Below are positions 1 to 64,000 of a stretch of 64,000 nucleotides of DNA, piece after piece. Position numbers and translations under genes: made by a program. This DNA is from an uncultured Alphaproteobacteria bacterium (GTDB lineage Bacteria > Pseudomonadota > Alphaproteobacteria > Micropepsales > Micropepsaceae). The stretch lies in NCBI GenBank assembly GCA_903897605.1, contig CAIUCH010000055.1, forward strand, positions 1 through 64,000, given 5' to 3'. Every line of letters starts with the position of its first letter. Positions within the stretch are counted from its first letter, which is position 1. The notes beneath the pieces are model-generated. The model made no database searches. It saw nothing but the letters and a program-made list of their open reading frames with translations, and had not been told where the DNA came from.

Positions 1-162
1 GACGGCGCTCGTCCGCGTCTGCCCAGCATACAACATCCTAGGAATTAGGACTGGCCGGTAACGGGAGCGAATGTCCGCTATTGGCGCAAAGGGACGCTAC
101 TCTTGGCGAGAGAGATGGCTAATTGATTAAGCCAGTTCCGAGTGTGGACCGCAAAGCGTCGA

Positions 163-576
163 TTAAGAATGCTTACCTGGCGTCCAGCCCTTGGCGCCAA
201 GTATCCGGCTTGTAGCTTCGGACGCGACATCCTCGACCTGTGTTGCCAAAGTCTCATTCCAGCAGTTCAGCCAGCCGAACAGACAAATGCAAGCGACGAT
301 CTCAATTACTTGCCCTTCGTCAAAATATTTTAGCAGCTCGTCAATGTCTTCTTGCTGTGTCTCGTTAGGGAGTTGATCCGCCTTGAACGCCAGATTGATA
401 GCAGCACGTTCTGCACTGCTGAACAGGGGGCTAGTATCAAACTCTAGTAACGCCTGAATCTTCTCGTCCGATGCACCATAGCGATTGGAGAGGTTCGTCA
501 TGTGCGACTGGCAGTAGCGGCAACCGGCCGCCAGGCTGCGCGCCAGTGTCAGCAGCATCTTCAACTGCCCATCCAC
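163..576 (-). CDS. Carboxymuconolactone decarboxylase (AhpD-like) family protein, probably 5'-truncated
   Basis: The protein contains the AhpD/CMD signature C-R-Y-C-Q-S-H near residues 20-26, followed by the helical pattern of the family and the C-terminal W-x-P-G-K-H seen in many single-domain members. These proteins are usually thiol-disulfide peroxidase-type enzymes or carboxymuconolactone decarboxylases; the substrate cannot be told. The first usable start is a GTG at 574-576. In-frame sequence upstream reads S-A-P-H-G-E-G-T but soon meets a stop, and full-length relatives carry about 30-50 more residues there. The gene therefore looks truncated or decayed at its 5' end. It sits in AT-richer DNA beyond the 3' end of the tRNA-Ser gene, which fits an acquired segment. 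Confidence 0.6.
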   Translation of the reverse strand: MDGQLKMLLTLARSLAAGCRYCQSHMTNLSNRYGASDEKIQALLEFDTSPLFSSAERAAINLAFKADQLPNETQQEDIDELLKYFDEGQVIEIVACICLFGWLNCWNETLATQVEDVASEATSRILGAKGWTPGKHS

Positions 577-769
577 CGTTCCCTCACCGTGCGGCGCGGA
601 CCGATGATTAGCTCAAGGGACCGGTTTGTAAGCGCTGACGTCAGATCCATTAAGATCAGGGATAATTCTGCCCAATTGCCGTGGCCAAAGCCGTCAAATA
701 GCTCGTGGGGGTACGATTGGGGGTAGACCAAGAATATCTTGTATAAGCATCTGATATTATTGATATTCA

Positions 770-859
770 TGGCGGACAGAGAGGGATTCGAACCCTCGAA
801 CGGCTTTCACCGTTACACACTTTCCAGGCGTGCGCCTTCAACCACTCGGCCACCTGTCC
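770..859 (-). tRNA. tRNA-Ser(GGA)
   Basis: The reverse complement folds as a class II tRNA. The acceptor starts G-G-A-C-A-G-G and ends C-T-G-T-C-C-G-C-C-A, with the CCA encoded. The D-arm is followed by an anticodon loop C-T-G-G-A-A-A (anticodon GGA), a long variable arm typical of serine tRNAs, and a T-loop G-T-T-C-G-A-A-T. It reads UCC/UCU serine codons. Its 3' end points towards the AT-richer left edge of the window. Confidence 0.95.
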
Positions 860-996
860 TTGGGTCCGCGAGATATACTGCCGGGCCGCTCCCCGCAAGC
901 CGTCCGGACATCTCCCGGTTCCTGAAGCGTTTTCAGAGCCTTGCCGCAGAGCGGCAATTGCGGATTAGGATGCCCGGACCCCACAAGGAAAGTCCC

Positions 997-1419
997 ATGG
1001 GCACCATCGTCATCAAGCGCGTCTATGATCCGCCGATGGCCGATGACGGGTTTCGCGTCTTGGTGGACCGGTTGTGGCCGCGGGGCCTGACCAAGGCCGC
1101 CGCCGCGCTGGATCTGTGGGCCAAGGACCTGGCGCCCAGCTCGGACCTGCGCAAGGAATTCAACCACCAGCCAGATCGTTTCGCCGAATTCACTCATCAC
1201 TATCTGGGCGAGCTTTCCAGCAATCCCGCTGTGGCCGCTTTCGGCGTCGAACTCAAGCGGCCCAAGGTGACGCTGCTCTATGGCGCGCATGACCGGCGGA
1301 ACAATCATGCCGTCGTGCTGGCGGAATTTTTGCGCCGGAAGGTCAAGTCGAAAGGATCGCCGCAAGGCAAGCCGGCAAAGAGGAAAGCGGCAAGCAAACC
1401 GGCCCGGCGCTTGTCGTGA
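997..1419 (+). CDS. DUF488 family protein
   Basis: A 140-residue protein with the DUF488 hallmarks: an early K-R-V-Y-D-P stretch, then R-V-L-V-D-R-L-W-P-R-G near residues 22-32, and later the V-T-L-L-Y-G-A-H-D core. The family's biochemical role is unknown. The start at 997 is chosen because an A-A-G-G-A-A-A-G ribosome site (985-992) lies five bases before it; longer in-frame starts would run through the tRNA gene. The last 25 residues are Lys/Arg/Ala-rich and look like an unstructured basic tail. Confidence 0.85.
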   Translation: MGTIVIKRVYDPPMADDGFRVLVDRLWPRGLTKAAAALDLWAKDLAPSSDLRKEFNHQPDRFAEFTHHYLGELSSNPAVAAFGVELKRPKVTLLYGAHDRRNNHAVVLAEFLRRKVKSKGSPQGKPAKRKAASKPARRLS

Positions 1420-1520
1420 CAATCCGGGAAGTCTCGGGTAATATTAACCGTCGCTTTTGGTTGATAAATGGCTCGCCAGGGTGTTGATAAGTCCACGATG
1501 GCGATTGATGGTTTTCACTA

Positions 1521-2852
1521 ATGCGCAAGACCGGCAGCCGCGAAGTGCCGAACAAGGCCAAGGCCCTTTCCCGGCGCCAGGCCCTGTCCGGCGTGGCGCT
1601 CGCGCTGACGGCGGTGGGGTTGAAAAACATCGCGCCGGGCAGCGGATCGATGGTTTCGTCCGCCGATGCGGCTGAGGTCAAGCCGCTCGCGTCGGCACGG
1701 CCGATCGATCATTCCTTCGAAGTACTGGAAGTCGGCCCCGGCAAGAAATTTCCGTCGATCACCTTGGCCGGCTGCCACATGAATTCGGCCGAACGCTGGG
1801 CCAACGGCTATGCCGAGCCGGCGACGATCGCGCGGATGGGTTTTCGGATGGTCATCAGTCCGGGACCGGCCGGCTATTATACCAACGATAGCGGCTCGCA
1901 CTCTCGCCGCTGGCCCCAGATGGTAGGCTGGCCACCGTATGAAGGAAATCTGCTGGGCCCGGTCGTCATCGAAGGCGAGCCGGGCAAGCCCGCGCCGGTG
2001 CTCGATACCGATGGCAGCGGCGACGGCGTGCTCTATTACCAGACCGGTCTGTTCTCGACGGGAAGCTGCGACGCCACCTTCCGGCACCTGATCTTGAAGG
2101 GATTTCGCCGCAACGACGATATCGGCAATTACGCCGCAATTCGGCTGGGGCAGGATTTCGCGAAAATCCCGATGAACAGTCAGGTGTTGTTCGAGGATTG
2201 CGAGATCAGCAATTGCGACAACGGCATCATGGGCGGCGTCACCGGACTGTCGCTCACCTTGCGCCGCTGCTATCTTCACGACAATGGCAATGAAAGCGGG
2301 CGCGTCCACAATGTCTATTTCGGCGGCGGCGATGTCCTGACCGTCGAAGACACATTGTCCACCCGCTGCGCCATCGGACATCTGCTGAAGACCCGGGCGG
2401 CGAAGACCGTGATCCGCAACACCAGGCTGATCGGCAATGGCGGCACCGAAAGCGCCTGCCTGGACGTGCCGAATGGCGGCATCCTGGATATCGACGGCTT
2501 GGTCTGCGAGAAATCGGCAGGCTCGGATGCCAGCTGGATCATGCATTATTCCGGCGAAAATCAGGATGACTACGGGTTGTTTTTCCACAACCCGTCCAGC
2601 ATCACGATTCGCAATCTGAGCATGATCGCGCCGGCCTCGCTCACCAGGCATCCGACTTGGATCCCGATCGCCGGTTTTGCCAACCATAGTGGTTCGGGCC
2701 AGGAAACTAGCGGCAAAGGTTCCCACCTCATCGTTCCCGATGCCCAGAATGTAAAAGTGTTCGGCCTGGCGGCCGCCAACACCGGACTTCCCGGCTGCAC
2801 CGCGCTGGGCTCAAGGCCGGCGCTGGATCTTGCCTCGCCGGTCCGCGCCTGA
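1521..2852 (+). CDS. Secreted parallel beta-helix (right-handed repeat) protein
   Basis: A 443-residue protein. The N-terminus carries a twin-arginine-like signal (S-R-R-Q-A-L followed by a hydrophobic run, residues about 18-40, ending near A-D-A-A), suggesting export through Tat. The body (roughly 150-370) has the spaced Asn/Asp-rich beta-strand pattern of pectate-lyase-like right-handed beta-helices (for example C-E-I-S-N-C-D-N-G, C-Y-L-H-D-N-G-N). Such folds bind or cleave polysaccharides, but I see no diagnostic catalytic triad and do not assign a substrate. It stands alone; the next gene on this strand is a broken acyltransferase. Confidence 0.7.
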   Translation: MRKTGSREVPNKAKALSRRQALSGVALALTAVGLKNIAPGSGSMVSSADAAEVKPLASARPIDHSFEVLEVGPGKKFPSITLAGCHMNSAERWANGYAEPATIARMGFRMVISPGPAGYYTNDSGSHSRRWPQMVGWPPYEGNLLGPVVIEGEPGKPAPVLDTDGSGDGVLYYQTGLFSTGSCDATFRHLILKGFRRNDDIGNYAAIRLGQDFAKIPMNSQVLFEDCEISNCDNGIMGGVTGLSLTLRRCYLHDNGNESGRVHNVYFGGGDVLTVEDTLSTRCAIGHLLKTRAAKTVIRNTRLIGNGGTESACLDVPNGGILDIDGLVCEKSAGSDASWIMHYSGENQDDYGLFFHNPSSITIRNLSMIAPASLTRHPTWIPIAGFANHSGSGQETSGKGSHLIVPDAQNVKVFGLAAANTGLPGCTALGSRPALDLASPVRA

Positions 2853-2959
2853 TCCTGGCGGGAATCGAAATGCGCCCGGGTGCCGGTTAACGATAACCCG
2901 GCGCGCCTTGGCTGTCCCGCGCTGCGGCCTGCTATATTTTCGCCCAGGGATTGGGGAAT

Positions 2960-3325
2960 ATGCAGCAACAGGTTTCGATCAAAAGTGGCCGCGCGGAAAA
3001 ATTGGAGGGCATTCAATTCGGCCGCGGCGTTTCGGTTGCCGAGAAGACGGGACAGCTCAGGCTTCCCGACTGGGCGGCCTATCTGGGGGCCGCGTCCTAT
3101 TCGATTTATCTGGTGCACACCATCGCCATCGGCTTCGCCGCCCGGGCCTTGTTCACCATTCCAGCCGCGCACCATGCGGACACCGTGATGTTTTTCGTCA
3201 TCTCCGCGCTGGCGATCGCGGCGGGATGCTTGGCCTATCAGTTTATCGAAAGGCCGTTGCAACACACGGTGCGTCAATCCGCGATGCGGTGGCGCGGTGC
3301 GCCCGCGGCTCTGCCGCACGCATAG
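2960..3325 (+). pseudogene. Acyltransferase 3 (OafA/YrhL-type), C-terminal remnant
   Basis: Residues about 42-105 match the end of membrane acyltransferase-3 proteins: Y-L-G-A-A-S-Y-S-I-Y-L-V-H-T followed by two membrane segments and the closing Y-Q-F-I-E-R-P-L motif. Family members have 350-650 residues and about ten membrane segments; here only the last two or three remain. Nothing in the ~100 bases before it encodes the missing part. It is best read as a decayed gene whose 5' end was lost, although a short protein could still be made from the ATG at 2960 or a TTG at 2951. Confidence 0.6.
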
Positions 3326-3349
3326 CCGGCAAGGGCGGGATAGCCCGTC

Positions 3350-3658
3350 TCAGGCCGTGGCGCGGTCCCGATAGATCATCCAGATGTTGCGGGCATAGAT
3401 CGGCAGCGGCAGGCCTTGGCCGAACACCAGCGCCCAGGCTTGCTGATGGATCACATAGGAAAAACTGAAAAGCCCGCCGACCAGGCTGCAATACCAGAAC
3501 GAGATCGGAATGACGCTGTGGCCTTGCTGCTCGCTCTTCAGCCATTGGATCAGCATGCGAACGCCGAAGATCGCCTGGCCGCCAAAGCCAATTAGATTCC
3601 ACAGCACATCGTAAGGATGCGCGAGCGCCATGTTATAGGCGTGGGCCATGAATCCCAT
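3350..3658 (-). CDS. LAB_N domain membrane protein (lipid A biosynthesis N-terminal domain)
   Basis: A 102-residue protein with about three membrane segments and the LAB_N motifs Q-W-L-K-S-E and P-I-S-F-W-Y-C-S-L-V-G-G. In some bacteria this domain is fused to the N-terminus of LpxB; in many alphaproteobacteria it stands alone beside a GT2 and an ArnT-like transferase, as here. It probably supports membrane-lipid glycosylation, for example as a small membrane partner or flippase-like subunit; that role is inferred from context. Its ATG directly follows the stop codon of the GT2 gene, so the two are co-transcribed and likely coupled. Confidence 0.8.
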   Translation of the reverse strand: MGFMAHAYNMALAHPYDVLWNLIGFGGQAIFGVRMLIQWLKSEQQGHSVIPISFWYCSLVGGLFSFSYVIHQQAWALVFGQGLPLPIYARNIWMIYRDRATA

Positions 3659-4372
3659 TCAGATTTCCTCGATCTTGGAAGGGCCGCCATGGCGGCGCTG
3701 CAGCCAGCGCACGCCCAGCATATCGTAGATGCTGACAAGCGTGCGGCCCAGATTGGTGTATTTGGAATGGCCCGCCAGCCTGGGCCGGTGATTGACGGGA
3801 ACATAGGCGACCTTCCAGCCGTCCCGCTGCACCAGCGCGATCAGATAGCGGTGCATGTGATCGAAATAGGGGAAGGCGATGAACGCGTCGCGGCGGATCG
3901 CTTTCAGTCCGCAGCCCGAATCGGTGGCGCCGTCGCCCAGCATCGCGCTGCGCAAACTGTTGGCCAGGCGGGAGGCGACGCGGCGGCTGGCGGTGTCCTG
4001 TCGCTTGACCCTGACGCCCGAGACCAGGCCCAGGGCCGGATCGGCGCGCAGGACCTTGAGCAGCGCCGGGATGTCGGCGGGATCGTTCTGGCCGTCGCCG
4101 TCCAGAGTGACGATGATGTCGCCCCTGGCCGCTTGAACCCCGCTGAAGATGCCACGGCTCTGGCCCAGATTGCGGCCGTGGCGCAGGGGGCGAAAATGGG
4201 GAATCTCGCTTTTGAGCGCCGCCAGTTTTGCGATCGTGCCGTCGTTCGAACCGTCATCGATGAAGATGATCTCATGGTCCGGCTCGGACTTCAGCGCGGA
4301 CGCAATCTCGCGGGCGAGGGCGCCGACATTCTCCGCCTCGTCCTTGACCGGCACCACCACTGAAACCGTCAT
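3659..4372 (-). CDS. Glycosyltransferase family 2, polyprenyl-phosphate sugar synthase type (DPM1-like)
   Basis: A 237-residue GT-A enzyme. It has the opening V-S-V-V-V-P-V-K-D-E-A-E-N strand, D-D-G-S-N-D-G-T, and the metal-binding T-L-D-G-D-G-Q-N-D-P. Later features typical of dolichyl/undecaprenyl-phosphate hexose synthases are G-C-G-L-K-A-I-R-R and H-R-P-R-L-A-G-H-S-K-Y. It likely charges a polyprenyl phosphate with a sugar that the divergent ArnT-like enzyme transfers to lipid A or another envelope acceptor. The C-terminal membrane helices of ArnC are absent. The ATG at 4372 is preferred over a TTG nine codons upstream because the conserved domain starts at once. Confidence 0.85.
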   Translation of the reverse strand: MTVSVVVPVKDEAENVGALAREIASALKSEPDHEIIFIDDGSNDGTIAKLAALKSEIPHFRPLRHGRNLGQSRGIFSGVQAARGDIIVTLDGDGQNDPADIPALLKVLRADPALGLVSGVRVKRQDTASRRVASRLANSLRSAMLGDGATDSGCGLKAIRRDAFIAFPYFDHMHRYLIALVQRDGWKVAYVPVNHRPRLAGHSKYTNLGRTLVSIYDMLGVRWLQRRHGGPSKIEEI

Positions 4373-4495
4373 GAGCAACCCTGCATCGCGATTTCCCAAA
4401 ATCCCGGCGCTTGGTTAAAAAGGGCGCCGGCGGTCCTCGATGTGGCGCGCCTTATACAGGCCCCGGCGGGTCCAAGAAACAGGGCATTCAAGCCG

Positions 4496-6388
4496 ATGAG
4501 TGACGCCGAGCCCCTCGCGGTTCCGCCGCCGCCCACGCCCAAGCGGGCCAGGATCGGTGCCTGGCTGGTGCGATTCGCCTATCCATTGCTGGCGGTCCTC
4601 TGCCTGATGTTGTGGTTACCGGGGGTTCTCAGCCTGCCGGCGCTGGACCGCGACGAAAGCCGCTTTGCCCAATCCTCGCGCCAGATGCTGGACAGCGGAA
4701 ATTTTGTGGATATCCGCTTCGGCAATGTGCCGCGCTACAAAAAGCCGGCCGGGATCTATTGGGCCCAGGCCCTGACCACGGCGGTGGCGGGGCATATCCA
4801 GAACATCGAAGGCGATCACAGCCAGATCTGGACATATCGCCTGCCATCGCTGTTGGGCGGGATCGCGGCGGTGTGGCTCACTTTCTGGCTGGGCTCGGCC
4901 TTCAGTGCCGAGGTGGGCCTTGTGGCGGCCTTGCTGTTGGGCTTCTCGGTGCTGCTGACGGCCGAGGCCACCATCGCCACCACCGACGCGGTGCTGCTGG
5001 CCTCGATCCTGGGCGCGCAAGGCGTGCTGATGCGGATTTATCGCGCGGCCAAGGACGGCGAACCGGTTTCCACCCGCATGCTGCTGTGCGGCTGGGCCGC
5101 ATTCGCCATCGCGATATTGGTGAAGGGTCCGGTGGCGGTCGGCGTGGTCGGTGCGACCATTGTCGCGCTCCTGGCATGGGACGGCTGGGACGCATGGCGC
5201 GCGGCGCCCGCGCCAACACCCGCGCCTGCAGCCGAAGGCGCGGCACCGGCGGTGACGAAAGGCACGGTGAGGGTGCAAGTCCGGGCGCAAGTGCGGGCGC
5301 TGATGCACAAGCTTTCGATCGATGCGCGCTGGCTCGCGATGGCCCGCCCGCTCTTGGGCGTGCCGCTGGTACTGCTGATCGTGGCGCCCTGGCTGATCGC
5401 GATCTGGATCCAGAGCCATGGCACCTTCTTCCAGCAATCCCTGGGCAATGATTTCGCCGCCAAGCTGGCGGGCGGGCAGGAGAGCCATGGCGCCCCGCCG
5501 GGCTATAATCTTGTCTTCTCGGCGTTGCTATTCTGGCCCGGGATTCTTTTTGTGCTGCCGGGGATCGGGCTTGGCATCGCGCGGGCGAAGGAGCCGGCGA
5601 TCCGTTTCCTGCTGGCCTGGGCCGGCGCCTGGTGGCTGGTCTGCGAGGCGGTGCCGACCAAGCTGCCGCATTATGTACTGCCGGCCTATCCGGCATTGGC
5701 GATCCTGGCGGCGCTCTGGCTGCTCGCGCCGAAGGAGGAAACCCTCCCGCTCTGGCGGCGCATCTTGCCCTATATTGCGTCGTTGCAATTCCTGATCGGC
5801 CTGGCGGCGCTGACGGCCGCGCCGATCCTGTTGCCCCGGTTTTATGGCGGCGGCGATGTCACCAGTTTGCTGGTCTATGTCATCGTCGCGGGCCTGATCG
5901 GATTGGGTGCTTTGTATATGGCCCTGACCGGCGCCCGGCTGATCGGCATGAGCCTGGCCTTCGCGGCGCTGTTGATTTTCGTGCCCGTCCTGACGGTCGC
6001 CACCGGCCCGCATCTGACCCAGCTGTGGATGAGCGAGCGTATTGCGGCGCTGGTCGCCAAGGATGCCGATCCTTCCGATCCGCCCCCGGCCCTGGCCGGA
6101 TTCGAAGAGCCCAGCCTGATGTTCGCGCTGGGCGCCGACATCAACCTGACCGACGGCGCCGGCGCCGCCAAGCAGGGCGCCAATCTGGGCGGCTTGGCGC
6201 TGGTGGACGATTATGAGCGCCCCGCCTTCCTCGCGCATCTGGCCGAACTTCAGTCCGATGCGGTGCCGCTGAACGATGTCTCGGGCTTCAATTATTCACG
6301 CGGCAAGACGGTCCATGTCACGATCTATCGCATGCGCAAGCTGACCTATGACGTGCCGCCGCCGCATGTGACGACGCGCTTTCCATAG
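4496..6388 (+). CDS. ArnT-like glycosyltransferase (GT39/GT83 family, inner membrane)
   Basis: About 630 residues with a dozen hydrophobic segments. The first periplasmic loop has the ArnT/PMT signature D-R-D-E-S-R-F-A-Q, with the catalytic-type acidic pair, followed by Y-K-K-P-A-G-I-Y-W. These enzymes use undecaprenyl-phosphate sugars to modify lipid A or proteins on the periplasmic face. The divergent GT2/LAB_N pair probably makes its donor. An insert of about 30 Ala/Pro-rich residues near 250 is unusual. A GTG at 4442 would add 18 residues; the ATG at 4496 is chosen because the extra stretch is not hydrophobic and has no clear ribosome site. Confidence 0.85.
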   Translation: MSDAEPLAVPPPPTPKRARIGAWLVRFAYPLLAVLCLMLWLPGVLSLPALDRDESRFAQSSRQMLDSGNFVDIRFGNVPRYKKPAGIYWAQALTTAVAGHIQNIEGDHSQIWTYRLPSLLGGIAAVWLTFWLGSAFSAEVGLVAALLLGFSVLLTAEATIATTDAVLLASILGAQGVLMRIYRAAKDGEPVSTRMLLCGWAAFAIAILVKGPVAVGVVGATIVALLAWDGWDAWRAAPAPTPAPAAEGAAPAVTKGTVRVQVRAQVRALMHKLSIDARWLAMARPLLGVPLVLLIVAPWLIAIWIQSHGTFFQQSLGNDFAAKLAGGQESHGAPPGYNLVFSALLFWPGILFVLPGIGLGIARAKEPAIRFLLAWAGAWWLVCEAVPTKLPHYVLPAYPALAILAALWLLAPKEETLPLWRRILPYIASLQFLIGLAALTAAPILLPRFYGGGDVTSLLVYVIVAGLIGLGALYMALTGARLIGMSLAFAALLIFVPVLTVATGPHLTQLWMSERIAALVAKDADPSDPPPALAGFEEPSLMFALGADINLTDGAGAAKQGANLGGLALVDDYERPAFLAHLAELQSDAVPLNDVSGFNYSRGKTVHVTIYRMRKLTYDVPPPHVTTRFP

Positions 6389-6521
6389 TTTGTTAACCTC
6401 GGCCCGCACTTGACAACGCCGCTCACTGATTAAATATCGCACAAGTCGTTCTGACCGATCATGGCCGACCATTGGGGCGCCACCGGAAAAGAACACGGGG
6501 ATCGCCGCCGACGCGCGCGAC

Positions 6522-7810
6522 ATGAGACGCCAGATGGGTCTTCAGATAGCGCGGGGCCGCGCAATCAAAACGGCCACGCGCTCGTTCCGAAACAGTTCGG
6601 ATGATGCCGCCCGCGCCCCTGTTGCCAAACTCAATCTGCCGGGGCCCAAGGCGGATCTGCGCTTTCCCATAGGCCAGGCGGCACGGGCCTTTTACCGCCG
6701 CTTCTGGCCGGGCACTGGTCCGGCCGAATGGAATGACTGGCGCTGGCAGATGCGGGCGCGCATCCGCACCTTGGAGGAGCTGGCCCGCATCTTCCGCTTG
6801 TCGGAAGATGAATACGCCGCCGTCGCCCGCCACCAGGGTGCGCTGCCGGTTGGGATTACGCCGTATTATGCCAGCCTGATGGGGCTGACGGATGCGAGTG
6901 AACCCTTGCGCCGCACCCACATCATGACCGGGGACGAATATCTGCGCGGCCCCGGCGAGGACGACGATCCCCTCAGCGAAGACCATGACACGGTGGCGCC
7001 GGGGCTGGTGCATCGCTATCCCGACCGGGTGCTGTTTCTCACCACCGGCACCTGCTCGACCTATTGCCGCTACTGCACCCGCTCGCGGCTGGTGGGCAAT
7101 CCGGGCGGCGAATATCATTTCTCCACCCGCCAATGGGGCGAGGCCATCGCCTATCTGGAAGCCCATACCGAAGTGCGCGATGTGCTGCTGTCGGGCGGCG
7201 ATCCCCTGACCCTGTCGGATGACAAGCTGGATTGGCTGCTGGGGCGGCTGCGGGCGATTCCGCACATCGAATTCCTGCGCATCGGCACCAAGATGCCGGT
7301 GGTGACGCCGCAGCGCGTGACAAGGGGCCTGGTCCGGGTGCTCAAGAAACATCACCCCTTGTGGATGAGCCTGCATTTCACCCATCCCGCCGAACTGACC
7401 CGCGAAGTGACCGAGGCCACCGCCCGCTTGGCGGATGCCGGTGTGCCCTTGGGCAGCCAGACCGTGCTGCTTAAGGATGTCAATGACGATGCCGATGTCA
7501 TGACCCAGCTGATGCATGGGCTGCTGAAGAACCGGGTGAAGCCTTATACCTCTATCAATGCGATCCCATCCGGGGTTCGGCGCATTTCCGCACCGGGGTG
7601 GACAAGGGGCTTGAGATCATTCGGGCCCTGCGCGGCCACACCACCGGCTATGCCACGCCGATCTTTGTGATCGATGCGCCCGGCGGCGGCGGCAAGATCC
7701 AGCTGGCGCCCGATCCGGTGGCGGGACGCGATGGCGATTTCCTGCTGCTGAAGAATTTCGAAGGCGATATCTATCGCTATCCGGATCCCAACGGTTCACT
7801 CGGCCGCTAG
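6522..7810 (+). pseudogene. kamA: KamA-family lysine 2,3-aminomutase (radical SAM, PLP), frameshifted as given
   Basis: The first frame encodes the radical SAM barrel with the [4Fe-4S] motif C-S-T-Y-C-R-Y-C (Cys178, 182, 185) and the family run V-L-L-S-G-G-D-P-L. Near 7546-7550 one T is missing, so K-P-Y-Y-L-Y-Q-C-D is broken. The other frame continues without loss to 7810 with H-F-R-T, G-H-T-T-G-Y and D-A-P-G-G-G-G-K. The PLP lysine (P-G-G-G-G-K) and the two Asp residues that bind the lysine side chain in clostridial LAM (in Q-C-D and D-A-P-G) lie after the break. The truncated product would be inactive; the restored one looks lysine-specific. This is either a sequencing error or a recent mutation. 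It is the first gene of an overlapping set running to 11304, three bases before the next ORF. Confidence 0.85.
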
Positions 7811-7813
7811 AAA

Positions 7814-8797
7814 ATGCGCATTGGGGTCACCTATGACCTGCGCAGCGATTACCGCGCCTTGGGATATGGCGAGGAAGAGACCGCCGAATTCGATGCCGAG
7901 GAAACCATCGCCGCCGTCTGCGGCGCACTGGCCGAGCTGGGTCATGAGCCCGAGCGCATCGGCGGCATCCGGCCCTTGACGGAAAAACTGGCTGGGGGCG
8001 CGCGCTGGGATGCGGTGTTCAACATCTGCGAGGGCCTCAAGGGCGTCTCCCGCGAAGCCCAGGTGCCCGCGCTGCTGGAAGCCTATGACATTCCCTATGT
8101 CTTCTCCGATCCGCTGACCTTGGCGCTATGTCTGGACAAGGCGATGACCAAGCGGGTGTTGCGCGATGCCGGCGTGCCCACCGCCGCATTTGCCCTGATC
8201 GAAGGCGAAGCCGACATCGCCAATATCGCGCTGGAATTTCCGTTATTCCTCAAACCGGTCTCGGAAGGTTCGGGCAAGGGAGTGGATGCGCATTCGCGGG
8301 TCACGGACCGTGAAAACCTAGCGCGGGTGGCGCGCGATCTTCTGGCCCGCTTTCGCCAGCCCGTATTGGTGGAGGAATTCCTGCCCGGCCGCGAATTCAC
8401 GGTCGGCATCACCGGCACCGGCGACAGCGCCTCGGTGTTGGGGATCATCGAGATCGTGCCGGGCGAGAACTATGTCGGCCATGGTTATGGCTATGAGAAC
8501 AAATCCGACTGGGAGGACAAGCTCGCCGTGGTTCCCGCCAATGATAGCGAAGCACAGGCGGCGGGCGCTGTGGCATTGGCGGCCTGGCGGGTGCTGCGCT
8601 GCCGCGACGGCGGGCGCGCGGATATCCGGCTGGACCGCGACGGCATGCCCCGCTTCATCGAGGTCAATCCGCTGGCGGGCATCCGGCCCGGTTATTCGGA
8701 CCTTTGCTTCATCGCCGATTACCAGAAGCTCGGCTATCGCGACCTGATCGGCAAGTTTGTGGAATCCTTTCTGGCGCGGCATCCTGGGCTGAGATGA
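7814..8797 (+). CDS. ATP-grasp ligase, D-Ala-D-Ala ligase-like (first of two)
   Basis: A 327-residue ATP-grasp enzyme. The N-terminal domain starts M-R-I-G-V-T-Y-D-L; then come the P-loop-like P-V-S-E-G-S-G-K-G-V (near 155-165), E-E-F-L-P-G-R-E-F-T-V-G, and the Mg-binding C-terminal motif F-I-E-V-N-P-L-A-G-I. It resembles D-alanine-D-alanine ligases but departs from the Ddl core, so a different amine-acid or dipeptide product is likely. Its stop overlaps the next start as ATGA (8794-8797), indicating translational coupling. It starts three bases after kamA, which makes a beta-lysine or other aminomutase product a plausible substrate (inference). Confidence 0.85.
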   Translation: MRIGVTYDLRSDYRALGYGEEETAEFDAEETIAAVCGALAELGHEPERIGGIRPLTEKLAGGARWDAVFNICEGLKGVSREAQVPALLEAYDIPYVFSDPLTLALCLDKAMTKRVLRDAGVPTAAFALIEGEADIANIALEFPLFLKPVSEGSGKGVDAHSRVTDRENLARVARDLLARFRQPVLVEEFLPGREFTVGITGTGDSASVLGIIEIVPGENYVGHGYGYENKSDWEDKLAVVPANDSEAQAAGAVALAAWRVLRCRDGGRADIRLDRDGMPRFIEVNPLAGIRPGYSDLCFIADYQKLGYRDLIGKFVESFLARHPGLR

Positions 8798-9747
8798 AAA
8801 TCCTGGTGCTGCATTCCGACATCGCGGCCAATGCGCCGCCCGAAGAGCTGGACACGCTGATCGCCGCCGAGGCGGTGGCCACGGTGCTGGCCTCGCGCGG
8901 CCATGCGGTCGAGCAGGCGGCCTTCCGGCAGGAGAGTTTGAAAGAGCTCCTGGCGCGCAGCGCGCCGGACATCGTCTTCAATCTGGTCGAAGGGGTGCAT
9001 GGCCAGGGACGGTTGGCTCCCCTGGCGCCCGAAATGCTGGCCGCGCTGGGGGTGCGTTTCACCGGCGTCAGCGCCAAGGCGATGGCCGTCACCAACGACA
9101 AGCCTCTGACCAAGCGGATGCTGCGCGAGGCTGGGCTCGCCACGCCGGGCTGGGCGGCGCCACCGGACTGGTCGGGGCTGGATGGCGGCCAATGGATCGT
9201 CAAATCCGCACTGGAAGATGCCTCGCTGGGATTGGACGATGGCTGCGTGGTCCAGGGCCCGCAGGTGCTGGCGCGGGCCGCCGCCTCCGCCGCCAAATTC
9301 GGAGGCAGCTGGTTCGCGGAGCGCTATGTCGAAGGCCGGGAGTTCAACATCGCGGTGCTGGGTTCCAAGGACTCCTGGCAGGTGCTGCCGATGGCGGAGA
9401 TGCGGTTCGAGCAATGGCCGGCTGGCAAGCCCCGCATCGTCGGCTATGACGCCAAATGGGAAGAGGATTCCAGCGGCTGGCGCGGAACGGTGCGCGTCTT
9501 CGGCGTCGAGCAGGGCGAGCCCGCGCTGGCGGCGAAGTTGAAATCCGCCTGCGATCAGGTCTGGCGGCTGTTCGCGCTGTCCGGCTTCGCGCGGGTGGAT
9601 TTTCGGGTGGCGGAAGACGGCACGCCGCTGATCCTGGAGATCAACACCAATCCCTGTATCTCGCCCGATGCCGGCTTCGCGGCGGCGGCACAGGAAGCGG
9701 GCCTCAGCTATGACGCGCTGATCGAAGCCATTGTCAGGGCGGCATGA
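8794..9747 (+). CDS. ATP-grasp ligase, D-Ala-D-Ala ligase-like (second of two)
   Basis: A 317-residue ATP-grasp protein only distantly similar to its neighbour, so this is not a recent duplication. It shows F-N-L-V-E-G-V-H-G (near 70), A-E-R-Y-V-E-G-R-E-F-N-I-A-V (near 175), and F-A-R-V-D-F-R-V with L-E-I-N-T-N-P-C at the metal site. The start at 8794 overlaps the upstream stop by four bases; a longer reading from 8704 would begin inside the previous gene. Its own stop overlaps the next start, again ATGA. Two ligases in a row suggest two successive ATP-dependent condensations, for instance to a short peptide. Confidence 0.85.
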   Translation: MKILVLHSDIAANAPPEELDTLIAAEAVATVLASRGHAVEQAAFRQESLKELLARSAPDIVFNLVEGVHGQGRLAPLAPEMLAALGVRFTGVSAKAMAVTNDKPLTKRMLREAGLATPGWAAPPDWSGLDGGQWIVKSALEDASLGLDDGCVVQGPQVLARAAASAAKFGGSWFAERYVEGREFNIAVLGSKDSWQVLPMAEMRFEQWPAGKPRIVGYDAKWEEDSSGWRGTVRVFGVEQGEPALAAKLKSACDQVWRLFALSGFARVDFRVAEDGTPLILEINTNPCISPDAGFAAAAQEAGLSYDALIEAIVRAA

Positions 9748-10328
9748 TCCTGGTCCTGGACGCGGAATATGAATGCGCCCTGGGCGGCCCGGTGTTGCGG
9801 GCGGTCGATCCCAATATTTTTACCCTGCGCTATTTCACCCATTGCATGACCTGCGGCTTCTGCAAGGACGCTTGCTGCGATCACGGCGTGGACATCGACC
9901 TGGGCAACGCCGCGCGGCTGCGCGATCTGCCCCAGGATTTTTACGACCGCATTGGTGCGCCGTCCAACGAATGGTTCACCGCCGAAGTGATGCGCGACGC
10001 GGAATTTCCCGGCGGCGCGCATGTGCGCACCAATGTCCGTGACGGGGCCTGCATTTTCCGCAACCAAGCCGCGCGCGGCTGCGCCATCCACGCCTATTGC
10101 CTGGAACAGGGGCTGGACTACCATCTGCTCAAACCGATGGTGAGTGTGTTGTTTCCCGTGACGTTCGAGCAAGGCGTGCTGACCGCAGCGGGCGAAGCGG
10201 CGGATGGCAGCCTGGTGTGCGGCGGCGGCGGTCCTAGCCTCTATGACGGGGCACGCGATGAGCTGCGCTATTATTTCGGCCCCGGCTTGATCTGCGAACT
10301 GGATGAATTGAAGGCGAGCTATGATTGA
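9744..10328 (+). CDS. Cysteine-cluster protein (YkgJ/UPF0153-like)
   Basis: A 194-residue protein. Cysteines at 34, 37, 40, 44 and 45 (H-C-M-T-C-G-F-C-K-D-A-C-C) and later in D-G-A-C-I-F and R-G-C-A-I-H-A-Y-C resemble the Fe-S or Zn clusters of YkgJ-type proteins. That assignment rests on spacing only; the substrate or cofactor is unknown. It is coupled to the second ligase by an ATGA overlap and shares eight bases with the dehydratase gene. In this operon it may be a redox or maturation partner for the radical SAM enzyme, or a separate metal-dependent enzyme. Confidence 0.65.
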   Translation: MILVLDAEYECALGGPVLRAVDPNIFTLRYFTHCMTCGFCKDACCDHGVDIDLGNAARLRDLPQDFYDRIGAPSNEWFTAEVMRDAEFPGGAHVRTNVRDGACIFRNQAARGCAIHAYCLEQGLDYHLLKPMVSVLFPVTFEQGVLTAAGEAADGSLVCGGGGPSLYDGARDELRYYFGPGLICELDELKASYD

Positions 10329-11304
10329 AGTCCCCAGTTTCGCGGATGTCCAGGCAGCGGCAAAGCGCATCGCGCCTTATGCGGTCCGCACGCCCCTGGT
10401 GGAAAGTCCGGTCTTGAATCCGCTGACCGGCGGACGGGTTTTTCTCAAGCTGGAAAGCCTGCAGCGCACCGGCTCGTTCAAGTTTCGCGGCGCCTGCAAT
10501 CGCATTTTGATGATACCGGAGGCCGAACGCGCCAAAGGCGTGGTGGCGTTCTCCTCCGGCAATCATGCCCAGGGCGTGGCGGCGGCGGCGCAGATCTTCG
10601 GTATCCCCGCCCTGATCGTGATGCCCACTGACGCGCCCCGCGCCAAAGTCGAAGGCACCCGCGCCTATGGGGCGGAGATTGTCTCCTATGACCGGGTGCG
10701 CGACGACCGCGAAGCAATCGCGGCGCGGATCTGCGCCGAGCGCGGCGCCACCTTGGTCAGACCCTATGACGATCCCGGCGTGATGGCGGGGCAAGGCACC
10801 ATAGGTCTTGAGATCGCCGAGGACGCGGCGCGGTTCGGCGTGACATTGGATGCGGTGGCGACACCCTGTTCCGGCGGCGGGCTGGTGTCGGGTGTGGCGC
10901 TGGCGCTGAGGGGCGCAGGGGTGACCGCGCCGGTGCACAGCGTCGAGCCGGAGAATTTCGACGGCATGAGGCGTTCGCTGGCGGCGCATGCGCGAACCTC
11001 GGCGCCTGGCGGAAAACTTTCCATCGCCGATGCGCTGATGGCGCCGGTGCCGGGTCATCATGTCTTTGCCCTGGCCGATGGCCTGCTAGGGCCCGGCATC
11101 GCGGTCAGCGACGAGGAGCTTTCCCGCGCCGTGGCCTTCGCCGCCCTCAAGCTCAAATTGCTGGTCGAGCCGGGCGGCACCGCCGCGCTGGCGGCGCTGC
11201 TGGCGGGCAAGCTGCAAGGCAAGAACCTGGCGCTGGTGATTTCCGGCGGCAATGCCGACTTCGCCAGCGTCACCGAGGCCGTGGCCCAGCACGCGCACAA
11301 ATAG
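10321..11304 (+). CDS. Threonine/serine dehydratase-like PLP enzyme (fold type II)
   Basis: A 327-residue fold-type II PLP enzyme. The PLP lysine is in G-S-F-K-F-R-G-A (near residue 60). S-S-G-N-H-A-Q-G binds the substrate carboxylate, and P-C-S-G-G-G-L-V-S-G binds the PLP phosphate. It has no C-terminal ACT regulatory domain, so it resembles catabolic threonine dehydratases and serine racemases rather than biosynthetic IlvA. It overlaps the cysteine-cluster gene by eight bases. Its place at the end of the kamA/ATP-grasp set suggests it supplies or removes an amino acid in that pathway, though it could be an independent threonine deaminase. Confidence 0.85.
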   Translation: MIEVPSFADVQAAAKRIAPYAVRTPLVESPVLNPLTGGRVFLKLESLQRTGSFKFRGACNRILMIPEAERAKGVVAFSSGNHAQGVAAAAQIFGIPALIVMPTDAPRAKVEGTRAYGAEIVSYDRVRDDREAIAARICAERGATLVRPYDDPGVMAGQGTIGLEIAEDAARFGVTLDAVATPCSGGGLVSGVALALRGAGVTAPVHSVEPENFDGMRRSLAAHARTSAPGGKLSIADALMAPVPGHHVFALADGLLGPGIAVSDEELSRAVAFAALKLKLLVEPGGTAALAALLAGKLQGKNLALVISGGNADFASVTEAVAQHAHK

Positions 11305-11377
11305 CGCAAAGGTTCCAGATTAACGGTTACCGGCACATTCCCTTAACGGGGCCCGCGCCTGTGCCTATTCTTTTCGC

Positions 11378-11818
11378 ATGCGCCTTTATGGGGTCCTCGC
11401 CGCGCTGGTCGTGTTTCTGGGCTGCGCCATCGGCCTTTTGGCCCGCGCGCCCGTGGAATCCGTGGCGGACTCCCGGGTGGTGCTGGCGGATTTCCGGCGG
11501 CTGGAGCCCGGCATCACCCAAGCATCGCAATTGCCGGAGCTGGGCTTCAACCTCGCCAATGGCGAACGGCTGTCCTATCTCGGCATGGTGGAAAAACTGA
11601 TGCCCGGCGACAGTTCGGATTTCGATGCGCTGGACCCGGCGGTGCGGGAATGTTTCCAGACAGCGGACCGCTGCGCCGCCTTTGTCTTTCCCCTGGCCGA
11701 CCGCACGGGATTGCAGGCGGTGGTGGTGATCCAGGCCGGGCGCGTCGCCTTCAAAAGCCTGTCGGGCAAGATGGTGACGTCGGCCGCGATCCCGCTGCCG
11801 GGCGCGGCCCGCGACTGA
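11378..11818 (+). CDS. Hypothetical membrane-anchored or secreted protein
   Basis: A 146-residue protein with one N-terminal hydrophobic helix (residues about 4-24), which is either a signal anchor or an uncleaved signal peptide, followed by a soluble domain with two Cys residues (in E-C-F-Q-T-A-D-R-C) that may form a disulfide in the periplasm. I do not recognise the family. It lies 73 bases after the dehydratase gene on the same strand and could be read through from that operon. Confidence 0.6.
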   Translation: MRLYGVLAALVVFLGCAIGLLARAPVESVADSRVVLADFRRLEPGITQASQLPELGFNLANGERLSYLGMVEKLMPGDSSDFDALDPAVRECFQTADRCAAFVFPLADRTGLQAVVVIQAGRVAFKSLSGKMVTSAAIPLPGAARD

Positions 11819-11824
11819 CGCGGC

Positions 11825-12199
11825 CTATGGTTTAATCTGGGCCATCAGCGCCAGTGGCCGCGATTCATTGTCCGTGAAAAAGGTCATCCATTCTTCGGTG
11901 CCGTCCGTATGCCGGTGAATCACATGCGGCGTGTCGGTGAAGGCCACGCCGCGTGCCGCCAGCGCCGCCCGGGTGGCATGAATGTCGGGGACCTTGAAAT
12001 AGAGCAAGGACTCGTCCTTGGACGCACCGTCCTGAGAGAGGAAAAGCCGCACGCCGCCGCAATCGAAGAAGGCCAGATTGCCGAAGGAATAGAGGTGCGG
12101 CAGGCCCAGTATCTCACCATACCAATGGCGCGCCGCGGCGACATCGCCCACCCGCCGCGCGATCTGGCCGATCGCTCCCAATTTCATATCCTCCGCCAT
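11825..12199 (-). CDS. VOC (glyoxalase/bleomycin resistance) family protein
   Basis: A single-domain vicinal oxygen chelate protein of about 124 residues: I-A-R-R-V-G-D-V-A-A-A-R-H-W-Y opens the first beta-alpha-beta unit, and P-H-V-I-H-R-H and E-E-W-M-T-F-F-T-D lie in the second. It could be a metal-dependent lyase, dioxygenase or binding protein; the substrate is unknown. The start at 12199 is supported by a G-G-G-A-G-A-G site just upstream; a longer reading from 12268 has no such site. It faces away from the methyltransferase-like gene at 12300. Confidence 0.8.
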   Translation of the reverse strand: MAEDMKLGAIGQIARRVGDVAAARHWYGEILGLPHLYSFGNLAFFDCGGVRLFLSQDGASKDESLLYFKVPDIHATRAALAARGVAFTDTPHVIHRHTDGTEEWMTFFTDNESRPLALMAQIKP

Positions 12200-12299
12200 G
12201 CATCTCTCCCCTGCCGCGAAATATTGGGAAAATGTGTAGGCGGGCGGACTTCTTCGCAAGTCCGACAATCCCTAAGCTGATCTTGGGGGCGACGCCGAT

Positions 12300-12992
12300 A
12301 TGGGCCGTGCGGACATCGGAGATCGCGAATCACGGCATCCCCGGCTGTGGGACATTCTCGCCGCCGCGCCGCTCTTGCTGCTTTGCGCCTTCGGCATTGC
12401 CGGTGTCGCCATAGAGGTTCACCAGCAATGGCCGGCCGCTGACAATGCCGGCCTGCTGGTGCTGATCGCATCGGAAATCGCCGGCGCGTTGTTTCTGGCG
12501 CTGCAATTCTGGCTGATATGGGTGCGGCGGCTGCCGGTTGCCAAGGCGCCAGGCCTGACCCCCAGGCTATGGGCGCTTCTGGGCGCCAATTCCGCTTATG
12601 CCGTTTTGCTTCTTCACAAGGCGGCGCTGACGCCGCTGCGCGCGGGATTTTCCGGTCTGGTGATCTGTTGCGGCACCTTGGGCGCGATCTTTGTCCTTCG
12701 GCGGCTGGGCAAGTCCTTCGCGATCTTCCCGCAGGCACGGATGCTTGTCACCGGCGGTCCCTATCGCCTGGTTCGCCATCCGCTTTATCTGTGCGAACAG
12801 ATTTCGCTGTTCGGGGTCTGCCTGCAATATGCCTGGCCTTGGGCGTTCCTGATCGTGCTGGCGGGTTTCGCCCTGCAATTTCCGCGCATGGCATACGAGG
12901 AAGACATCCTGGCCCGGACATTTCCGCGCTATCGGGATTATGCGGCCCGCACGCCCATGATCATTCCGAATTTCCGTGGTGGAATGTCCTAG
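12300..12992 (+). CDS. Isoprenylcysteine carboxyl methyltransferase-like (ICMT/PEMT fold) membrane protein
   Basis: A 230-residue integral membrane protein with five or six hydrophobic segments. The C-terminal half has the family signature G-P-Y-R-L-V-R-H-P-L-Y and then Y-E-E-D-I-L-A-R-T-F-P-R-Y-R-D-Y, which binds S-adenosylmethionine in ICMT and related phospholipid methyltransferases. Bacterial members methylate small molecules or lipids, or are uncharacterised; the substrate here is not known. It stands alone and converges on the PdxR-like gene. Confidence 0.8.
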   Translation: MGRADIGDRESRHPRLWDILAAAPLLLLCAFGIAGVAIEVHQQWPAADNAGLLVLIASEIAGALFLALQFWLIWVRRLPVAKAPGLTPRLWALLGANSAYAVLLLHKAALTPLRAGFSGLVICCGTLGAIFVLRRLGKSFAIFPQARMLVTGGPYRLVRHPLYLCEQISLFGVCLQYAWPWAFLIVLAGFALQFPRMAYEEDILARTFPRYRDYAARTPMIIPNFRGGMS

Positions 12993-13059
12993 GCGGGCCG
13001 GGCAAAACAAAACAATGCCGCGTCCATCGTGGTGATGGCGATCGTGGCGGCGCGGCGAA

Positions 13060-14505
13060 TTACGCCGTTTGCGCGATCACGGTGCAGAGGCGGATCGCAG
13101 CCTCCCGCACCGCCTCATTGCCGAAGGCGGAAAATCCCAGCACCAGGCCCTGCACGGGCGGCGCGGCGATGAACATGGGCGACAAGGCGCGCGAGCCGAT
13201 CCCGGCCGCTTTGGCGGCAGCGGCGATATCCGTGTCCCGTCCGCGCCCCAGCAATTTCGCCACCAGGTGCAGGCCTTGTTCCGGCGCGGCAATATCCAGC
13301 CGGTCCTTGCCATGATCTCGGAGCGCGGCGACCAGCACATCGCGTGCGGCCTGGACCCGGCGGCGCACCCGGCGCAGATGGGCCGCGAAATGGCCCTGGT
13401 TCAGCAGGTCCGCCAGTGGCGCTTCGGTCAAGGTGGCGGGATAGCGGTCGGTGCGCGCCCGCACCTCCAGAATCGCATTCAGCAAAGGCTCGGGCGCCAC
13501 CAGATAACCGGTGCGCAATCCCGGAAACAGGATCTTGGAGAAGGTGCCGATATAGGCGACGCGGCCCGCGCCATCCATGCCTTGCAGCGCGGTCAGCGGC
13601 GGACCGCCATAGCGGAATTCGCTGTCGTAATCGTCCTCGATGATCCAGGCATCATTGCGCCGGGCCCAGTCCAGCAACGCCATGCGGCGGCGCATGGTCA
13701 TGGTCACGCCGAGGGGAAATTGATGCGACGGCGTCACATAAACCGCACGGGCGTTCGGGCAAAGCGCTTCGCCGCGCGCCGGGTCCAGACCTTCATCGTC
13801 CACCGGAACGCCGATGACCCGCGCGCCCGCGCCCTTCAACGCCGTATGCGCCATCGGGTAACAGGGGTCCTCGGACCATACCGCGTCGCCCGGACGGATC
13901 GCGGCGCGGATCAGAAGATCCAGCCCCTGCTGCGCCCCGGACGTGATGACGATCTGATGCGCCTCGCAGCGCACGCCGCGCGCCGAACGCAGGTAAGCGG
14001 CAACGGCCTGACGCAATTCGGCGCTGCCGCGCGGATCGCCGTAGCGGAAATGCTCCGGCGCCGGGTGGGCGAGATGGCGCGACATCAGCCGGCGGAAAAT
14101 CCTGGCCGTGGCCGGATCGGACTGGGTCACGCCGACGGTCAAGGGTAGCGCCGCTGGCGTGGCGGGATCGGGTGCCGGGGTCCTGAATTCTTCCCGGGGC
14201 AAATGTGGCACTTCGCGCGCCACGAAAGTGCCGGCGCCGACCCGCGCTTCGGCGAAGCCTTCCGACACCAGGGTTTCAAACGCGGCGATGGCGGCTGCGC
14301 GCGAGAGCTTGAACCGCCGCGCCAGGTCGCGGGTGGTAGGCAGCTTGGCACCGGCAGGCACCGCCCCGGTTTCGATCAACTGGCGGATGGCGGTGTAGAG
14401 CGCCTTGGGCCGGGGACCGTCGCCGGGCAGGACCGGCACCAGGGTCCCCCAATCCGGCAAGGAATTGGCCGGCAAATTGGGAGAATTGGTCGGCGTTTTC
14501 GACAT
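13060..14505 (-). CDS. pdxR: MocR/PdxR-type regulator (GntR helix-turn-helix fused to aminotransferase fold)
   Basis: About 481 residues. The N-terminal winged helix (L-Y-T-A-I-R-Q-L-I-E through L-S-R-A-A-A-I-A-A-F-E, residues about 35-95) is followed by a fold-type I aminotransferase domain. That domain has S-G-A-Q-Q-G-L-D, E-D-P-C-Y-P, E-D-D-Y-D-S-E-F-R-Y and the PLP lysine in G-T-F-S-K-I-L-F-P-G. Such proteins sense PLP and often control vitamin B6 genes. It is transcribed away from a pyridoxamine-oxidase-like gene, with only 68 bases between them that must hold both promoters and the operator. The ATG at 14505 is preferred because the domain begins soon after. The pdxR name is by family and context; its true target is unproven. 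Confidence 0.8.
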   Translation of the reverse strand: MSKTPTNSPNLPANSLPDWGTLVPVLPGDGPRPKALYTAIRQLIETGAVPAGAKLPTTRDLARRFKLSRAAAIAAFETLVSEGFAEARVGAGTFVAREVPHLPREEFRTPAPDPATPAALPLTVGVTQSDPATARIFRRLMSRHLAHPAPEHFRYGDPRGSAELRQAVAAYLRSARGVRCEAHQIVITSGAQQGLDLLIRAAIRPGDAVWSEDPCYPMAHTALKGAGARVIGVPVDDEGLDPARGEALCPNARAVYVTPSHQFPLGVTMTMRRRMALLDWARRNDAWIIEDDYDSEFRYGGPPLTALQGMDGAGRVAYIGTFSKILFPGLRTGYLVAPEPLLNAILEVRARTDRYPATLTEAPLADLLNQGHFAAHLRRVRRRVQAARDVLVAALRDHGKDRLDIAAPEQGLHLVAKLLGRGRDTDIAAAAKAAGIGSRALSPMFIAAPPVQGLVLGFSAFGNEAVREAAIRLCTVIAQTA

Positions 14506-14573
14506 GAAATTGGCTCTTTTTCGATCCAATCGTATGGCGCAGGATGCACCTTCCAACCTGGGATTCAAGTGCC

Positions 14574-15323
14574 ATGAGCGATGCCACAGCTACTTCCGAA
14601 GCCGTTTGCGATGCCTTTCCCGTCACCAACCGCAACAAGGTCAAGCGCGCCCATGAGCGCGGCTCCTACGACAAGGCGGCGGTGTTCGCGATCCTGGATG
14701 CGGCGCTGCTTTGCCATGTCTCCTATGTGATCGACGGCCAGCCCTATTGCACGCCGACTTTGTTCTGGCGGGAGGACGATGTCCTTTACTGGCACGGCTC
14801 GTCCGCCAGCCGGATGCTGAAGCATCTGAAGCTGGGCACACCAGCCTGCCTGACGGTGTCGCATCTGGACGGGCTGGTGCTGGCGCGGTCGGGCTTTCAT
14901 CATTCCGCCAATTACCGCTCGACGATGTGCTTCGGCACCGCGCATTTCATCGAGGATGACGGCGAAAAGAGAAAGGCGCTGGCCGGCGTGGTCGACCGCT
15001 TCTATCCGGGCCGCACCCTAGGCCTGCGCCCGATCAATTCCCAGGAATTCAAGGCCACCATGGTCGTGCGCATGCGGATCGAAGAGGCGTCGGCCAAAGT
15101 CCGCGCCAAGAATGTGGTGGATGACGAGGAGGATTACGCGCTGCCGATCTGGGCGGGCGTGATCCCCGTGCAGATGACGATCGGCGCCGACGATCCCTGT
15201 CCCCGGCAGAGGCCCGGCGTGACGCGGCCGGAGAATTTGTCCGCCTATCGTGAAGGCCGGCGGCTGGATGAGATCTTTGTCGAATCCCAGCGCGCTTATG
15301 AACGCGGCAGTGTCGCCGATTGA
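14574..15323 (+). CDS. Pyridoxamine 5'-phosphate oxidase-like FMN-binding protein
   Basis: A 249-residue split-barrel flavoprotein of the pyridox_ox_2 group, with D-A-A-L-L-C-H-V-S-Y-V-I-D-G-Q-P-Y-C-T-P-T near 30-50 and the W-H-G-S-S-A-S-R-M-L segment that binds flavin phosphate. Family members include true PNPOx-like oxidases and nitroimidazole-resistance-type proteins, so it need not make PLP. Its head-to-head position with a PdxR/MocR regulator points to control by PLP. The ATG at 14574 is used; an ATG at 14544 would add ten residues and invade the regulator's promoter. Confidence 0.8.
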   Translation: MSDATATSEAVCDAFPVTNRNKVKRAHERGSYDKAAVFAILDAALLCHVSYVIDGQPYCTPTLFWREDDVLYWHGSSASRMLKHLKLGTPACLTVSHLDGLVLARSGFHHSANYRSTMCFGTAHFIEDDGEKRKALAGVVDRFYPGRTLGLRPINSQEFKATMVVRMRIEEASAKVRAKNVVDDEEDYALPIWAGVIPVQMTIGADDPCPRQRPGVTRPENLSAYREGRRLDEIFVESQRAYERGSVAD

Positions 15324-15325
15324 AC

Positions 15326-17257
15326 CTAGCCGCCAGGCGGCTTTTGCCGCTTGGGCGGATGGTTGCCGGGCTTCTTGCCCTTGAACCGCTTGCCGCCGAA
15401 TTTCTTCTTGTCGAATTTCTGGCCGCCGAATTTGTGTGGGTCACTTTCCATGCGCGGCGCTTCGGGCGTCGCGGCGATGGTTTGTGCCGGCGCTTGCGGC
15501 GCGCTCTGGCGGGCGCGCGAAACCCCGGTCTGGTCCTGGGCGGGCATGATGCGCACGCCCCCCTTCTTGCGTTCGCTCACCAGCGCCGCAAATTTCTCGG
15601 CAATCTTGGCATCGACCTGGAACAGGGTCTCGGTATCGAAGACCTTGATCGCGCCAATGTCCTTCTTGGTGAGTTCGCCCTGGCGGCAGATTTCCGGCAA
15701 CAGCCATTTGGGATCGGCCTTGCGCTCGCGCCCCACATTCAGCCGGAACCAGACCCCATCGGTCATGCCACCGGGAGCGGGACCGCGTTCGCGCGGCGGA
15801 TTGGAACGGCGTTCCTGATCGCGCGAAGCATGGTCGCGCGAAGGATGGTCGCGCGAAGCATGCTCGCGCGGGGCATGGTCACGGGGCGGGCGCGGCGCGT
15901 GATCGCGCGGGGCATGGTCACGGGTTCTGGGCCGCTCGTCGCGAGGTGCATCTTCCTCGATCTCTTCCGGCGCGGGCAGCTTGGCGCGGCGCATCTTCAC
16001 GAATGCGGCGGCGATGTCGCGGGCGCTGTGTTGTTTCAGCATGGCGTCGGCGATCGCCAGATCGTCCTCGCTGCCCGGCTCGGTCAGGATGGCGCTCTGC
16101 ATCAGGCGTTCCTGGTCCAGCTTGCGGATTTCGTCGGCGCTGGGCGCATTGCCCCACAGCGCATTGATGCGGGCGCGGCCCAGCATTTCCTCGGCGCGGC
16201 GGCGGCGGGACGGCGGCACCAGCAGAATACTGATCCCCTTGCGCCCGGCGCGGCCGGTGCGGCCGCTGCGATGCTGCAAGACTTCGGCATCGTTGGGCAA
16301 TTCGGCATGGATCACCAGATCCAGATTGGGCAGGTCGATGCCGCGCGCCGCCACATCGGTGGCGACACAGACGCGGGCGCGCCCGTCGCGCAATGCCTGC
16401 AGCGCATGATTGCGTTCGCTCTGGCTGAGTTCACCGGACAGCGACACCGCGGAAAAACCCCGTTCCAGCAGCATCGCTTCCATGTGGCGCACGGCATGGC
16501 GGGTGTTGCAGAACACCAGCGCGCTGGGAGAGTCCATAAAGCGCAGCAGATTGATCACCGCCCGCTCGATCTTGTGCTGGGCAATTCGTATGGCGCGATA
16601 TTCGATATCGGCATGGCCGCGTGCCTCACCCGCCGTGGCGATGCGCAGCGCGTCGCGCTGATAATGCGTGGCGAGGTTGACGATGACCTTGGGCAAGGTG
16701 GCGGAGAACAACAGGGTGCGCCGCTCGGGCGGCGTGGTTTCCAGAATGAATTGCAGATCCTCGCGAAAGCCCATGTCGAGCATTTCGTCGGCTTCGTCCA
16801 GCACCACCGCCTTGAGCGAAGAGACTTTCAAGGCGCGCCGTTCCAGATGATCGCGCAGCCGTCCCGGCGTGCCGACCACGATATGGGCGCCGGCTGCCAG
16901 TTCGCGGCGCTCGCGGCCCGGATCCATGCCGCCGACGCAGGAAACCACCCGCGCACCGGCATAGTGATAAAGCCAGGCGAGTTCGCGCTCGACCTGCAGC
17001 GCCAGTTCGCGGGTCGGCGCCACCACCAGCGCCAGCGGCAGACCGGCTGGGCCCATGGTGTCCGCACCGTCCAGCAAAGTGTCGGCGATCGCCAGGCCAT
17101 AGGCGATGGTCTTGCCCGAACCGGTCTGGGCGGAGACCAGCAGATCGCGGCCTTCGGCTTCGGGCTGCAGCACGGCGGCCTGCACCGGCGTGGCGTCTTT
17201 GTAGTCGCGTTCGGCAAGGGCGCGGGCGAGGGCGGAAGGCGTGGTCTCGAACGTCAA
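15326..17257 (-). CDS. DEAD-box ATP-dependent RNA helicase
   Basis: A 643-residue helicase with all core motifs: A-Q-T-G-S-G-K-T, P-T-R-E-L-A, G-T-P-G-R, D-E-A-D, S-A-T, A-R-G-I-D and H-R-S-G-R-T-G-R-A-G. After the core (to about 370) comes a low-complexity linker of R-D-H-A-P/S-R repeats (about 430-490). A DbpA-like RNA-binding domain follows (about 495-570; W-F-R-L-N-V-G-R and I-G-A-I-K-V-F-D), then a Lys/Gly-rich tail. This layout is that of DeaD/CsdA-type helicases that remodel ribosomal or messenger RNA in the cytoplasm. It ends two bases from the convergent oxidase gene. Confidence 0.93.
   Translation of the reverse strand: MTFETTPSALARALAERDYKDATPVQAAVLQPEAEGRDLLVSAQTGSGKTIAYGLAIADTLLDGADTMGPAGLPLALVVAPTRELALQVERELAWLYHYAGARVVSCVGGMDPGRERRELAAGAHIVVGTPGRLRDHLERRALKVSSLKAVVLDEADEMLDMGFREDLQFILETTPPERRTLLFSATLPKVIVNLATHYQRDALRIATAGEARGHADIEYRAIRIAQHKIERAVINLLRFMDSPSALVFCNTRHAVRHMEAMLLERGFSAVSLSGELSQSERNHALQALRDGRARVCVATDVAARGIDLPNLDLVIHAELPNDAEVLQHRSGRTGRAGRKGISILLVPPSRRRRAEEMLGRARINALWGNAPSADEIRKLDQERLMQSAILTEPGSEDDLAIADAMLKQHSARDIAAAFVKMRRAKLPAPEEIEEDAPRDERPRTRDHAPRDHAPRPPRDHAPREHASRDHPSRDHASRDQERRSNPPRERGPAPGGMTDGVWFRLNVGRERKADPKWLLPEICRQGELTKKDIGAIKVFDTETLFQVDAKIAEKFAALVSERKKGGVRIMPAQDQTGVSRARQSAPQAPAQTIAATPEAPRMESDPHKFGGQKFDKKKFGGKRFKGKKPGNHPPKRQKPPGG
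15815..15930. repeat. Short tandem repeats inside the DEAD-box helicase gene
   Basis: Around seven imperfect copies of a roughly 15-base unit (core G-C-A-T-G-G-T-C-G-C-G-C-G) encode the R-D-H-A-P/S-R linker of the helicase. Such repeats change copy number by slippage, which would alter linker length without breaking the frame. Confidence 0.75.
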
Positions 17258-17574
17258 GGGAACTCAAATGTGGGAATGGCGCGCACTCTTTAGTCTCATT
17301 GGCCGGAAAAGCCAGCCGAACACCCAGGCCCGCGACAAAGGGTGAAATTTTGGCCTTTTTGCGGGGTTACGCGGCGTGATGTCTGGCGGTCGCAGCGAGG
17401 GAGGAGGGCGCGACGGGCTTCTTGCACCGCGCTAGCGCGAGCTTTCCGGCGCGTCCGTGGGACGCGCGCTTTTGGCCCCGTCGGCCGCTGACTTAGCTTT
17501 TCTTAGGGAGCGTTAGCGAGCTTAGAAAAGCTTGTCCCTCGCCGAGCGAAGCGAGGGAGGAGGGCGCGGCGGGC
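17258..17574. other. Intergenic region between infC and the helicase gene, with repeat-family D
   Basis: About 317 bases without a convincing gene. The right part holds repeat D (copy 1) and a repeated phrase beginning G-C-G-A-G-G-G-A-G-G-A-G-G-G-C-G-C (near 17396 and again near 17551). The G-C-T-A-G-C and G-C-G-C-G-C clusters give further small hairpins. The helicase promoter must lie here, reading leftward; I see no clear -35/-10. The rpmI and rplT genes that follow infC in many bacteria are absent. Confidence 0.5.
17495..17557. repeat. Palindromic repeat family D, copy 1
   Basis: Two adjacent hairpins. The first has arms A-G-C-T-T-T-T-C-T (17495-17503) and A-G-A-A-A-A-G-C-T (17524-17532). 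The second has C-C-C-T-C-G-C (17536-17542) and G-C-G-A-G-G-G (17551-17557). The same pair with an altered but still complementary first stem recurs at 38911-38977. Confidence 0.7.
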
Positions 17575-17616
17575 TTTTGGCGCACGTTGAGCCGCAGGCT
17601 CAACGTGGCGCCAAAA
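17575..17616. repeat. Large near-perfect palindrome covering the 3' end of infC
   Basis: The left arm T-T-T-T-G-G-C-G-C-A-C-G-T-T-G-A-G-C-C (17575-17593) pairs with the right arm 17597-17616 around a GCA loop, with one bulged base. The last codons and stop of infC lie inside the right arm. Read leftward the hairpin is not followed by a U-run, so it is not a standard intrinsic terminator; it may stabilise the mRNA 3' end. Confidence 0.75.
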
Positions 17617-18073
17617 CCATCATCATCTGGCGGCCTTCCATCTTCGGATACTGTTCCAGCTTCGCGAAGATTTCGGTGTCTTTCTGCACCCGGGTCAGCA
17701 ACTCCATGCCCAGATGCTGGTGCGCCATTTCGCGGCCACGGAAGCGCAAGGTGACCTTGACCTTGTCGCCTTCATCGAAGAAGCGCTTCATCGCCCGCAT
17801 CTTCACGTCGTAATCGTGATCGTCGATGGTCGGGCGCATCTTGATCTCCTTGATCTCGATGACCTTCTGCTTCTTGCGGGCTTCGTTGGCCTTTTTCTGC
17901 TGCTCGTATTTGAACTTGCCATAGTCCATCAATTTGCAGACCGGCGGCTTGTTGTCGGGGGAGACTTCGACCAGGTCGTAGCCTTTTTCTTCCGCCACGG
18001 CGCGGGCTTCGTCGGTGCCGATCTCGCCATATTTGTGGCCGTCATCACCGATCAGGAACACGGTGCGGGCCAT
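17600..18073 (-). CDS. infC: Translation initiation factor IF-3
   Basis: IF-3 binds the 30S subunit and checks start-codon pairing. The linker and C-terminal domain are clear: [42 protein letters not shown] and the closing M-V-L-A-P-R. The first ATG gives 157 residues, but in-frame codons upstream (18074-18142, up to a TAG at 18143-18145) encode [12 protein letters not shown], the conserved N-terminal start of the family. No ATG, GTG or TTG lies there, so the real start is probably a rare codon, as with the AUU of E. coli infC. It is downstream of thrS, the usual order. Confidence 0.93.
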
Positions 18074-18326
18074 GATTTCTTCGTTGATGCGCGGTCCGTC
18101 TTTTGCGGCCGGCGGCGTGTTCGCCTGAAAACGTCTGGGGACTATGACTTACTCTCCTGTGGTATGCCGTGCGCCATCGCGCTTCGCCGGGTCCGTTAGA
18201 GCCAAGCGAAACGAGGTTCGATCATGGACGCAAACGGGGGCCTTTCGCATGACGCGCCGGATGGCGCGGGTCCGGCCGGGGCCGGAATCCTTATAAGATA
18301 GGCGGGATGGGGCCGCCGGAAAAGGG

Positions 18327-20306
18327 CTATTCCGCCACATCCTTGCGGGATTCCGCCTCGTTTTTGATGCGGGCGAGGAATTGTTCCAGCGGCATGGCCC
18401 CCAGATCCTTGCCCGAGCGGAGCCGGACCGCGACCTTGCCTTCGGCGGCCTCGCGCTCGCCCACCACCAGCATGTAGGGGATTTTCTGCAACTGGGCATC
18501 GCGGATCTTCTTCTGCATTCGCTCATTCGAGGTGTCGATATCGACGCGCAGGCCGGCGGTGCCGTTGACCACCGGGGCGGCGAACAGCGCGTCCATCACT
18601 TTTTGCGCATAATCGCTCGCCTTCTCGCTGATCGGGATGACGCGGACCTGGATCGGCGCCAGCCAGGTGGGGAAGGCGCCGGCATAATGTTCGATCAAAA
18701 ACGCGGTGAAGCGTTCATGGGTGCCGAGCGGCGCGCGATGGATGACATAGACGGGATGATCCGCCCCGTCCTCGCCGATATAGGTGAGGTCGAAAGTCTG
18801 GGTCGCCAGGAAGTCGAGCTGGTTGGTGGAGATGGAGTATTCCGTGCCGATCACCGACTTGATCATGAAATCGATCTTGGGACCGTAGAAGGCGGCTTCC
18901 CCCTTGCCTTCGACGTAAGGATAACCGGATTCCTTCATCGCTTCCTTGATGATCTCCAGCGCGGCGATCCACTTGTCCGGCTGGTCGACATATTTGTCGA
19001 GCTTGTCCAAGTCGGGCAGGCTGAGCCGCATGTAATATTCCTTGATGTTCATCAGGCCGTAGTAACGCGCATGCAGGCGCATCACCTTGAGGAACTCGTC
19101 CTTGGCCTGGTCGAAGCGGCAATAGATATGCGCGTCATTCATGCAGAAGCCGCGCACCCGCATCAGGCCGGACAGGCCGCCGGACGCTTCATAGCGGTAG
19201 TCCTGGCCGTATTCGGCGATGCGCAAGGGAAGCTCGCGATAGGAATGTCGGGTCGCGCCATAGATGATGTGATGGTGCGGGCAGTTCATCGGACGCAGAT
19301 AGTAATTCTCGCCATCGATATCGAGCGGCGAATACATCCCTTCCGCATAATAAGGCAGGTGACGCGAGCGGTAATAGAGTGCTTCCTTGGTAATGTGCGG
19401 CGTCGCCACGCGGCGATAACCATCCTTGCGCTCTTCCTGCAACGCCAGGAATTCCAGTTCCTGGCGGATCACCATGCCGTTGGGCATCCATAGCGGCAGG
19501 CCGGCGCCGACATCGGGCGAGAAGGTGAAGAGTTCGAGTTCGCGGCCCAGCTTGCGATGGTCGCGCTTTTCCGCTTCCGCCAGCCGCTCGATGTAAGCGT
19601 CGAGCTCCTTCTTGTCGCGCCAGGCGGTGCCATAGATGCGCTGCAACTGCGCGTTCTTGGCGTCACCGCGCCAATAGGCGCCCGCGATCTTGGTCAGCTT
19701 GAAGGCGTCGCCGATTTCGGCGGTGGTGCGAAAATGCGGGCCACGGCACAGATCGTGCCAGTCGCCGTGCCAGTAGATCGAAACATCTTCGGTCGAAGGA
19801 ATGCTTTCGATCAGCTCGGCCTTGTAGGTCTCGCCGATATCCTTGAAATGCTGGATCGCCTTGTCGCGCGGCCAGACTTCGCGGCGGGTGGGACGCGCCT
19901 GCTTCACGATCTCATGCATCTTGGCTTCGATAAGCGGCAGGTCTTCGGGCGTGAACGGTTCGGCGCGGGCGAAGTCGTAATAGAAACCGTCATCGATCGC
20001 CGGGCCGATGGTGACCTGGGTGCCGGGGAACAGCTCCTGCACCGCCATCGCTAGCAGATGCGCCGCGTCATGGCGGATCAGCACCAGCGATTTGTCGTCC
20101 TTCTTGGTGATGATGCGGATATGGGCGTCGGCCTCGATGGGACGGAACAGATCCCAATCCTTGCCGTCCACTTCCAGGATCAACGCCGCCTTGGCCAGGC
20201 CCGGTCCGATCGCGGCGGCGATTTCCGCGCCGGTGACGCCCTTGGTGAACGTCATCGTCTTGCCGTCGGGCAAGGTGATGGTCACTTGGGCGGGTGCAGC
20301 GGACAC
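18327..20306 (-). CDS. thrS: Threonyl-tRNA synthetase
   Basis: A 659-residue class II synthetase of full length: TGS domain (about 1-65), editing domain with H-D-A-A-H-L-L-A (near 78) and its catalytic-domain partner segments, then the core. The core has P-M-N-C-P-H-H-H (zinc Cys), R-Y-E-A-S-G-G-L-S-G-L-M-R-V-R-G-F-C (motif 2) and the motif 3 region around H-R-A-P-L-G-T-H-E-R. The anticodon-binding domain follows. It charges tRNA-Thr in the cytoplasm. A divergent secreted-protein gene begins 168 bases away, so the promoter is in 20307-20474. The 180 bases before infC leave room for a separate infC promoter. Confidence 0.97.
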   Translation of the reverse strand: MSAAPAQVTITLPDGKTMTFTKGVTGAEIAAAIGPGLAKAALILEVDGKDWDLFRPIEADAHIRIITKKDDKSLVLIRHDAAHLLAMAVQELFPGTQVTIGPAIDDGFYYDFARAEPFTPEDLPLIEAKMHEIVKQARPTRREVWPRDKAIQHFKDIGETYKAELIESIPSTEDVSIYWHGDWHDLCRGPHFRTTAEIGDAFKLTKIAGAYWRGDAKNAQLQRIYGTAWRDKKELDAYIERLAEAEKRDHRKLGRELELFTFSPDVGAGLPLWMPNGMVIRQELEFLALQEERKDGYRRVATPHITKEALYYRSRHLPYYAEGMYSPLDIDGENYYLRPMNCPHHHIIYGATRHSYRELPLRIAEYGQDYRYEASGGLSGLMRVRGFCMNDAHIYCRFDQAKDEFLKVMRLHARYYGLMNIKEYYMRLSLPDLDKLDKYVDQPDKWIAALEIIKEAMKESGYPYVEGKGEAAFYGPKIDFMIKSVIGTEYSISTNQLDFLATQTFDLTYIGEDGADHPVYVIHRAPLGTHERFTAFLIEHYAGAFPTWLAPIQVRVIPISEKASDYAQKVMDALFAAPVVNGTAGLRVDIDTSNERMQKKIRDAQLQKIPYMLVVGEREAAEGKVAVRLRSGKDLGAMPLEQFLARIKNEAESRKDVAE

Positions 20307-20474
20307 GGGCGATTCTCCTGGAAAAGAGGTGGGACGGCGTCATTGGACCTAGGAGACGGTGTACGTCAAGCAATCTGGGCTGTTTGCGGCGTTTTCCCGT
20401 GCCGCCAGGGCCTTGAGCCGGGGGTCCCCTTGCGCGACAATGCGCCGGTGAGGGCATGTAGCACGGAGGTACCG

Positions 20475-20834
20475 ATGAAGAAGGTCTTATCCGGTGCGGC
20501 GATGCTCGCCGCATTGATCGTGACGATGGCAACGCCGGCACTGGCGGCGGGAAGTATCTGCCTGTCCACGCGCGATATCCGCGATACGGACGCGCAGAAG
20601 GACGGCACCGCGATCCTGTTCAAGATGCGTGACGGTTCGGTGTGGCGCAACGATCTGCATGGCCGTTGCCCCGACCTGAAATACAACGGCTTCGCCTGGA
20701 GCACGTCCAATCCGCTGGAGTCGGTCTGCGAGAATGAGCAGACGCTGACGGTGTTCCGTTCCGGCGAGGTTTGCGTCCTGGGCAAATTCACCCAGATCGC
20801 GCCGCCTCGCATGGAAAAGCACGCGTCACGCTGA
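20475..20834 (+). CDS. DUF6491-like secreted protein (paralogue 1)
   Basis: A 119-residue protein with a signal peptide (M-K-K-V-L, hydrophobic core, cleavage after A-L-A-A near 25). The mature part has four Cys (S-I-C-L-S, G-R-C-P-D-L, S-V-C-E-N-E, E-V-C-V-L-G-K-F) and the run V-W-R-N-D-L-H-G-R-C-P, as in DUF6491 proteins of unknown function; two disulfides are likely in the periplasm. A G-G-A-G-G-T ribosome site sits four bases before the ATG. It is a close paralogue of the gene at 21001. Confidence 0.8.
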   Translation: MKKVLSGAAMLAALIVTMATPALAAGSICLSTRDIRDTDAQKDGTAILFKMRDGSVWRNDLHGRCPDLKYNGFAWSTSNPLESVCENEQTLTVFRSGEVCVLGKFTQIAPPRMEKHASR

Positions 20835-21000
20835 TTTCTGCTCCATCTGTCTGCCTTGCGGGCGTTCGGCCGGCAAAAGCTCCGCAAGAGCTTTTGCTGA
20901 TCGGCCTCACGGGAAGAAAGCTGGGACGGACCACGCCACATGACGCGCCGCGCCTTCGACCAAGATCGACATGCGGCGCGCCGCGCAAAAGGAGTTTTCA

Positions 21001-21354
21001 ATGAAGAGATGCATTTTGTCCGCCGCGGCGGCGTTCGCCGCGATGGTCGCGGCCTCCATGCCGGCGCTGGCGGCAGGCAATATCTGCCTGTCCACCCGCA
21101 ACATGGAAAGCACCACCCCCAAGGATGACGGCACGGCGATTACCTTCAAGATGCGCGACGGTTCGGTGTGGCGCAACGATTTGCATGGCCGCTGCCCCGA
21201 TCTGAAATTCAACGGCTTCGCCTGGACGATCCGCAACCCGGGCGAAACGGTGTGCGAGAATGAACAGACCATCCGGGTGTTGCGTTCGGGAGAAATCTGC
21301 AGCCTGGGCAAATTCACGCAATTGACGCCCGCGCGCGGACAAAAGCCGATGTAG
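21001..21354 (+). CDS. DUF6491-like secreted protein (paralogue 2)
   Basis: A 117-residue protein, near-identical in its core (D-G-S-V-W-R-N-D-L-H-G-R-C-P-D-L-K) to the product of 20475-20834, with a different signal peptide (M-K-R-C-I-L-S-A-A-A-A-F) and tail. All four core cysteines are kept. An A-A-A-G-G-A-G site at 20988-20994 supports the ATG at 21001 over one at 20971. The pair is a tandem duplication; the 166 bases between them are enough for a separate promoter. A strong terminator follows. Confidence 0.8.
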   Translation: MKRCILSAAAAFAAMVAASMPALAAGNICLSTRNMESTTPKDDGTAITFKMRDGSVWRNDLHGRCPDLKFNGFAWTIRNPGETVCENEQTIRVLRSGEICSLGKFTQLTPARGQKPM

Positions 21355-21372
21355 GTGTGCCGGACCCGCGCG

Positions 21373-21412
21373 TAAAAAAAAGGCCCGGTCCGTTGCCGGG
21401 CCTTTTCTTTTC
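21373..21412. terminator. Bidirectional intrinsic terminator
   Basis: An A-run, stem A-A-G-G-C-C-C-G-G, a loop, stem C-C-G-G-G-C-C-T-T, then T-T-C-T-T-T-T. It sits exactly between the convergent DUF6491-like and DUF3592 genes and has T-runs on both strands, so it can end transcription from both sides. Confidence 0.9.
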
Positions 21413-22460
21413 AAGTTGGCGCGCTGTCCGTGGTCCGCCGCGTGAGGCTGGAATACAGCCAGGCCAGAAAGCCCGCGAACAGGAAGATGATGAGGGGAAT
21501 GGCCCAGTTCAGCAGCGGGCCGCGGTCGATCATCACCTGGCGTCCCGGATCGTTGGCCATATAAAGCACCGTCACCCTGTCGCCGCGCCGGTGGCTGGGC
21601 GGATTGCTGCCGACATTGTCCTTGAATTCCACGGTTCCCCGATCGGGCGCCTGGAAATGGACGATCGCATAATAGTTGTAGGTGTTGTGCGAGCCGCTTT
21701 CCTCCGCCAGGCGCACCACCACGCCATCGGTGCTGAGGCCCCGGCTCTGCAATTGGCCGATCTTGACGCTTTCGAAGATGCCGACGCCGATCAGGATGGC
21801 GAGGAGAAGGGCGATGAACGGCGCGGCCTTGCGGCCATTGCGCGTCTGGGTTTGCAGCGCCGCCCGGGCCTCGGGCAAATTGGCCAGGTTTTCAGCCGGC
21901 TTGACATTGCTCATATCGACCGGGCCGAGGTCGTGTTGCTGGCGCCAATCCGCCAGCGAGGGGCGCTGGCCCTTGGGGATGATGATGCGATGCAGCCGTT
22001 CGGCGGCATAGAGCAGAAGCAACGCCGCCATGATCCAGGTCATGCGCGTCACCGGAAAGGCAGTGAAGGCGAGATAGCCCAGCCAGATACCGGGCGCCAC
22101 CAACAGCACGCCCAGAATGTCGAAGGCGTGGCTGTTGGCGGGCTGCGCCTGGTCGGGATTGTTTGGCGAAACCAGCAGCGGCACGGCGCGGCCGGTATCC
22201 ATGTTCAGCGGCGAAGAGGAGCCGGTGTCGGATTTGGCTTCATGGACGCGTCCGTCGGGCAGGGTGTAGCGATAGACCGGAAAATAGGATCCGCTATTTT
22301 GCGTCACCCCGACAATGGTGCCGTCGGCGCGGAAGGAATGCAGGCGATGATAAAGCGAAGTGCCCAGCAGCAATCCGCCCAGGCCCAGGCATATCAGCGC
22401 GCCCAGGAAAGTGCCGATCTGGGCATAGGCCTGCATTCCGTCGAAAAACATGTGGAGCAT
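21411..22460 (-). CDS. DUF3592 membrane protein
   Basis: A 349-residue membrane protein with about five hydrophobic segments and two soluble DUF3592-type units. The first is V-Y-R-Y-T-L-P-D-G-R-V-H-E-A with V-P-L-L-V-S-P-N-N-P; the second is Y-A-I-V-H-F-Q-A-P-D with V-T-V-L-Y-M-A-N-D-P-G-R-Q. Function is unknown; members are often single-copy envelope proteins. Its 3' end touches the bidirectional terminator. Upstream, 22569-22585 forms a perfect C-C-C-G-G-T-A/T-A-C-C-G-G-G hairpin. Confidence 0.75.
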   Translation of the reverse strand: MLHMFFDGMQAYAQIGTFLGALICLGLGGLLLGTSLYHRLHSFRADGTIVGVTQNSGSYFPVYRYTLPDGRVHEAKSDTGSSSPLNMDTGRAVPLLVSPNNPDQAQPANSHAFDILGVLLVAPGIWLGYLAFTAFPVTRMTWIMAALLLLYAAERLHRIIIPKGQRPSLADWRQQHDLGPVDMSNVKPAENLANLPEARAALQTQTRNGRKAAPFIALLLAILIGVGIFESVKIGQLQSRGLSTDGVVVRLAEESGSHNTYNYYAIVHFQAPDRGTVEFKDNVGSNPPSHRRGDRVTVLYMANDPGRQVMIDRGPLLNWAIPLIIFLFAGFLAWLYSSLTRRTTDSAPT

Positions 22461-22646
22461 GGGGCGTCCCCCGGTCAGGCGGACGCACTCTAGGGGCGAT
22501 GTATTTCCGCGCGATTAAGACGGCGTTGGCACGCCAGATCGCTGAGGCGACAAAATACAATGTAAGGGCCCGGTACGTTACCGGGGGTAAAGGGGCAGAA
22601 CACTAACTTTACACGCTCGGACCAAAAAATTGATTGGAGGGTTTAG

Positions 22647-23588
22647 CTATTCGGGCAGGTTCTTACTGAAGAAGGCCAGTACCTGTGCATCAAATTGCTG
22701 GTGAAAGGCAGCTCGGTCGAAACCCGGCGGATCGGCACAAAAATCCCCCGCCACTTTCGCGACGGTTGCCGGGCAAGGCATCCCGAAGGACGAATGCGTA
22801 CTGTTCGGTACCAGGTGAAACTCGGGCTTTGTGGGGAGATCGCGTGCCACAGCGGCCACCTTTTCCGGCGTCACGCCCTGACCGCCACTCTGCGAACTCC
22901 AGAGCTGGAGAGGTGCCGTCACGTTGCGCAAACTCTCCCTATCCGGAAATAAAGTCACTGGATCGGCTATTACAAAAGCCTTGAAGCGCAAATCACGAGC
23001 TGATGGTTGTATCGGCATGTCCGGGTGAAATGCCCAGACAGCCATGTGTATCCAGGATTTCAACCAGAAGGGATAGTCCGCGATAGCACCAGCCAACATC
23101 AGCCCGGTATAACCGCCGCGTGAAAAACCAAAAAATCCGATGCGACTCGGATCGATTTTTTCCGCCGCCGGCGAAGATCGCAACGCATAATCGAGAACGC
23201 GTTGTACATCGGTTGGCCTCTCGATGAACCAGGAATTGTCTACACCACCCGCAGAATCATTCGGATGACGTAGCGCCACAACGACAAAACCCGCATCGGC
23301 AAGTTTTTCGGCGGTATCGTGATGAACGATAGGATCACTGCCGCCTCCATGTGAGACAATAATTAGCGGTAAATTGTTCCCCATAATTGGACAATCCCTG
23401 ACTCCAGGGACGTCAAGAATCTTTTCGATTATAATTTTTCCTGGAGATACCGCGCAGGGTGTCCACATCAGAGCATGAATCGCGGCGGCATTGGCGGCGG
23501 CGGGAACATCCATTTCATGCAAGCCAGCAGCATGAGCAGGTGTCCACCCAAGACAAGTGCTGATGGCCGCTGCTGAAAGTTTCCTCAA
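22647..23588 (-). CDS. Secreted alpha/beta hydrolase (dienelactone hydrolase/PAF-acetylhydrolase-like)
   Basis: A 313-residue protein with a signal peptide ending near A-H-A. Hydrolase landmarks are the oxyanion strand I-I-V-S-H-G-G-G, the nucleophile elbow G-F-S-R-G (Ser near 165), a possible acid in the loop after V-I-A-D-P, and the catalytic His in P-N-S-T-H-S-S-F. The family contains esterases and lipases of secreted type; the substrate is unknown. The start is a TTG at 23586-23588. The gene and its flanks are visibly AT-richer than the surroundings, with more relaxed codon use, which suggests transfer. Confidence 0.75.
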   Translation of the reverse strand: MRKLSAAAISTCLGWTPAHAAGLHEMDVPAAANAAAIHALMWTPCAVSPGKIIIEKILDVPGVRDCPIMGNNLPLIIVSHGGGSDPIVHHDTAEKLADAGFVVVALRHPNDSAGGVDNSWFIERPTDVQRVLDYALRSSPAAEKIDPSRIGFFGFSRGGYTGLMLAGAIADYPFWLKSWIHMAVWAFHPDMPIQPSARDLRFKAFVIADPVTLFPDRESLRNVTAPLQLWSSQSGGQGVTPEKVAAVARDLPTKPEFHLVPNSTHSSFGMPCPATVAKVAGDFCADPPGFDRAAFHQQFDAQVLAFFSKNLPE

Positions 23589-23792
23589 AACAAAATCCCC
23601 ACAACAATTTCAAACCGACATTCGATTATGGCGGAATACAAAGCCTCAATCCCCTGGGCTAGCGGGTCGTAGGCAGTGACCGTCTCTTACGCTCAGGTCA
23701 ACCAGTCTTGTGCGCTGCGCCCAACGATCTGCTGTTCTGGGTTTATAATTTTCAGTTTGAGGGCAGTAATAAATCCACGCGCATTGAAGCAG

Positions 23793-24455
23793 CTACTTAA
23801 GCTCCAGGATCACGGCGCTGACTTTTCCGCTGCCCCATTCCTCGGAGTGCAAGCGGGCGGGTTCGGTGAAACGGATCTCGCCGGCCTTGGTCGGTCCCAT
23901 CGTCGCCTTGCCGTCCGGCGTGATGGTCTTGATCGCGCCGTCATAACGCTCCGCCACCACCTGCTGGCGAATGTGGAAATGCATCGGCGCCGGATGGCCA
24001 TCGAGCCAGCTGTAATGCCAGGCTATCACGCGATCATTTTCCAACGTCTTGACCGCGCCCGGCCGGGGCCAGGCGGCGGGATATTTGGTGGGATTGGCGA
24101 TGGTCTTGGGCTTGGCGTCTTTCAGCCACACCACCACTTCATGCGCCGGGCCGCCCTTGACCAAGGTGTCGCGCATCGCGCTGCCTTTTGGCACGAAAAC
24201 CGCGTCGCCGAAGGCATGCACGGCGGTGCTGCTGGCGGACTTGCCGTCGCTCTTGATGGTGCCACCTTCCAGAAACAGGATCACCGCGTCCTGATCGGCG
24301 GGTGTCATCGGGCCTTGCTGGCCCGCCTTCAGGGTGATGTCCCAGGCCGTGACCTGATCATTGTCGATCGCCTTGCTGGCCAGCACCGGCACCTCTGCGT
24401 GCGCGGCTCCGCTGATCATCAGCGCCGCCACCGCCACGCCCCATGAATTGCGCAT
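23793..24455 (-). CDS. Periplasmic cupin-like protein
   Basis: About 220 residues with a signal peptide (M-R-N-S-W-G-V, cleavage near A-A-H-A). Two cupin-type halves are visible: D-A-V-I-L-F-L-E-G-G-T-I with F-G-D-A-V-F-V-P-K-G-S, then H-F-H-I-R-Q-Q-V-V with the closing E-W-G-S-G-K-V-S-A-V-I-L-E. The H-x-H pair in P-A-P-M-H-F-H could hold a metal. Function is unknown. The start at 24455 is supported by G-G-A-G-G-G-G just upstream. It is divergent from secF. Confidence 0.7.
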   Translation of the reverse strand: MRNSWGVAVAALMISGAAHAEVPVLASKAIDNDQVTAWDITLKAGQQGPMTPADQDAVILFLEGGTIKSDGKSASSTAVHAFGDAVFVPKGSAMRDTLVKGGPAHEVVVWLKDAKPKTIANPTKYPAAWPRPGAVKTLENDRVIAWHYSWLDGHPAPMHFHIRQQVVAERYDGAIKTITPDGKATMGPTKAGEIRFTEPARLHSEEWGSGKVSAVILELK

Positions 24456-24633
24456 CGTCCGTCCCCTCCATAAGTCCCGAGCGGCGCGGAGTGTGGCCCA
24501 AAAGCCCGGCGGACGACAGGGCGCGCGCGCCCGGGACCCCGGGGAAAAGCCAGGAATTCCGCGTGTTTGGCGGCCTTGTTCGGGGCGACCTGGGCCTATA
24601 AGTTTCCCACCCGCCCTCATCCGAAAGCCCGCC

Positions 24634-25596
24634 ATGCCGCTGTTACGTTTTATCCCCGAGGCCACCAACATCAATTTCGTCGGCGCGCGCTATTTCGCCT
24701 TCGCCATCGACGGGCTGTTGCTGGCGATCTCGATCGTCTCGATCGTCTGGCAAGGCTTCAATCTGGGCATCGATTTCACTGGCGGCGTGCTGATGGAAGC
24801 CAAGGCAGCCCACGCCGTCGACATCGGTCCCCTGCGCGAGGAGATCAACACATTGGGCTTTGGCGAATCCCAGTTGCAGTTTTTCGGCGGCGGCGAATGC
24901 GACAAGCCCGCCAATAGCTGCGTGCTGATCCGCGTCCAGCCCAAGCAGGTCAAGGCCGGCGGCGACCAGAACGCGGGGTACCAGGCGGTTGCGACGGCGA
25001 TCAAGGCCAAGCTGGGTTCGGGCTTCGCCATCCGCAGCACCGCGGTGGTGGGACCGAAAGTCAGCCAGGAATTGTTTCATGACGGCGTTCTCGCCACGCT
25101 GCTCGCCATTGGCATGATCGCGATCTATGTCGCGGTGCGCTTCGAATGGCAGTATGGCATCGGGGCGGCCATCGCCACCGGCCATGACGTGCTGGTGACG
25201 GCGGGCCTGTTCTCGGTCTTTCAGCTCGATTTCACTTTGACCGCCATTGCCGCGCTGCTCACCTTGGCGGGCTATTCGATCAACGACACGGTGGTGGTGT
25301 TCGACCGTATCCGCGAGAACCGGCGCAAATATAAGCGGATGAACCTGTCCGACCTGATCAACCTTTCCACCAATCAGATGGTGACGCGGACCATCCTGAC
25401 CTCGGTGGCGACGGCGATTTCGCTGCTGCCGCTGTTGCTGTTCGGCGGCCCCAATCTGTTCGACTTCTCCGCCCCGATCATGTTCGGCATCGTGGTGGGC
25501 ACTTTCTCGTCGATCTATGTCGCGGCGGCGTTGTTGCTCTATCTCCCCGCGCCGGCGGGCACCGTCGAAGGGCCAGCGGCGGAAGCGACCGCCTAG
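24634..25596 (+). CDS. secF: Protein translocase subunit SecF
   Basis: A 320-residue inner-membrane protein with six membrane segments. It has the SecF signature G-I-D-F-T-G-G near residue 45, the first periplasmic domain (70-135), and the RND-type core with A-G-Y-S-I-N-D-T-V-V-V-F-D-R-I-R-E-N. With SecD it uses the proton gradient to pull exported proteins across the membrane. The usual partner secD is not adjacent here; upstream is an unrelated divergent gene. The ATG at 24634 fits the family; longer in-frame starts run into the neighbouring promoter. Confidence 0.93.
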   Translation: MPLLRFIPEATNINFVGARYFAFAIDGLLLAISIVSIVWQGFNLGIDFTGGVLMEAKAAHAVDIGPLREEINTLGFGESQLQFFGGGECDKPANSCVLIRVQPKQVKAGGDQNAGYQAVATAIKAKLGSGFAIRSTAVVGPKVSQELFHDGVLATLLAIGMIAIYVAVRFEWQYGIGAAIATGHDVLVTAGLFSVFQLDFTLTAIAALLTLAGYSINDTVVVFDRIRENRRKYKRMNLSDLINLSTNQMVTRTILTSVATAISLLPLLLFGGPNLFDFSAPIMFGIVVGTFSSIYVAAALLLYLPAPAGTVEGPAAEATA

Positions 25597-25729
25597 CCGC
25601 TGGTCTTTTGCTCCCGTCGTTACGCTGTCGCTAACGACTGTCGCACATGCTCACGTGCTGGCGCACGCTCCGGGCGTTGCCTACGCTGACGCTAGGCAAC
25701 CCTTGCCAGGAACCAAAATCCGGCGCGGC
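25597..25729. repeat. MITE-like intergenic repeat, family C, copy 1
   Basis: The ends resemble those of three other copies (26932, 46101, 46828): a left end with G-G-T-C-T-T-T-T-G-C and a right end A-C-C-A-A-A-A-T-C-C-G-G-C-G-C-G. Inside are hairpins 25618-25636 (stem C-G-T-T-A/T-A-A-C-G) and 25676-25700 (stem G-T-T-G-C-C-T-A/T-A-G-G-C-A-A-C), each around a core C-G-C-T-G-T-C-G-C or a one-base variant. It begins at the secF stop codon. Confidence 0.7.
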
Positions 25730-25745
25730 TACTAATTGTTGAGAG

Positions 25746-26321
25746 TTAGAGCGGGAACCAGTCGCGGCGGTCGGAATAGGCCTGATAGTGCACATTCGCG
25801 CCGGCGCGCAGGCCGACGCCGGTGCGCATCGGCGCCAGGGTGACGCCGCCCGAGCGCTGGTAGTTCACGCCCAAGCCCGCCACGAAATAGAAACTGCCTT
25901 CCACGCCGGGGAAACGCTGGAACAGCCGGCGGTCCTCGCGCAGATTGTAGCAGAGGGTAAAGCATTTCGAGGCGTTGCCGCCGATATCGAAGCCCACCGA
26001 CGGCCCGCGCCAATAGACCATCCGCGGCTCCCGGGTCTTGCGGACCAGATAGCCCGAGCCATAGCGCAACCCGACCACGAAGGCGCCCGAACCTTCATCG
26101 CCCTTGATATAGGCGTCCGGCTCGCCGAGATCGGCGAACACATGCTGCACACCCTTGGCCATCGCCTCGGTGGTGATGCCGAAAAAGTCCGCACCCGCCT
26201 GGGTAACCTCGTTGGCGGTGTATTTGGCGTCATCGCCGACATCGGCCTGGGCGGCGCCGGGGACCAGCAGCGCGCCGGGCACCAGCGAAGCCAGGCCGGC
26301 GAGAAATTCCTTGCGGTTCAT
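25746..26321 (-). CDS. eipA: DUF1134/EipA family envelope protein
   Basis: A 191-residue exported protein. The signal peptide M-N-R-K-E-F-L-A-G-L-A-S-L-V ends near A-Q-A. The mature part carries the DUF1134 pattern: G-S-G-Y-L-V-R, Y-W-R-G-P-S-V-G-F-D-I-G-G-N-A-S-K, F-P-G-V-E-G-S-F-Y, and a closing glycine-rich strand ending in W-F-P-L. EipA of Brucella is a periplasmic beta-barrel-like protein needed for envelope integrity; the family is nearly confined to alphaproteobacteria. The ATG at 26321 gives a normal signal peptide. Confidence 0.85.
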   Translation of the reverse strand: MNRKEFLAGLASLVPGALLVPGAAQADVGDDAKYTANEVTQAGADFFGITTEAMAKGVQHVFADLGEPDAYIKGDEGSGAFVVGLRYGSGYLVRKTREPRMVYWRGPSVGFDIGGNASKCFTLCYNLREDRRLFQRFPGVEGSFYFVAGLGVNYQRSGGVTLAPMRTGVGLRAGANVHYQAYSDRRDWFPL

Positions 26322-26430
26322 GGGAAGCGCCCTTTCACGAATCAAGTTCACGAAGTTTCACCGAGATCTCGGCAATTTTACAGCATTTCTCATGATCGGG
26401 GCTATATTGCGGCGCGGAAGGACGGTCTGC

Positions 26431-26673
26431 ATGCCGCAAGACGAGCAGGAAAACAGGCTTTCGGCCTTCGGCCTGGCGGCCATTTTGATCCTGGTGGGGC
26501 TGCTGATCTGGGCCGGCTGGTATGGCCTGCGCAGCTGGAACGCGATGAGCGGCGTGAAGATCTCTGTCCTGGGCTGGGTCTTCATGGGCCTGGGCGCGGT
26601 CGTCACCTTTCTGGTGGGGGCAGGCCTGATGGCGTTAGTATTTTACTCATCCCGACATGATATCGATCATTGA
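26431..26673 (+). CDS. Small hypothetical two-helix membrane protein
   Basis: An 80-residue protein with two hydrophobic helices (about 12-32 and 46-68), preceded by a G-A-A-G-G-A ribosome site. No family is recognised. It may form a unit with the next small membrane ORF. Confidence 0.6.
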   Translation: MPQDEQENRLSAFGLAAILILVGLLIWAGWYGLRSWNAMSGVKISVLGWVFMGLGAVVTFLVGAGLMALVFYSSRHDIDH

Positions 26674-26700
26674 ATTGGTCCCAGATTGCATAAGAATATC

Positions 26701-26925
26701 ATGCGATATCAGAGACGCTTTCAGACCTTCAAGCCCGGTAAGGCGCAGAAATTGTTGCGCTGGTCGGCGCTGAATCTGTTCAGCCTGCTGCTGGTCTTCC
26801 AATATCGCTATGAACATCCCTCGGCCAGGCTGGCATTGATCGCGATCCTGGGTTTTTCGCTGGCGGTGCTGCTGGCGTTTTGGCTGAAGCACTATCTCTA
26901 CGAATCCCGCCGCCTATTTGACTGA
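26701..26925 (+). CDS. Small hypothetical two-helix membrane protein
   Basis: A 74-residue ORF (79 from a TTG at 26686) with a basic N-terminus and two hydrophobic helices separated by Y-R-Y-E-H-P-S-A-R. It lies 27 bases after another two-helix ORF on the same strand. No strong ribosome site precedes it, so the call is tentative. Confidence 0.4.
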   Translation: MRYQRRFQTFKPGKAQKLLRWSALNLFSLLLVFQYRYEHPSARLALIAILGFSLAVLLAFWLKHYLYESRRLFD

Positions 26926-26931
26926 ATAGCT

Positions 26932-27030
26932 CGCGCGGATCTTTTGCGCCTTGGGTACGTCGGACGTGCTCACGGGCTATACGCCCGCTCCGCGCGATCC
27001 TCCTTCCCAATTCGCAAAATCTCTCGCGCT
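26932..27030. repeat. MITE-like intergenic repeat, family C, copy 2
   Basis: The left end C-G-C-G-C-G-G-A-T-C-T-T-T-T-G-C matches copy 3 (46101), and the right end G-C-A-A-A-A-T-C-T-C-T-C-G-C-G-C matches copies 3 and 4. The interior differs and lacks the C-G-C-T-G-T-C-G-C hairpin. Confidence 0.6.
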
Positions 27031-27043
27031 GAAATCGCGCCGG

Positions 27044-27814
27044 TCACAGGCCGCGTGCGAGGAACGGTCCGTTCTCGAAGCCGGGTTTGCCGTAGAGAAA
27101 GGGCGTGCCGTCCCAGCGCGTGACCTTGCCGCCCGCCGCGCCCAAGACCGCATGGCCCGCCGCCGTGTCCCATTCCATGGTGCGCCCGGCGCGGGCATAA
27201 AGATCTGCTTCGCCCGCCGCCACCAGGCAGAATTTCAGCGACGATCCGGCGCTGACATATTGCTTGATCGCGAAACGCCGAAGGAATTCCTCGGTCGCGG
27301 CATCGTTGTGGCTGCGGCTTCCCACCGCCACCAAACCGTCGGACGCCGGCGCGCGGACCCGGATGCGGCGCGCCGCCCGCAGATTGATCGGCATGCCGGG
27401 TTCGGCCGCGATCTCGTAAGCCCCGTCCGCGCCGCCCAGGAACAACCGCGCCCTGGCCGGGGCATAGACCGCGCCCGCGACGGCGACGCCATTTTCCACC
27501 TCCGCGATATTGACGGTGAATTCGCCATTGCGATTGAGAAATTCCCGCGTGCCGTCCAGGGGGTCGACCAGGAAGAAATGCGCCGAGGGGGCGCAAGCCC
27601 TTCCCGCCGCCGCCGCTTCCTCCGCCGCCACCGGCATGTCCGGGAAGGCGCGCGCCAGGGCCGCCAGGATGAAGGCCTCGGCCTCCTCATCGGCATCGGT
27701 GACGGGCGAGCGGTCGTCCTTCAGCCGCACGCCGGTCTCGGCCCGGTAATGGCGCATCACGATGGCGCCGGCCTCGGCCGCGATGGCGGCAAGTTCGATC
27801 GCGGTTGAACGCAT
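27044..27814 (-). CDS. cysQ: 3'(2'),5'-bisphosphate nucleotidase CysQ (inositol monophosphatase superfamily)
   Basis: A 256-residue Mg-dependent, lithium-sensitive-type phosphatase. Metal motifs are V-T-D-A-D-E-E-A, D-P-L-D-G-T-R-E-F (near 83-91) and E-W-D-T-A-A-G-H-A-V-L (near 212). CysQ hydrolyses PAP and PAPS, the by-products of sulfate assimilation, to AMP in the cytoplasm. F-L-N-R-N-G-E-F-T-V-N-I-A after the D-P-L-D-G-T motif favours CysQ over inositol monophosphatase. No sulfur genes adjoin it. Confidence 0.88.
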   Translation of the reverse strand: MRSTAIELAAIAAEAGAIVMRHYRAETGVRLKDDRSPVTDADEEAEAFILAALARAFPDMPVAAEEAAAAGRACAPSAHFFLVDPLDGTREFLNRNGEFTVNIAEVENGVAVAGAVYAPARARLFLGGADGAYEIAAEPGMPINLRAARRIRVRAPASDGLVAVGSRSHNDAATEEFLRRFAIKQYVSAGSSLKFCLVAAGEADLYARAGRTMEWDTAAGHAVLGAAGGKVTRWDGTPFLYGKPGFENGPFLARGL

Positions 27815-28055
27815 GTCCCGTTTCCTCGCACCCGCAGGCGAAATCCGCCTTCCCTCAAGTCACATAGCAGGGGCCAGCATTACGTGCGAGATCGTCTGAG
27901 TCGTCCAAGGCTGCGCGCGCCCTTGTGCCGATCGGCCGATTCGCGGACCTGGGACGTTAGGTTTTGTTAATAAGCAACGGTTCAGGATCGGGCGGTCCGG
28001 TCAGGTTCATTGTCTGCGCCGCCGGGCGGATTCAGGTCCAAGAAGGGTTTCACCG

Positions 28056-29012
28056 ATGGGCATGCGAGGCGGAGCGAAAAATTTGCGCCCGTCGCCAGCG
28101 GCCAAACCCGCCCCCATCCTGAAAAGACTGACGATGGCGCGCCAGGCGGTGCGGCGCCGGGTTTCGTCAATCGAGGAAGCCCTGGCCACGCGGCTGCCCG
28201 ACTGGTTCATCGCCGTGCGGAACTGGCGCAGAATTCACGGCCAGATGCCCAATATCTTGCGGCCCATTACATTCAACGAAAAAATTCTTCACCGAATCAT
28301 CTTCGACCGGCGCGCCTTGCTGACGCAGTTTGCCGACAAGGCCGCCGTGCGCGCCTATGTCGAACAGCGTCTTGGTCCTCAGATCCTGCCGAAGCTCTAT
28401 TGGCTCACCGACCGGCCGGAAACGATTCCGTTTGACGATCTTCCCAGCAAATTCGTCGTCAAGCCGACGCATGGTTCCGGCTGGGTGCAACTGGTCCGGG
28501 ACAAATCCACCCTGGACCGTGCCGCGCTGCTGCAAACCTGCAAGGGCTGGCTGGAAGAGAGCTTCTACCGGCGGACCCGCGAATGGGCCTACAAGGATGT
28601 TCCGCCACGCATCATGGTCGAGGAATATATCGATGACGGCAATGCCGTGCCCAGCGATTATAAGCTGTTCGTGTTTGACGGCATGGTCCGGCTCATCCAT
28701 ATCGATGTCGGGCGTTTTGGCGATCACAGGCGGCGGCTGTTCACACCGCAATGGCAGGAAATCGACGCCCGATTCGGCGACAGCGAGAATGTCGTTGGCG
28801 AAGTTCCGCCGCCCGTCCATCTGACCGCGATGATCGCGGCGGCCGAGAATCTGGGCCAGGGCGTGGATTTCGTGCGGGCCGACTTTTACGATACCGGGAA
28901 GCGCCTTGTATTCGGCGAGCTCACCATGACGCCGGGATGCGGCCATAACCGTTTCCGTCCCGAGCGGCTGGATCATCATTTCGGCGAACTCTGGAACCAG
29001 CGGACTGCCTGA
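28056..29012 (+). CDS. TupA-like ATP-grasp protein
   Basis: A 318-residue protein of the TupA-like ATP-grasp family: P-I-T-F-N-E-K-I-L near 75, D-K-A-A-V-R-A-Y-V near 100, F-V-V-K-P-T-H-G-S-G-W near 140, and the metal-binding end F-G-E-L-T-M-T-P-G-C-G. TupA takes part in teichuronopeptide synthesis in Bacillus; in Gram-negative bacteria such genes lie in surface-polysaccharide loci and may attach amino acids to glycans. The GT2 gene that follows supports a cell-surface role. About 240 bases upstream are AT-rich and include T-T-A-A-T runs, a likely promoter. Confidence 0.82.
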   Translation: MGMRGGAKNLRPSPAAKPAPILKRLTMARQAVRRRVSSIEEALATRLPDWFIAVRNWRRIHGQMPNILRPITFNEKILHRIIFDRRALLTQFADKAAVRAYVEQRLGPQILPKLYWLTDRPETIPFDDLPSKFVVKPTHGSGWVQLVRDKSTLDRAALLQTCKGWLEESFYRRTREWAYKDVPPRIMVEEYIDDGNAVPSDYKLFVFDGMVRLIHIDVGRFGDHRRRLFTPQWQEIDARFGDSENVVGEVPPPVHLTAMIAAAENLGQGVDFVRADFYDTGKRLVFGELTMTPGCGHNRFRPERLDHHFGELWNQRTA

Positions 29013-29241
29013 TATCCCAGGACAAATTTCCAATTTGGCTTGTCTTGGCGCCGCGGCGAAGGCCCAAACGCCGATTGGTTTGCCGCCGTTAAACCTACGC
29101 TTCGAAAAGTTTTGTTGGCGGCCGGTATGCTTTCGTTAAATTACAGCTGGGTATAGATTTTCATGATATCGCCAATTCAATTGCGTGCCGCCGCATGAGA
29201 AGTGCTGCGGATTTTGGCCCGGATCGAGAAGGAACAGGCCC

Positions 29242-30303
29242 GTGAGTGACAATGCCAAGCCCTCCGGCCAGCCGCGCGTGACGATTGTCGTCAGCCCGCG
29301 CGAACGGTTCGGCATGGCGCAGCGCTCGCTGGAAAGCATCTATGCCGCCTCGGACATTCCCTTCGATCTGGTCTATGTCGACGCCGCCTCGCCCAAATAT
29401 ATTTCCGCTTGGCTGAAGACCGCCGCACCCGTCAAGGGCTTAAAGATCGTCCGGGTCGACCGGTTCGTCAGCCCGAACGAAGCGCGCAATCTGGGCGCGG
29501 CCCAGGCGAAAACGGAATTCGTGGTCTTCATCGACAATGACGTGATGTGCGCCGATGGCTGGCTGGGCGCGCTGGTCAAGGCGGCCGATGAAACCGGCGC
29601 CGATGTCGTGGCGCCGCTGGTTTGCGAAGGCTATCCCCTGCATTCGCGGGTGCATCAGGCCACCGGCACCTTCACGCATGACAAGACCGCCTTCTTCGCC
29701 ACGCCTCCCGGCAAACGCGAATTCATCGATATCATGACCCATCACGGCGTGCCGCTGGCCGAGGTCAGCGATCAACTGCACCGCGCGCAAACCGATACGT
29801 GCGAATTTCACGGCTTGATGGTGCGGCGCTCCATGCTGGACAAGATCGGCCAGCTCGACGAGGAGATGTTCGCCACCAAGGAACATATCGATTTCTGCAT
29901 CGCGGTGGCCCATGCGGGCGGCAAGCTGGTGTTCGAGCCGAGCTCCGTCATCACCTATGTCTTTCCCACGTCGAAGAATCCCCTGACGCGCGACGACCTT
30001 CCCTATTTCCTGCTGCGCTGGTCCCCGGTCTGGCAGATCCGCAGCCTGGATCACATTCAGAAGAAATGGGGGCTGAAGGACGGCGAGTATCTCACCGCCT
30101 ATCGCGGCGCCGAAAATCTGAACATGCGCCATTACCAGGGCGTGGTGAAACCGCTGATCAAGAAGATTCCCATCGTGCGCAGAAGCTGGCGCCTGACCCA
30201 GGCGGCGGGCCGCTTCCTGGCGAACCACTACAACCGCAAGGCCGAAGCCCTGGCCGCCCAGTATGAAAAGCAGCGCGCCATGCGCCAGCAGGCAGTCGAA
30301 TAA
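29242..30303 (+). CDS. Glycosyltransferase family 2
   Basis: A 353-residue GT-A enzyme: V-T-I-V-V-S-P-R-E-R-F opens the Rossmann-like fold, N-E-A-R-N-L-G-A near 75 contacts the donor, and F-I-D-N-D-V-M-C holds the metal-binding D-x-D-type motif. The second half contains E-H-I-D-F-C-I-A-V and has a basic, coiled C-terminus. It likely transfers a sugar in surface polysaccharide assembly, beside the TupA-like gene. The start is a GTG at 29242 with A-A-G-G-A-A seven bases before; an in-frame start at 29185 has no such site. Confidence 0.8.
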   Translation: MSDNAKPSGQPRVTIVVSPRERFGMAQRSLESIYAASDIPFDLVYVDAASPKYISAWLKTAAPVKGLKIVRVDRFVSPNEARNLGAAQAKTEFVVFIDNDVMCADGWLGALVKAADETGADVVAPLVCEGYPLHSRVHQATGTFTHDKTAFFATPPGKREFIDIMTHHGVPLAEVSDQLHRAQTDTCEFHGLMVRRSMLDKIGQLDEEMFATKEHIDFCIAVAHAGGKLVFEPSSVITYVFPTSKNPLTRDDLPYFLLRWSPVWQIRSLDHIQKKWGLKDGEYLTAYRGAENLNMRHYQGVVKPLIKKIPIVRRSWRLTQAAGRFLANHYNRKAEALAAQYEKQRAMRQQAVE

Positions 30304-30451
30304 GGTTTTACCGCCGTCTTCCTGCGATGCTTCCGAAGCGATGCGATCCCCGATGGAGCCTGGGCCCGCCAATGGCAGACGATGATCGATCGCGGCTATC
30401 AGGACGGGACGCGGGGCAATAACGGCCAGCCCGCCCGCTGGGCCTAGGGTA

Positions 30452-30466
30452 TTAAGACTTTATTAA
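30452..30466. promoter_or_regulatory. CtrA binding site
   Basis: T-T-A-A, seven bases (G-A-C-T-T-T-A), T-T-A-A: an exact match to the CtrA consensus TTAA-N7-TTAA known from Caulobacter. It is about 200 bases upstream of chpT, whose product passes phosphate to CtrA, so feedback is likely. Confidence 0.7.
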
Positions 30467-30576
30467 GAAGCCCCATGCGTGTTTACCTTTCGCAAACCAT
30501 AGCTTGCTGCCAACCGGGCAGAAGCAGGAACACTCAGGCTTTCGTCCTCTTGGGGCGGAAGCCGCGGAACACGAAA

Positions 30577-30616
30577 TTTCTTCCCCCGCATGGCGAAGCC
30601 ATTGGCGGGGGAAGAT
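30577..30616. repeat. Palindromic repeat family E, copy 1
   Basis: Left arm T-C-T-T-C-C-C-C-C-G-C-A-T-G-G-C, loop GAA, right arm G-C-C-A-T-T-G-G-C-G-G-G-G-G-A-A-G-A. The inner stem A-T-G-G-C/G-C-C-A-T differs from the other copies (39613, 40914), but it stays paired and the GAA loop is kept. Confidence 0.75.
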
Positions 30617-30667
30617 GTCTGCTAGGCCGCTTGCGGCCGTGGCTGACAGATGGGGGAAGAGAAAATC

Positions 30668-31288
30668 ATGAACGAGATCGAATTTTCCGCCCTGATGGTC
30701 AGCCGGGTCTGCCATGACCTGGTCGGTCCGCTTGGCGCGGTGGTCAACGGCTTGGAAGTGCTGGAAGACGAGCGGGACGCGGCCATGCGCGAAGACGCCA
30801 TCAAGCTGGTGACGTCGAGCGCCAATCAGGCGCTGGCCCGCATCCAGTTCATGCGCATCGCCTTTGGCGCGGCCGGATCGGCGGGCGCCGAACTCGATCT
30901 GGGCGAGATCGGCCGCCTGCTCAATGGCCTTCTGGAAGGTGGCAAGGTCAAGCTGGAATGGAATGTGCCCCCGTCCTATTGGGGCAAGGATTGGGCGAAG
31001 CTGCTGATGAACGCGACCTTGGTGGGAGCCGACAGCCTGACCCGGGGTGGCCTGGTCACGGTCGAAGCCGGCGACGATCCCAAGGCTCCCAAATTCAAGA
31101 TCATCGCCACCGGTCAGGTGGCGCGCATTCCCGAAGAGGTCGAGAAGGCCCTTCGCGGCGAACAGCTTTCCGGGCCGGTGGATGCGCGCGGCATCCAGCC
31201 CCATCTCACCTACCGCCTGTCGCGGACGGTGAATGCGGGTCTGGCGGTCACGGTGCGCGAAGGAACCGTAGAGATTACCGCGGGTTAA
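30668..31288 (+). CDS. chpT: Histidine phosphotransferase ChpT
   Basis: About 206 residues. The N-terminal dimerisation helix pair has the phospho-accepting His in S-R-V-C-H-D-L-V-G-P-L-G-A (His16), the ChpT signature. The C-terminal half is a degenerate histidine-kinase ATPase-like fold without intact nucleotide-binding boxes. In Caulobacter, ChpT carries phosphate from CckA to CtrA and CpdR and so controls cell-cycle entry. The ATG at 30668 has G-G-A-A-G-A-G eight bases upstream; an ATG at 30650 adds six residues. A CheY-like regulator and CheR follow on the same strand. Confidence 0.92.
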   Translation: MNEIEFSALMVSRVCHDLVGPLGAVVNGLEVLEDERDAAMREDAIKLVTSSANQALARIQFMRIAFGAAGSAGAELDLGEIGRLLNGLLEGGKVKLEWNVPPSYWGKDWAKLLMNATLVGADSLTRGGLVTVEAGDDPKAPKFKIIATGQVARIPEEVEKALRGEQLSGPVDARGIQPHLTYRLSRTVNAGLAVTVREGTVEITAG

Positions 31289-31378
31289 GAAATCCGAATC
31301 TTCTGCAATCTCCCGTTTACCTTCCTGGCTTAGGCTTCGCGGCTTCGGTCGCCGCTTTGGAGCCGGGAGGGAACGCCC

Positions 31379-31747
31379 ATGAAAAACTGCCTGGTGGTCG
31401 AGGACAGCCGCGTCATGCGTACCGTCGCGCGGCGCATCTTCGAGGAATTGCAGTTCGAGACCGGTGAGGCCGAGGACGGCATGGGCGGGTTGCGCGCCTG
31501 CCACGACAAGATGCCCGACGTGATTTTCCTGGACTGGAACCTGCCTTCGATGCCGGGGCTGGAATTCCTCAAAAGCGTGCGCGGCCAGCAGAACGGCGCC
31601 CATCCGGTGATCCTGTTCGCCACCACCGAGAATGATGCCGACGAGATCGCAGCGGCGATCGCCGCCGGCGCCGATGATTACATCATGAAGCCCTATGACC
31701 GCGCCGCGCTCCGCACCAAGCTGGTCGAGCTGGGGCAGCCCGTCTAG
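31379..31747 (+). CDS. CheY-like single-domain response regulator
   Basis: A 122-residue receiver domain: acidic pair Glu8-Asp9, phosphoacceptor Asp52 in F-L-D-W-N-L-P, Thr in F-A-T-T-E-N-D and the conserved Lys in Y-I-M-K-P-Y. No output domain. In alphaproteobacteria it would act in chemotaxis or as a phosphate sink. It is followed after seven bases by cheR. A G-G-G-A-G-G-G-A-A ribosome site precedes the start. Confidence 0.88.
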   Translation: MKNCLVVEDSRVMRTVARRIFEELQFETGEAEDGMGGLRACHDKMPDVIFLDWNLPSMPGLEFLKSVRGQQNGAHPVILFATTENDADEIAAAIAAGADDYIMKPYDRAALRTKLVELGQPV

Positions 31748-31754
31748 CGCGGCA

Positions 31755-32585
31755 ATGACCGAGGACGATTTCCACTTTCTGTCCCGGCTGGTGCGCCGGC
31801 GCGGCGGCCTGGCGTTGAGCGATGGCAGGGACGCGCAGCTGGAACGCCGCCTGCTGCCGGTGATCCGCCGTTTCGGTTTTCGCGATTTCGACGCCCTGAT
31901 GAAGAATCTCAGGCTGGGCGATGACGCCCTGGCCGCCGCCGTTACCGAAGCGATGACGGTGAACGAAACCTTTTTCTTCCGCGACAAAGACCAGTTCGCC
32001 CGCCTCAGGCACCAGGTGCTGCCATCCTTGCTGGCGGCGCGCGCCGATGAGAAGCGTCTGCGGATCTGGTCGGCGGCCTGCGCCAGCGGCCAGGAAGCCT
32101 GGTCGCTGGCTATCCTGCTGGACGGAATGGCGCTGGCCGGCTGGACCATCGAGCTGATCGCCACCGACATGTCGGGCGACGCCATCACCCGCGCCGAGGC
32201 CGGCATCTATTCCCAATATGACGTGATGCGCGGCCTTTCGCTGGAGGATGTGGCGCGCCATTTCGTGCCCCAGGAACGCGGCTTCAAGATTTCCGACCGG
32301 CTGAAGCGGATGGTGAGCTTCCGCAAATTCAATCTCATGGATTCCTTCGGTTGGTTGGACGATCTGGACATCGTGCTGTGCCGCAATGTTCTGATCCATT
32401 TCGACCGCGCCGCCCGCATCTCGGTGCTGGAGCGCATGGCCGAAACCCTGTCGTCCGACGGCGTGCTGCTGTTGGGCGAGGCCGAGACGCCGCACCATCT
32501 GACAGCGCTCTATCAGGAACTTCCCGGCGGCGGAATCTATACGCGGGCCCGCGCGCAAGTAACGCGTCTCAGCGCGGCGATCTAG
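31755..32585 (+). CDS. cheR: CheR-type chemoreceptor glutamate methyltransferase
   Basis: A 276-residue SAM-dependent methyltransferase. It has the all-helical N-terminal domain (1-75) ending in M-T-V-N-E-T-F-F-F-R-D, then the Rossmann core with I-W-S-A-A-C-A-S-G-Q-E-A-W-S-L-A binding SAM, I-E-L-I-A-T-D-M-S and the I-V-L-C-R-N-V-L-I-H-F-D motif. It methylates chemoreceptor glutamates. Only this gene and the CheY-like one are present; CheA, CheB and receptors are not in the window. Its stop overlaps the stop of the convergent Kdo hydroxylase gene. Confidence 0.88.
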   Translation: MTEDDFHFLSRLVRRRGGLALSDGRDAQLERRLLPVIRRFGFRDFDALMKNLRLGDDALAAAVTEAMTVNETFFFRDKDQFARLRHQVLPSLLAARADEKRLRIWSAACASGQEAWSLAILLDGMALAGWTIELIATDMSGDAITRAEAGIYSQYDVMRGLSLEDVARHFVPQERGFKISDRLKRMVSFRKFNLMDSFGWLDDLDIVLCRNVLIHFDRAARISVLERMAETLSSDGVLLLGEAETPHHLTALYQELPGGGIYTRARAQVTRLSAAI

Positions 32586-33469
32586 GCCAGCCCCTTGCCG
32601 GTGATTTTTTCCAGCACCCTGATCGGGGCGGTGTCCGGTTCGCCCATTTGCGCCACGTCGAAATGGAAAGTCTGCTCCAGCGCGAACTCGCCTTTCAGCG
32701 CCGCATGCAACACCTGGTCGGTATAAACCAGCCAGCAGCTGCCGGGCGGGAATTCCAGCGGCGTGTGCGGCGCGGTTTTCTGATAGTTGGTATCGCGCTT
32801 GGCCGCGTCATGCAGCGACAGCATCATCTCGTCATAGGCCGAGCGTTTCCCTCGCGTCACGCCAAGCTTGTCATAGGCCCAGCTCTTGCCGGGAAAATGC
32901 GGTTTGACCCGGGGGGCGAATTTGGCGGCGAAATCCGCGAAGGGTTCGCCCACTTCCCATTGCCGCGAGCCCCCGCCATCAGGAGAGAGAGACGCGACAT
33001 TGGCGAAGAAACGCAGGATGCGTTTTCCGTTCCGCATCGGGCGGGACGGAAAGGCGTCGACATGCAGCAACCGGTCATCGCTGATCACCGAATAGACCCG
33101 GCCTTCGACTTCGACGGGGCGGTAGGAGGTGCGGGCCCGCTCCACTTTGGAATAGTTGGGCAACAGGTCCTTGACCAAGCGCGTCGCGCCGGCGCCGAAA
33201 CGTTCCATCATTGCCGCCAGCCGCTGTGCCCGCTCGCCCGTCGCCGAAGTGCCTTGCAGTTTTCCGGAGGTGTGATCCAGGCTGATATTCTTGGCCTTGC
33301 CGTCGGTGAGGCCGCCGTCCAGGAACTCCGTCTCGCTGTTGGAAAGCTGGAACGGCATTTTGGGAAAATAAAGCAGGTGGCCATGTTCCAGCGCAATTTG
33401 CGCCCGGGCCCGGGTCTCAAATTCGAACGGGCCATGCCAGGCGGTGATGTCGAATTCCTCGCGGATCAC
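32582..33469 (-). CDS. Kdo hydroxylase family protein (Fe/2-oxoglutarate oxygenase)
   Basis: A 295-residue protein resembling KdoO, which hydroxylates Kdo of lipopolysaccharide using Fe(II), O2 and 2-oxoglutarate. The likely Fe ligands are H-V-D in L-L-H-V-D-A-F-P-S-R-P and the later His in D-Q-V-L-H-A-A-L-K-G; D-E-M-M-L-S-L-H-D-A-A-K-R-D is a family feature. The start is a GTG at 33467-33469 overlapping the upstream stop as G-T-G-A, so it is coupled to the serine hydrolase gene. Any longer reading leftward of that GTG is out-of-frame shadow of the hydrolase. Its 3' end overlaps cheR. Confidence 0.8.
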   Translation of the reverse strand: MIREEFDITAWHGPFEFETRARAQIALEHGHLLYFPKMPFQLSNSETEFLDGGLTDGKAKNISLDHTSGKLQGTSATGERAQRLAAMMERFGAGATRLVKDLLPNYSKVERARTSYRPVEVEGRVYSVISDDRLLHVDAFPSRPMRNGKRILRFFANVASLSPDGGGSRQWEVGEPFADFAAKFAPRVKPHFPGKSWAYDKLGVTRGKRSAYDEMMLSLHDAAKRDTNYQKTAPHTPLEFPPGSCWLVYTDQVLHAALKGEFALEQTFHFDVAQMGEPDTAPIRVLEKITGKGLA

Positions 33470-34701
33470 GCACCGGCTCCCGCAAAAGATTCCGTCATCG
33501 CCCCATAAACCAGGCTGCGCAGGTCGCGGCGCAGCTTGATGCGGTCGGTGGCGAACAGAATTTGAGTCATGAACACCACGATCAGTTCTTCCTTGGGGTC
33601 GTTGAAGAAATAGGTTCCCGCCGCACCGCCCCAGGAATATTCCCCCGCCGTGCCGGGAATGCCGGTGGCGGCGACATTCTGCGTTACCGCCACGCCCAGC
33701 CCATAGCCGACGCCGGCATAGCCGCTTTCGTTGAAGGCGCCTGTCACCGGCATCATCTCGGTCATGGTGCGCCCGCCGGGCAGGTGGTTCATGGTCATCA
33801 GGGCGACGGTCTTGGGACTGAGCAGCCGCGCGCCCTCCAGCTCGCCGCCATTCAGCAGCATGCGGCAGAAGCGCAGATAATCCTTGGCGGTGCCGGCAAG
33901 GCCGCCGCCGCCGGATTCCAGTTGCGGCGGCTGGGCATAGGTGGAGTTCGCGGCATCGTCGAACACCGCCATCTTGCCTTCGCGCAGGTAATAGCAAGTG
34001 GCGAAGCGCTCGCGCTTGCTGGCCGGCACGATGAAATCGGTGTCGTGCATCGCCAGCGGCGTCAGGATGCGGGCGCGCAGGAAGTCCGAGAAGCGCTGGC
34101 CGGAAATCTTTTCCACCAGCCAGCTCGCCACATCCAGGCCGACGGAATAGTTCCACATCTCGCCCGGGACGAATTCCAGCGGCAGTTTTTCCAGATCCGC
34201 GATCATCGCCGCTAGCCCGCCTTCGCTGTTGGCTTCGCCGATATGCAGCTTGCGATAGGCGGCGTCGAGATTGGTGCGGTTGAGAAAGCCGTAGGTCAGA
34301 CCCGATGTGTGGCGCAGCAGGTCCACCACCTTCATCGGCCTGATATTGGGGGCGCTGAGAAAGGCGCCCAAATTGCCGCCGGCATAGATTCCCAGATTGG
34401 CGAAGCCGGGAATGAAGCGCGACACCGGATCGTCCAGCGCCACCAGGCCTTCCTCCATCAGCATCAGCAGCGCCACGGCGGTGACCGGTTTGGTCATGGA
34501 ATAGAGGCGGAAGATGGTGTCGTCGCGCATCGGCATGCCCCGGGCCAGATCGATCACCCCGCTGGTGCCGCGCCAGACCAGGTCGCCCCGACGCCAGACC
34601 ATGGTCAGGGCGCCGGGAATGGCGCCCGGCTCCACATAATTGCGGGTGATCACATCGTTGATGCGCTGCAGGCGCTTGGGGTCGAAGCCGTGGGTTGTCA
34701 T
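33466..34701 (-). CDS. Serine hydrolase of the beta-lactamase/EstB family
   Basis: A 411-residue class C beta-lactamase-fold protein with the nucleophile S-M-T-K in F-R-L-Y-S-M-T-K (near 70), the second-motif Tyr in W-N-Y-S-V-G-L-D (near 185) and the closing W-G-G-A-A-G-T-Y-F (near 355) in place of K-T-G. That combination points to an esterase or peptidase rather than an antibiotic hydrolase. No signal peptide is evident, so it may be cytoplasmic. It is coupled to the Kdo hydroxylase, hinting at a shared envelope-modification task (inference). Confidence 0.82.
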   Translation of the reverse strand: MTTHGFDPKRLQRINDVITRNYVEPGAIPGALTMVWRRGDLVWRGTSGVIDLARGMPMRDDTIFRLYSMTKPVTAVALLMLMEEGLVALDDPVSRFIPGFANLGIYAGGNLGAFLSAPNIRPMKVVDLLRHTSGLTYGFLNRTNLDAAYRKLHIGEANSEGGLAAMIADLEKLPLEFVPGEMWNYSVGLDVASWLVEKISGQRFSDFLRARILTPLAMHDTDFIVPASKRERFATCYYLREGKMAVFDDAANSTYAQPPQLESGGGGLAGTAKDYLRFCRMLLNGGELEGARLLSPKTVALMTMNHLPGGRTMTEMMPVTGAFNESGYAGVGYGLGVAVTQNVAATGIPGTAGEYSWGGAAGTYFFNDPKEELIVVFMTQILFATDRIKLRRDLRSLVYGAMTESFAGAGA

Positions 34702-34766
34702 GGCGCCCAGCTATACAGGCTCCGCGCCTTTGGCTAAAGCGGTGGGGCTATGACCGGCGGTCATTC

Positions 34767-35207
34767 ATGAGCGGACCTATCATAAAAGGCATTATTATCC
34801 GGCCCGGACTGGTCATTCCCGACGCCGAATTGGAGGAAAGTTTCATCCAGTCCTCCGGCCCCGGCGGCCAGAATGTCAACAAGGTGGCGAGCGCGGTGCA
34901 GTTGCGCTTCGATATCGCCCAAAGCCCCAGCCTGCCCGCTGCGGTGCGCGCCGCGCTGCTGGCGATGGCCGATACACGGCTGGACCGCCATGGGGTTCTG
35001 ACCATCACGGCGCGGCGGTTTCGCGAACAGGTCCGCAACCGGGCCGATGCCCGGGCCCGGCTGGCCGATTTGATCCGCGCCGCGGCGACGCCACCGAAAC
35101 CCCGCCGCGCCACCCGGCCGACCCTGGCCAGCAAGAAACGCGTCGCCGAGGCCAAGCTGCGCCGTGCACGGATCAAGAAGGACCGCTCGCGGCCGTCTTT
35201 CGACTGA
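34767..35207 (+). CDS. arfB: Alternative ribosome-rescue factor ArfB (ICT1/YaeJ family)
   Basis: A 146-residue peptidyl-tRNA hydrolase with G-P-G-G-Q-N-V-N-K (GGQ at 33-35) in a release-factor-type domain and a Lys/Arg-rich tail (K-K-R-V-A-E-A-K-L-R-R-A-R-I-K-K) that enters the empty mRNA channel. It frees stalled ribosomes on truncated mRNAs. The ATG at 34767 gives a normal N-terminus. Confidence 0.9.
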   Translation: MSGPIIKGIIIRPGLVIPDAELEESFIQSSGPGGQNVNKVASAVQLRFDIAQSPSLPAAVRAALLAMADTRLDRHGVLTITARRFREQVRNRADARARLADLIRAAATPPKPRRATRPTLASKKRVAEAKLRRARIKKDRSRPSFD

Positions 35208-35320
35208 CGCCGATGAACCAGCCGCGCGGATGGCGCGGGCGCAATCCTATTGCGTCAGGGCAGGGTCATAAAATTTAGTCGCAAACAACGCTATATTGGC
35301 TGTCCCCCATTGGGAGAATC

Positions 35321-36604
35321 ATGTCGCCCTTGTTGAACCTGATGCAGCGGAATTTGGCAGCCATCACGCTGGGCGCGGTGCTGGCGGGTGTCCTGCTGCT
35401 GCTCTTGGGACCCAAGGGTGTCTGGGCGCTGCTGCTACTGATCCTGGCTGTCGCGGTCATCCTGCGCACCTTCGTGCCGGCAACCCGGCCCGCGCCGCCG
35501 CCCACCCCGCCCAGCGGCGAGGAAGGCATCCTCACGCCCCTGGTGCGCCGGGTGCTGGGCCAGATGCCGATGCCGGTGATGCTGCTGGACGACAGTTTCC
35601 GCGTGCTGTTCGTCAATGCGCCGATGCGCGTGGTGGTGGGCCCGGCGGTGGAGAAGAAACCCATCAGCACGGTGCTGCGCAATCCCGAAGTGTTGAACGC
35701 CATCACCCAGACCGCCGCCGATGGCGAGCCGGCGATCGCCCAATTCACGATGGCGGTGCCGATCGAGCGTCACTACGAAGCTTATTCAGCCCGCGTCAGC
35801 ATCGTGCCGTCGGTGATCGGGCTGGTGCTGCACGATCTCACCACCATCCGGCGCAGCGAACAGATGCGCGCCGATTTCGTCGCCAATGCCAGCCATGAGC
35901 TGCGCACCCCGCTGGCGGCGGTGTCCGGTTTCATCGACACCTTGCGCGGCCACGCCAAGGATGACGAAGCGGCGCGCACTCAGTTCCTGGAGATCATGGG
36001 CAACCAGACCGCGCGGATGAGCCGGCTGATCGAGGATCTGCTGTCGCTCACCCGCATCGAACTCAACGAGCATGTGCCGCCGCACGGCAAGGTCGGGCTG
36101 GAAGGGGTGGTGCGCGAAGCCGCCGGGGCGCTGGAGCCGCTCACCCGCGCCGATCACATCACCATCGCGATCGTCGCGACCCCCGGACTGCCGCCGGTCA
36201 CCGGCGACCGCGACGAACTGATCCAGCTGTTCCAGAACCTGATCCATAACGCCATCAAATATGGCCGCGAGGGCGGCCATGTCTGGGTGACGTTGGAGGC
36301 GGCGGGAGAGGCCGATAGCCAATTGTCGGTTTCGGTGCGCGATGACGGCGAAGGCATTCCCACCAGTGCGGTGCCGCGCCTGACCGAGCGTTTCTATCGC
36401 GTCGATGTCAAGCGCAGTCGCGAAAAGGGCGGCACCGGCCTGGGACTGGCCATCGTCAAGCACATTGTCAGCCGTCATCAAGGCCGGCTGACCATCGAAA
36501 GCAGGCCCGGAGAAGGCTCGACCTTTACCGTGGTCCTGCCCGCCCAAACCGCGGAAACCGGTCAAAAATCCCCCGCCCCCGACGCTGTCACGGAAGTGTT
36601 ATAA
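35321..36604 (+). CDS. phoR: Phosphate regulon sensor kinase PhoR
   Basis: A 427-residue kinase: two N-terminal membrane helices (12-50), a PAS-like domain (about 80-175; M-P-V-M-L-L-D-D-S-F-R-V-L), the DHp helix with F-V-A-N-A-S-H-E-L-R-T-P-L, and the ATPase domain with H-N-A-I-K-Y-G-R, D-D-G-E-G-I-P and G-G-T-G-L-G-L-A. It phosphorylates PhoB at low phosphate. phoU and phoB follow. Upstream, two G-T-C-A half-sites 11 bases apart (35254 and 35265) are a weak Pho-box candidate. Confidence 0.92.
   Translation: MSPLLNLMQRNLAAITLGAVLAGVLLLLLGPKGVWALLLLILAVAVILRTFVPATRPAPPPTPPSGEEGILTPLVRRVLGQMPMPVMLLDDSFRVLFVNAPMRVVVGPAVEKKPISTVLRNPEVLNAITQTAADGEPAIAQFTMAVPIERHYEAYSARVSIVPSVIGLVLHDLTTIRRSEQMRADFVANASHELRTPLAAVSGFIDTLRGHAKDDEAARTQFLEIMGNQTARMSRLIEDLLSLTRIELNEHVPPHGKVGLEGVVREAAGALEPLTRADHITIAIVATPGLPPVTGDRDELIQLFQNLIHNAIKYGREGGHVWVTLEAAGEADSQLSVSVRDDGEGIPTSAVPRLTERFYRVDVKRSREKGGTGLGLAIVKHIVSRHQGRLTIESRPGEGSTFTVVLPAQTAETGQKSPAPDAVTEVL
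36585..36602 (+). promoter_or_regulatory. Candidate Pho box before phoU
   Basis: C-T-G-T-C-A-C, four bases, G-T-G-T-T-A-T: two seven-base units with an 11-base period, close to the PhoB half-site C-T-G-T-C-A-T. It overlaps the last codons of phoR, 67 bases before phoU, so it could drive a phoU-phoB transcript. Confidence 0.5.
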
Positions 36605-36668
36605 AATCGTCGCATAGGATTGGCGGAAAGCTCCTATCCGGGGGGCGAGATATCACAGGCCGAGTCGC

Positions 36669-37382
36669 ATGACCGATCACACCGTCAAGGCGTTCACCGA
36701 ACAGCTCGAGGGTCTTTCCGCCCTGGTGGCCCAGATGGGCGGCCTGGCGGAAGCGCAATTCGCGTCCGCCATCGAAGCGATTTCCCGGCGCGACAGCAAC
36801 GCCGCCGATAGCGCGGTGGGCGGCGACGCGCGCATCGACGCCATCCAGCAAGAGATCGAAGACCGCGCCTTGAAGCTTCTGGCATTGCGCCAGCCCATGG
36901 CGGTGGATCTGCGCGAGACTTTGGCGGCGATCAAGACCGCCGCCGAGTTGGAACGCATCGGCGATCTGGCCAAGAACATCGCCAAGCGGGCGCTGGTGTT
37001 GAACCGCGAGCCGCCGATCCGGCTGACGCAAAGCCTGGGCCGCATGGGCCGCGCCGCGCTCGGCCAGTTGAAGCAGGTGCTGGATGCTTATTCCAGCCGC
37101 AACGCCGAAGAGGCGGAGCTGGTGTGGAACCAGGACGGTGAGATCGATGAGATCTACAACAGCCTGTTCCGCGAACTGCTCACTTATATGATGGAGGATC
37201 CGCGCACCATCGGGCTCTCCACCCATCTTTTGTTCATTGCCAAGAATATCGAGCGCTGCGGCGATCACGCCACCAACATCGCCGAAGTCGTCTATCACAT
37301 GGTGCGCGCCGACCATCTGGCCAACAACCGGCCCAAGGCTGACACCACCAGCGAAACATCCTTCGAGGCCCGTCAGGCATGA
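36669..37382 (+). CDS. phoU: Phosphate-specific transport system accessory protein PhoU
   Basis: A 237-residue helical protein with the duplicated PhoU metal-binding motif: E-L-E-R-I-G-D-L-A-K-N-I-A (near 95) and N-I-E-R-C-G-D-H-A-T-N-I-A-E (near 197). It restrains PhoR when phosphate is plentiful. Its stop overlaps the phoB start as ATGA, so the two are coupled. The pst transporter genes that usually accompany phoU are not here. Confidence 0.94.
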   Translation: MTDHTVKAFTEQLEGLSALVAQMGGLAEAQFASAIEAISRRDSNAADSAVGGDARIDAIQQEIEDRALKLLALRQPMAVDLRETLAAIKTAAELERIGDLAKNIAKRALVLNREPPIRLTQSLGRMGRAALGQLKQVLDAYSSRNAEEAELVWNQDGEIDEIYNSLFRELLTYMMEDPRTIGLSTHLLFIAKNIERCGDHATNIAEVVYHMVRADHLANNRPKADTTSETSFEARQA

Positions 37383-38089
37383 GCAAGCCCTCAATTCTGG
37401 TCGCCGAGGACGAAGGCGCCTTGATCACCTTGCTGCGCTACAATCTGGAGCGTGAAGGCTATCGCGTGCTGGAAGCCCAGGATGGCGAGGAAGCCTTGCT
37501 GGTCGCCGCCGAGGAAAAACCCGATCTGGTATTGCTGGACTGGATGCTGCCGCAACTGTCGGGCATCGAAGTCTGCCGCCGCCTGCGCGGCCGCCAGGAA
37601 ACCCGCAATGTGCCGATCATCATGCTGACGGCGCGGGGCGAGGAGACCGATCGTATTCGCGGCCTGGACACCGGCGCCGACGATTATCTCACCAAGCCTT
37701 TCTCGATGACGGAATTGCTGGCACGGCTGCGCGCCGTCTTGCGCCGCATCCGCCCCAGCCTGGCCGAGGATGTGGTCGCGGTCGGCGATATCGAGATGGA
37801 CCGTGCCGCCCATCGGGTGCGCCGCGCCGGCACCGAAGTGCATCTGGGTCCGACCGAATACAAGCTGCTGGACCATCTGATCCAGCATCCCGGCCGGGTG
37901 TTCAGCCGCGAGCAGTTGCTGGACGCGGTGTGGGGCTCGGACGTCTATGTCGAGGCCCGCACGGTCGATGTGCATGTCGGGCGGCTGCGCAAGGCGCTCA
38001 ACATCGAAGGCTTCAGCGATCCGATCCGGACGGTTCGGTCCGCCGGTTATTCGCTGGATGAGAACACGGCGATCAAAGCGGCGTCCTGA
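37379..38089 (+). CDS. phoB: Phosphate response regulator PhoB
   Basis: A 236-residue OmpR-family regulator: receiver with acidic pair E-D-E, Asp in V-L-L-D-W-M-L-P (near 54), Lys in Y-L-T-K-P-F, and a winged helix-turn-helix with H-L-G-P-T-E-Y-K-L-L and V-D-V-H-V-G-R-L-R-K. It activates Pho-box promoters. Repeat family A begins only a few bases after the stop. Confidence 0.94.
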   Translation: MSKPSILVAEDEGALITLLRYNLEREGYRVLEAQDGEEALLVAAEEKPDLVLLDWMLPQLSGIEVCRRLRGRQETRNVPIIMLTARGEETDRIRGLDTGADDYLTKPFSMTELLARLRAVLRRIRPSLAEDVVAVGDIEMDRAAHRVRRAGTEVHLGPTEYKLLDHLIQHPGRVFSREQLLDAVWGSDVYVEARTVDVHVGRLRKALNIEGFSDPIRTVRSAGYSLDENTAIKAAS

Positions 38090-38095
38090 GTCTTT

Positions 38096-38231
38096 CGTCA
38101 TCGCCCGCCGTTACGCTGTCGCTAACGGCTATGCGGGCGATCCATAAAGACTGTCACCGCAGAAACCTCGCGAGTCATTATGGATCACCCGGACGGCGCG
38201 TAGCGACAGCGTGCGCGCGGGTGATGACGCG
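38096..38231. repeat. Palindromic intergenic repeat, family A, copy 1
   Basis: Left hairpin: C-G-T-C-A-T-C-G-C-C-C-G-C ... G-C-G-G-G-C-G-A-T-C-C-A-T. Right hairpin: A-T-G-G-A-T-C-A-C-C-C-G-G ... C-G-G-G-T-G-A-T-G-A-C-G. Its loops hold extra hairpins with the core C-G-C-T-G-T-C-G-C (38108-38128 and, reversed, 38196-38217). Confidence 0.75.
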
Positions 38232-38247
38232 CGTGGGAAGTAGGTTA

Positions 38248-38724
38248 TCAAAGCAGCTTCCTGATCGGGGTTTCCAGTTCTTCCGGCTTGGTATTGGGCG
38301 CGTAGCGGGCCACTGGTTCGCCGTCCTTGTCGATCAGGAATTTGGTGAAATTCCATTTGATTGCTTCGGTGCCCAGCAATCCCGGCTTGGCGTCTTTGAG
38401 ATATTTGTAGAGCGGGTGGGCGTTCGCGCCATTGACTTCGATCTTGGAAAACATCGGGAAGGTGACGCCGTAATTTTTCTGGCAGAAGGCGCCGATCTCC
38501 GCCTCGCTGCCCGTCTCCTGCGCCCCGAACTGGTTGCAGGGAAAGCCCAGGATGGTGAGGCCGTCGCCATGCAGCTTGCCGTAGAGCGCTTCCAACCCGG
38601 CATATTGCGGGGTGAAACCGCAGGCGCTGGCGGTGTTGACGATCAAGAGCACCTGGCCGCGATAATCGGCGAGCTTCTCTTCGTGACCATCCAGCCGCGC
38701 GGCGGAGAATTCATAGACGGACAT
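38248..38724 (-). CDS. Glutathione peroxidase family protein
   Basis: A 158-residue thiol peroxidase. The peroxidatic Cys35 is in N-T-A-S-A-C-G-F-T, the second Cys in F-P-C-N-Q-F-G-A-Q-E, and the Trp/Asn of the active site in I-K-W-N-F-T-K-F-L. Many bacterial members use thioredoxin rather than glutathione. It reduces peroxides in the cytoplasm. It is a lone gene set between two copies of repeat family A. Confidence 0.92.
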   Translation of the reverse strand: MSVYEFSAARLDGHEEKLADYRGQVLLIVNTASACGFTPQYAGLEALYGKLHGDGLTILGFPCNQFGAQETGSEAEIGAFCQKNYGVTFPMFSKIEVNGANAHPLYKYLKDAKPGLLGTEAIKWNFTKFLIDKDGEPVARYAPNTKPEELETPIRKLL

Positions 38725-38755
38725 GGGACATCCCGCTTTCGAATTCTTCCCACTT

Positions 38756-38849
38756 CGTCATCGCCCGATTCATCGGGCGATCCATGACGAATCCTGAACC
38801 TTAGGCTCGAAAATCATTATGGATGGCCCGGACACGCCGGGCCATGACG
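38756..38849. repeat. Palindromic intergenic repeat, family A, copy 2
   Basis: Left hairpin T-C-A-T-C-G-C-C-C-G ... C-G-G-G-C-G-A-T-C-C-A-T. The right hairpin has changed from the common T-C-A-C-C-C-G-G/C-C-G-G-G-T-G-A to T-G-G-C-C-C-G-G/C-C-G-G-G-C-C-A: both arms changed together, so pairing is kept. Confidence 0.75.
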
Positions 38850-38910
38850 AATTGAACGCGGGAAGCCGATAGCGGCTCTCCCGGCCGCTCGCACGTGCTC
38901 GCGGCGTTGG

Positions 38911-38977
38911 CCAAGGTTTTCTTTGTGAGCAAAGCGAGCTTAGAAAACCTGGCCCCTCTTCGAGCGAAGCGAGGGAG
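38911..38977. repeat. Palindromic repeat family D, copy 2
   Basis: Hairpin arms A-G-G-T-T-T-T-C-T (38914-38922) and A-G-A-A-A-A-C-C-T (38942-38950), then C-C-C-T-C/G-A-G-G-G around a C-G-A-G-C-G-A-A-type loop. The first stem differs from copy 1 (17495) by a compensated G/C exchange. Confidence 0.65.
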
Positions 38978-38984
38978 GCGCCAC

Positions 38985-39449
38985 TCACCCCGTCATTCTA
39001 CCTTTATGCTCGCGGCGCTGTTGCTGCGGCTGATAGGCCTTGCGGGCATGGGCCTCGCAATAGGGCGAACCGGATTTGGGCGAACGGCCGCAGAAATGGA
39101 ACTCGCTCGCCGAGGGATCGCCGATCGGCCAGCGGCACATGCGGTCCGAGATCGTCAGCACGGTGGCGAAATTGCCGTCGGCCAGGGTCAGCGGATCTTC
39201 CTCCACCACCGGGGCGGGGGGCGTGTGGCTGCGCAGGCTGGGCACCTTGGGCGACATCGACACCCGGGGGCGCTCGGCGCGGCTGGGGCTGGCGCGTCCG
39301 GCCAGGCCCAGGCGGTGGACCTTGCCGATCACGGCATTGCGGGTGACCCCGCCCAGGGCGCGGGCAATCTGGCTGGCCGACAGCCCCTCGGTCCACAGCG
39401 TCTTCAGCTGTTCGACCCGATCATCCGACCAGCTCATCAGTTGGTTCAT
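38985..39449 (-). CDS. gcrA: GcrA cell-cycle regulator
   Basis: A 154-residue protein starting M-N-Q-L-M-S-W-S-D-D-R-V-E-Q-L-K. The N-terminal helix-turn-helix (L-S-A-S-Q-I-A-R-A-L-G-G-V-T-R-N-A-V-I-G-K-V-H-R-L-G-L split over residues about 24-50) is the GcrA hallmark. The C-terminal part has C-R-W-P-I-G-D-P and F-C-G-R-S-P-K-S-G-S-P-Y-C-E-A-H. GcrA works with CcrM-methylated G-A-N-T-C sites and sigma-70 to drive S-phase genes. The ATG at 39449 has A-G-G-G-A-G upstream. With ChpT in the same window it supports a Caulobacter-type cell-cycle circuit. Confidence 0.92.
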   Translation of the reverse strand: MNQLMSWSDDRVEQLKTLWTEGLSASQIARALGGVTRNAVIGKVHRLGLAGRASPSRAERPRVSMSPKVPSLRSHTPPAPVVEEDPLTLADGNFATVLTISDRMCRWPIGDPSASEFHFCGRSPKSGSPYCEAHARKAYQPQQQRREHKGRMTG

Positions 39450-39612
39450 GGCGCGGCTCCCTTTCAAGGCCCACCCGGGCCTACAAGATCTCGTGGGTAG
39501 GGAACCGCAACTTACCAGTATTGGCCAGCCCCCTCTAGTCCTTGTCCACAGATTGAGTCGTGCCACACACAGCTCGATATCTGTCGGGCGGCGCGTCCTG
39601 GTCGAGGCTTGT

Positions 39613-39648
39613 CTCCCCCGCGCATGCGAAGCATGCCGGCGGGGGTAG
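39613..39648. repeat. Palindromic repeat family E, copy 2
   Basis: Outer arms C-T-C-C-C-C-C-G-C and C-G-G-C-G-G-G-G-G with inner stem G-C-A-T-G-C on both sides of a GAA loop. It lies about 65 bases before argD. Same design as 30577 and 40914, with a different inner stem. Confidence 0.75.
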
Positions 39649-39712
39649 TAAAAAAGCAGCAATAAGCAGATAAACCCCGCCTTATTTTCGGCCGCTCAAA
39701 AAGGAGAATCCC

Positions 39713-40993
39713 GTGTTCCCCCCTGCGTTGCTCCAAACCTATAACCGGACGGATATCGCATTCGTCCGTGGCGAAGGGTCCTACCTTTTCGCCGAGGATG
39801 GACGGCGATATCTGGATTTCGGGGCGGGCATCGCGGTCAACGCTTTCGGCTACAACAATCCCAAGCTGGTGGGGGCACTGACCGAACAGGCGGGCAAGCT
39901 CTGGCACACCTCCAATCTCTACCGGGTGCCGGGGCAGGAGAACCTCGCCGCCAAGCTGGTGGCGCACACTTTCGCCGATACGGTGTTCTTCACCAATTCC
40001 GGGGCGGAGGCTTGCGAGCTCGCCTTCAAGATGGCGCGCCGCTACCATTTCGTGAACGGCAATCCCGAGCGCTTCCACATCATCAGCTTCGAAGGCGCCT
40101 TCCATGGCCGCACCATGGCGGGCATCGCCGCCACCGGTAACGAGAAATATCTCGAAGGCTTCGGGCCCAAGATGGCGGGCTTCGATCTGGCCACCGTCAC
40201 TGGCAATGTCGCGGCCGATCTGGTGGCGCTGAAAGCCATGATCAGCGAAAAGACCGCCGCTCTGCTGATCGAACCGATCCAGGGCGAAGGCGGCGTGCGT
40301 CCGATCGCGGCGGAGTTCCTGCGGGCCCTGCGCAAGCTGTGCGACGAGAAAGGTCTCATCCTGATTTTCGACGAGATCCAGACCGGCATGGGCCGCACCG
40401 GCAAATTGTTCGCCCATGAATGGGCGGGGATCGAGCCCGACATCATGTGCATCGCCAAGGGTATCGGCGGCGGCTTTCCCCTGGGCGCAACCCTGGCCAC
40501 CGACGAAGCGGCCAAGGGCATGACGGTCGGCACCCATGGCACCACCTATGGCGGCAATCCGCTGGCGATGGCGGTGGGCAATGCGGCGATCGATCTCGCC
40601 ACCGCGCCGGGGTTCCTGGATCACGTCAACAAGGTCGCCAATTATTTGAATCAGCAGCTGGGCGCGCTGGTGGCGGGGCATCCGTCGCTGTTCGAAAGCG
40701 TGCGCGGCCAGGGCATGATGCTGGGCCTGAAGATGAAGACCCCCAGCGGCGATTTCATCACCGCGGCGCGCGAGGCGGGGCTGATTGTTTTACCGGCGGG
40801 CGACAATGTGGTGCGGTTGTTGCCGCCGCTGACTTTGTCGGAAGCCGAAGCGCGCGAAGGCGTGGAACTGATGGGCAAGGCCGCGGCTGCACTGGAGACG
40901 AAAGTAGCTGCCCTCTCCCCTGCGCGCGAAGCGCTGGCGGGGGAGCCCCCCGTAGCTGGCCCTAGGGCCAGCGTAGTGGGGAGGGGGAAATAA
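39713..40993 (+). CDS. argD: Acetylornithine aminotransferase ArgD
   Basis: A class III PLP aminotransferase: [12 protein letters not shown] near 105, A-F-H-G-R-T-M near 135, [12 protein letters not shown] near 225 and the PLP lysine in [10 protein letters not shown]. It makes N-acetylornithine in arginine synthesis. The start is a GTG at 39713, six bases after A-A-A-A-G-G-A-G. The family usually ends near residue 395-400; here about 28 extra residues (from 399, [12 protein letters not shown]) come from a palindromic repeat joined in frame. argF starts two bases after the stop. Confidence 0.93.
40914..40987. repeat. Palindromic repeat family E, copy 3, inside the 3' end of argD
   Basis: C-T-C-C-C-C-T-G-C-G-C-G-C, GAA, G-C-G-C-T-G-G-C-G-G-G-G-G-A-G, followed by an 18-base perfect palindrome G-C-T-G-G-C-C-C-T-A-G-G-G-C-C-A-G-C (40955-40972) and G-G-G-G-A-G-G-G-G-G, which mirrors the first bases. 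It encodes the extra C-terminal residues of ArgD. Confidence 0.75.
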
Positions 40994-40995
40994 AA

Positions 40996-41931
40996 ATGAA
41001 TGCGCCCTTAAAGCAAGCTCCTGAGCATTTTCTAGATCTGTCGGACCATGATAGCGCCGTCCTGCGCGCCATCATTGAGGACGCCAAGGCGCGCAAGGCG
41101 CTTCGCGGCGGCCTGGCCAAAGGCGTCGCCGATGCCGATGCGCCGCTGACCGGCCGCGTCCTGGCGATGATCTTCGACAAGCAATCCACCCGCACCCGCA
41201 TTTCCTTCGATGTGGCGATGCGCCAGCTGGGCGGCACCACCTTGATGCTGACCGGCAACGAGATGCAGCTAGCCCGCGAGGAAACCATCGCCGACACCGC
41301 GCGGGTGCTCTCGCGCTATGTCGATGCGGTGATGATCCGCCTGCTCGATCACGAGATGGTGGAAGAGCTGGCCGCCAACGCCACCATTCCCGTCATCAAC
41401 GGCCTGACCAAATGGAGCCATCCCGCCCAAGTGATGGCCGATGTGATGACCTTCGAGGAACATCGCGGCCCCATCGCCGGCGCCACCGTGGCCTGGAGCG
41501 GCGACAGCAACAATGTGCTGACCTCGTGGGTGCATGCGGCCAGGAAATTCGATTTCACCTTGCGCGTCGCCAGCCCCCGCGAATTGTCGGCCGATCCGGA
41601 AGTGGTGCAGTGGGCGCGCGGCGCCAAGATCGAATTCGGTCACGATCCCGAAGCGGCGGTGAAGGATGCCGATTGCGTGGTGTCGGATGCCTGGGTGTCG
41701 ATGGGCGACGACAACGCCACCAAGCGGCACAATCTTCTCAAGCCCTATCAGGTCAATGCGCAGCTGATGGGCCTGGCCAGGAAGGACGTCATCTTCATGC
41801 ATTGCCTGCCCGCCCATCGTGGCGAGGAAGTCACTGACGACGTGATCGACGGGCCGCAATCGGTGGTGTTCGACGAAGCGGAAAACAGACTGCATGCGCA
41901 GAAAGCAATTTTGGCCTGGGCCCTGCGCTAG
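40996..41931 (+). CDS. argF: Ornithine carbamoyltransferase
   Basis: A 311-residue enzyme with the carbamoyl-phosphate site [10 protein letters not shown] (near 62), H-P-A-Q near 145, the ornithine-side D-A-W-V-S-M-G-D-D and the catalytic [10 protein letters not shown] (Cys near 272). It makes citrulline. It directly follows argD, as in many alphaproteobacteria, so one transcript is likely. Confidence 0.96.
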
Positions 41932-42067
41932 CGCTGAGCCGGCGTCTGTCCCGGCATGGTCATCGAAGTCCCGGACGATGATCGATCGCGGCCCGATTCT
42001 GGCACGGAATTCGCGCAAATTCGTGCCCGGTTGAACGCGGGCGGCTGAACCGCCATATAATCGCCCG

Positions 42068-43054
42068 ATGTCCGAACAAGCCAGCATGCTGTCCGCCGCC
42101 GCCGCGGGCGATTTCGTCTTGCCGTTCGATATTTCCAAGGCGGGCGTGCGCGGCCGTTTTGTCCGCCTGGATGCCGCCTCGGCCCAGGCGCTGGATGCCC
42201 ACACGTTGCCGGAGCCTGCCGCGCGGGTGGCGGGCGAGGCGCTGGCGCTGGCGGCGCTGCTGGGTTCGGCCTTGAAGCTGGACGGGCGGCTGACGGTCCA
42301 GACCAAGGGCAGCGGCCCGCTCGATCTGGTTACGGCGGATTATTATGGGTCCGAACCCGACAGAGGTTCGGACGCGCCCGACCAGGGCGAAGACGATGAG
42401 GCGCGATCTAAGGACGATGGCGCGCGCGGCGTGCGCGGCTATGCCCGGCTGGATGCGGAACGCTTCGCCGCGCTTGGCGACAAATTCTTCGCCCAGCTTG
42501 CCGGCGAGGGCGTGCTGGCCATCACCATCGAGCCGCAACGGGGCGGCAAGACCTATCAAGGCATCGTCTCGCTCTCGCCGGACGGCTTGGCGGCGTCGGC
42601 GGAAATCTATTTCGAACAATCCGAGCAGCTTCCCACCGTGATCCGGCTGGCGGCAGGGCCGCTTTATGTCGCGGGCAAGAAGACGCCGCGCTGGCGCGCC
42701 GCCGGGCTGATGCTGCAGATGACGCCGGAAGCCAGCAAGGCGCCGGGCCGCAGCGAGGATGACTGGAACCGGCTGTCGATCCTCGCGCGGTCGGTGGAAG
42801 ATCTGGAATTGCTCGACACCGGCCTGGCGCCCGAGACCGTGCTGTGGCGGCTATTCCATGAGGACGAAGTGCGGGTGCAGCCGGCCGAACCGGTCGCCTT
42901 TCGCTGCGATTGCGACACCGGCCGCATTGTCCAGATCCTGCGGGGCTACAATGCGGACGAGCGGGCCGGTCTCGCCGACGATGATGGTGTGATCCGCGCG
43001 CGGTGCGAATTCTGCGGCACCACCCACGAGATCGGGCCGGATGATCTAGCATAG
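42068..43054 (+). CDS. hslO: Redox-regulated chaperone Hsp33
   Basis: A 328-residue protein with the Hsp33 fold and the C-terminal redox switch C-D-C (near 280-282) and C-E-F-C (near 313-316), which binds zinc when reduced and forms disulfides under oxidation to open the holdase site. A variable acidic insert (near 95-120, D-Q-G-E-D-D-E-A-R-S-K-D-D) is longer than usual. It follows argF in many alphaproteobacterial genomes; here 136 bases separate them. Confidence 0.92.
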   Translation: MSEQASMLSAAAAGDFVLPFDISKAGVRGRFVRLDAASAQALDAHTLPEPAARVAGEALALAALLGSALKLDGRLTVQTKGSGPLDLVTADYYGSEPDRGSDAPDQGEDDEARSKDDGARGVRGYARLDAERFAALGDKFFAQLAGEGVLAITIEPQRGGKTYQGIVSLSPDGLAASAEIYFEQSEQLPTVIRLAAGPLYVAGKKTPRWRAAGLMLQMTPEASKAPGRSEDDWNRLSILARSVEDLELLDTGLAPETVLWRLFHEDEVRVQPAEPVAFRCDCDTGRIVQILRGYNADERAGLADDDGVIRARCEFCGTTHEIGPDDLA

Positions 43055-43062
43055 CGCCTGTT

Positions 43063-43157
43063 CGTCATCGCCCGCGCATGCGGGCGATCCATGATGATTG
43101 ACTGAGATTTAATTGTGATGGTCTTTACGGATCACCCGGACGAGCCGGGTGATGACG
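43063..43157. repeat. Palindromic intergenic repeat, family A, copy 3
   Basis: C-G-T-C-A-T-C-G-C-C-C-G-C ... G-C-G-G-G-C-G-A-T-C-C-A-T, then G-G-A-T-C-A-C-C-C-G-G ... C-C-G-G-G-T-G-A-T-G-A-C-G. It lies between the convergent hslO and argE genes. Confidence 0.75.
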
Positions 43158-43166
43158 GATGGAATA

Positions 43167-44309
43167 TTACGCGCTCGCCCGCGCAATCACCTTCCGCAGG
43201 AATGCCTCGCACGCCGTGTACTCGCTGAGTTCGCAATATTCGTCCGGCGTGTGGGCCTGTTCGATCGAGCCGGGACCGCAGATCACCGCCGGTATGCCCG
43301 CCTGCTGGAAATGCCCGGCCTCGGTGCCATAGGATACCGCCCCGATGCGGTTGGCGCCGGTGATCTCGCGCGCCAGAACGATGGCGGGCGAATTCTCATC
43401 CATCACCAGGCCGGGATAGGCGGCATGCAGCTTTGTGTTGAAGGCGGCGCTTTTGGCGCGCCGGACATATTTGGGCAGAATTTCGCTCGCGGCCCGGCGC
43501 TTCACCGTCTCAACGATCTTGCCGGGGTCGCGGTCGGGCAAGGCGCGGTATTCCCAAGTCACCAGCGCCTCGCGCGCCAACACGTTCACCACCGTGCCGC
43601 CCGAGATTCGTCCGGCCTGCACCGTGGAATGGGGTGGGTCGAAGCGCGGATCGGAATCGGCGCGCAAATCCGTCCAGACATCGTCCAATAGCTTGACGAA
43701 TTCGCCCGCCATCATCACCGCATTGGCGCCTTTTTCCGGGGCGCTGGAATGATGCTCATGGCCATGGCAGGTGGTGTGCAGCACCGCGCCGCTCTTGTGC
43801 GCCCCCACCACCGACATCAAGGTGGGCTCGCCGATGATCGCCAGCGCCGGCTTGAGGTTCGCGGCCTTGAGGTCCGCCAGCAATTGCATCACCCCGGCGC
43901 AGCCCACTTCCTCGTCATAGGACAGCGCCAGATGGACCGGGCGTTTCAGCTTCGCCTTGGCGATCTCCGGCGCCAGCGCCAGGGCGACGCCGAGAAAGCC
44001 TTTCATGTCGCAGGCGCCGCGCCCGTACAATTTTCCGTCGCGCACTTCGGGTTTGAACGGATCGCTGGACCAGTCCTGGCCATCCACCGGCACCACATCG
44101 GTATGGCCCGACAGGACATAGCCGCCATCGCCCTCGGGTCCGAAGCTGGCGAAGAGATTGGCCTTGGAACGGGTGGCGTCATAGCTCCTGCGGCAGCGGG
44201 CGCCGGATTTCGTCAGCAGCTCTTCGGCGTAATCGATCAGGGCCAGGTTCGAGCCGCGGCTGGTGGTGTCGAAACCAATCAGATTCTTGATCAGATCGAG
44301 CGCCGTCAT
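43167..44309 (-). CDS. argE: Acetylornithine deacetylase ArgE (M20 peptidase family)
   Basis: A 380-residue zinc hydrolase: metal motifs V-L-S-G-H-T-D-V-V-P near 66, G-R-G-A-C-D-M-K-G-F near 97, Y-D-E-E-V-G-C-A-G near 130 and the late His in G-T-E-A-G-H-F-Q. It removes acetyl from N-acetylornithine; S-Y-G-T-E-A-G-H-F fits ArgE over DapE. It starts four bases after folE, so it shares that transcript and is separate from argD-argF. Confidence 0.9.
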   Translation of the reverse strand: MTALDLIKNLIGFDTTSRGSNLALIDYAEELLTKSGARCRRSYDATRSKANLFASFGPEGDGGYVLSGHTDVVPVDGQDWSSDPFKPEVRDGKLYGRGACDMKGFLGVALALAPEIAKAKLKRPVHLALSYDEEVGCAGVMQLLADLKAANLKPALAIIGEPTLMSVVGAHKSGAVLHTTCHGHEHHSSAPEKGANAVMMAGEFVKLLDDVWTDLRADSDPRFDPPHSTVQAGRISGGTVVNVLAREALVTWEYRALPDRDPGKIVETVKRRAASEILPKYVRRAKSAAFNTKLHAAYPGLVMDENSPAIVLAREITGANRIGAVSYGTEAGHFQQAGIPAVICGPGSIEQAHTPDEYCELSEYTACEAFLRKVIARASA

Positions 44310-44313
44310 GATC

Positions 44314-44910
44314 TTAGCGGTCTTCCCGCGAGGCGGGATTGCCGATGATGTTGAGGAATTCGCGCCGCGTCACGTCATTCTTGCGAAAATCACCCAACAT
44401 GGTCGAGGTCACCATGGTGACGCCGGTCTTGTGCACGCCGCGCGTGGTCATGCATTGATGCACCGCCTCGATCACCACCGCCACGCCCTTGGGCTCCAGC
44501 ACTTTCTGGATGCATTGGGCGATCTGGGCGTTCATGTTTTCCTGCACCTGCAAGCGGCGGGCAAACGCATCCACCACTCGCGCCAGCTTGGAAATGCCCA
44601 CCACCTTGTTGTTGGGCAGATAGCCGACATGGGCGCGGCCGATGATCGGCGCAAGGTGATGCTCGCAATGGGATTCGAAACGGATGTCTTTCAAAATCAC
44701 CATATCGTCATAGCCCGAGACTTCCTCGAAGGTGCGGGCGAGATAGGCTTCGGGGTCCTGTGTGTAGCCGGAGAACCAGTCTTCGAAAGCGCGGGCGACG
44801 CGGGCGGGTGTATCGGCCAGGCCCTCGCGGTCGGGATTGTCGCCGGCCCAGCGCAGCAAAGTGTGAATGGCGCGTTCGGCTTCCGTGCGGGTGGGGCGGG
44901 TGAGGGTCAT
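44314..44910 (-). CDS. folE: GTP cyclohydrolase I
   Basis: A 198-residue enzyme opening folate synthesis: it turns GTP to dihydroneopterin triphosphate. Zinc ligands are in [10 protein letters not shown] and [23 protein letters not shown] is the usual T-fold core. The ATG at 44910 gives M-T-L-T-R-P-T; a longer reading lacks conservation. Confidence 0.95.
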
Positions 44911-45019
44911 GAAATTCCCGTTGTTGACACGGTCATTAGATGCGGGCGCGGCGCGAAGTTGCAACCCGGGACGCGATCTTACGGAGCTATTTGGGCGGCC
45001 ATGCGCAAACTAGGGGAAT

Positions 45020-45412
45020 TCAGTGAACCTGGCGCCGCTCATAGGGGCTTTCCAGCAGAAAGGCCGGAATTTCCGCCTCGAAGGCTTCGCCGGAAGCCGC
45101 CTTCATCTGATAGCGCCCGCTCATCAGGCCCGATGAGGTCTCCAGCGGGCAGCCGCTGGTATATTCGAAGCTTTCGCCCGGCGCGATCACCGGCTGGGCC
45201 CCGACCACGCCCGGGCCGCGCAATTCCTGCACCCGGCCGATGCCGTCGACGATGTTCCAATAGCGCGAGATCAACTGCACCGGTTCCTGGCCGCGATTTT
45301 CGATCGTGACGGTATAGGACCAGACATAACGGTCATCGTCCGGATCGGACTGATCGTCGAGATAGGCCGGTTTCACCGCGACATGGATGGAGCGAGTCTG
45401 ACGTTCATACAT
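45020..45412 (-). CDS. apaG: ApaG protein
   Basis: A 130-residue immunoglobulin-like beta-sandwich protein: Y-V-W-S-Y-T-V-T-I-E-N-R-G, Q-L-I-S-R-Y-W-N-I-V-D-G and G-V-V-G-A-Q-P-V-I-A-P-G-E are the family's signature strands, ending M-S-G-R-Y-Q-M-K. ApaG is linked to cobalt/magnesium tolerance and Ap4A metabolism, with unclear mechanism. Confidence 0.92.
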   Translation of the reverse strand: MYERQTRSIHVAVKPAYLDDQSDPDDDRYVWSYTVTIENRGQEPVQLISRYWNIVDGIGRVQELRGPGVVGAQPVIAPGESFEYTSGCPLETSSGLMSGRYQMKAASGEAFEAEIPAFLLESPYERRQVH

Positions 45413-45494
45413 GATGGGAGTATCGGGTTTGCTGTCCAGTCGCGCAAGTTACAACACTGTCGCAGAGTTAATGGGGTTTTCTCGGCGCTCTGAT

Positions 45495-45629
45495 TGTCAT
45501 CCCCGGCGAGCGGCGCATCCCATGCGGCGCGAGGGAAGGGGACCCAGGCGTCAAAACATACTCCTGGATCGTTCATATGCTGTCGCTATGAACTCCCTCG
45601 GCGCTGATGGCGCCTCGCTGGGGATGACG
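45495..45629. repeat. Inverted-repeat intergenic element, family B, copy 1
   Basis: Left end T-G-T-C-A-T-C-C-C-C-G-G-C-G-A-G-C-G, right end C-C-T-C-G-C-T-G-G-G-G-A-T-G-A-C. Inside: G-C-G-A-G-G-G-A-A-G-G-G-G-A-C-C-C-A-G-G and a hairpin 45571-45593 with stems G-T-T-C-A-T-A/T-A-T-G-A-A-C around T-G-C-T-G-T-C-G-C. Confidence 0.75.
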
Positions 45630-45637
45630 AACAATGG

Positions 45638-46078
45638 TTACTGAATCTCCACGCGGACGTCCGTTTTAACCGAGTTGGCGATGAAGCAGGCTTCGTGCGC
45701 CAAATGGTGCAAATGTTCCAAGGTGGCGGCGTCGGGCGCGTTCTCGAACACGATCTTGGGGCGCAGGATCACTTGCGTCATCCACAGCTTTCCGCCGTCA
45801 TTTTCCAGAAAGCCGATGGCATTGTCCTGGTAAGATGTCATCACGAATTTCTTCTTGGCGGCGATGGCGAGGAAACTCAGCATGTGACAGGAGCTGAGCG
45901 CCGCCACCAGCATGTCCTCCGGATCGCCCTTGGACGGATCGCCCTTGTAGACCGCGGCGGCGGAGAAGGTGAAGGTCTGGTCGTTCTTGAACGTGATCTG
46001 GTGATTGCGGGGATAGGCGTCATAAGTGAACGGCACATTGCCTTTCGCCCAGGTCAAAGAGATTTTGTGTTCGGCCAT
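45638..46078 (-). CDS. OsmC/Ohr family protein
   Basis: A 146-residue OsmC-fold protein. The two thiol-peroxidase cysteines are in S-S-C-H-M-L-S-F and H-E-A-C-F-I-A-N-S, and D-P-E-D-M-L-V-A-A-L contains the usual acidic/Leu helix start. It reduces organic or lipid hydroperoxides in the cytoplasm. Confidence 0.88.
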   Translation of the reverse strand: MAEHKISLTWAKGNVPFTYDAYPRNHQITFKNDQTFTFSAAAVYKGDPSKGDPEDMLVAALSSCHMLSFLAIAAKKKFVMTSYQDNAIGFLENDGGKLWMTQVILRPKIVFENAPDAATLEHLHHLAHEACFIANSVKTDVRVEIQ

Positions 46079-46100
46079 GGATGGTTCCTCTTTCTTCTCT

Positions 46101-46214
46101 GCGCGGATCTTTTGCGTCCATACGCTGTTGCTATGTACAGTTCGTCGCGCGTGCTCCGCGCGTTGCCTACGCTGTCGCTAGGCAACCCTTCTCAGGTGCC
46201 AAAATCCCTCGCGC
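46101..46214. repeat. MITE-like intergenic repeat, family C, copy 3
   Basis: Left end G-C-G-C-G-G-A-T-C-T-T-T-T-G-C-G, right end C-C-A-A-A-A-T-C-C-C-T-C-G-C-G-C, which are imperfect inverted repeats. Inside: hairpins C-A-T-A/T-A-T-G (46119-46135) and G-T-T-G-C-C-T-A/T-A-G-G-C-A-A-C (46162-46186) around C-G-C-T-G-T-C-G-C-type cores. Confidence 0.75.
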
Positions 46215-46301
46215 CGCCTGTGTCGATTGCAACAAGACAAATATAGGCATTCCCCGTCAATAATGAGACTCGTTCCGAGCATGACGGCCATGAGCGGCAA
46301 G

Positions 46302-46781
46302 CTAGAGTGCCAAGCGGAAGAACAGGGTTCCCGCCACTGGCGTGTCGTAATAGGCGGGAATCGGCTCAAATCCCATGCGTCCGTAAAGCGCGATCGCCGC
46401 CGTCAGGGTCGGCAAAGTGTCGAGGACCATCTGGCGATAGCCGATCCGCCGGGCCTCGGCGACGATGGCGTCCGCCAGCGCCTTGCCCAGTCCCAGGCCG
46501 CGCCCTTCCGGTGTCACATAGAGCCGCTTCATTTCACAGCTTCCGTCGGCGAGCGGCCTGAGGCCGACGCAGCCCAACGCGGTGCCGTCCGTGCCGCGCG
46601 CCAGCAGCAAGGCGCCGTTGGGCGGGACATATTTGCCCGGCATCGCCGCCATTTCCTCGACAAAATTCTGGTAGGACAGGCTGATCCCCAGCGACGCGGC
46701 ATAGGCTTCGAACAGCGCCATGGTGGCGGACAGATCGTCCGGTGAGCCGACGGGTGTGATCGTGAAGGAAGCCGAGGTCAT
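46302..46781 (-). CDS. GNAT family N-acetyltransferase
   Basis: A 159-residue GNAT protein: M-K-R-L-Y-V-T-P-E-G-R-G-L-G-L-G-K-A-L near 85-103 is motif A, which binds the acetyl-CoA pyrophosphate (R-x-x-G-x-G/A type). The L-D-T-L-P-T-L strand and A-I-A-L-Y-G-R-M-G-F motif follow. The substrate is unknown. Confidence 0.88.
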   Translation of the reverse strand: MTSASFTITPVGSPDDLSATMALFEAYAASLGISLSYQNFVEEMAAMPGKYVPPNGALLLARGTDGTALGCVGLRPLADGSCEMKRLYVTPEGRGLGLGKALADAIVAEARRIGYRQMVLDTLPTLTAAIALYGRMGFEPIPAYYDTPVAGTLFFRLAL

Positions 46782-46827
46782 GGAGCCAGATTAGGCGATG
46801 AGGCGGCCTGACCGAAGCGCAAATTGA

Positions 46828-46942
46828 GCGCAAGGGATTTTGGTTTCTGGCTAAGAGCGTCGCGCGGGTCCATAGCGACAGCGTATGGACGCGTATAGCA
46901 CGTGAGCACGCGCGATGACGCCAGGGACCAAAAGACCCGCGC
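46828..46942. repeat. MITE-like intergenic repeat, family C, copy 4 (reversed)
   Basis: G-C-G-C-A-A-G-G-G-A-T-T-T-T-G-G at 46828-46843 and C-C-A-A-A-A-G-A-C-C-C-G-C-G-C at 46928-46942. The hairpin at 46868-46890 has stems G-T-C-C-A-T-A/T-A-T-G-G-A-C around G-C-G-A-C-A-G-C-G, the reverse of the common core. It is in the opposite orientation to copy 3, with the GNAT gene between them. Confidence 0.75.
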
Positions 46943-46947
46943 GATGC

Positions 46948-48141
46948 CTAGGCAGCCTTGATGGCCTGTTCCAGATCTTCGCAAAGATCGTCAGCGTCTT
47001 CCAGACCGACCGACAGCCGCAGCAATCCAGACGTCACGCCCAGTTCCAGCCGCGCCTGCGGCGACAGTTTGGAATGGGTGGTGGTTTCCGGATGGGTGAT
47101 GATGCTTTTGGCGTCGCCCAGATTGTTGGAAATATCGATGATGCCCAGCGCATTCGACAGCTTGAACGCGGCTTTCTTGCCGCCCTCGATCTCGAAGGCG
47201 ACGATGCCGCCGCCCGCTTCCATCTGGGCGCGGGCCAGATTGTGCTGCGGATGATCGGCGCGGAAAGGATAGAGCACCCGCGTCACCTTGCGCTGGGTCG
47301 CCAGGAAGTCGGCCACCTTGGCGGCATTCTCGCAATGCTGCTTCATCCGCAGGTCCAAGGTCTCCAGGCTTTTCAGATGCAGCCAGGCGGTGAAGGGACT
47401 GATCGAAGGGCCGGTGTTGCGGATCCAGGGCTGCAGATGCCTGGTATAGAAATCCTCGGTGCAGCAGACCACGCCGCCCAGGGCGCGGCCCTGGCCGTCG
47501 ATATATTTGGTCGAGGAATGCACCACGATATGGGCGCCGAACTCCATCGGCCGCTGCAGCACCGGGCTGGCAAAGGCATTGTCCACCAGCACATAGGCGC
47601 CCGCCGCGTCGGCGATCTTGGCTACCGCGCGCATGTCGACGATCGACAGCGTGGGATTGGATGGCGTCTCCAGGAACAGGATGCGGGTGTTGGGCTGCAT
47701 CGCCGCCTGCCATTGGGCAATGTCACCGCCGTCGACCAGCGTATAAGTGATGCCGAAGCGGGGCAGGATCTCCTGCACCACATGCAGGCACGAACCGAAC
47801 ATTGCCCGCGCCGCCACCACATGATCGCCCGTCTTTAGCGCCGACAGCAGCGCCGATGACACCGCCGCCATGCCGGTGGCGGTGGCCTGGGCGATGGGCG
47901 CGCCTTCCAGCATCGCCATCCGTTCCTCGAACATGGTGACGGTGGGATTGGCGTAGCGGGAATATTGATAGCCGCCGATCTCGCCCTTGAAGCGGGCCTC
48001 GGCTTCCTCGGAATTCTCATAGGCATAGCCGGAGGTGAGAAACAGCGCCTCCGAAGTCTCCTGGAAGGGCGTGCGCATGGTGCCGCCGCGCACGCCGAGC
48101 GTGCGTTTGCGCCATTTTCCGGGTTTTTTGTTCGTCGCCAT
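46948..48141 (-). CDS. metZ: O-succinylhomoserine sulfhydrylase
   Basis: A 397-residue gamma-family PLP enzyme of the Cys/Met metabolism group: Y-S-R-Y-A-N-P-T near 55 and A-T-A-T-G-M-A-A near 85. The PLP lysine is in V-V-H-S-S-T-K-Y-I-D-G-Q-G-R (near 200), and L-R-L-S-V-G-L-E-D lies near the end. It makes homocysteine from O-succinylhomoserine and sulfide. The MetZ group is preferred over MetB/MetC because of G-G-V-V-C-C-T-E-D-F and the overall pattern. No SAM riboswitch was recognised upstream. Confidence 0.87.
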   Translation of the reverse strand: MATNKKPGKWRKRTLGVRGGTMRTPFQETSEALFLTSGYAYENSEEAEARFKGEIGGYQYSRYANPTVTMFEERMAMLEGAPIAQATATGMAAVSSALLSALKTGDHVVAARAMFGSCLHVVQEILPRFGITYTLVDGGDIAQWQAAMQPNTRILFLETPSNPTLSIVDMRAVAKIADAAGAYVLVDNAFASPVLQRPMEFGAHIVVHSSTKYIDGQGRALGGVVCCTEDFYTRHLQPWIRNTGPSISPFTAWLHLKSLETLDLRMKQHCENAAKVADFLATQRKVTRVLYPFRADHPQHNLARAQMEAGGGIVAFEIEGGKKAAFKLSNALGIIDISNNLGDAKSIITHPETTTHSKLSPQARLELGVTSGLLRLSVGLEDADDLCEDLEQAIKAA

Positions 48142-48259
48142 CTGTGCCGGCCTTCCTCGCGAGGCAGTTTTGTGACGCGGTTGCGGGCCCTGGGTCAAGG
48201 TCATTAGAGTCGCGCCTGATCCGCGTTATCCCGTTGGCCGCCCTGTGGAATTCAAGCGT

Positions 48260-48784
48260 ATGAAGCGTCTCTACATTCTGCGTCACGCCAAGGCGGTGAC
48301 CGGCGAACCGGGCCAGGACGATCATGCCCGCGCGCTGACCCTGCGGGGGCTGGCCGATGCCGAAGCGGTGGCGCGCCATCTCAGCAAGAACGGAACGCGG
48401 CTGGATCGCGTGCTGGTGTCGACCTCGGCGCGAACGGTGCAGACCGCCGATCTGGTGCTGCGTGAACTGGAAGGGGCGCCGCGCGCCGATTATCGCGACG
48501 CGCTTTATCTTGCCCCGTCCGGAAAGATCATGGGCATGATCCAGGGGCTGCCGGCGCGAACCGGCAATGTCATGGTGATCGGCCACAATCCGGGGCTGGA
48601 GGAGTTGGCCACCTTGCTGGCGCGCGAACCGCTGCGGCGCAAGGAACGCGAGCGCCGCGACGTGCTGGAGGAAAAATTCCCGACCTGTGCGCTGGCGGTG
48701 CTGGATTTCGAGATCGAACGCTGGCGCGATATCCGCCCCAGCGAGGGCAAGCTGGTGGATTTCGTCAGGCCGAAGGATTTGTAG
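48260..48784 (+). CDS. sixA: SixA-type phosphohistidine phosphatase (histidine phosphatase family)
   Basis: A 174-residue histidine phosphatase: the phospho-accepting motif L-R-H-A-K-A at residues 7-12, V-S-T-S-A-R-T-V-Q-T near 53 and the second His in V-I-G-H-N-P-G-L-E-E-L. It likely removes phosphate from phosphohistidine proteins such as HPt or PTS proteins; the exact substrate is unproven. Confidence 0.87.
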   Translation: MKRLYILRHAKAVTGEPGQDDHARALTLRGLADAEAVARHLSKNGTRLDRVLVSTSARTVQTADLVLRELEGAPRADYRDALYLAPSGKIMGMIQGLPARTGNVMVIGHNPGLEELATLLAREPLRRKERERRDVLEEKFPTCALAVLDFEIERWRDIRPSEGKLVDFVRPKDL

Positions 48785-48792
48785 GGCCGCGG

Positions 48793-49187
48793 TGTCATCC
48801 CCGGCGAGCGTGAATGAAATTCACGCGAGGGAAGAGGACCCAGGCATCAACGTCAGGTCGGTGCTAAATCGTTCCATCCGGTATTATCCTTCTCGATCAA
48901 CCGGATTTTCCACGCTCGGTTCCAGCCCTTGATCTGTTTTTCGCGCGCTATGGCATCGGCAATGTCGTTGTGGGTTTCGTACCAGACCAAAATGTCCACG
49001 CCGTAACGCCTGGTGAATCCAGGGACGGCTTTATCCTTGTGTTCTGCGGTCCGGCGGCTCAGATCGTTGGTGACGCCGACATAAAGCGTGCCATTGCGTC
49101 GGCTGGCGAGCATGTAGACGAAATATTCCGCCATGCCTTAAGACCTGGGTCCCCTTCCCTCGCGCTACGCGCTCGCCGGGGATGACA
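48793..49187. mobile_element. Family B element carrying a GIY-YIG nuclease gene
   Basis: Perfect 18-base terminal inverted repeats T-G-T-C-A-T-C-C-C-C-G-G-C-G-A-G-C-G (48793-48810) and its reverse complement (49170-49187). Inside them a second inverted pair of 20 bases (48825-48844 and 49144-49163) matches at 19. Between lies only the GIY-YIG gene. Copies at 45495 and 50963 have the same ends but no gene. I saw no target duplication. Confidence 0.6.
48853..49134 (-). CDS. GIY-YIG nuclease superfamily protein (UPF0213/YhbQ-like)
   Basis: A 93-residue single-domain protein. The GIY-YIG pair is represented by Y-F-V-Y-M-L and L-Y-V-G-V-T; the catalytic Arg is in D-L-S-R-R-T-A-E-H-K, and the metal-binding Glu in A-R-E-K-Q-I-K-G-W. 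Such small nucleases cut DNA in repair or mobile-element contexts; the role of this subgroup is unknown. Its stop is eight bases from one inner repeat and its start nine bases from the other, so the gene fills the interior of a family B element. Confidence 0.88.
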   Translation of the reverse strand: MAEYFVYMLASRRNGTLYVGVTNDLSRRTAEHKDKAVPGFTRRYGVDILVWYETHNDIADAIAREKQIKGWNRAWKIRLIEKDNTGWNDLAPT

Positions 49188-49194
49188 CGTCAAG

Positions 49195-49731
49195 CTAGAT
49201 CGTCAGCTTGCGGCGGCTGAGCGCCAGCTGTTTCCAGCCGAACGCGACTTCGCCCACTTCCTGGCCGCCAAGCAACACCCGGCGCTGGCCGGCGCGGATG
49301 CCGCCCATGGTCTCATAGAAGAAGCAGGCATTGTTCTGGGCGTGGCTCCAGATCACGCAGGACTGGAAGGCGCGGCTTTTCAAGGCCGCGAAAGCGCCAT
49401 GCAGCAGGGCGCGCCCGGCGCCCCGGCCCAGAAACGCGGGATGGACATAAAGCGTATAGACTTCGCCGTCGAACCCCAGGCCGCGGTCGCGCGCCGCGCC
49501 GAACCCGGCCAGCCCGATCACGCCATGGCCGGGATCTTCCGCCACCAGCACCGCCCCCTTCTTGATGGCGCGTTCGATGCGGGCGGCATGCACCGCGACC
49601 GACATGCCGGACAAGAGGCTGTGGGGAAGAATGGCGGCATAGGTGTCCTGCCAGGCTTCGACATAGACGCGCGCGAGCGGGGCGGCGTCCCCTGGCCGCG
49701 CCTGTCTAAGACTCAGCGCGAGATCACTCAT
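49195..49731 (-). CDS. GNAT family N-acetyltransferase
   Basis: A 178-residue GNAT protein: L-R-Q-A-R-P-G-D-A-A-P-L-A opens strand 1, Y-T-L-Y-V-H-P-A-F-L-G-R-G-A-G-R-A-L (near 95-112) is the acetyl-CoA site, and F-Y-E-T-M-G-G is motif B. Probably an amino-group acetyltransferase of unknown substrate. The ATG at 49731 is used; a longer reading to 49893 is not conserved in character. Confidence 0.85.
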   Translation of the reverse strand: MSDLALSLRQARPGDAAPLARVYVEAWQDTYAAILPHSLLSGMSVAVHAARIERAIKKGAVLVAEDPGHGVIGLAGFGAARDRGLGFDGEVYTLYVHPAFLGRGAGRALLHGAFAALKSRAFQSCVIWSHAQNNACFFYETMGGIRAGQRRVLLGGQEVGEVAFGWKQLALSRRKLTI

Positions 49732-49905
49732 GACGTAAGCGTGACGGAGAAAAAGGGGCGCTTCAAGATAATAATCTTTTGTTGCACTGCTTGCGAAATC
49801 CGCAAGCCGGGCCGCACCAGACGCCGCGTGCATATCCAAAATGCGCAAATGGCCGCAGCCGCACCCGGAGCGTGGCGCTAGAAAGGGAACCACGGGCTGG
49901 GGAAA

Positions 49906-50865
49906 ATGAGTCGTTCACGCACGCTTGGCGTACTGGCGCTCCTGGCATCGACCGGGACGGCCGCAGCGCAGCAATCCGGCAGCGAGGAAGCGGCGATCCA
50001 GGCGCAATGGTTCACCGGCACCCTGTTGTCGCCATCGCCGGGCGTGCCGCACACGGGTGTGCTGGGGGTCGAGCCTTATCTGCTGGACAAGCGCGGCGCC
50101 GGCGCTTTCGACGCCAACGGCATCCTGCATTCCACGCCCGCGGGCAATGAGCAGCTGCGCTCCTATACCTCGATCAATTACGGCTTTGCCGATGGGTTCT
50201 CGATTCAGCCGATCCCGACCTTCGCTTATGTCTCCCATGGCGGGGATACCGAAGCGGGATTGGCCGATCTGCCGGTCAAGCTGCATTACCGCTGGTTCGA
50301 CGGCAGCGCCGGATTCTGGCACCCGGCCTTTACCACCACTTTCGGCATCACCTTTCCGATCGGCAAGTTCGAGCATTTGCGCAGCGCCGCCGACGGCTTC
50401 GGCACCGGCGCCTTCATGGCGATGGAGCAGATCGAAGTGCAGCAGCGTTTCACCACCTTCGGCCATGCCCACCGGTTGCGGAGCTGGGGGACGATTTCCC
50501 AGCCCCTCGACAGCGTCACGCTGCACGATATCAGTTCCTACGGCACCGCTCCGGGTTTCCGGGGCACGGTGCTGCCCGGTTCGTCGTCGGAACTGGGCAT
50601 CGGCGATGAAGTCGGGCTCGACCAGCAATGGGCGCTGGCGCTGGACCTGGTGCAGGATTTCGGCAAGGGCCCCCATCTGCGCAGCCTCGGGGTGACCGGC
50701 GCGATGCCCGACATCGAAGGCAGCAGTTTCTGGGTGGCGCCGGGGATCGAATATAATCCCACCGAGCGGGTCGGCATCATCGCGGGCGTCGAGATTGCGA
50801 TGGCCGGGCGCAATTCCTCCGCGCAGGTGATCCCGCAAGTCGCGGTGAATATGTTCTTCGAATAG
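49906..50865 (+). CDS. Putative outer-membrane beta-barrel protein
   Basis: A 319-residue exported protein. The signal peptide M-S-R-S-R-T-L-G-V-L-A-L-L-A-S ends near A-A-A-Q. The body alternates polar and hydrophobic residues with many aromatic strand ends (for example Y-T-S-I-N-Y-G-F, H-Y-R-W-F, F-T-T-T-F-G-I-T-F) and ends in V-N-M-F-F-E, close to the aromatic C-terminal sorting signal. This fits a beta-barrel of the transporter/MetA-like type. Function unknown. Confidence 0.65.
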   Translation: MSRSRTLGVLALLASTGTAAAQQSGSEEAAIQAQWFTGTLLSPSPGVPHTGVLGVEPYLLDKRGAGAFDANGILHSTPAGNEQLRSYTSINYGFADGFSIQPIPTFAYVSHGGDTEAGLADLPVKLHYRWFDGSAGFWHPAFTTTFGITFPIGKFEHLRSAADGFGTGAFMAMEQIEVQQRFTTFGHAHRLRSWGTISQPLDSVTLHDISSYGTAPGFRGTVLPGSSSELGIGDEVGLDQQWALALDLVQDFGKGPHLRSLGVTGAMPDIEGSSFWVAPGIEYNPTERVGIIAGVEIAMAGRNSSAQVIPQVAVNMFFE

Positions 50866-50962
50866 TGAGAAGCGGCGCGCGCAGCGCGTGAGCCGGTCCA
50901 GTGGACCGGCGAGAGCGACGAACGCCCGGAGCACGAGCGACGGGTTGCGCGGTAAACTCCAC

Positions 50963-51090
50963 CTGTCATCCCCGGCGAGGCGCGACCAGCGCCGAGGGAA
51001 GGGGAGCCAGGTGGAGGAACATGCGCGCGCTTTGACGCCTGGGTTCCCTTCCCTCGCACTCGCTATTCGCTCGTGCTCGCCGGGAATGAC
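50963..51090. repeat. Inverted-repeat intergenic element, family B, copy 3
   Basis: Left end T-G-T-C-A-T-C-C-C-C-G-G-C-G-A-G, right end C-T-C-G-C-C-G-G-G-A-A-T-G-A-C-A. Inside: G-A-G-G-G-A-A-G-G-G-G-A-G-C-C-A-G-G opposite C-C-T-G-G-G-T-T-C-C-C-T-T-C-C-C-T-C. Same plan as the 48793 element without the nuclease gene. Confidence 0.75.
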
Positions 51091-51111
51091 AAATCGGGCT
51101 TGGGAAAAGCG

Positions 51112-52032
51112 TTACCCCACTACTGGCGTATCTTGAATTCTCGCAAAGAACTTTCCATTTTGCTCGCCGCCTTGCGTGTAGTGCTTGGCCGTCGAGAAAT
51201 CGGCGATCTGCTTGTAATTGTCCGCGACATCGTCGGCGGTCGCCTTGTGGCCCAGATTGACGCCGTCGGTTTCCATCATCTGCGCGGCAGCGAAGACACC
51301 GGCCGCCGCCGTCATGATGATGCCGCTGGGGGCTTCGTCCGAGGCCAGGAAGGCGACAGCGGGGCTGACGAATTCGGGTTTGAGCATTTCCAGCACCGCG
51401 GGCGGCATCAGATTTTCCGTCATCCGGGTGGCGGCGACGGGGCAGATGGCATTGACCTTGATATTATCCTTGTCGCCTTCCAGCTTCAGCGAATGCATGA
51501 AGCCCACCAGCGAGGATTTCGCCGCGCCATAATTGGTCTGGCCGAAATTGCCGTAAAGGCCAGTGGATGACGTCGTCACCACGATTCGCCCATATTTCTG
51601 CGCCTTCATGATCGGCCAGATCGCATGGGCGGGCTTCACCGTGCCCATCAGATGCACATTCATCACCGCCTCGAAATCGCGCATCTCCATCTTGGTGAAG
51701 CTTTTGTCGCGCAGGATGCCGGCGTTGGCGATCAGGATGTCAATGCGGCCCCAGGCATCCATGGTCTGCTTGACCAAATGCGCCACGCCCGCATCGTCGG
51801 TGACCGAGGCGCCATTGGCGATGGCCTCGCCGCCGGCATCCTTGATTTCCTTCACCACCGCTTCGGCGGCGGCGGAATTGCCGCCGGTGCCGTCGACCGC
51901 GCCGCCCAGATCGTTGATCACGACTTTGGCGCCGCGGCGCGCGAATTCCAGCGCATGGGCGCGGCCCAGCCCGCCGCCCGCGCCGGTGATGATGGCGACC
52001 TTGTCCTTGAAGGAAATGGGCATATGGGGCAT
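51112..52032 (-). CDS. SDR family oxidoreductase (MFE-2/HSD17B4-like dehydrogenase domain)
   Basis: A 306-residue short-chain dehydrogenase: T-G-A-G-G-G-L-G-R-A-H-A binds NAD(P), N-D-L-G-G near 41 is typical of the type-2 multifunctional beta-oxidation dehydrogenases, then N-A-G-I-L-R-D, S-S-T-G-L-Y-G-N-F-G-Q and the catalytic Y-G-A-A-K. It probably oxidises a 3-hydroxyacyl-CoA or steroid-like substrate. The gene ends after the SDR domain; no hydratase or SCP2 domain is fused. Confidence 0.87.
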   Translation of the reverse strand: MPHMPISFKDKVAIITGAGGGLGRAHALEFARRGAKVVINDLGGAVDGTGGNSAAAEAVVKEIKDAGGEAIANGASVTDDAGVAHLVKQTMDAWGRIDILIANAGILRDKSFTKMEMRDFEAVMNVHLMGTVKPAHAIWPIMKAQKYGRIVVTTSSTGLYGNFGQTNYGAAKSSLVGFMHSLKLEGDKDNIKVNAICPVAATRMTENLMPPAVLEMLKPEFVSPAVAFLASDEAPSGIIMTAAAGVFAAAQMMETDGVNLGHKATADDVADNYKQIADFSTAKHYTQGGEQNGKFFARIQDTPVVG

Positions 52033-52097
52033 GGGAAATCTCCGGGAAAATCCCCGTTACGATGGGCCTTGGGCGGCGGGCCGGTCAAGGCGCCGGA

Positions 52098-52406
52098 TCA
52101 GACCTCGGCATTGTCGAACATGTACATCTCGACACCGCTGGTGGCGAAATTCTTCACATCGGCGGCCGCGGCGCGGCCTTCCGGGCTGGCGAAGGCATGC
52201 TGGATCGCCGCGATATTGTCGAAATGAATGGTCGCCACCAGATGAAAAAGCGACGGGCCGCCCGGTGCCGCCACCGGACCCTTGCTGACTTCATATTTTC
52301 GGATGCCGGGAATTTTCTTGGCGATCGGAATATGGGTCGCGAAGTAATAACGGTCGAAGGCGCCGATATCCCTCGGCGTCCGGTACATCACCATCAGGCG
52401 CGCCAT
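52098..52406 (-). CDS. EthD family protein
   Basis: A 102-residue dimeric alpha-beta barrel protein: R-L-M-V-M-Y-R-T-P, F-D-R-Y-Y-F-A-T-H-I-P-I-A-K-K-I-P-G and F-A-S-P-E-G-R-A-A-A-A-D. EthD proteins take part in ether or aromatic breakdown, mostly by unknown chemistry. The ATG at 52406 has G-G-G-G-G-A upstream. It may be co-transcribed with the SDR gene 66 bases downstream. Confidence 0.83.
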   Translation of the reverse strand: MARLMVMYRTPRDIGAFDRYYFATHIPIAKKIPGIRKYEVSKGPVAAPGGPSLFHLVATIHFDNIAAIQHAFASPEGRAAAADVKNFATSGVEMYMFDNAEV

Positions 52407-52523
52407 CGTCTGTCCCCCAGTTTCCGGCGGGTACAACCTAGCAGGAATGTTGGCGGGCGAATATCTGGCGGCGCACAATCCAAGGCGTTATAGCTGGGGC
52501 ACATGGAGATATTGGAGAAAATT

Positions 52524-53336
52524 ATGCTGTTGCGGCGCATTGTCTTTGGCGTGGCGATCGCTGGCCTGGCTGTTTCGGGTGCGCAGGCGCACACCGTCTG
52601 CACCGTCATCGCCGATGCCGGGACGGGAAAAATCCTGATGCAGCAGGGCGATTGCAAAACCCGCGTCACCCCCGCCTCCACCTTCAAACTCGCCATCAGC
52701 CTGATGGGATTCGATTCCGGCTTCCTGAAGGACGCGCACACCCCGACCTTGCCGTACAGGGAAGGTTATGTGGACTGGGGCGGAGCGGAATGGATGAAGC
52801 CCACCGATCCGACGCGCTGGATTCATTTTTCGGTGGTGTGGTATTCGCAGCAGGTGATGCAGGCCTTGGGCGCGGCGCGCGCGCACGGCTATGCCGAGGC
52901 GTTTCATTACGGAAACGCCGATCTCAGCGGTGATCCGGGCAAGGACAATGGGTTGATGCGGTCCTGGATCGGATCGTCCTTGAAGATTTCACCACTGGAG
53001 CAGGTGACGTTCCTCGGCAATCTGGTCAACCGCAAGCTGTCGGTGAGCAGCCACGCCTTCGATGTGACGCAGGAGATCACCACGCTTGATCCCTTGCCCA
53101 ATGGCTGGAGCCTGAACGGCAAGACCGGCGCGGCGTTTCCCAAGCTGGCGGACGGCAGCAATGACGAAGAGCATGGCTGGGGCTGGTTCGTGGGCTGGGT
53201 CAGCAAGGGCGGCCGCACCTTGACGTTTGCGCGGCTGATCCAGGACGACCACAAGCTGCCCGGCGCGGCGGGCGTGCGCAACCGCGATGCGTTCCTGAAG
53301 GATTTACCGGGATTGGCGGACGAACTGGCGAAGTAG
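52524..53336 (+). CDS. Class D beta-lactamase (OXA family)
   Basis: A 270-residue secreted enzyme with signal peptide M-L-L-R-R-I-V-F-G-V (cleavage near A-Q-A). All class D motifs are present: S-T-F-K (Ser52, Lys55), S-V-V (103-105), Y-G-N (129-131), W-I-G-S-S-L-K-I-S with the Trp at 149, and K-T-G (200-202). It hydrolyses beta-lactams through an acyl-serine intermediate in the periplasm. The ATG at 52524 is chosen because T-T-G-G-A-G-A-A-A lies just upstream; an ATG at 52503 adds seven residues. No transposase or resistance genes adjoin it, so it looks chromosomal and intrinsic. Confidence 0.92.
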   Translation: MLLRRIVFGVAIAGLAVSGAQAHTVCTVIADAGTGKILMQQGDCKTRVTPASTFKLAISLMGFDSGFLKDAHTPTLPYREGYVDWGGAEWMKPTDPTRWIHFSVVWYSQQVMQALGAARAHGYAEAFHYGNADLSGDPGKDNGLMRSWIGSSLKISPLEQVTFLGNLVNRKLSVSSHAFDVTQEITTLDPLPNGWSLNGKTGAAFPKLADGSNDEEHGWGWFVGWVSKGGRTLTFARLIQDDHKLPGAAGVRNRDAFLKDLPGLADELAK

Positions 53337-53378
53337 GAGTGCGTTCCGGCCGAACGCAATTGGAAATTGACACCACAC

Positions 53379-53477
53379 TGTCATGGCCCGCAAATGCGGG
53401 CCATCCCGGTGACGCAGCCACGTCTGTCGGAGCGAAGCGGACCTTAGCTGGATGGCCCACACTCGGTGGGCCATGAC
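53379..53477. repeat. Palindromic intergenic repeat, family A, copy 5 (variant)
   Basis: T-C-A-T-G-G-C-C-C-G-C ... G-C-G-G-G-C-C-A-T-C-C, then G-G-A-T-G-G-C-C-C-A-C ... G-T-G-G-G-C-C-A-T-G-A-C-A. Both stems differ from copies 1, 3 and 4 by paired changes (G-C-G-A to G-G-C-C type). Confidence 0.7.
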
Positions 53478-53545
53478 AATATTGATTTCATTGCCGGTGC
53501 TGGCGGACAAGCTGGCACGTTAAAACAGAGAAATCGTTCCGCCCG

Positions 53546-53932
53546 CTATCGTGCCCACAATGGCATGAAGAAAATCGCCGCGTTCACCACAAAACCCAGA
53601 TTCCAAAGCAGGGTGCGGATGGTCGGCCAATTGCCAAGATAGGCCGCCACGAAGCCAAGGCGCACGACTAGGAACGCAATCGCCAGAAGATCTATCCAAT
53701 GTTGCGGCTGGTGACGGAATTCCGCCAGCAGCACGGCTATGGCGAAGAATGGGAAGGTCTCGATACCGTTGATGTGTGCGCCCAGCGCGCGGGCCGGAAT
53801 CCCCGGTTTGTAGAAGGCCGGGTCGCGCGGGTTGCTGTTGTCGAAATTGCGGTGGCCAATGGCTTTCACCGGCGCGACCGTGAGCAGGTAGAGAAGCACC
53901 GCTCCGAAAATAGTCCATTCCGCGATGGTCAT
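53546..53932 (-). CDS. MAPEG family membrane protein
   Basis: A 128-residue protein with four membrane helices, the MAPEG loop R-N-F-D-N-S-N-P-R-D-P near 28-38, and the N-G-I-E-T-F-P-F-F-A motif with its conserved Asn and Glu. MAPEG proteins include glutathione transferases and leukotriene synthases; bacterial ones are mostly uncharacterised. Its ATG overlaps the stop of the acyltransferase gene (ATGA), so it is translationally coupled to it. Confidence 0.88.
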   Translation of the reverse strand: MTIAEWTIFGAVLLYLLTVAPVKAIGHRNFDNSNPRDPAFYKPGIPARALGAHINGIETFPFFAIAVLLAEFRHQPQHWIDLLAIAFLVVRLGFVAAYLGNWPTIRTLLWNLGFVVNAAIFFMPLWAR

Positions 53933-55101
53933 GTTCCCGCCGATCGGTTGAAACGACGCTTCACCCACGCCGCCGCCGGATGTTCGATCACATTGGCGAT
54001 CAGCGCGCCCCATCCGATGCAGGCGATCACCAGCAGCAGCGGCTCCAGCCACCAGCTGAGACTGATGAAGGTGGTGCCCAATACCGGCGTCATTGGCGGC
54101 GGATAGATCCGCTGCTCGAACACCCGGATGATCAACAGCATGAAAGTCTGGCCGATATAGATCGCATAGGACCAGCCACCCAGCAGTTGCGGCAGCTTCA
54201 TCTTCAAGGCGCCGGCGACGATGCCGCGGTCGAACGACAGCGCCAGCACCAGCGCCATCATCGGCAGCACGGTCCAGATATCCAGCCGGGTGTGCGACCA
54301 GCCGGTATTGTAGATGGCATAGAACAGCGCACCCACCACCGCCAGCTGGATCAGCGAATGGGCCCAGTCGGGCAGGGTGTCGCGCGGTTTCATTTGCCGG
54401 TACAGCACCGCCATGCCGACGCCCGCCGTGAAATCCGACAAGCCGCGCAACACGCCATTGTGAAAGGTGATGTCCAGGCCCACCCGCGCCCCGGCGGTGA
54501 GGTCCAGCGCCACCAGCCCCGCCACGCCTGCCGCGATCAGCACGGGTCCGCGCCAGACGCGCCCATTGGCCAGCCACAGCAGCAGTGGAAAGAGAAGACA
54601 CAGCGCCAATTCGACACTGACGAACCAGGCGACGCCGTTCCAAGTGAGGGATGGCAAGGTGTTCCAGGCCTGCACCAGCAGCAGATTGAGAGCCAAGCTC
54701 CAGGGCGTGATGACGGTGTGATAGGCAAGATCGAAGATCGAGGTGTAATGCCCGATCTGCGCCAGCGCCCGCGTCACGATGGCGGTCAAGAGCACCATCA
54801 GCAGCATAAAGACATGCAGCGGATAAAGCCGGGTCAGCCGCGCTTTCAGGAACGCGCCATAACCCGACGGCGTGAATATTTGGGCCAACCGCGCGCCATA
54901 GACATGGGTGAGAATGAATCCCGACAGGCAGAAGAAGAACTCCACCCACAGATAGCCGCGCGCCGCCACCAGATCCAGCGGCCAGAAATTGCGATAGCCA
55001 TGGCCTTCGCTGAAATGAAACATCACCAGCACCAGCGGCGGAAAGGCGCGGGCCCCCGCCAGGGCACGGATCTCGATGGGTCTTTGGCTGGTCACAGGCA
55101 T
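53929..55101 (-). CDS. Acyltransferase 3 family membrane protein
   Basis: About 390 residues, around ten membrane helices. The family features are E-I-R-A-L-A-G-A-R-A-F-P-P near 10, F-F-F-C-L-S-G-F-I-L near 55 and the R-L-T-R-L-Y-P-L-H segment near 92. The usual catalytic His of R-x-x-A-x-x-V-x-x-x-H is represented by L-V-M-F-H-F-S-E. Such enzymes acylate surface sugars such as O-antigen or EPS. The ATG at 55101 with G-G-G-G-G upstream is chosen. Confidence 0.88.
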   Translation of the reverse strand: MPVTSQRPIEIRALAGARAFPPLVLVMFHFSEGHGYRNFWPLDLVAARGYLWVEFFFCLSGFILTHVYGARLAQIFTPSGYGAFLKARLTRLYPLHVFMLLMVLLTAIVTRALAQIGHYTSIFDLAYHTVITPWSLALNLLLVQAWNTLPSLTWNGVAWFVSVELALCLLFPLLLWLANGRVWRGPVLIAAGVAGLVALDLTAGARVGLDITFHNGVLRGLSDFTAGVGMAVLYRQMKPRDTLPDWAHSLIQLAVVGALFYAIYNTGWSHTRLDIWTVLPMMALVLALSFDRGIVAGALKMKLPQLLGGWSYAIYIGQTFMLLIIRVFEQRIYPPPMTPVLGTTFISLSWWLEPLLLVIACIGWGALIANVIEHPAAAWVKRRFNRSAGT

Positions 55102-55176
55102 CCCCCGCCCAAGTTTAGCGCGCCCCGCGCTTGCTGTCGCGCGCAAATCGGTTAGCGTGGCTGGGGTTGGCCCTTT

Positions 55177-55269
55177 CGTCATCGCCCGCTTTATGCGGGC
55201 GATCCATAATGATTGGCGACAGGATCGAAGTGTCGAAAATGGATCACCCGGACGAGCCGGGTGATGACG
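55177..55269. repeat. Palindromic intergenic repeat, family A, copy 4
   Basis: C-G-T-C-A-T-C-G-C-C-C-G-C ... G-C-G-G-G-C-G-A-T-C-C-A-T-A, then A-T-G-G-A-T-C-A-C-C-C-G-G ... C-C-G-G-G-T-G-A-T-G-A-C-G. It lies in the divergent region just before the CNT transporter gene, so it is probably transcribed in the leader of that mRNA. Confidence 0.75.
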
Positions 55270-55286
55270 AATGTGATGGGGCGGGG

Positions 55287-56540
55287 ATGTCGGAAAATAT
55301 TCTGGTGCATCTGCAATCGGTGCTGGGCATCTGCGCCGTCATCACGCTGGCCTGGCTGTTGTCGGAAGACCGGCGCGCCTTTCGCTTGCGCATGGTGGCG
55401 GGCGCCTTGCTGCTGCAGCTTGCCATCGCGCTGGTGCTGCTGAAATTCCCGCCGGCGCGGGCGCTGCTGCTGGGCCTGAACGGCGTCGTCAATGTGCTGG
55501 GCAGCGCCACCACGGCGGGCGCCAGTTTCGTGTTCGGCTATGTCGGCGGCGGGGTGACGCCCTTCGCCGTCACCAATCCGCGCGCCATGACCAGCTTCGC
55601 CTTCGGTGTGCTGCCGCTGGTGATCGTGATCTCGGCCCTGTCGGCGCTGCTGTGGTACTGGCGGATATTGCCGCTGGTGGTGGGCGCGATTGCGTTCGTC
55701 CTGCGCCGCGCCTTGGGGCTGGGCGGGGCGACGGCGCTGGCCTCGGGCGCCACCGTGTTTCTTGGCATGATCGAGGCGCCGCTGCTGATCCGCCCTTGTC
55801 TGGCCAAGATGACCCGCACCGAACTCTTCATTCTGTTCAGCGTCGGCCTGGCGTCGGTGGCAGGCACCATGTTCGTGCTCTATGCCACGGTGTTGCACGC
55901 GGTGCTGCCCGGCGCTTTGGGCCATGTGCTGGTGGCCTCGATGATGGCGCTGCCCGGCGCGGTGATGATCGCCCGCATCATGGTGCCGGGCGACGCGGCG
56001 ACCGAAGAGGTGCCGGCGGAGTTGGGTTATCGCTCCAGCATGGATGCGGTGGCGCGCGGCACCGAGGATGGCCTGAAAATCTATCTGCAGGTCATGGCGC
56101 TTTTGATCGTGATGGTGGCGCTGATCTCGCTGGCCGACCAGATCCTGGCGGCGCTGCCCATGCTGGCCGGCGCGCCGGTCACGCTGGAACGCGTTTTGGG
56201 CTGGCTGTTCGCGCCCATGGCCTGGCTCTATGGCGTGCCTTGGCGCGAGGCGGGGGTGGCGGGAAGCCTGCTCGGCACCAAGGCCATTCTCAACGAGCTG
56301 GTGGCCTATCTGAATTATGCCGCGCTGCCGGCCGGCACCTTGGATGCGCGCTCCGGCCTGATCATGGTCTATGCCCTGTGCGGCTTCGCCAATTTCGGCA
56401 GTGTGGGAATCCTGATCGCGGGGATGAGCGCCCTGATGCCCGAGCGGCGCGAAGAGATAGTGCCCCTGGCCATGCGGGCCCTGATCTCGGGCACCTTGGC
56501 GAGCGGCCTCTCCGCGTCCATGATCGGTCTCATCACTTAG
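55287..56540 (+). CDS. Concentrative nucleoside transporter (CNT/NupC family)
   Basis: A 417-residue inner-membrane protein with the CNT topology: early T-L-A-W-L-L-S-E-D-R-R-A, then the G-A-T-V-F-L-G-M-I-E-A-P-L-L-I-R-P re-entrant hairpin and the N-E-L-V-A-Y-L-N-Y and Y-A-L-C-G-F-A-N-F-G-S-V-G-I segments that form the nucleoside/cation site. It imports nucleosides with Na+ or H+. The ATG at 55287 has G-G-G-G-C-G-G-G-G before it. Confidence 0.92.
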   Translation: MSENILVHLQSVLGICAVITLAWLLSEDRRAFRLRMVAGALLLQLAIALVLLKFPPARALLLGLNGVVNVLGSATTAGASFVFGYVGGGVTPFAVTNPRAMTSFAFGVLPLVIVISALSALLWYWRILPLVVGAIAFVLRRALGLGGATALASGATVFLGMIEAPLLIRPCLAKMTRTELFILFSVGLASVAGTMFVLYATVLHAVLPGALGHVLVASMMALPGAVMIARIMVPGDAATEEVPAELGYRSSMDAVARGTEDGLKIYLQVMALLIVMVALISLADQILAALPMLAGAPVTLERVLGWLFAPMAWLYGVPWREAGVAGSLLGTKAILNELVAYLNYAALPAGTLDARSGLIMVYALCGFANFGSVGILIAGMSALMPERREEIVPLAMRALISGTLASGLSASMIGLIT

Positions 56541-56553
56541 CTGATCGGGCGTG

Positions 56554-57492
56554 ATGCGGGTTTGCGCGATAATTCTGTGCCTGGTGCTGGCGGCCTGCGC
56601 CGTCACCGGCACCCCCTTGGGACATGAAAGCGTGACGCCGCATTTCGAGGATAGTGTGCTGGTTGTCCGCGACGGCACGCGGCTGCCGCTGCGCCAATGG
56701 AATGCGGAAGATGGCGCGCCACACGCTGTCATCATCGCCCTGCATGGCATGAGCGATTATTCCAACGCTTTCGACATGCCGGCCAAGGCCTGGGCCAAAC
56801 GCGGCATCACCACCTTGGCGATCGACCAGCGCGGCTTCGGGCGCGCGCCCGATCCGGGCCTGTGGGCGGGCGGCGATGCGATGCGCGCCGATCTGGATGA
56901 TTTCGCGGTGGCGGCGCATGCGCGCTTTGCCGGGGTGAAGATCTTCGCCCTGGGCGAAAGCATGGGCGGGGCGGTGGTGCTGTCGTCGCTGGCCACGTCC
57001 GAGCCGCCCGCCATCGATGGCGCGATCCTGGTGTCGCCCGCGGTGTGGTCGCGGGCCGACATGCCGGCGCTTTATCGCGTGGCGCTGTTCATGGTGGCGC
57101 ACATCACGCCGGGCATCATTCTCACCAACAGCGCCGCCAGCCGGGTGGTCAAGATCATGCCGTCCGACAATATCCCCATGCTGATCGCGCTGGGCAAAGA
57201 CCCCCTGTTTCAGAAACAGACCCGCGCCGACACGCTGTATGGGCTGGTAAATCTGATGGGCGAGGCGCGCACGGCGCCATCGCGGCTTCAGGCGACGCCG
57301 CCGGTGCTTTATCTGCACGGTGAAAAGGATCAGGTCATTCCGCCGCAGCCCGCCAAGGCCACCATCCGCGAGCTGGGCGCGCACGCCGATCTACGCGAAT
57401 ATCCCGATGGCTATCACATGCTGCTGCGCGACCTGGAAGGCGCCAAAGTGCAGGCGGATGTGGCCGATTTTGTCCTTAGCCGCGTTGCCTGA
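56554..57492 (+). CDS. Alpha/beta hydrolase lipoprotein (lysophospholipase/monoacylglycerol lipase-like)
   Basis: About 312 residues. The N-terminus is a lipoprotein signal with lipobox L-A-A-C (Cys15), so it is lipid-anchored. The hydrolase core has A-L-H-G-M-S-D-Y near 65, A-I-D-Q-R-G-F-G near 92, the nucleophile G-E-S-M-G-G near 130, an acid in L-H-G-E-K-D-Q-V-I and the His in Y-P-D-G-Y-H-M-L-L. This is the PldB/MGLL-type pattern. The GTG at 56551 directly before the ATG is an alternative start. Confidence 0.87.
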   Translation: MRVCAIILCLVLAACAVTGTPLGHESVTPHFEDSVLVVRDGTRLPLRQWNAEDGAPHAVIIALHGMSDYSNAFDMPAKAWAKRGITTLAIDQRGFGRAPDPGLWAGGDAMRADLDDFAVAAHARFAGVKIFALGESMGGAVVLSSLATSEPPAIDGAILVSPAVWSRADMPALYRVALFMVAHITPGIILTNSAASRVVKIMPSDNIPMLIALGKDPLFQKQTRADTLYGLVNLMGEARTAPSRLQATPPVLYLHGEKDQVIPPQPAKATIRELGAHADLREYPDGYHMLLRDLEGAKVQADVADFVLSRVA

Positions 57493-57613
57493 CGCGGAAC
57501 TCTGCGTCAAATTTGCATCCCGGTGTGAAAACAACCGGCGGCACCGGACCCATTCGCGGCGCGGCGCGTTCACAAGTCCCACATCTGATGCGCGCGACGC
57601 GCCGGCGGCCGAT

Positions 57614-58030
57614 ATGAGTTCCATTGCTTGCGAAGCCGGTCCCGCCATTCTGATCGTCGAGGATGACGGCCTGATCCGCATGGCCGCCGCCGATATGATG
57701 CAGGATGCGGGCTTTCGGGTTCACGAAGCGGCCAATGCCGATGAAGCCATCGCGGTCCTGGAAGCGCGCACCGACATCCGCATTATCTTCACCGACATCG
57801 AAATGCCGGGCGCCATGAACGGGCTGAAGCTGGCGCAAACTGTGCGCCGCCGCTGGCCGCCCATCAAGCTGATCGTCACCTCGGGCAAGGTGCCGCGCGC
57901 GCGGGCCGATTTGCCCGAAGGCGGGTTGTTTTTCTCCAAGCCCTACCGCCCGGCGGAGATTTCGGCCGCGATGCACAGGCTGTTGGCGGCCCGAACTGCC
58001 CCTTGGCAGAGCGGCGCCGACGTCCGATAA
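57614..58030 (+). CDS. Single-domain response regulator
   Basis: A 138-residue receiver domain: acidic pair E-D-D (near 16-18), Asp61 in I-I-F-T-D-I-E-M-P-G, Ser in V-T-S-G-K and Lys in F-F-S-K-P-Y-R. No output domain. This pattern (M-P-G-x-M-N-G-L-x-L) is common in alphaproteobacterial FixJ/Sma0114-like single-domain regulators. The ATG at 57614 is preferred; longer readings would run out of frame through the lipase gene. Confidence 0.85.
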   Translation: MSSIACEAGPAILIVEDDGLIRMAAADMMQDAGFRVHEAANADEAIAVLEARTDIRIIFTDIEMPGAMNGLKLAQTVRRRWPPIKLIVTSGKVPRARADLPEGGLFFSKPYRPAEISAAMHRLLAARTAPWQSGADVR

Positions 58031-58036
58031 AGGCGC

Positions 58037-59200
58037 ATGGGGGAACTGGCGCGCGCCGTCAATATCGCCGACCTGCGCCGCATGGCGCGGGCGCGGCTGC
58101 CTGCCGTGGTGTTCGACTATCTGGATGGCGCCGCCGAGCGCGAAACCACCCTGAACGACAATGAAGCGGCCTTCACGCGCTGGCTGTTCCGTCCCCGTTA
58201 CGGCGTGGAGATCAGCGCGCCGGATCTTGGCGTCACCGTGATGGGACAGAAGCTGGCCTGGCCGGTATTGACCGCGCCGATCGGTTACAGCGCCCTGATG
58301 CACCGGCATGGCGAGCGGGGCACGGCGCGCGCCGCCCATCGCGCCGGCATCGGCAGCATTCTCTCCACCATCTCGGGCGCCCGGATGGAGGATGTGGCGA
58401 CGACCGGCGTGCCGCTGTTCATGCAGATATATCTTTTGGCGGGACGCGAAGCGGGCGAGGCGACCCTGGCGCGGGCCAAGGCCTGCGGCGTCAAGGGCCT
58501 GTTTCTGACCATCGACACGCCGGTGGCGGGCCTGCGCGAGCGCGATTTCCGCAACGGCATGAACCATCTTCTGGGCCGCAATCATTTTGCCAAGCTGCGC
58601 TATTTGCCCGATGTCCTGGCCCATCCCGGCTGGGTGGCCGCCTATTTCACCGGCGCCAGCATGCCCAGCCTGCCCAATGTGGTGGTGCCGGGCGAAGGGC
58701 CGCTGCCCATGACCGATGTCGCCAAGACGCTGCAGCATTCGGTGGTGACCTGGGACGATCTGAAATGGATCCGCGAAAGCTGGAAGGGTCCCATCGCCAT
58801 CAAGGGCGTGCTGACCGGCGAGGATGCGCGGCGCGCCGTCGATGGCGGCGCCGACGCCGTGGTGGTGTCCAATCATGGCGGGCGGCAATTGGACGGCGTC
58901 GCGGCGGCGCTCGACGCGCTGCCGGAAGTGGCGGCGGCGGTGGGCACGCGCTGCGATGTGCTGATGGATGGCGGCCTCCGACGCGGCGGCGACATCGTCA
59001 AGGCGCTGGCGTTGGGTGCGCGGGCGGTGCTGCTGGGCCGCGGCCATGCCTATGGTTTGGCGGCGGGCGGCGAAAAGGGCGTGGACCGCGCCCTGGCGAT
59101 CTTCCATGCCGATCTGGTGCGGACCGTGAAACTGCTGGGCTGCGCCTCCGTCGCGCAACTGGATGCCAGCTTTCTTCAGCGCCGCCGCGAAACCGAATGA
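58037..59200 (+). CDS. FMN-dependent alpha-hydroxy acid dehydrogenase (LldD-like)
   Basis: A 387-residue TIM-barrel flavoenzyme: V-F-D-Y-L-D-G-A-A-E near 25-34, A-P-I-G-Y-S-A-L-M-H near 80, F-L-T-I-D-T-P near 157 and the catalytic S-N-H-G-G-R-Q-L-D-G (His near 278). D-G-G-L-R-R-G-G-D-I-V-K-A-L and G-R-G-H-A-Y-G bind FMN phosphate. It oxidises L-lactate or a related 2-hydroxy acid; the exact substrate is not clear. It starts six bases after the response regulator. Confidence 0.88.
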   Translation: MGELARAVNIADLRRMARARLPAVVFDYLDGAAERETTLNDNEAAFTRWLFRPRYGVEISAPDLGVTVMGQKLAWPVLTAPIGYSALMHRHGERGTARAAHRAGIGSILSTISGARMEDVATTGVPLFMQIYLLAGREAGEATLARAKACGVKGLFLTIDTPVAGLRERDFRNGMNHLLGRNHFAKLRYLPDVLAHPGWVAAYFTGASMPSLPNVVVPGEGPLPMTDVAKTLQHSVVTWDDLKWIRESWKGPIAIKGVLTGEDARRAVDGGADAVVVSNHGGRQLDGVAAALDALPEVAAAVGTRCDVLMDGGLRRGGDIVKALALGARAVLLGRGHAYGLAAGGEKGVDRALAIFHADLVRTVKLLGCASVAQLDASFLQRRRETE

Positions 59201-59238
59201 AGGCGGGCCGCAATCGCCGCCGCCTCATCCGCGAAAAT

Positions 59239-59580
59239 TTAACGTCCCTGATGCCGGAAGGGCCGGCCCTTGCTCATCTTCTGCGCATGGCCACCCTGGT
59301 TGAATTTCGCCCAGCTTGGTTCCTGCGGCCGTCCAGGAATCTGCGATTTGCCCATGCCGGGTTTTGGCGGCGGCGCGGCGGCAGGCGCAACAACTTGCGC
59401 CGGGGCCGGTTCGGCCGGTTTTGCCATCACAGGCTTGGCCGCTGCTGGTTTGGCCATAACTGGTTTGGCCGCCACAGCTTTTACCGCCTTCGCGGCGGCT
59501 TTCTTGGCGGGTTTGGCTTTGTTGGGTTTGGCGGCGGACTTTTTGGCGGTCGCCTTCGCCTTGGTTTTCGATACGGGCAT
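59239..59580 (-). CDS. Lysine/alanine/proline-rich histone H1-like protein
   Basis: A 113-residue protein. The first 55 residues are A-K-x-A-K-K and A-K-P-V/A repeats, like bacterial histone-H1-type tails; the last third is different (P-G-M-G-K-S-Q-I-P-G-R-P-Q-E-P-S-W). It may bind DNA or RNA non-specifically. The ATG at 59580 has G-G-A-A-G-G-A upstream. Low-complexity sequence limits family assignment. Confidence 0.65.
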   Translation of the reverse strand: MPVSKTKAKATAKKSAAKPNKAKPAKKAAAKAVKAVAAKPVMAKPAAAKPVMAKPAEPAPAQVVAPAAAPPPKPGMGKSQIPGRPQEPSWAKFNQGGHAQKMSKGRPFRHQGR

Positions 59581-59654
59581 AGGTCCTTCCTGCAGGTCTG
59601 ATGGAACCGATTCTAACAAAAAACCCCGGCCGCGGCGACGGTCCGCTTGCCGGC

Positions 59655-60794
59655 TCAGGCCGATGGCTGCTCCTGCGCCATCGGATACGTGGCGGGCGGG
59701 GACATGGATTTGCGAAGTAGGCGGGCGAAATATTTCGGCCGCTCCAGCAGGCGGGCGAACGCCATCGCCAGGGCAATGATCACCGGGACCGAGACCGCCC
59801 CGACACCAAGCGCGCGCCAGACGCTGTGCTGCATCCAGGACTGGGTCAGCGACAGGGTCAGCATCAGCAGCGGCCAGTGGATGACATAAAGACTATAGGA
59901 AAAATCGCCGGTCCGGCTCAACCAGTTGGGCGTGCGCCAGTGCGGCGGTGCGGCGAAAATCAGCGCCGCGACCATCAGGGTCGGCGCCAGCTCAACCAGC
60001 TTGCCGGAGCTGGTGTCCATCTGAAGGCCGAACAAAGCGGGATGCATGATCAATAGTGTCAGCGTGATCAGCGCCGCGCCGGCACCAATCGCCAATCCGG
60101 CCTTGCGCGTTTGCGGCCACAGCTCGAAGGCGCCGCCGATCAGCCAGAAGCCGGCAAAGGGAATGGCGAAGCGCATCGCCCAGGCGCCGGCTGCCCCCGC
60201 CACCAGACAGAGAAGGCGCGGGCCAAGACCCTTCACCCGCCAGGCGGCGATGGCCAGCACGGCAGTGTAGAGATGGACTTCCAGATACAGGGTCCATAGC
60301 GAACCGTTGGCGCCGATCAGCCCGGCCTGCATGATCAGGGTGCTGTAAAGATCCTCCGGGATGATCGAGAAACGGTCGCGCACGGCATAGAGATCGCCCG
60401 GCAATCCATATTGCACGGCGCCGGGCAGGTTCAGTCCGTGAATGATGCCCCATACCAGCCCGCACAAAAGCACCGCGCCGATCAGCGGCGGATAAATGCG
60501 GGCCAGGCGCGCGGTCACATAATCCATCACCACGAACTGGCCGTGGCGGGCGATGTTCTGGCGGATGCTGCGGGTGATCAGATAGCCGGAGAGCAGAAAG
60601 AAGACGATCACCGCGCCCCGGCCCGCCACCTTGGCCACGACCACCATCAGGCTCTGCTCGCCGGTCAGGCGCCAGAGCAGGATCTGGCTGACATGGGAGA
60701 ACAGCACCAGGATCGCCATCAGGCCGCGCAAGGCGTCGAGGCGCGCATGCTCGTTGCGCGCGGCGGCGGACGATGGCGCGGTCTGGCTTGTCAC
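59655..60794 (-). CDS. Acyltransferase 3 family membrane protein
   Basis: A 379-residue protein with about ten membrane helices: R-L-D-A-L-R-G-L-M-A-I-L-V-L-F-S-H near the start (the R-x-x-A-x-x-V-x-x-x-H-type catalytic region), F-F-L-L-S-G-Y-L-I-T-R, T-A-R-L-A-R-I-Y-P-P-L and Y-S-L-Y-V-I-H-W-P-L near 310. It is likely an O-acyltransferase for surface polysaccharide or lipid. It is not closely alike to the other acyltransferase at 53929. Confidence 0.88.
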   Translation of the reverse strand: MTSQTAPSSAAARNEHARLDALRGLMAILVLFSHVSQILLWRLTGEQSLMVVVAKVAGRGAVIVFFLLSGYLITRSIRQNIARHGQFVVMDYVTARLARIYPPLIGAVLLCGLVWGIIHGLNLPGAVQYGLPGDLYAVRDRFSIIPEDLYSTLIMQAGLIGANGSLWTLYLEVHLYTAVLAIAAWRVKGLGPRLLCLVAGAAGAWAMRFAIPFAGFWLIGGAFELWPQTRKAGLAIGAGAALITLTLLIMHPALFGLQMDTSSGKLVELAPTLMVAALIFAAPPHWRTPNWLSRTGDFSYSLYVIHWPLLMLTLSLTQSWMQHSVWRALGVGAVSVPVIIALAMAFARLLERPKYFARLLRKSMSPPATYPMAQEQPSA

Positions 60795-61025
60795 GTACAG
60801 GGTCCCCGATCAGCCCAAGGAAGGCGGCAATTCTAGGGGGGCAGGGTTTCCGCTTCCTTTCCGGGTGGGGCCGGTCTGCCGGTAAAAGCCGGAATTTGCG
60901 GCTCGAAATTCCCCCTTGGGCAGTATCGCAGGAAGACCTTCCAACCGAGGAAACTCCGGTCTTCGGTAGCAGCGTTCCAAGACCTTCTTCTTGTACTTCG
61001 GGGGTCCGGGGGTAATTTGTGGCGT

Positions 61026-61265
61026 ATGAACGCCATTGGATTTGCCGCCGGAGTTTTGATGTGGGGCTTTGGCCTCGCAGGAAGCGTTAGCTGGTTCTTC
61101 CTTGCCCGCTGGGTATTAGCTTTGAGTTGGGCACCAAGGCTGCGTGGGTCGGAAACGCGACCCGGTGCCCGAGCGATTAGAGCCGCGCTTTGGTTCGTGG
61201 GGTTGCTCGCTGCCGCAATGTTCGCTGGTGCCATTGGTGTCTGGTTTGGTAACTGGCCGAAATGA
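61026..61265 (+). CDS. Small hypothetical two-helix membrane protein
   Basis: A 79-residue ORF with two hydrophobic helices (about 2-30 and 52-74) joined by a basic loop (R-L-R-G-S-E-T-R-P). Its stop overlaps the start of the next short ORF as ATGA. It lies in a less ordered stretch between two minus-strand genes. No family recognised. Confidence 0.45.
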   Translation: MNAIGFAAGVLMWGFGLAGSVSWFFLARWVLALSWAPRLRGSETRPGARAIRAALWFVGLLAAAMFAGAIGVWFGNWPK

Positions 61266-61408
61266 CCGACACCCACGTTTTCTCTGCGCTCAAGACCAAG
61301 CGCATACAGGTCGCAGGCGAGATATCCGCCCGCATAAAGGCTGTCGATTTCCAACGCGCAGATGGCGCAGTCGGGCGCGCGCCAGCCGAATTTCAATCCA
61401 GGACGTGA
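61262..61408 (+). pseudogene. Short ORF resembling the N-terminus of a widespread small helical protein, probably a remnant
   Basis: A 48-residue reading M-T-D-T-H-V-F-S-A-L-K-T-K-R-I-Q-V-A-G-E-I resembles the opening of small coiled-coil proteins (S-A-L-x-x-K-R-A-E-I-A-G-E-I type) common near mobile DNA in alphaproteobacteria. The homology stops after about 25 residues and the rest is unlike the family, so it looks truncated. Recognition is from memory of the motif only. Confidence 0.35.
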
Positions 61409-61409
61409 C

Positions 61410-62081
61410 CTAGAATTCGCAGAGATTGTCCTGCAGCAGTGCGCCCGTTTTCAGCCAGACGCGGGCGCCGCTGGGGCCGGTCTTGGCCTTGAAATGGGTG
61501 CCCGGCGGCAAGCGCAGCCAGGACAGGCGATGAAAACTCTCGCTGCCGTCCGAGAATTCGCCGTTCAGCACCAGCAGCTCCAGGCCATCGGGATTGGCGA
61601 TGGTGACGTCGGCGGCGGCATGCCAATCCTCGACGCGCACGTGTTCATGGCCATTGTCGAACAGCAATTGCGACCGGGCGACGCCGGGCCAAGAGGCGGT
61701 GGGCAGGCTGGCGGGCGCCAGCGCCACCGTCCTGTCATCGTCTTTGCGGAATTGCCAGAGCTTGACGAAGATCACGCAGCCCTTGGCGGAGCCCGGGGTA
61801 TGATGGCTGCCGGGCGGATTGCGCATATAGCTGCCCGCCGGAAAATCGCCGCTCTCGTCCTGGAAGACGCCGTCGATCACGAAAATCTCTTCGCCGCCGG
61901 GATGGCCATGGGCGGGAAAAAGACTGTCCGGGGCATAGCGCACGACGGAGGTGGCGCGCGCTTTCTCGTCGCCGATGCGGAACAGCATGCGCCGCTCCAC
62001 GCCCTTGGTGGGGCTTGGCACCCACGGCATCGCGGCGGCGTGAACCACCGCGCGGGCGGCGAAGTCGTCATTCAGCAGCAT
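61410..62081 (-). CDS. ChrR-like cupin protein
   Basis: A 223-residue bicupin. The first barrel has F-P-A-H-G-H-P-G-G-E-E-I-F-V-I-D-G-V-F and Y-M-R-N-P-P-G-S-H-H-T-P, with His and Glu that match the zinc-cupin of ChrR anti-sigma factors. The second barrel is degenerate (L-E-L-L-V-L-N-G-E-F). No anti-sigma N-domain is present, so it is probably an enzyme or sensor of that cupin family. Its ATG directly follows the stop of the SDR gene. Confidence 0.85.
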   Translation of the reverse strand: MLLNDDFAARAVVHAAAMPWVPSPTKGVERRMLFRIGDEKARATSVVRYAPDSLFPAHGHPGGEEIFVIDGVFQDESGDFPAGSYMRNPPGSHHTPGSAKGCVIFVKLWQFRKDDDRTVALAPASLPTASWPGVARSQLLFDNGHEHVRVEDWHAAADVTIANPDGLELLVLNGEFSDGSESFHRLSWLRLPPGTHFKAKTGPSGARVWLKTGALLQDNLCEF

Positions 62082-62825
62082 CTAGAGCTCCGCGCGGCCG
62101 CCATCGACGATGATCTCCGCCCCCAGCACATAGCTGGATTTGTCGGAGGCCAGGAACAGCACCGCATTGGCGATGTCTTCGGGCAGGCCCATGCGGCCGA
62201 TCGGAATGATTTTGGAGGTGGCCTCGGCATAGGTCTGAAAATCCGCATCGCTGCGGTTGCCCCTGTGCAGCGGCGTGATGATCGAGCCGGGGCTCACCGC
62301 ATTGACGCGGATTCCCTTGGGCGCCAGTTCGGCAGCGAAGGTGCGGGCGAAAGAGCGCACCGCCGCCTTGGATGCCGACAGGATGGCGCGGCCCGCGACG
62401 CCGCGCAGATCCAGCCAGGACGAGTTGAGGATGATCGAGCCGCCCTTGCCCATCAGCGGCACCACCGCCTGCACCGAGAAGAAGACGCCCTTCACATTGA
62501 TGTCCATCAGGCGGGTATAGGCGGCTTCGTCGGTGCCGCCGATCGGCGTCGCGGCGGCGGCGCCGGCATTGGCGAAGAAAATATCCAGATGCCCGAAGGC
62601 GGCCTTGGTCTCCTCTGCCATGCGGGTGAGATCGGCCACCGACTGGACATCGGCGCGGATCGCCACCGTCTTGTTGCCCAGCATCTGGCGCGCATTGTCC
62701 AGCTTGACCGGATCGGTGCCGGTGATGGCGACCCGGGCGCCGTTCTCGATGAACAGGCGCGCGGTGGTAAGGCCGATGCCGCTCGATCCGCCGGTGATCA
62801 GCGCCTTTTTTCCTTGAAGCATCAT
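62082..62825 (-). CDS. SDR family oxidoreductase with the catalytic Tyr replaced
   Basis: A 247-residue SDR: T-G-G-S-S-G-I-G near the start, D-V-Q-S-V near 60, N-A-G-A-A near 88, and the catalytic Ser region N-S-S-W-L-D-L-R-G. Where Y-S-A-S-K is expected it reads I-L-S-A-S-K-A-A-V, so the proton-donating Tyr is Leu. The Lys, the N-A-V-S-P-G-S-I segment and the rest are normal. It may be inactive as a dehydrogenase, or use another residue. The ATG at 62825 has A-A-G-G-A-A-G-G before it. Confidence 0.85.
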   Translation of the reverse strand: MMLQGKKALITGGSSGIGLTTARLFIENGARVAITGTDPVKLDNARQMLGNKTVAIRADVQSVADLTRMAEETKAAFGHLDIFFANAGAAAATPIGGTDEAAYTRLMDINVKGVFFSVQAVVPLMGKGGSIILNSSWLDLRGVAGRAILSASKAAVRSFARTFAAELAPKGIRVNAVSPGSIITPLHRGNRSDADFQTYAEATSKIIPIGRMGLPEDIANAVLFLASDKSSYVLGAEIIVDGGRAEL

Positions 62826-62952
62826 GTGATGGGCCTTCCTTGATGTCGTCGCGCCGGACGTTAGGAGCATATGCCCGATCTTTCCAGGGCGTGGGGGCCA
62901 TGCGTGCTATTCCTCTTTGCGGGAAGGGGCATAAATGCGGCAGGAAGCGCCA

Positions 62953-64000
62953 ATGAAACAGCGGGTCATCATTGTCGGCGGGGGCTTGGGCGGGCTTTAT
63001 GCGGCTCGGCTGCTGACGGCGGCCGGGATCGATTTTCTGTTGCTGGAAGCGCGCGCGGCTGGGCGGGCGGATTTTCTCTGTGGCGGAGGATGGTTTCGAC
63101 CTCGGCCCGGCCTGGTTCTGGCCGGACATGCAGCCGATGATGGCCAAGCTGGTCGAAAAACTGGGACTGACGTCTTTCGCGCAATATGACGACGGCGATG
63201 TCTTGATCGATCGCCCGCAAGGCGTGCAGCGTTTCGCCGGGTTCGGGCAAATGGCTTCGTCCTTCCGCATCGCGGGCGGCATCGGCGCGCTGGTCGCGGT
63301 GCTGGCGGCGGGTTTAAAGCAGGAACAGATGCGGCTGGGCGTGACGGTGGCGGACGCGGCGTTGCGCGATGATGGCGTTCTGCTGTCAGCGCGGGACGGC
63401 AACGGCGAGACGGTTTCGTTCGAAGCCGAACATGTGCTTTTCGCGCTGCCGCCGCGTCTGCTGGAAAGTACGGTGACATTCACGCCCGCGATCACGCCAG
63501 AATTCCGCGCCCGCTGGCGGGCGATGCCGACCTGGATGGCGTCGCATGCCAAATTCCTCGCCATGTATGACAAGCCGTTCTGGCGTGAGGACGGCTTGTC
63601 CGGCACCGCCCAAAGCATGGTGGGCCCGCTGGTGGAAATCCACGACGCATCATCGGTGAGCGGCAGCGCGGCGCTGTTCGGTTTTGTCGGCGTTCCCGCC
63701 GCCGCGCGGCAGAAGCTCGGCGAAGCGGTGCTCAAGAACGCCTGTCTCGAACAGTTGGTGCGGCTGTTCGGTTCCGCCGCCGCCGATCCCATCGCCGTGC
63801 ATTTCAAGGACTGGGCGGCGGATCCGCTGACCGCGACGGCGGACGACCGCGATGCCGCCGCCGATCATCCCATGGCAGCCGGGAAGCCCTGGTTCGATCC
63901 TGCCTGGGCGGACCGCGCTGTCATGGCGGGCAGCGAAACGGCACAGGAGCATCCCGGCTATCTGGAAGGGGCGCTGGATGCGGCCCGGCGGGCGGCGCGG
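62953..64000 (+). pseudogene. Flavin-containing amine oxidase, frameshifted and cut by the window edge
   Basis: It starts M-K-Q-R-V-I-I-V-G-G-G-L-G-G-L-Y-A-A, a dinucleotide-binding fold, and reaches L-L-L-E-A-R-A near 63050. There the frame breaks: the expected A-R-L-G-G-R-I is restored if two bases (CG) are added in the C-G-C-G-C-G-C-G run at about 63048-63058. The next frame then stays open to the end of the window with F-D-L-G-P-A-W-F, the F-A-L-P-P-R-L strand near 63450, and P-F-W-R-E-D-G-L-S-G. This is a monoamine oxidase/phytoene desaturase-type flavoprotein. The break may be a sequencing slip. Confidence 0.75.

Follow-up and report, generated by a model that had tools for sequence, protein, structure and literature searches.

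A kamA cassette with Ddl-like ATP-grasp ligases and its putative beta-lysine-derived product

Layout and borders of the locus

What would a lysine aminomutase-like enzyme make together with two ligases that resemble D-Ala-D-Ala ligase (Ddl)? The question is raised by a window of 64,000 nucleotides from an uncultured alphaproteobacterium, in which an initial annotation described an operon of five genes. Our coordinates, all on the forward strand, agree with the positions and spacings that it gave: kamA ends with a stop codon at 7808-7810, leaving a gap of 3 bases to the ATG of lig1 (7814..8797), and the junctions lig1/lig2 (lig2, 8794..9747), lig2/cys (cys, 9744..10328) and cys/palp (palp, 10321..11304) measure -4, -4 and -8, making three overlaps. 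Domain searches likewise bore out the families, matching radical SAM and LAM_C domains and the KamA subfamily TIGR00238 in kamA, Dala_Dala_lig_C (PF07478) in lig1 (7e-23) and lig2 (2e-23), and PALP (PF00291, 247 bits) in palp, a threonine/serine dehydratase-like fold-II PLP enzyme. The two ligases are indeed unlike each other (27% identical). An Rfam scan of the window found no known RNA family near kamA, the sole match being a tRNA.

On its left the module borders on a PMT-type glycosyltransferase-like gene (4442..6388, forward strand; PF02366, PF13231). Of 7 cassette-less congeners checked, 5 have this gene directly next to palp, an empty site indicating that the module here is kamA-lig1-lig2-cys. 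Moreover, palp is present in 29 of 45 congeners with the block and in 13 of 15 without it. We thus rejected palp as a module member on both grounds; the first four genes of the annotated operon stand, and palp is a neighbour. The cys-palp overlap is real here and was found in 4 of 40 congener loci. The cys gene, which encodes a cysteine-cluster protein (C-x2-C-x2-C-x3-CC), is cassette-linked in this genus, occurring in 30 of 45 cassette-bearing and 0 of 15 cassette-less congeners. Searches with the protein gave nothing in Pfam or NCBIfam and nothing convincing in PDB, also when a profile was searched against PDB sequences, and a relative in locus L128 matched CxxCxxCC (PF03692) weakly (24.3 bits, cut-off 23) as well as DUF3109. 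Its structure model has a pLDDT of 85, falling below 50 at residues 33-40 in the cysteine cluster, and the best PDB match in a fold search had an E of 0.96, with none at 0.001.

The kamA gene belongs to the annotated family and is not a single open frame in this assembly. The frame of ATG 6522 encodes the N-terminal part (6522..7547, forward strand), with the radical SAM domain and its CxxxCxxC; it holds to about 7547 and runs on to a stop at 7670. The remainder, the C-terminal part (7550..7810, forward strand; YQCD ... DAPGGGGK), is encoded in a different frame between about 7550 and 7810, with a one-base deletion just 5' of it. The window is one base short relative to three relatives (L074, L075 and L077) whose two kamA parts are in frame and to which its N-terminal part is 89-91% identical. 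An internal stop is absent from 38 of 39 congener kamA genes read, L051 having one. The frameshift goes beyond the initial annotation, as do the spread outside alphaproteobacteria and the partner genes of other groups (for an acetyltransferase and a deacetylase-like protein) described below. Its presence in this very assembly speaks against a pathway reading, and the one-base deletion would fit a module decaying in this genome, with kamA a true pseudogene. We regard such decay as unlikely, though a real chance: purifying selection still appears to act on the codons past the shift, the frames of lig1, lig2 and cys are open, and the genome is a draft assembly in 60 contigs. Changes past the shift are mostly synonymous relative to the three relatives (17 of 20, 18 of 23 and 19 of 22 changed codons), which argues for either an error in the assembly or a frame broken only very recently.

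Conservation and spread of the cassette

We compared the best 80 of 349 loci by similarity to lig1 (the named loci) and added further Pseudomonadota loci. All 83 loci that could be tested have kamA upstream of lig1, with a spacing of at most 300 bases in 79 of the 83. It was found on the same strand and at most 2.5 kb upstream in 72/72 named loci (from the best 80 of 349, testable with at least 1.5 kb of sequence upstream) and in 11/11 further Pseudomonadota loci. Loci with kamA and lig1 come from Alphaproteobacteria, other Pseudomonadota, Deltaproteobacteria, Bacteroidota, Acidobacteria and Kiritimatiellae. Downstream, lig2 follows lig1 in 72 of 76 named loci, again among the best 80 of 349, and in 5 of 10 further Pseudomonadota loci; it is missing from 5 of those 10, from two Kiritimatiellae loci and from one Bacillota locus, and is thus not obligatory.

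Among 60 congeners, kamA and lig2 are each present in 45 and lig1 in 44, and all three are missing in 15. In G043, the genome without lig1, the contig with kamA starts 112 bases from that gene, and lig2 sits on a different contig, truncated at its 5' end. The three genes are gained or lost as a set among these congeners. KamA and Lig1 distances correlate across 44 loci (r 0.84, 0 of 5000 permutations), a value to which vertical descent contributes. Together, gene order and co-occurrence elsewhere show that the grouping of kamA with the ligases exceeds chance, against the possibility, raised with the initial annotation, that they stand side by side by accident. The search for the five-gene order in relatives recovered kamA-lig1-lig2 elsewhere. 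That such distant groups retain a module of two to four genes suggests a metabolite for which we found no description: among the top literature matches, drawn from a corpus that leaves most subscription papers outside, no title or abstract start describes the cassette. A named type strain, Rhizomicrobium electricum DSM 21034 (L096), carries it, and its product is therefore within reach.

Substrate residues of the aminomutase and the ligases

The N-terminal part of the window's kamA (searched as 6522-7568) matched PF04055 (6e-12) and TIGR03820 (330 bits), and the C-terminal part (searched as 7571-7807), which holds the PLP lysine, matched PF12544 (1e-19) over model positions 1-58 of 127 only. 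Two intact KamA relatives scored 456 and 494 bits, below the equivalog cut-off of 525. Over 360 residues, an intact relative, L034, can be aligned with the lysine 2,3-aminomutase 2A5H; it has retained R134, D293, D330 and K337 (positions counted by hand), which we take to be the lysine-binding residues, Asp293 and Asp330 presumably holding the lysine side chain. Both aspartates are at least 90% conserved among relatives and can be read in the shifted part of the window's gene. We also considered whether this KamA is EpmB and rejected it: the window's N-terminal part scored 213 bits and two intact relatives 252 and 256 against an EpmB cut-off of 369, and the epmA-linked aminomutase is a separate gene in the genome (TIGR03822).

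The structure model of lig1 (pLDDT 91.9) resembles Ddl, all 50 of the PDB matches listed being Ddl-type (TM 0.66-0.82). Residue numbers below follow E. coli Ddl, and the assignment of L282 to one of the two substrates is provisional. In a sequence alignment with Ddl, K97, K144, K215, R255, D257 and N272 are kept in 21/21 lig1 and 33/33 lig2 rows; E270 is kept in 21/21 lig1 and 28/33 lig2 rows, with Asp in 5 lig2, and E15 and S281 are also kept in 21/21 lig1 rows. The D-Ala pocket positions H63, Y216 and L282 are replaced in every row of both ligases. All 21 lig1 rows have Glu for H63 and Asp for L282, and all 33 lig2 rows have Glu for H63, Trp for Y216 and Gly for L282. In a report on a Burkholderia Ddl (PMC6899670), the residues that we match to those above are given as D-Ala-D-Ala contacts or as key for catalysis. 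Against a Ddl model with a cut-off of 243 bits, lig1 and lig2 scored 138 and 114 and the genome's own Ddl 398; the latter sits in the mur/fts cluster and passes the Ddl models that both ligases fail. We thus rejected an ordinary Ddl role for lig1 and lig2, which the initial annotation had named as the outcome that would undo its reading, on the scores, the own Ddl elsewhere in the genome and the predicted pocket changes. A PF13535 search of the own genome gave no match. These comparisons support a beta-lysine and ATP-grasp set distinct from ordinary Ddl.

A candidate pathway and competing readings

We propose that kamA-lig1-lig2-cys is, on balance, probably an accessory biosynthetic module in which beta-lysine would be produced, then joined to a partner by Lig1 and elaborated by Lig2. 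KamA, a radical SAM and PLP enzyme, would convert L-lysine to beta-lysine. Lig1 would activate a carboxylate as an acyl phosphate and couple it to an amino acid, beta-lysine being one of the partners. We favour beta-lysine as the nucleophile, since the acidic lig1 residues (Glu for His63, Asp for Leu282) fit a basic partner. Lig2 would extend or modify the Lig1 product, presumably a peptide. Gene content, co-inheritance and the kept and changed residues are what we observe; from them we infer which reactions occur, in what order and with what product.

The Ddl fold modelled for lig1 and the retention of E15, R255 and S281, by which both substrates may be amino acids, would also suit Van-like Ddl variants that change the peptides of the cell wall, or lipid-linked ones, so that they end in beta-lysine. 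This is quite unlikely: Ddl pocket residues are changed in both ligases, the module contains nothing that we recognised as MurF- or VanX-like, and 15 of the 60 congeners do without it. ATP-grasp enzymes elsewhere attach amino acids to protein or ribosomal peptide tags, and beta-lysine could be attached in this way; we give that little credence, as no conserved small precursor-like gene was seen beside the block (ORFs under 70-90 aa would escape) and lig1 keeps the free-carboxylate residues. In outgroup loci a GNAT acetyltransferase follows lig2 in 26 of 28 and an HDAC-type protein occurs in 7 of 28, as counted with profiles built from the same loci; Pfam bears out three of the GNATs and two of the HDAC proteins. 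Some outgroup loci encode an HDAC-type amidohydrolase with fused GNAT domains. GNAT follows in only 8 of 41 Rhizomicrobium-group and 4 of 10 further Pseudomonadota loci. Such partners suggest acetylation, perhaps deprotection, of an amine. With a KamA closest to AblA (TIGR03820), they also recall the N-acetyl-beta-lysine compatible-solute pathway (AblA-AblB), of which the cassette might be a variant with incidental ligases. We find this highly doubtful: one of three GNATs scanned matches AblB, at 21 bits against a cut-off of 205, the ligases are more constant than GNAT across loci, GNAT is absent from the window's module, and the own genome has neither a close GNAT homologue nor an AblB match.

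The cassette KamA might instead mainly supply beta-lysine to EpmA for EF-P, replacing an EpmB-type aminomutase. Searches for an EpmB-type gene came up empty in 19 of 60 congeners (some of them drafts), all 19 with cassette kamA, and the gene is present in 15 of 15 cassette-less genomes. EpmA is kept in 18 of the 19, the epmA surroundings lack epmB in 15 of them, and EF-P has a PGKG loop in all 14 congeners with efp on the stretch read. One of the 19, G011, has cassette kamA only as fragments. Against a main role in EF-P, which we hold to be very unlikely, the linkage between kamA and the ligases is equally tight in both directions, and the own genome has both aminomutases, the cassette KamA and the epmA-linked one (TIGR03822), beside a separate EF-P set. 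On the EpmA tree, EpmB switches between absent and present at least 7 times, and supported independent pairs number only 2 or 3. Stereochemistry differs too, classical LAM giving (S)-beta-lysine and YjeK/EpmB (R)-beta-lysine (PMC2821294).

Nevertheless, besides serving the proposed module, the cassette KamA may feed EF-P too. A bolder and rather speculative possibility is that kamA-lig1 forms the heart of a beta-lysine-dipeptide pathway that spans phyla and is so far undescribed, with a Ddl-fold ligase and an acidic partner pocket, and that free (S)-beta-lysine displaced EpmB in several lineages. If so, EF-P in several lineages would carry beta-lysine made by a biosynthetic operon. Congeners with EpmA and without an EpmB-type gene offer a sharp test of whether the beta-lysine of EF-P can come from a metabolic enzyme.

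The module shares features with four known systems. With KamA/AblA (2A5H) it has in common, in an intact relative, the radical SAM core, the PLP lysine and both side-chain Asp residues, whereas the cassette KamA lacks most of the C-terminal LAM_C region (1-58 of 127) and is partnered by a ligase rather than AblB. Likewise, the ligases have the ATP-grasp fold and the ATP and metal residues of D-Ala-D-Ala ligase, so that acyl-phosphate chemistry is expected, but their pocket and loop residues are replaced, they score under the Ddl cut-offs, and they lie outside the mur/fts cluster. Stand-alone ATP-grasp ligases in small pathways are shared with the NRPS-free dipeptide and amide pathways (e.g. 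phosphonoalamides, E-64); among the titles and abstract starts listed for these, no ligase is paired with a lysine aminomutase. Finally, EF-P beta-lysylation by EpmA and EpmB also takes beta-lysine from a KamA-family enzyme into an ATP-driven ligation; the cassette ligase is an ATP-grasp enzyme, not a LysRS paralogue, and the genome's own EF-P set is encoded separately.

Extent of the cassette

The beta-lysine and ATP-grasp cassette is real and widely conserved, with a putative product and putative reactions, and is apparently undescribed. In the 2.79 Mb draft genome that carries it (60 contigs, completeness 95.8%; window on contig 55) it comprises four genes: kamA (lysine 2,3-aminomutase-like), lig1 and lig2 (Ddl-like ATP-grasp ligases) and cys (cysteine-cluster protein). 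The initial annotation had counted five (6522-11304, plus strand), including palp, which encodes a dehydratase-like PLP enzyme. Among 60 congeners, this genome counted, kamA was found in 45, lig2 in 45, lig1 in 44, cys in 30 and palp in 42. cys never occurs without the block, whereas palp is present in 13 of the 15 block-less congeners. We fetched the palp region of seven of these 13. In five, the end of the glycosyltransferase-like gene found upstream of kamA in the window is placed by alignment 9-32 bases before palp; in two this gene is not on the fetched stretch. These empty sites and the occurrence counts therefore define kamA-lig1-lig2-cys as the variable block, a pattern compatible with gain or with loss. 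The lig1 region, fetched for 40 of the 43 other lig1-bearing congeners, contains lig2 (two clipped by contig ends) and at least a partial kamA in all 40, cys in 25 and palp in 23; cys and palp overlap in 4.

All gene coordinates and spacings first proposed hold, except that kamA changes frame near 7547-7550, where the assembly has a one-base deletion relative to close relatives. In three of these kamA is in frame, and downstream of the frameshift the codon differences from the three intact genes are mainly synonymous, so the codons are constrained. For the parts of KamA, the best match is lysine 2,3-aminomutase. The lig1 and lig2 products are Dala_Dala_lig_C proteins that score under all Ddl cut-offs listed. 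The palp product is a PF00291 enzyme nearest to the threo-3-hydroxyaspartate and threonine ammonia-lyase models, yet under both cut-offs, and domain and family model searches gave no match for the cys protein.

Beside the module, genes for a Lipid A N-terminal-domain protein, a family 2 glycosyltransferase and a PMT-like protein occupy 3350-6388; the latter two also adjoin palp in five of seven module-less congeners checked. The sole RNA gene detected in the window is tRNA-Ser (GGA; 770-859, minus strand).

Spread and downstream partners

Scanning one genome per species for lig1 yielded 349 loci, the best 80 of which were retained as named loci. Within these 80, kamA lies on the same strand, at most 2.5 kb upstream of lig1, in 72/72 loci with at least 1.5 kb upstream, and lig2 follows lig1 in 72/76 with at least 1.1 kb downstream. 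By record title they belong to Alphaproteobacteria, Bacteroidales, Deltaproteobacteria, Desulfobulbaceae, Acidobacteria, Kiritimatiellae and one Bacillota, many being metagenome bins whose single labels may be wrong. In a phylum sample, 20 of 398 genomes (this one counted) carry lig1 with an E-value no worse than 1e-50, and the 19 besides this one lie outside the class; among further phylum loci outside the class, kamA was present in 11 of 11 fetched and lig2 in 5 of 10 testable. Since kamA linkage is constant and lig2 variable, kamA-lig1 forms the core. Across both locus sets the kamA-lig1 gap is at most 300 bases in 79 of 83, and 483-1148 bases in L137, L138, L141 and L185. One Kiritimatiellae locus has a 149-aa ORF between the two genes (L138:7497-7943) that by reading resembles a four-helix-bundle 23S rRNA intervening-sequence protein. 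A 48-row lig1 tree gives mostly group-wise clades, with Bacteroidota split into two and 25 of 45 inner branches well supported.

Downstream of the cassette, a GNAT gene follows in 26 and an HDAC-type gene in 7 of 28 testable named loci outside the genus, as counted with profiles derived from the same loci; Pfam matches bear out three of the GNATs and, in two cases, the joint presence of HDAC and GNAT domains. Six loci of alphaproteobacteria beyond the genus show the order GNAT, then cys (L119-L123 and L128, strain SO-S41). The gene after lig2 in the 46 Rhizomicrobium-group loci is cys in 27, GNAT in 9, both in 0 and neither in 10 (two clipped by contig ends). Fused histone-deacetylase-type and GNAT domains lie directly downstream of the cassette in Bacterium HR40 and deltaproteobacterial bins (L127:9972-12251, L143:10449-12200). 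Nearby in the best 80 of 349 loci we also saw a family with an EamA transporter representative (opposite strand, 23/80) and the CorA family (12/80), and assign neither a role.

Possible relation to EF-P modification

The genome has a separate efp, epmA, MFS and aminomutase set (EF-P, its ligase EpmA and TIGR03822 by model match); its comparison locus is L003, contig 52, 3000-12000. An aminomutase of the EF-P type, EpmB, was detected in 41 of 60 congeners. The 19 without it all carry cassette kamA (fragments only in G011), and none of the 60 lacks both aminomutases. In 18 of the 60, all cassette-bearing, EpmA is retained and no EpmB-type aminomutase is detectable (L193-L210). epmB is absent from the epmA surroundings in 15 of the 19 EpmB-less congeners, and the EF-P PGKG loop is present in all 14 of them with efp on the fetched stretch. 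A quick tree of EpmA from 58 genomes calls for at least seven changes in EpmB and at least four in the cassette; supported independent pairs for their association number 2 and 3 only. Stereochemistry counts against cassette KamA supplying EF-P: according to PMC2821294, classical lysine 2,3-aminomutase forms (S)-beta-lysine and YjeK/EpmB the (R) form.

Comparison of the ligases with Ddl

The lysine-binding residues of lysine 2,3-aminomutase (2A5H) are kept, by alignment, in an intact KamA relative. For Ddl itself the genome has a separate gene, within the run murD-ftsW-murG-murC-murB-ddl-ftsQ-ftsA-ftsZ (Ddl by model match, other names by reading). Lig1 (Ddl numbering) keeps the ATP residues, Glu15, Arg255 and Ser281; we take Glu15 to bind the first amino group, and Arg255 and Ser281 the second carboxylate. 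It differs from Ddl by His63 to Glu and Leu282 to Asp in 21/21 rows, and position 216 is never Tyr; a HMMER alignment gives the same pairing at 63, 281 and 282. The Lig1 AlphaFold model is good, and all 50 PDB matches listed are Ddl-type ligases. From these kept and replaced residues and the Ddl-type fold we infer that Lig1 would ligate amino acids and accept a basic partner, for which beta-lysine is the simplest candidate. Lig2 departs from Ddl with Glu at 63, Gly at 282 and Trp at 216 in 33/33 rows, and Ser281 is missing in 27 of 33.
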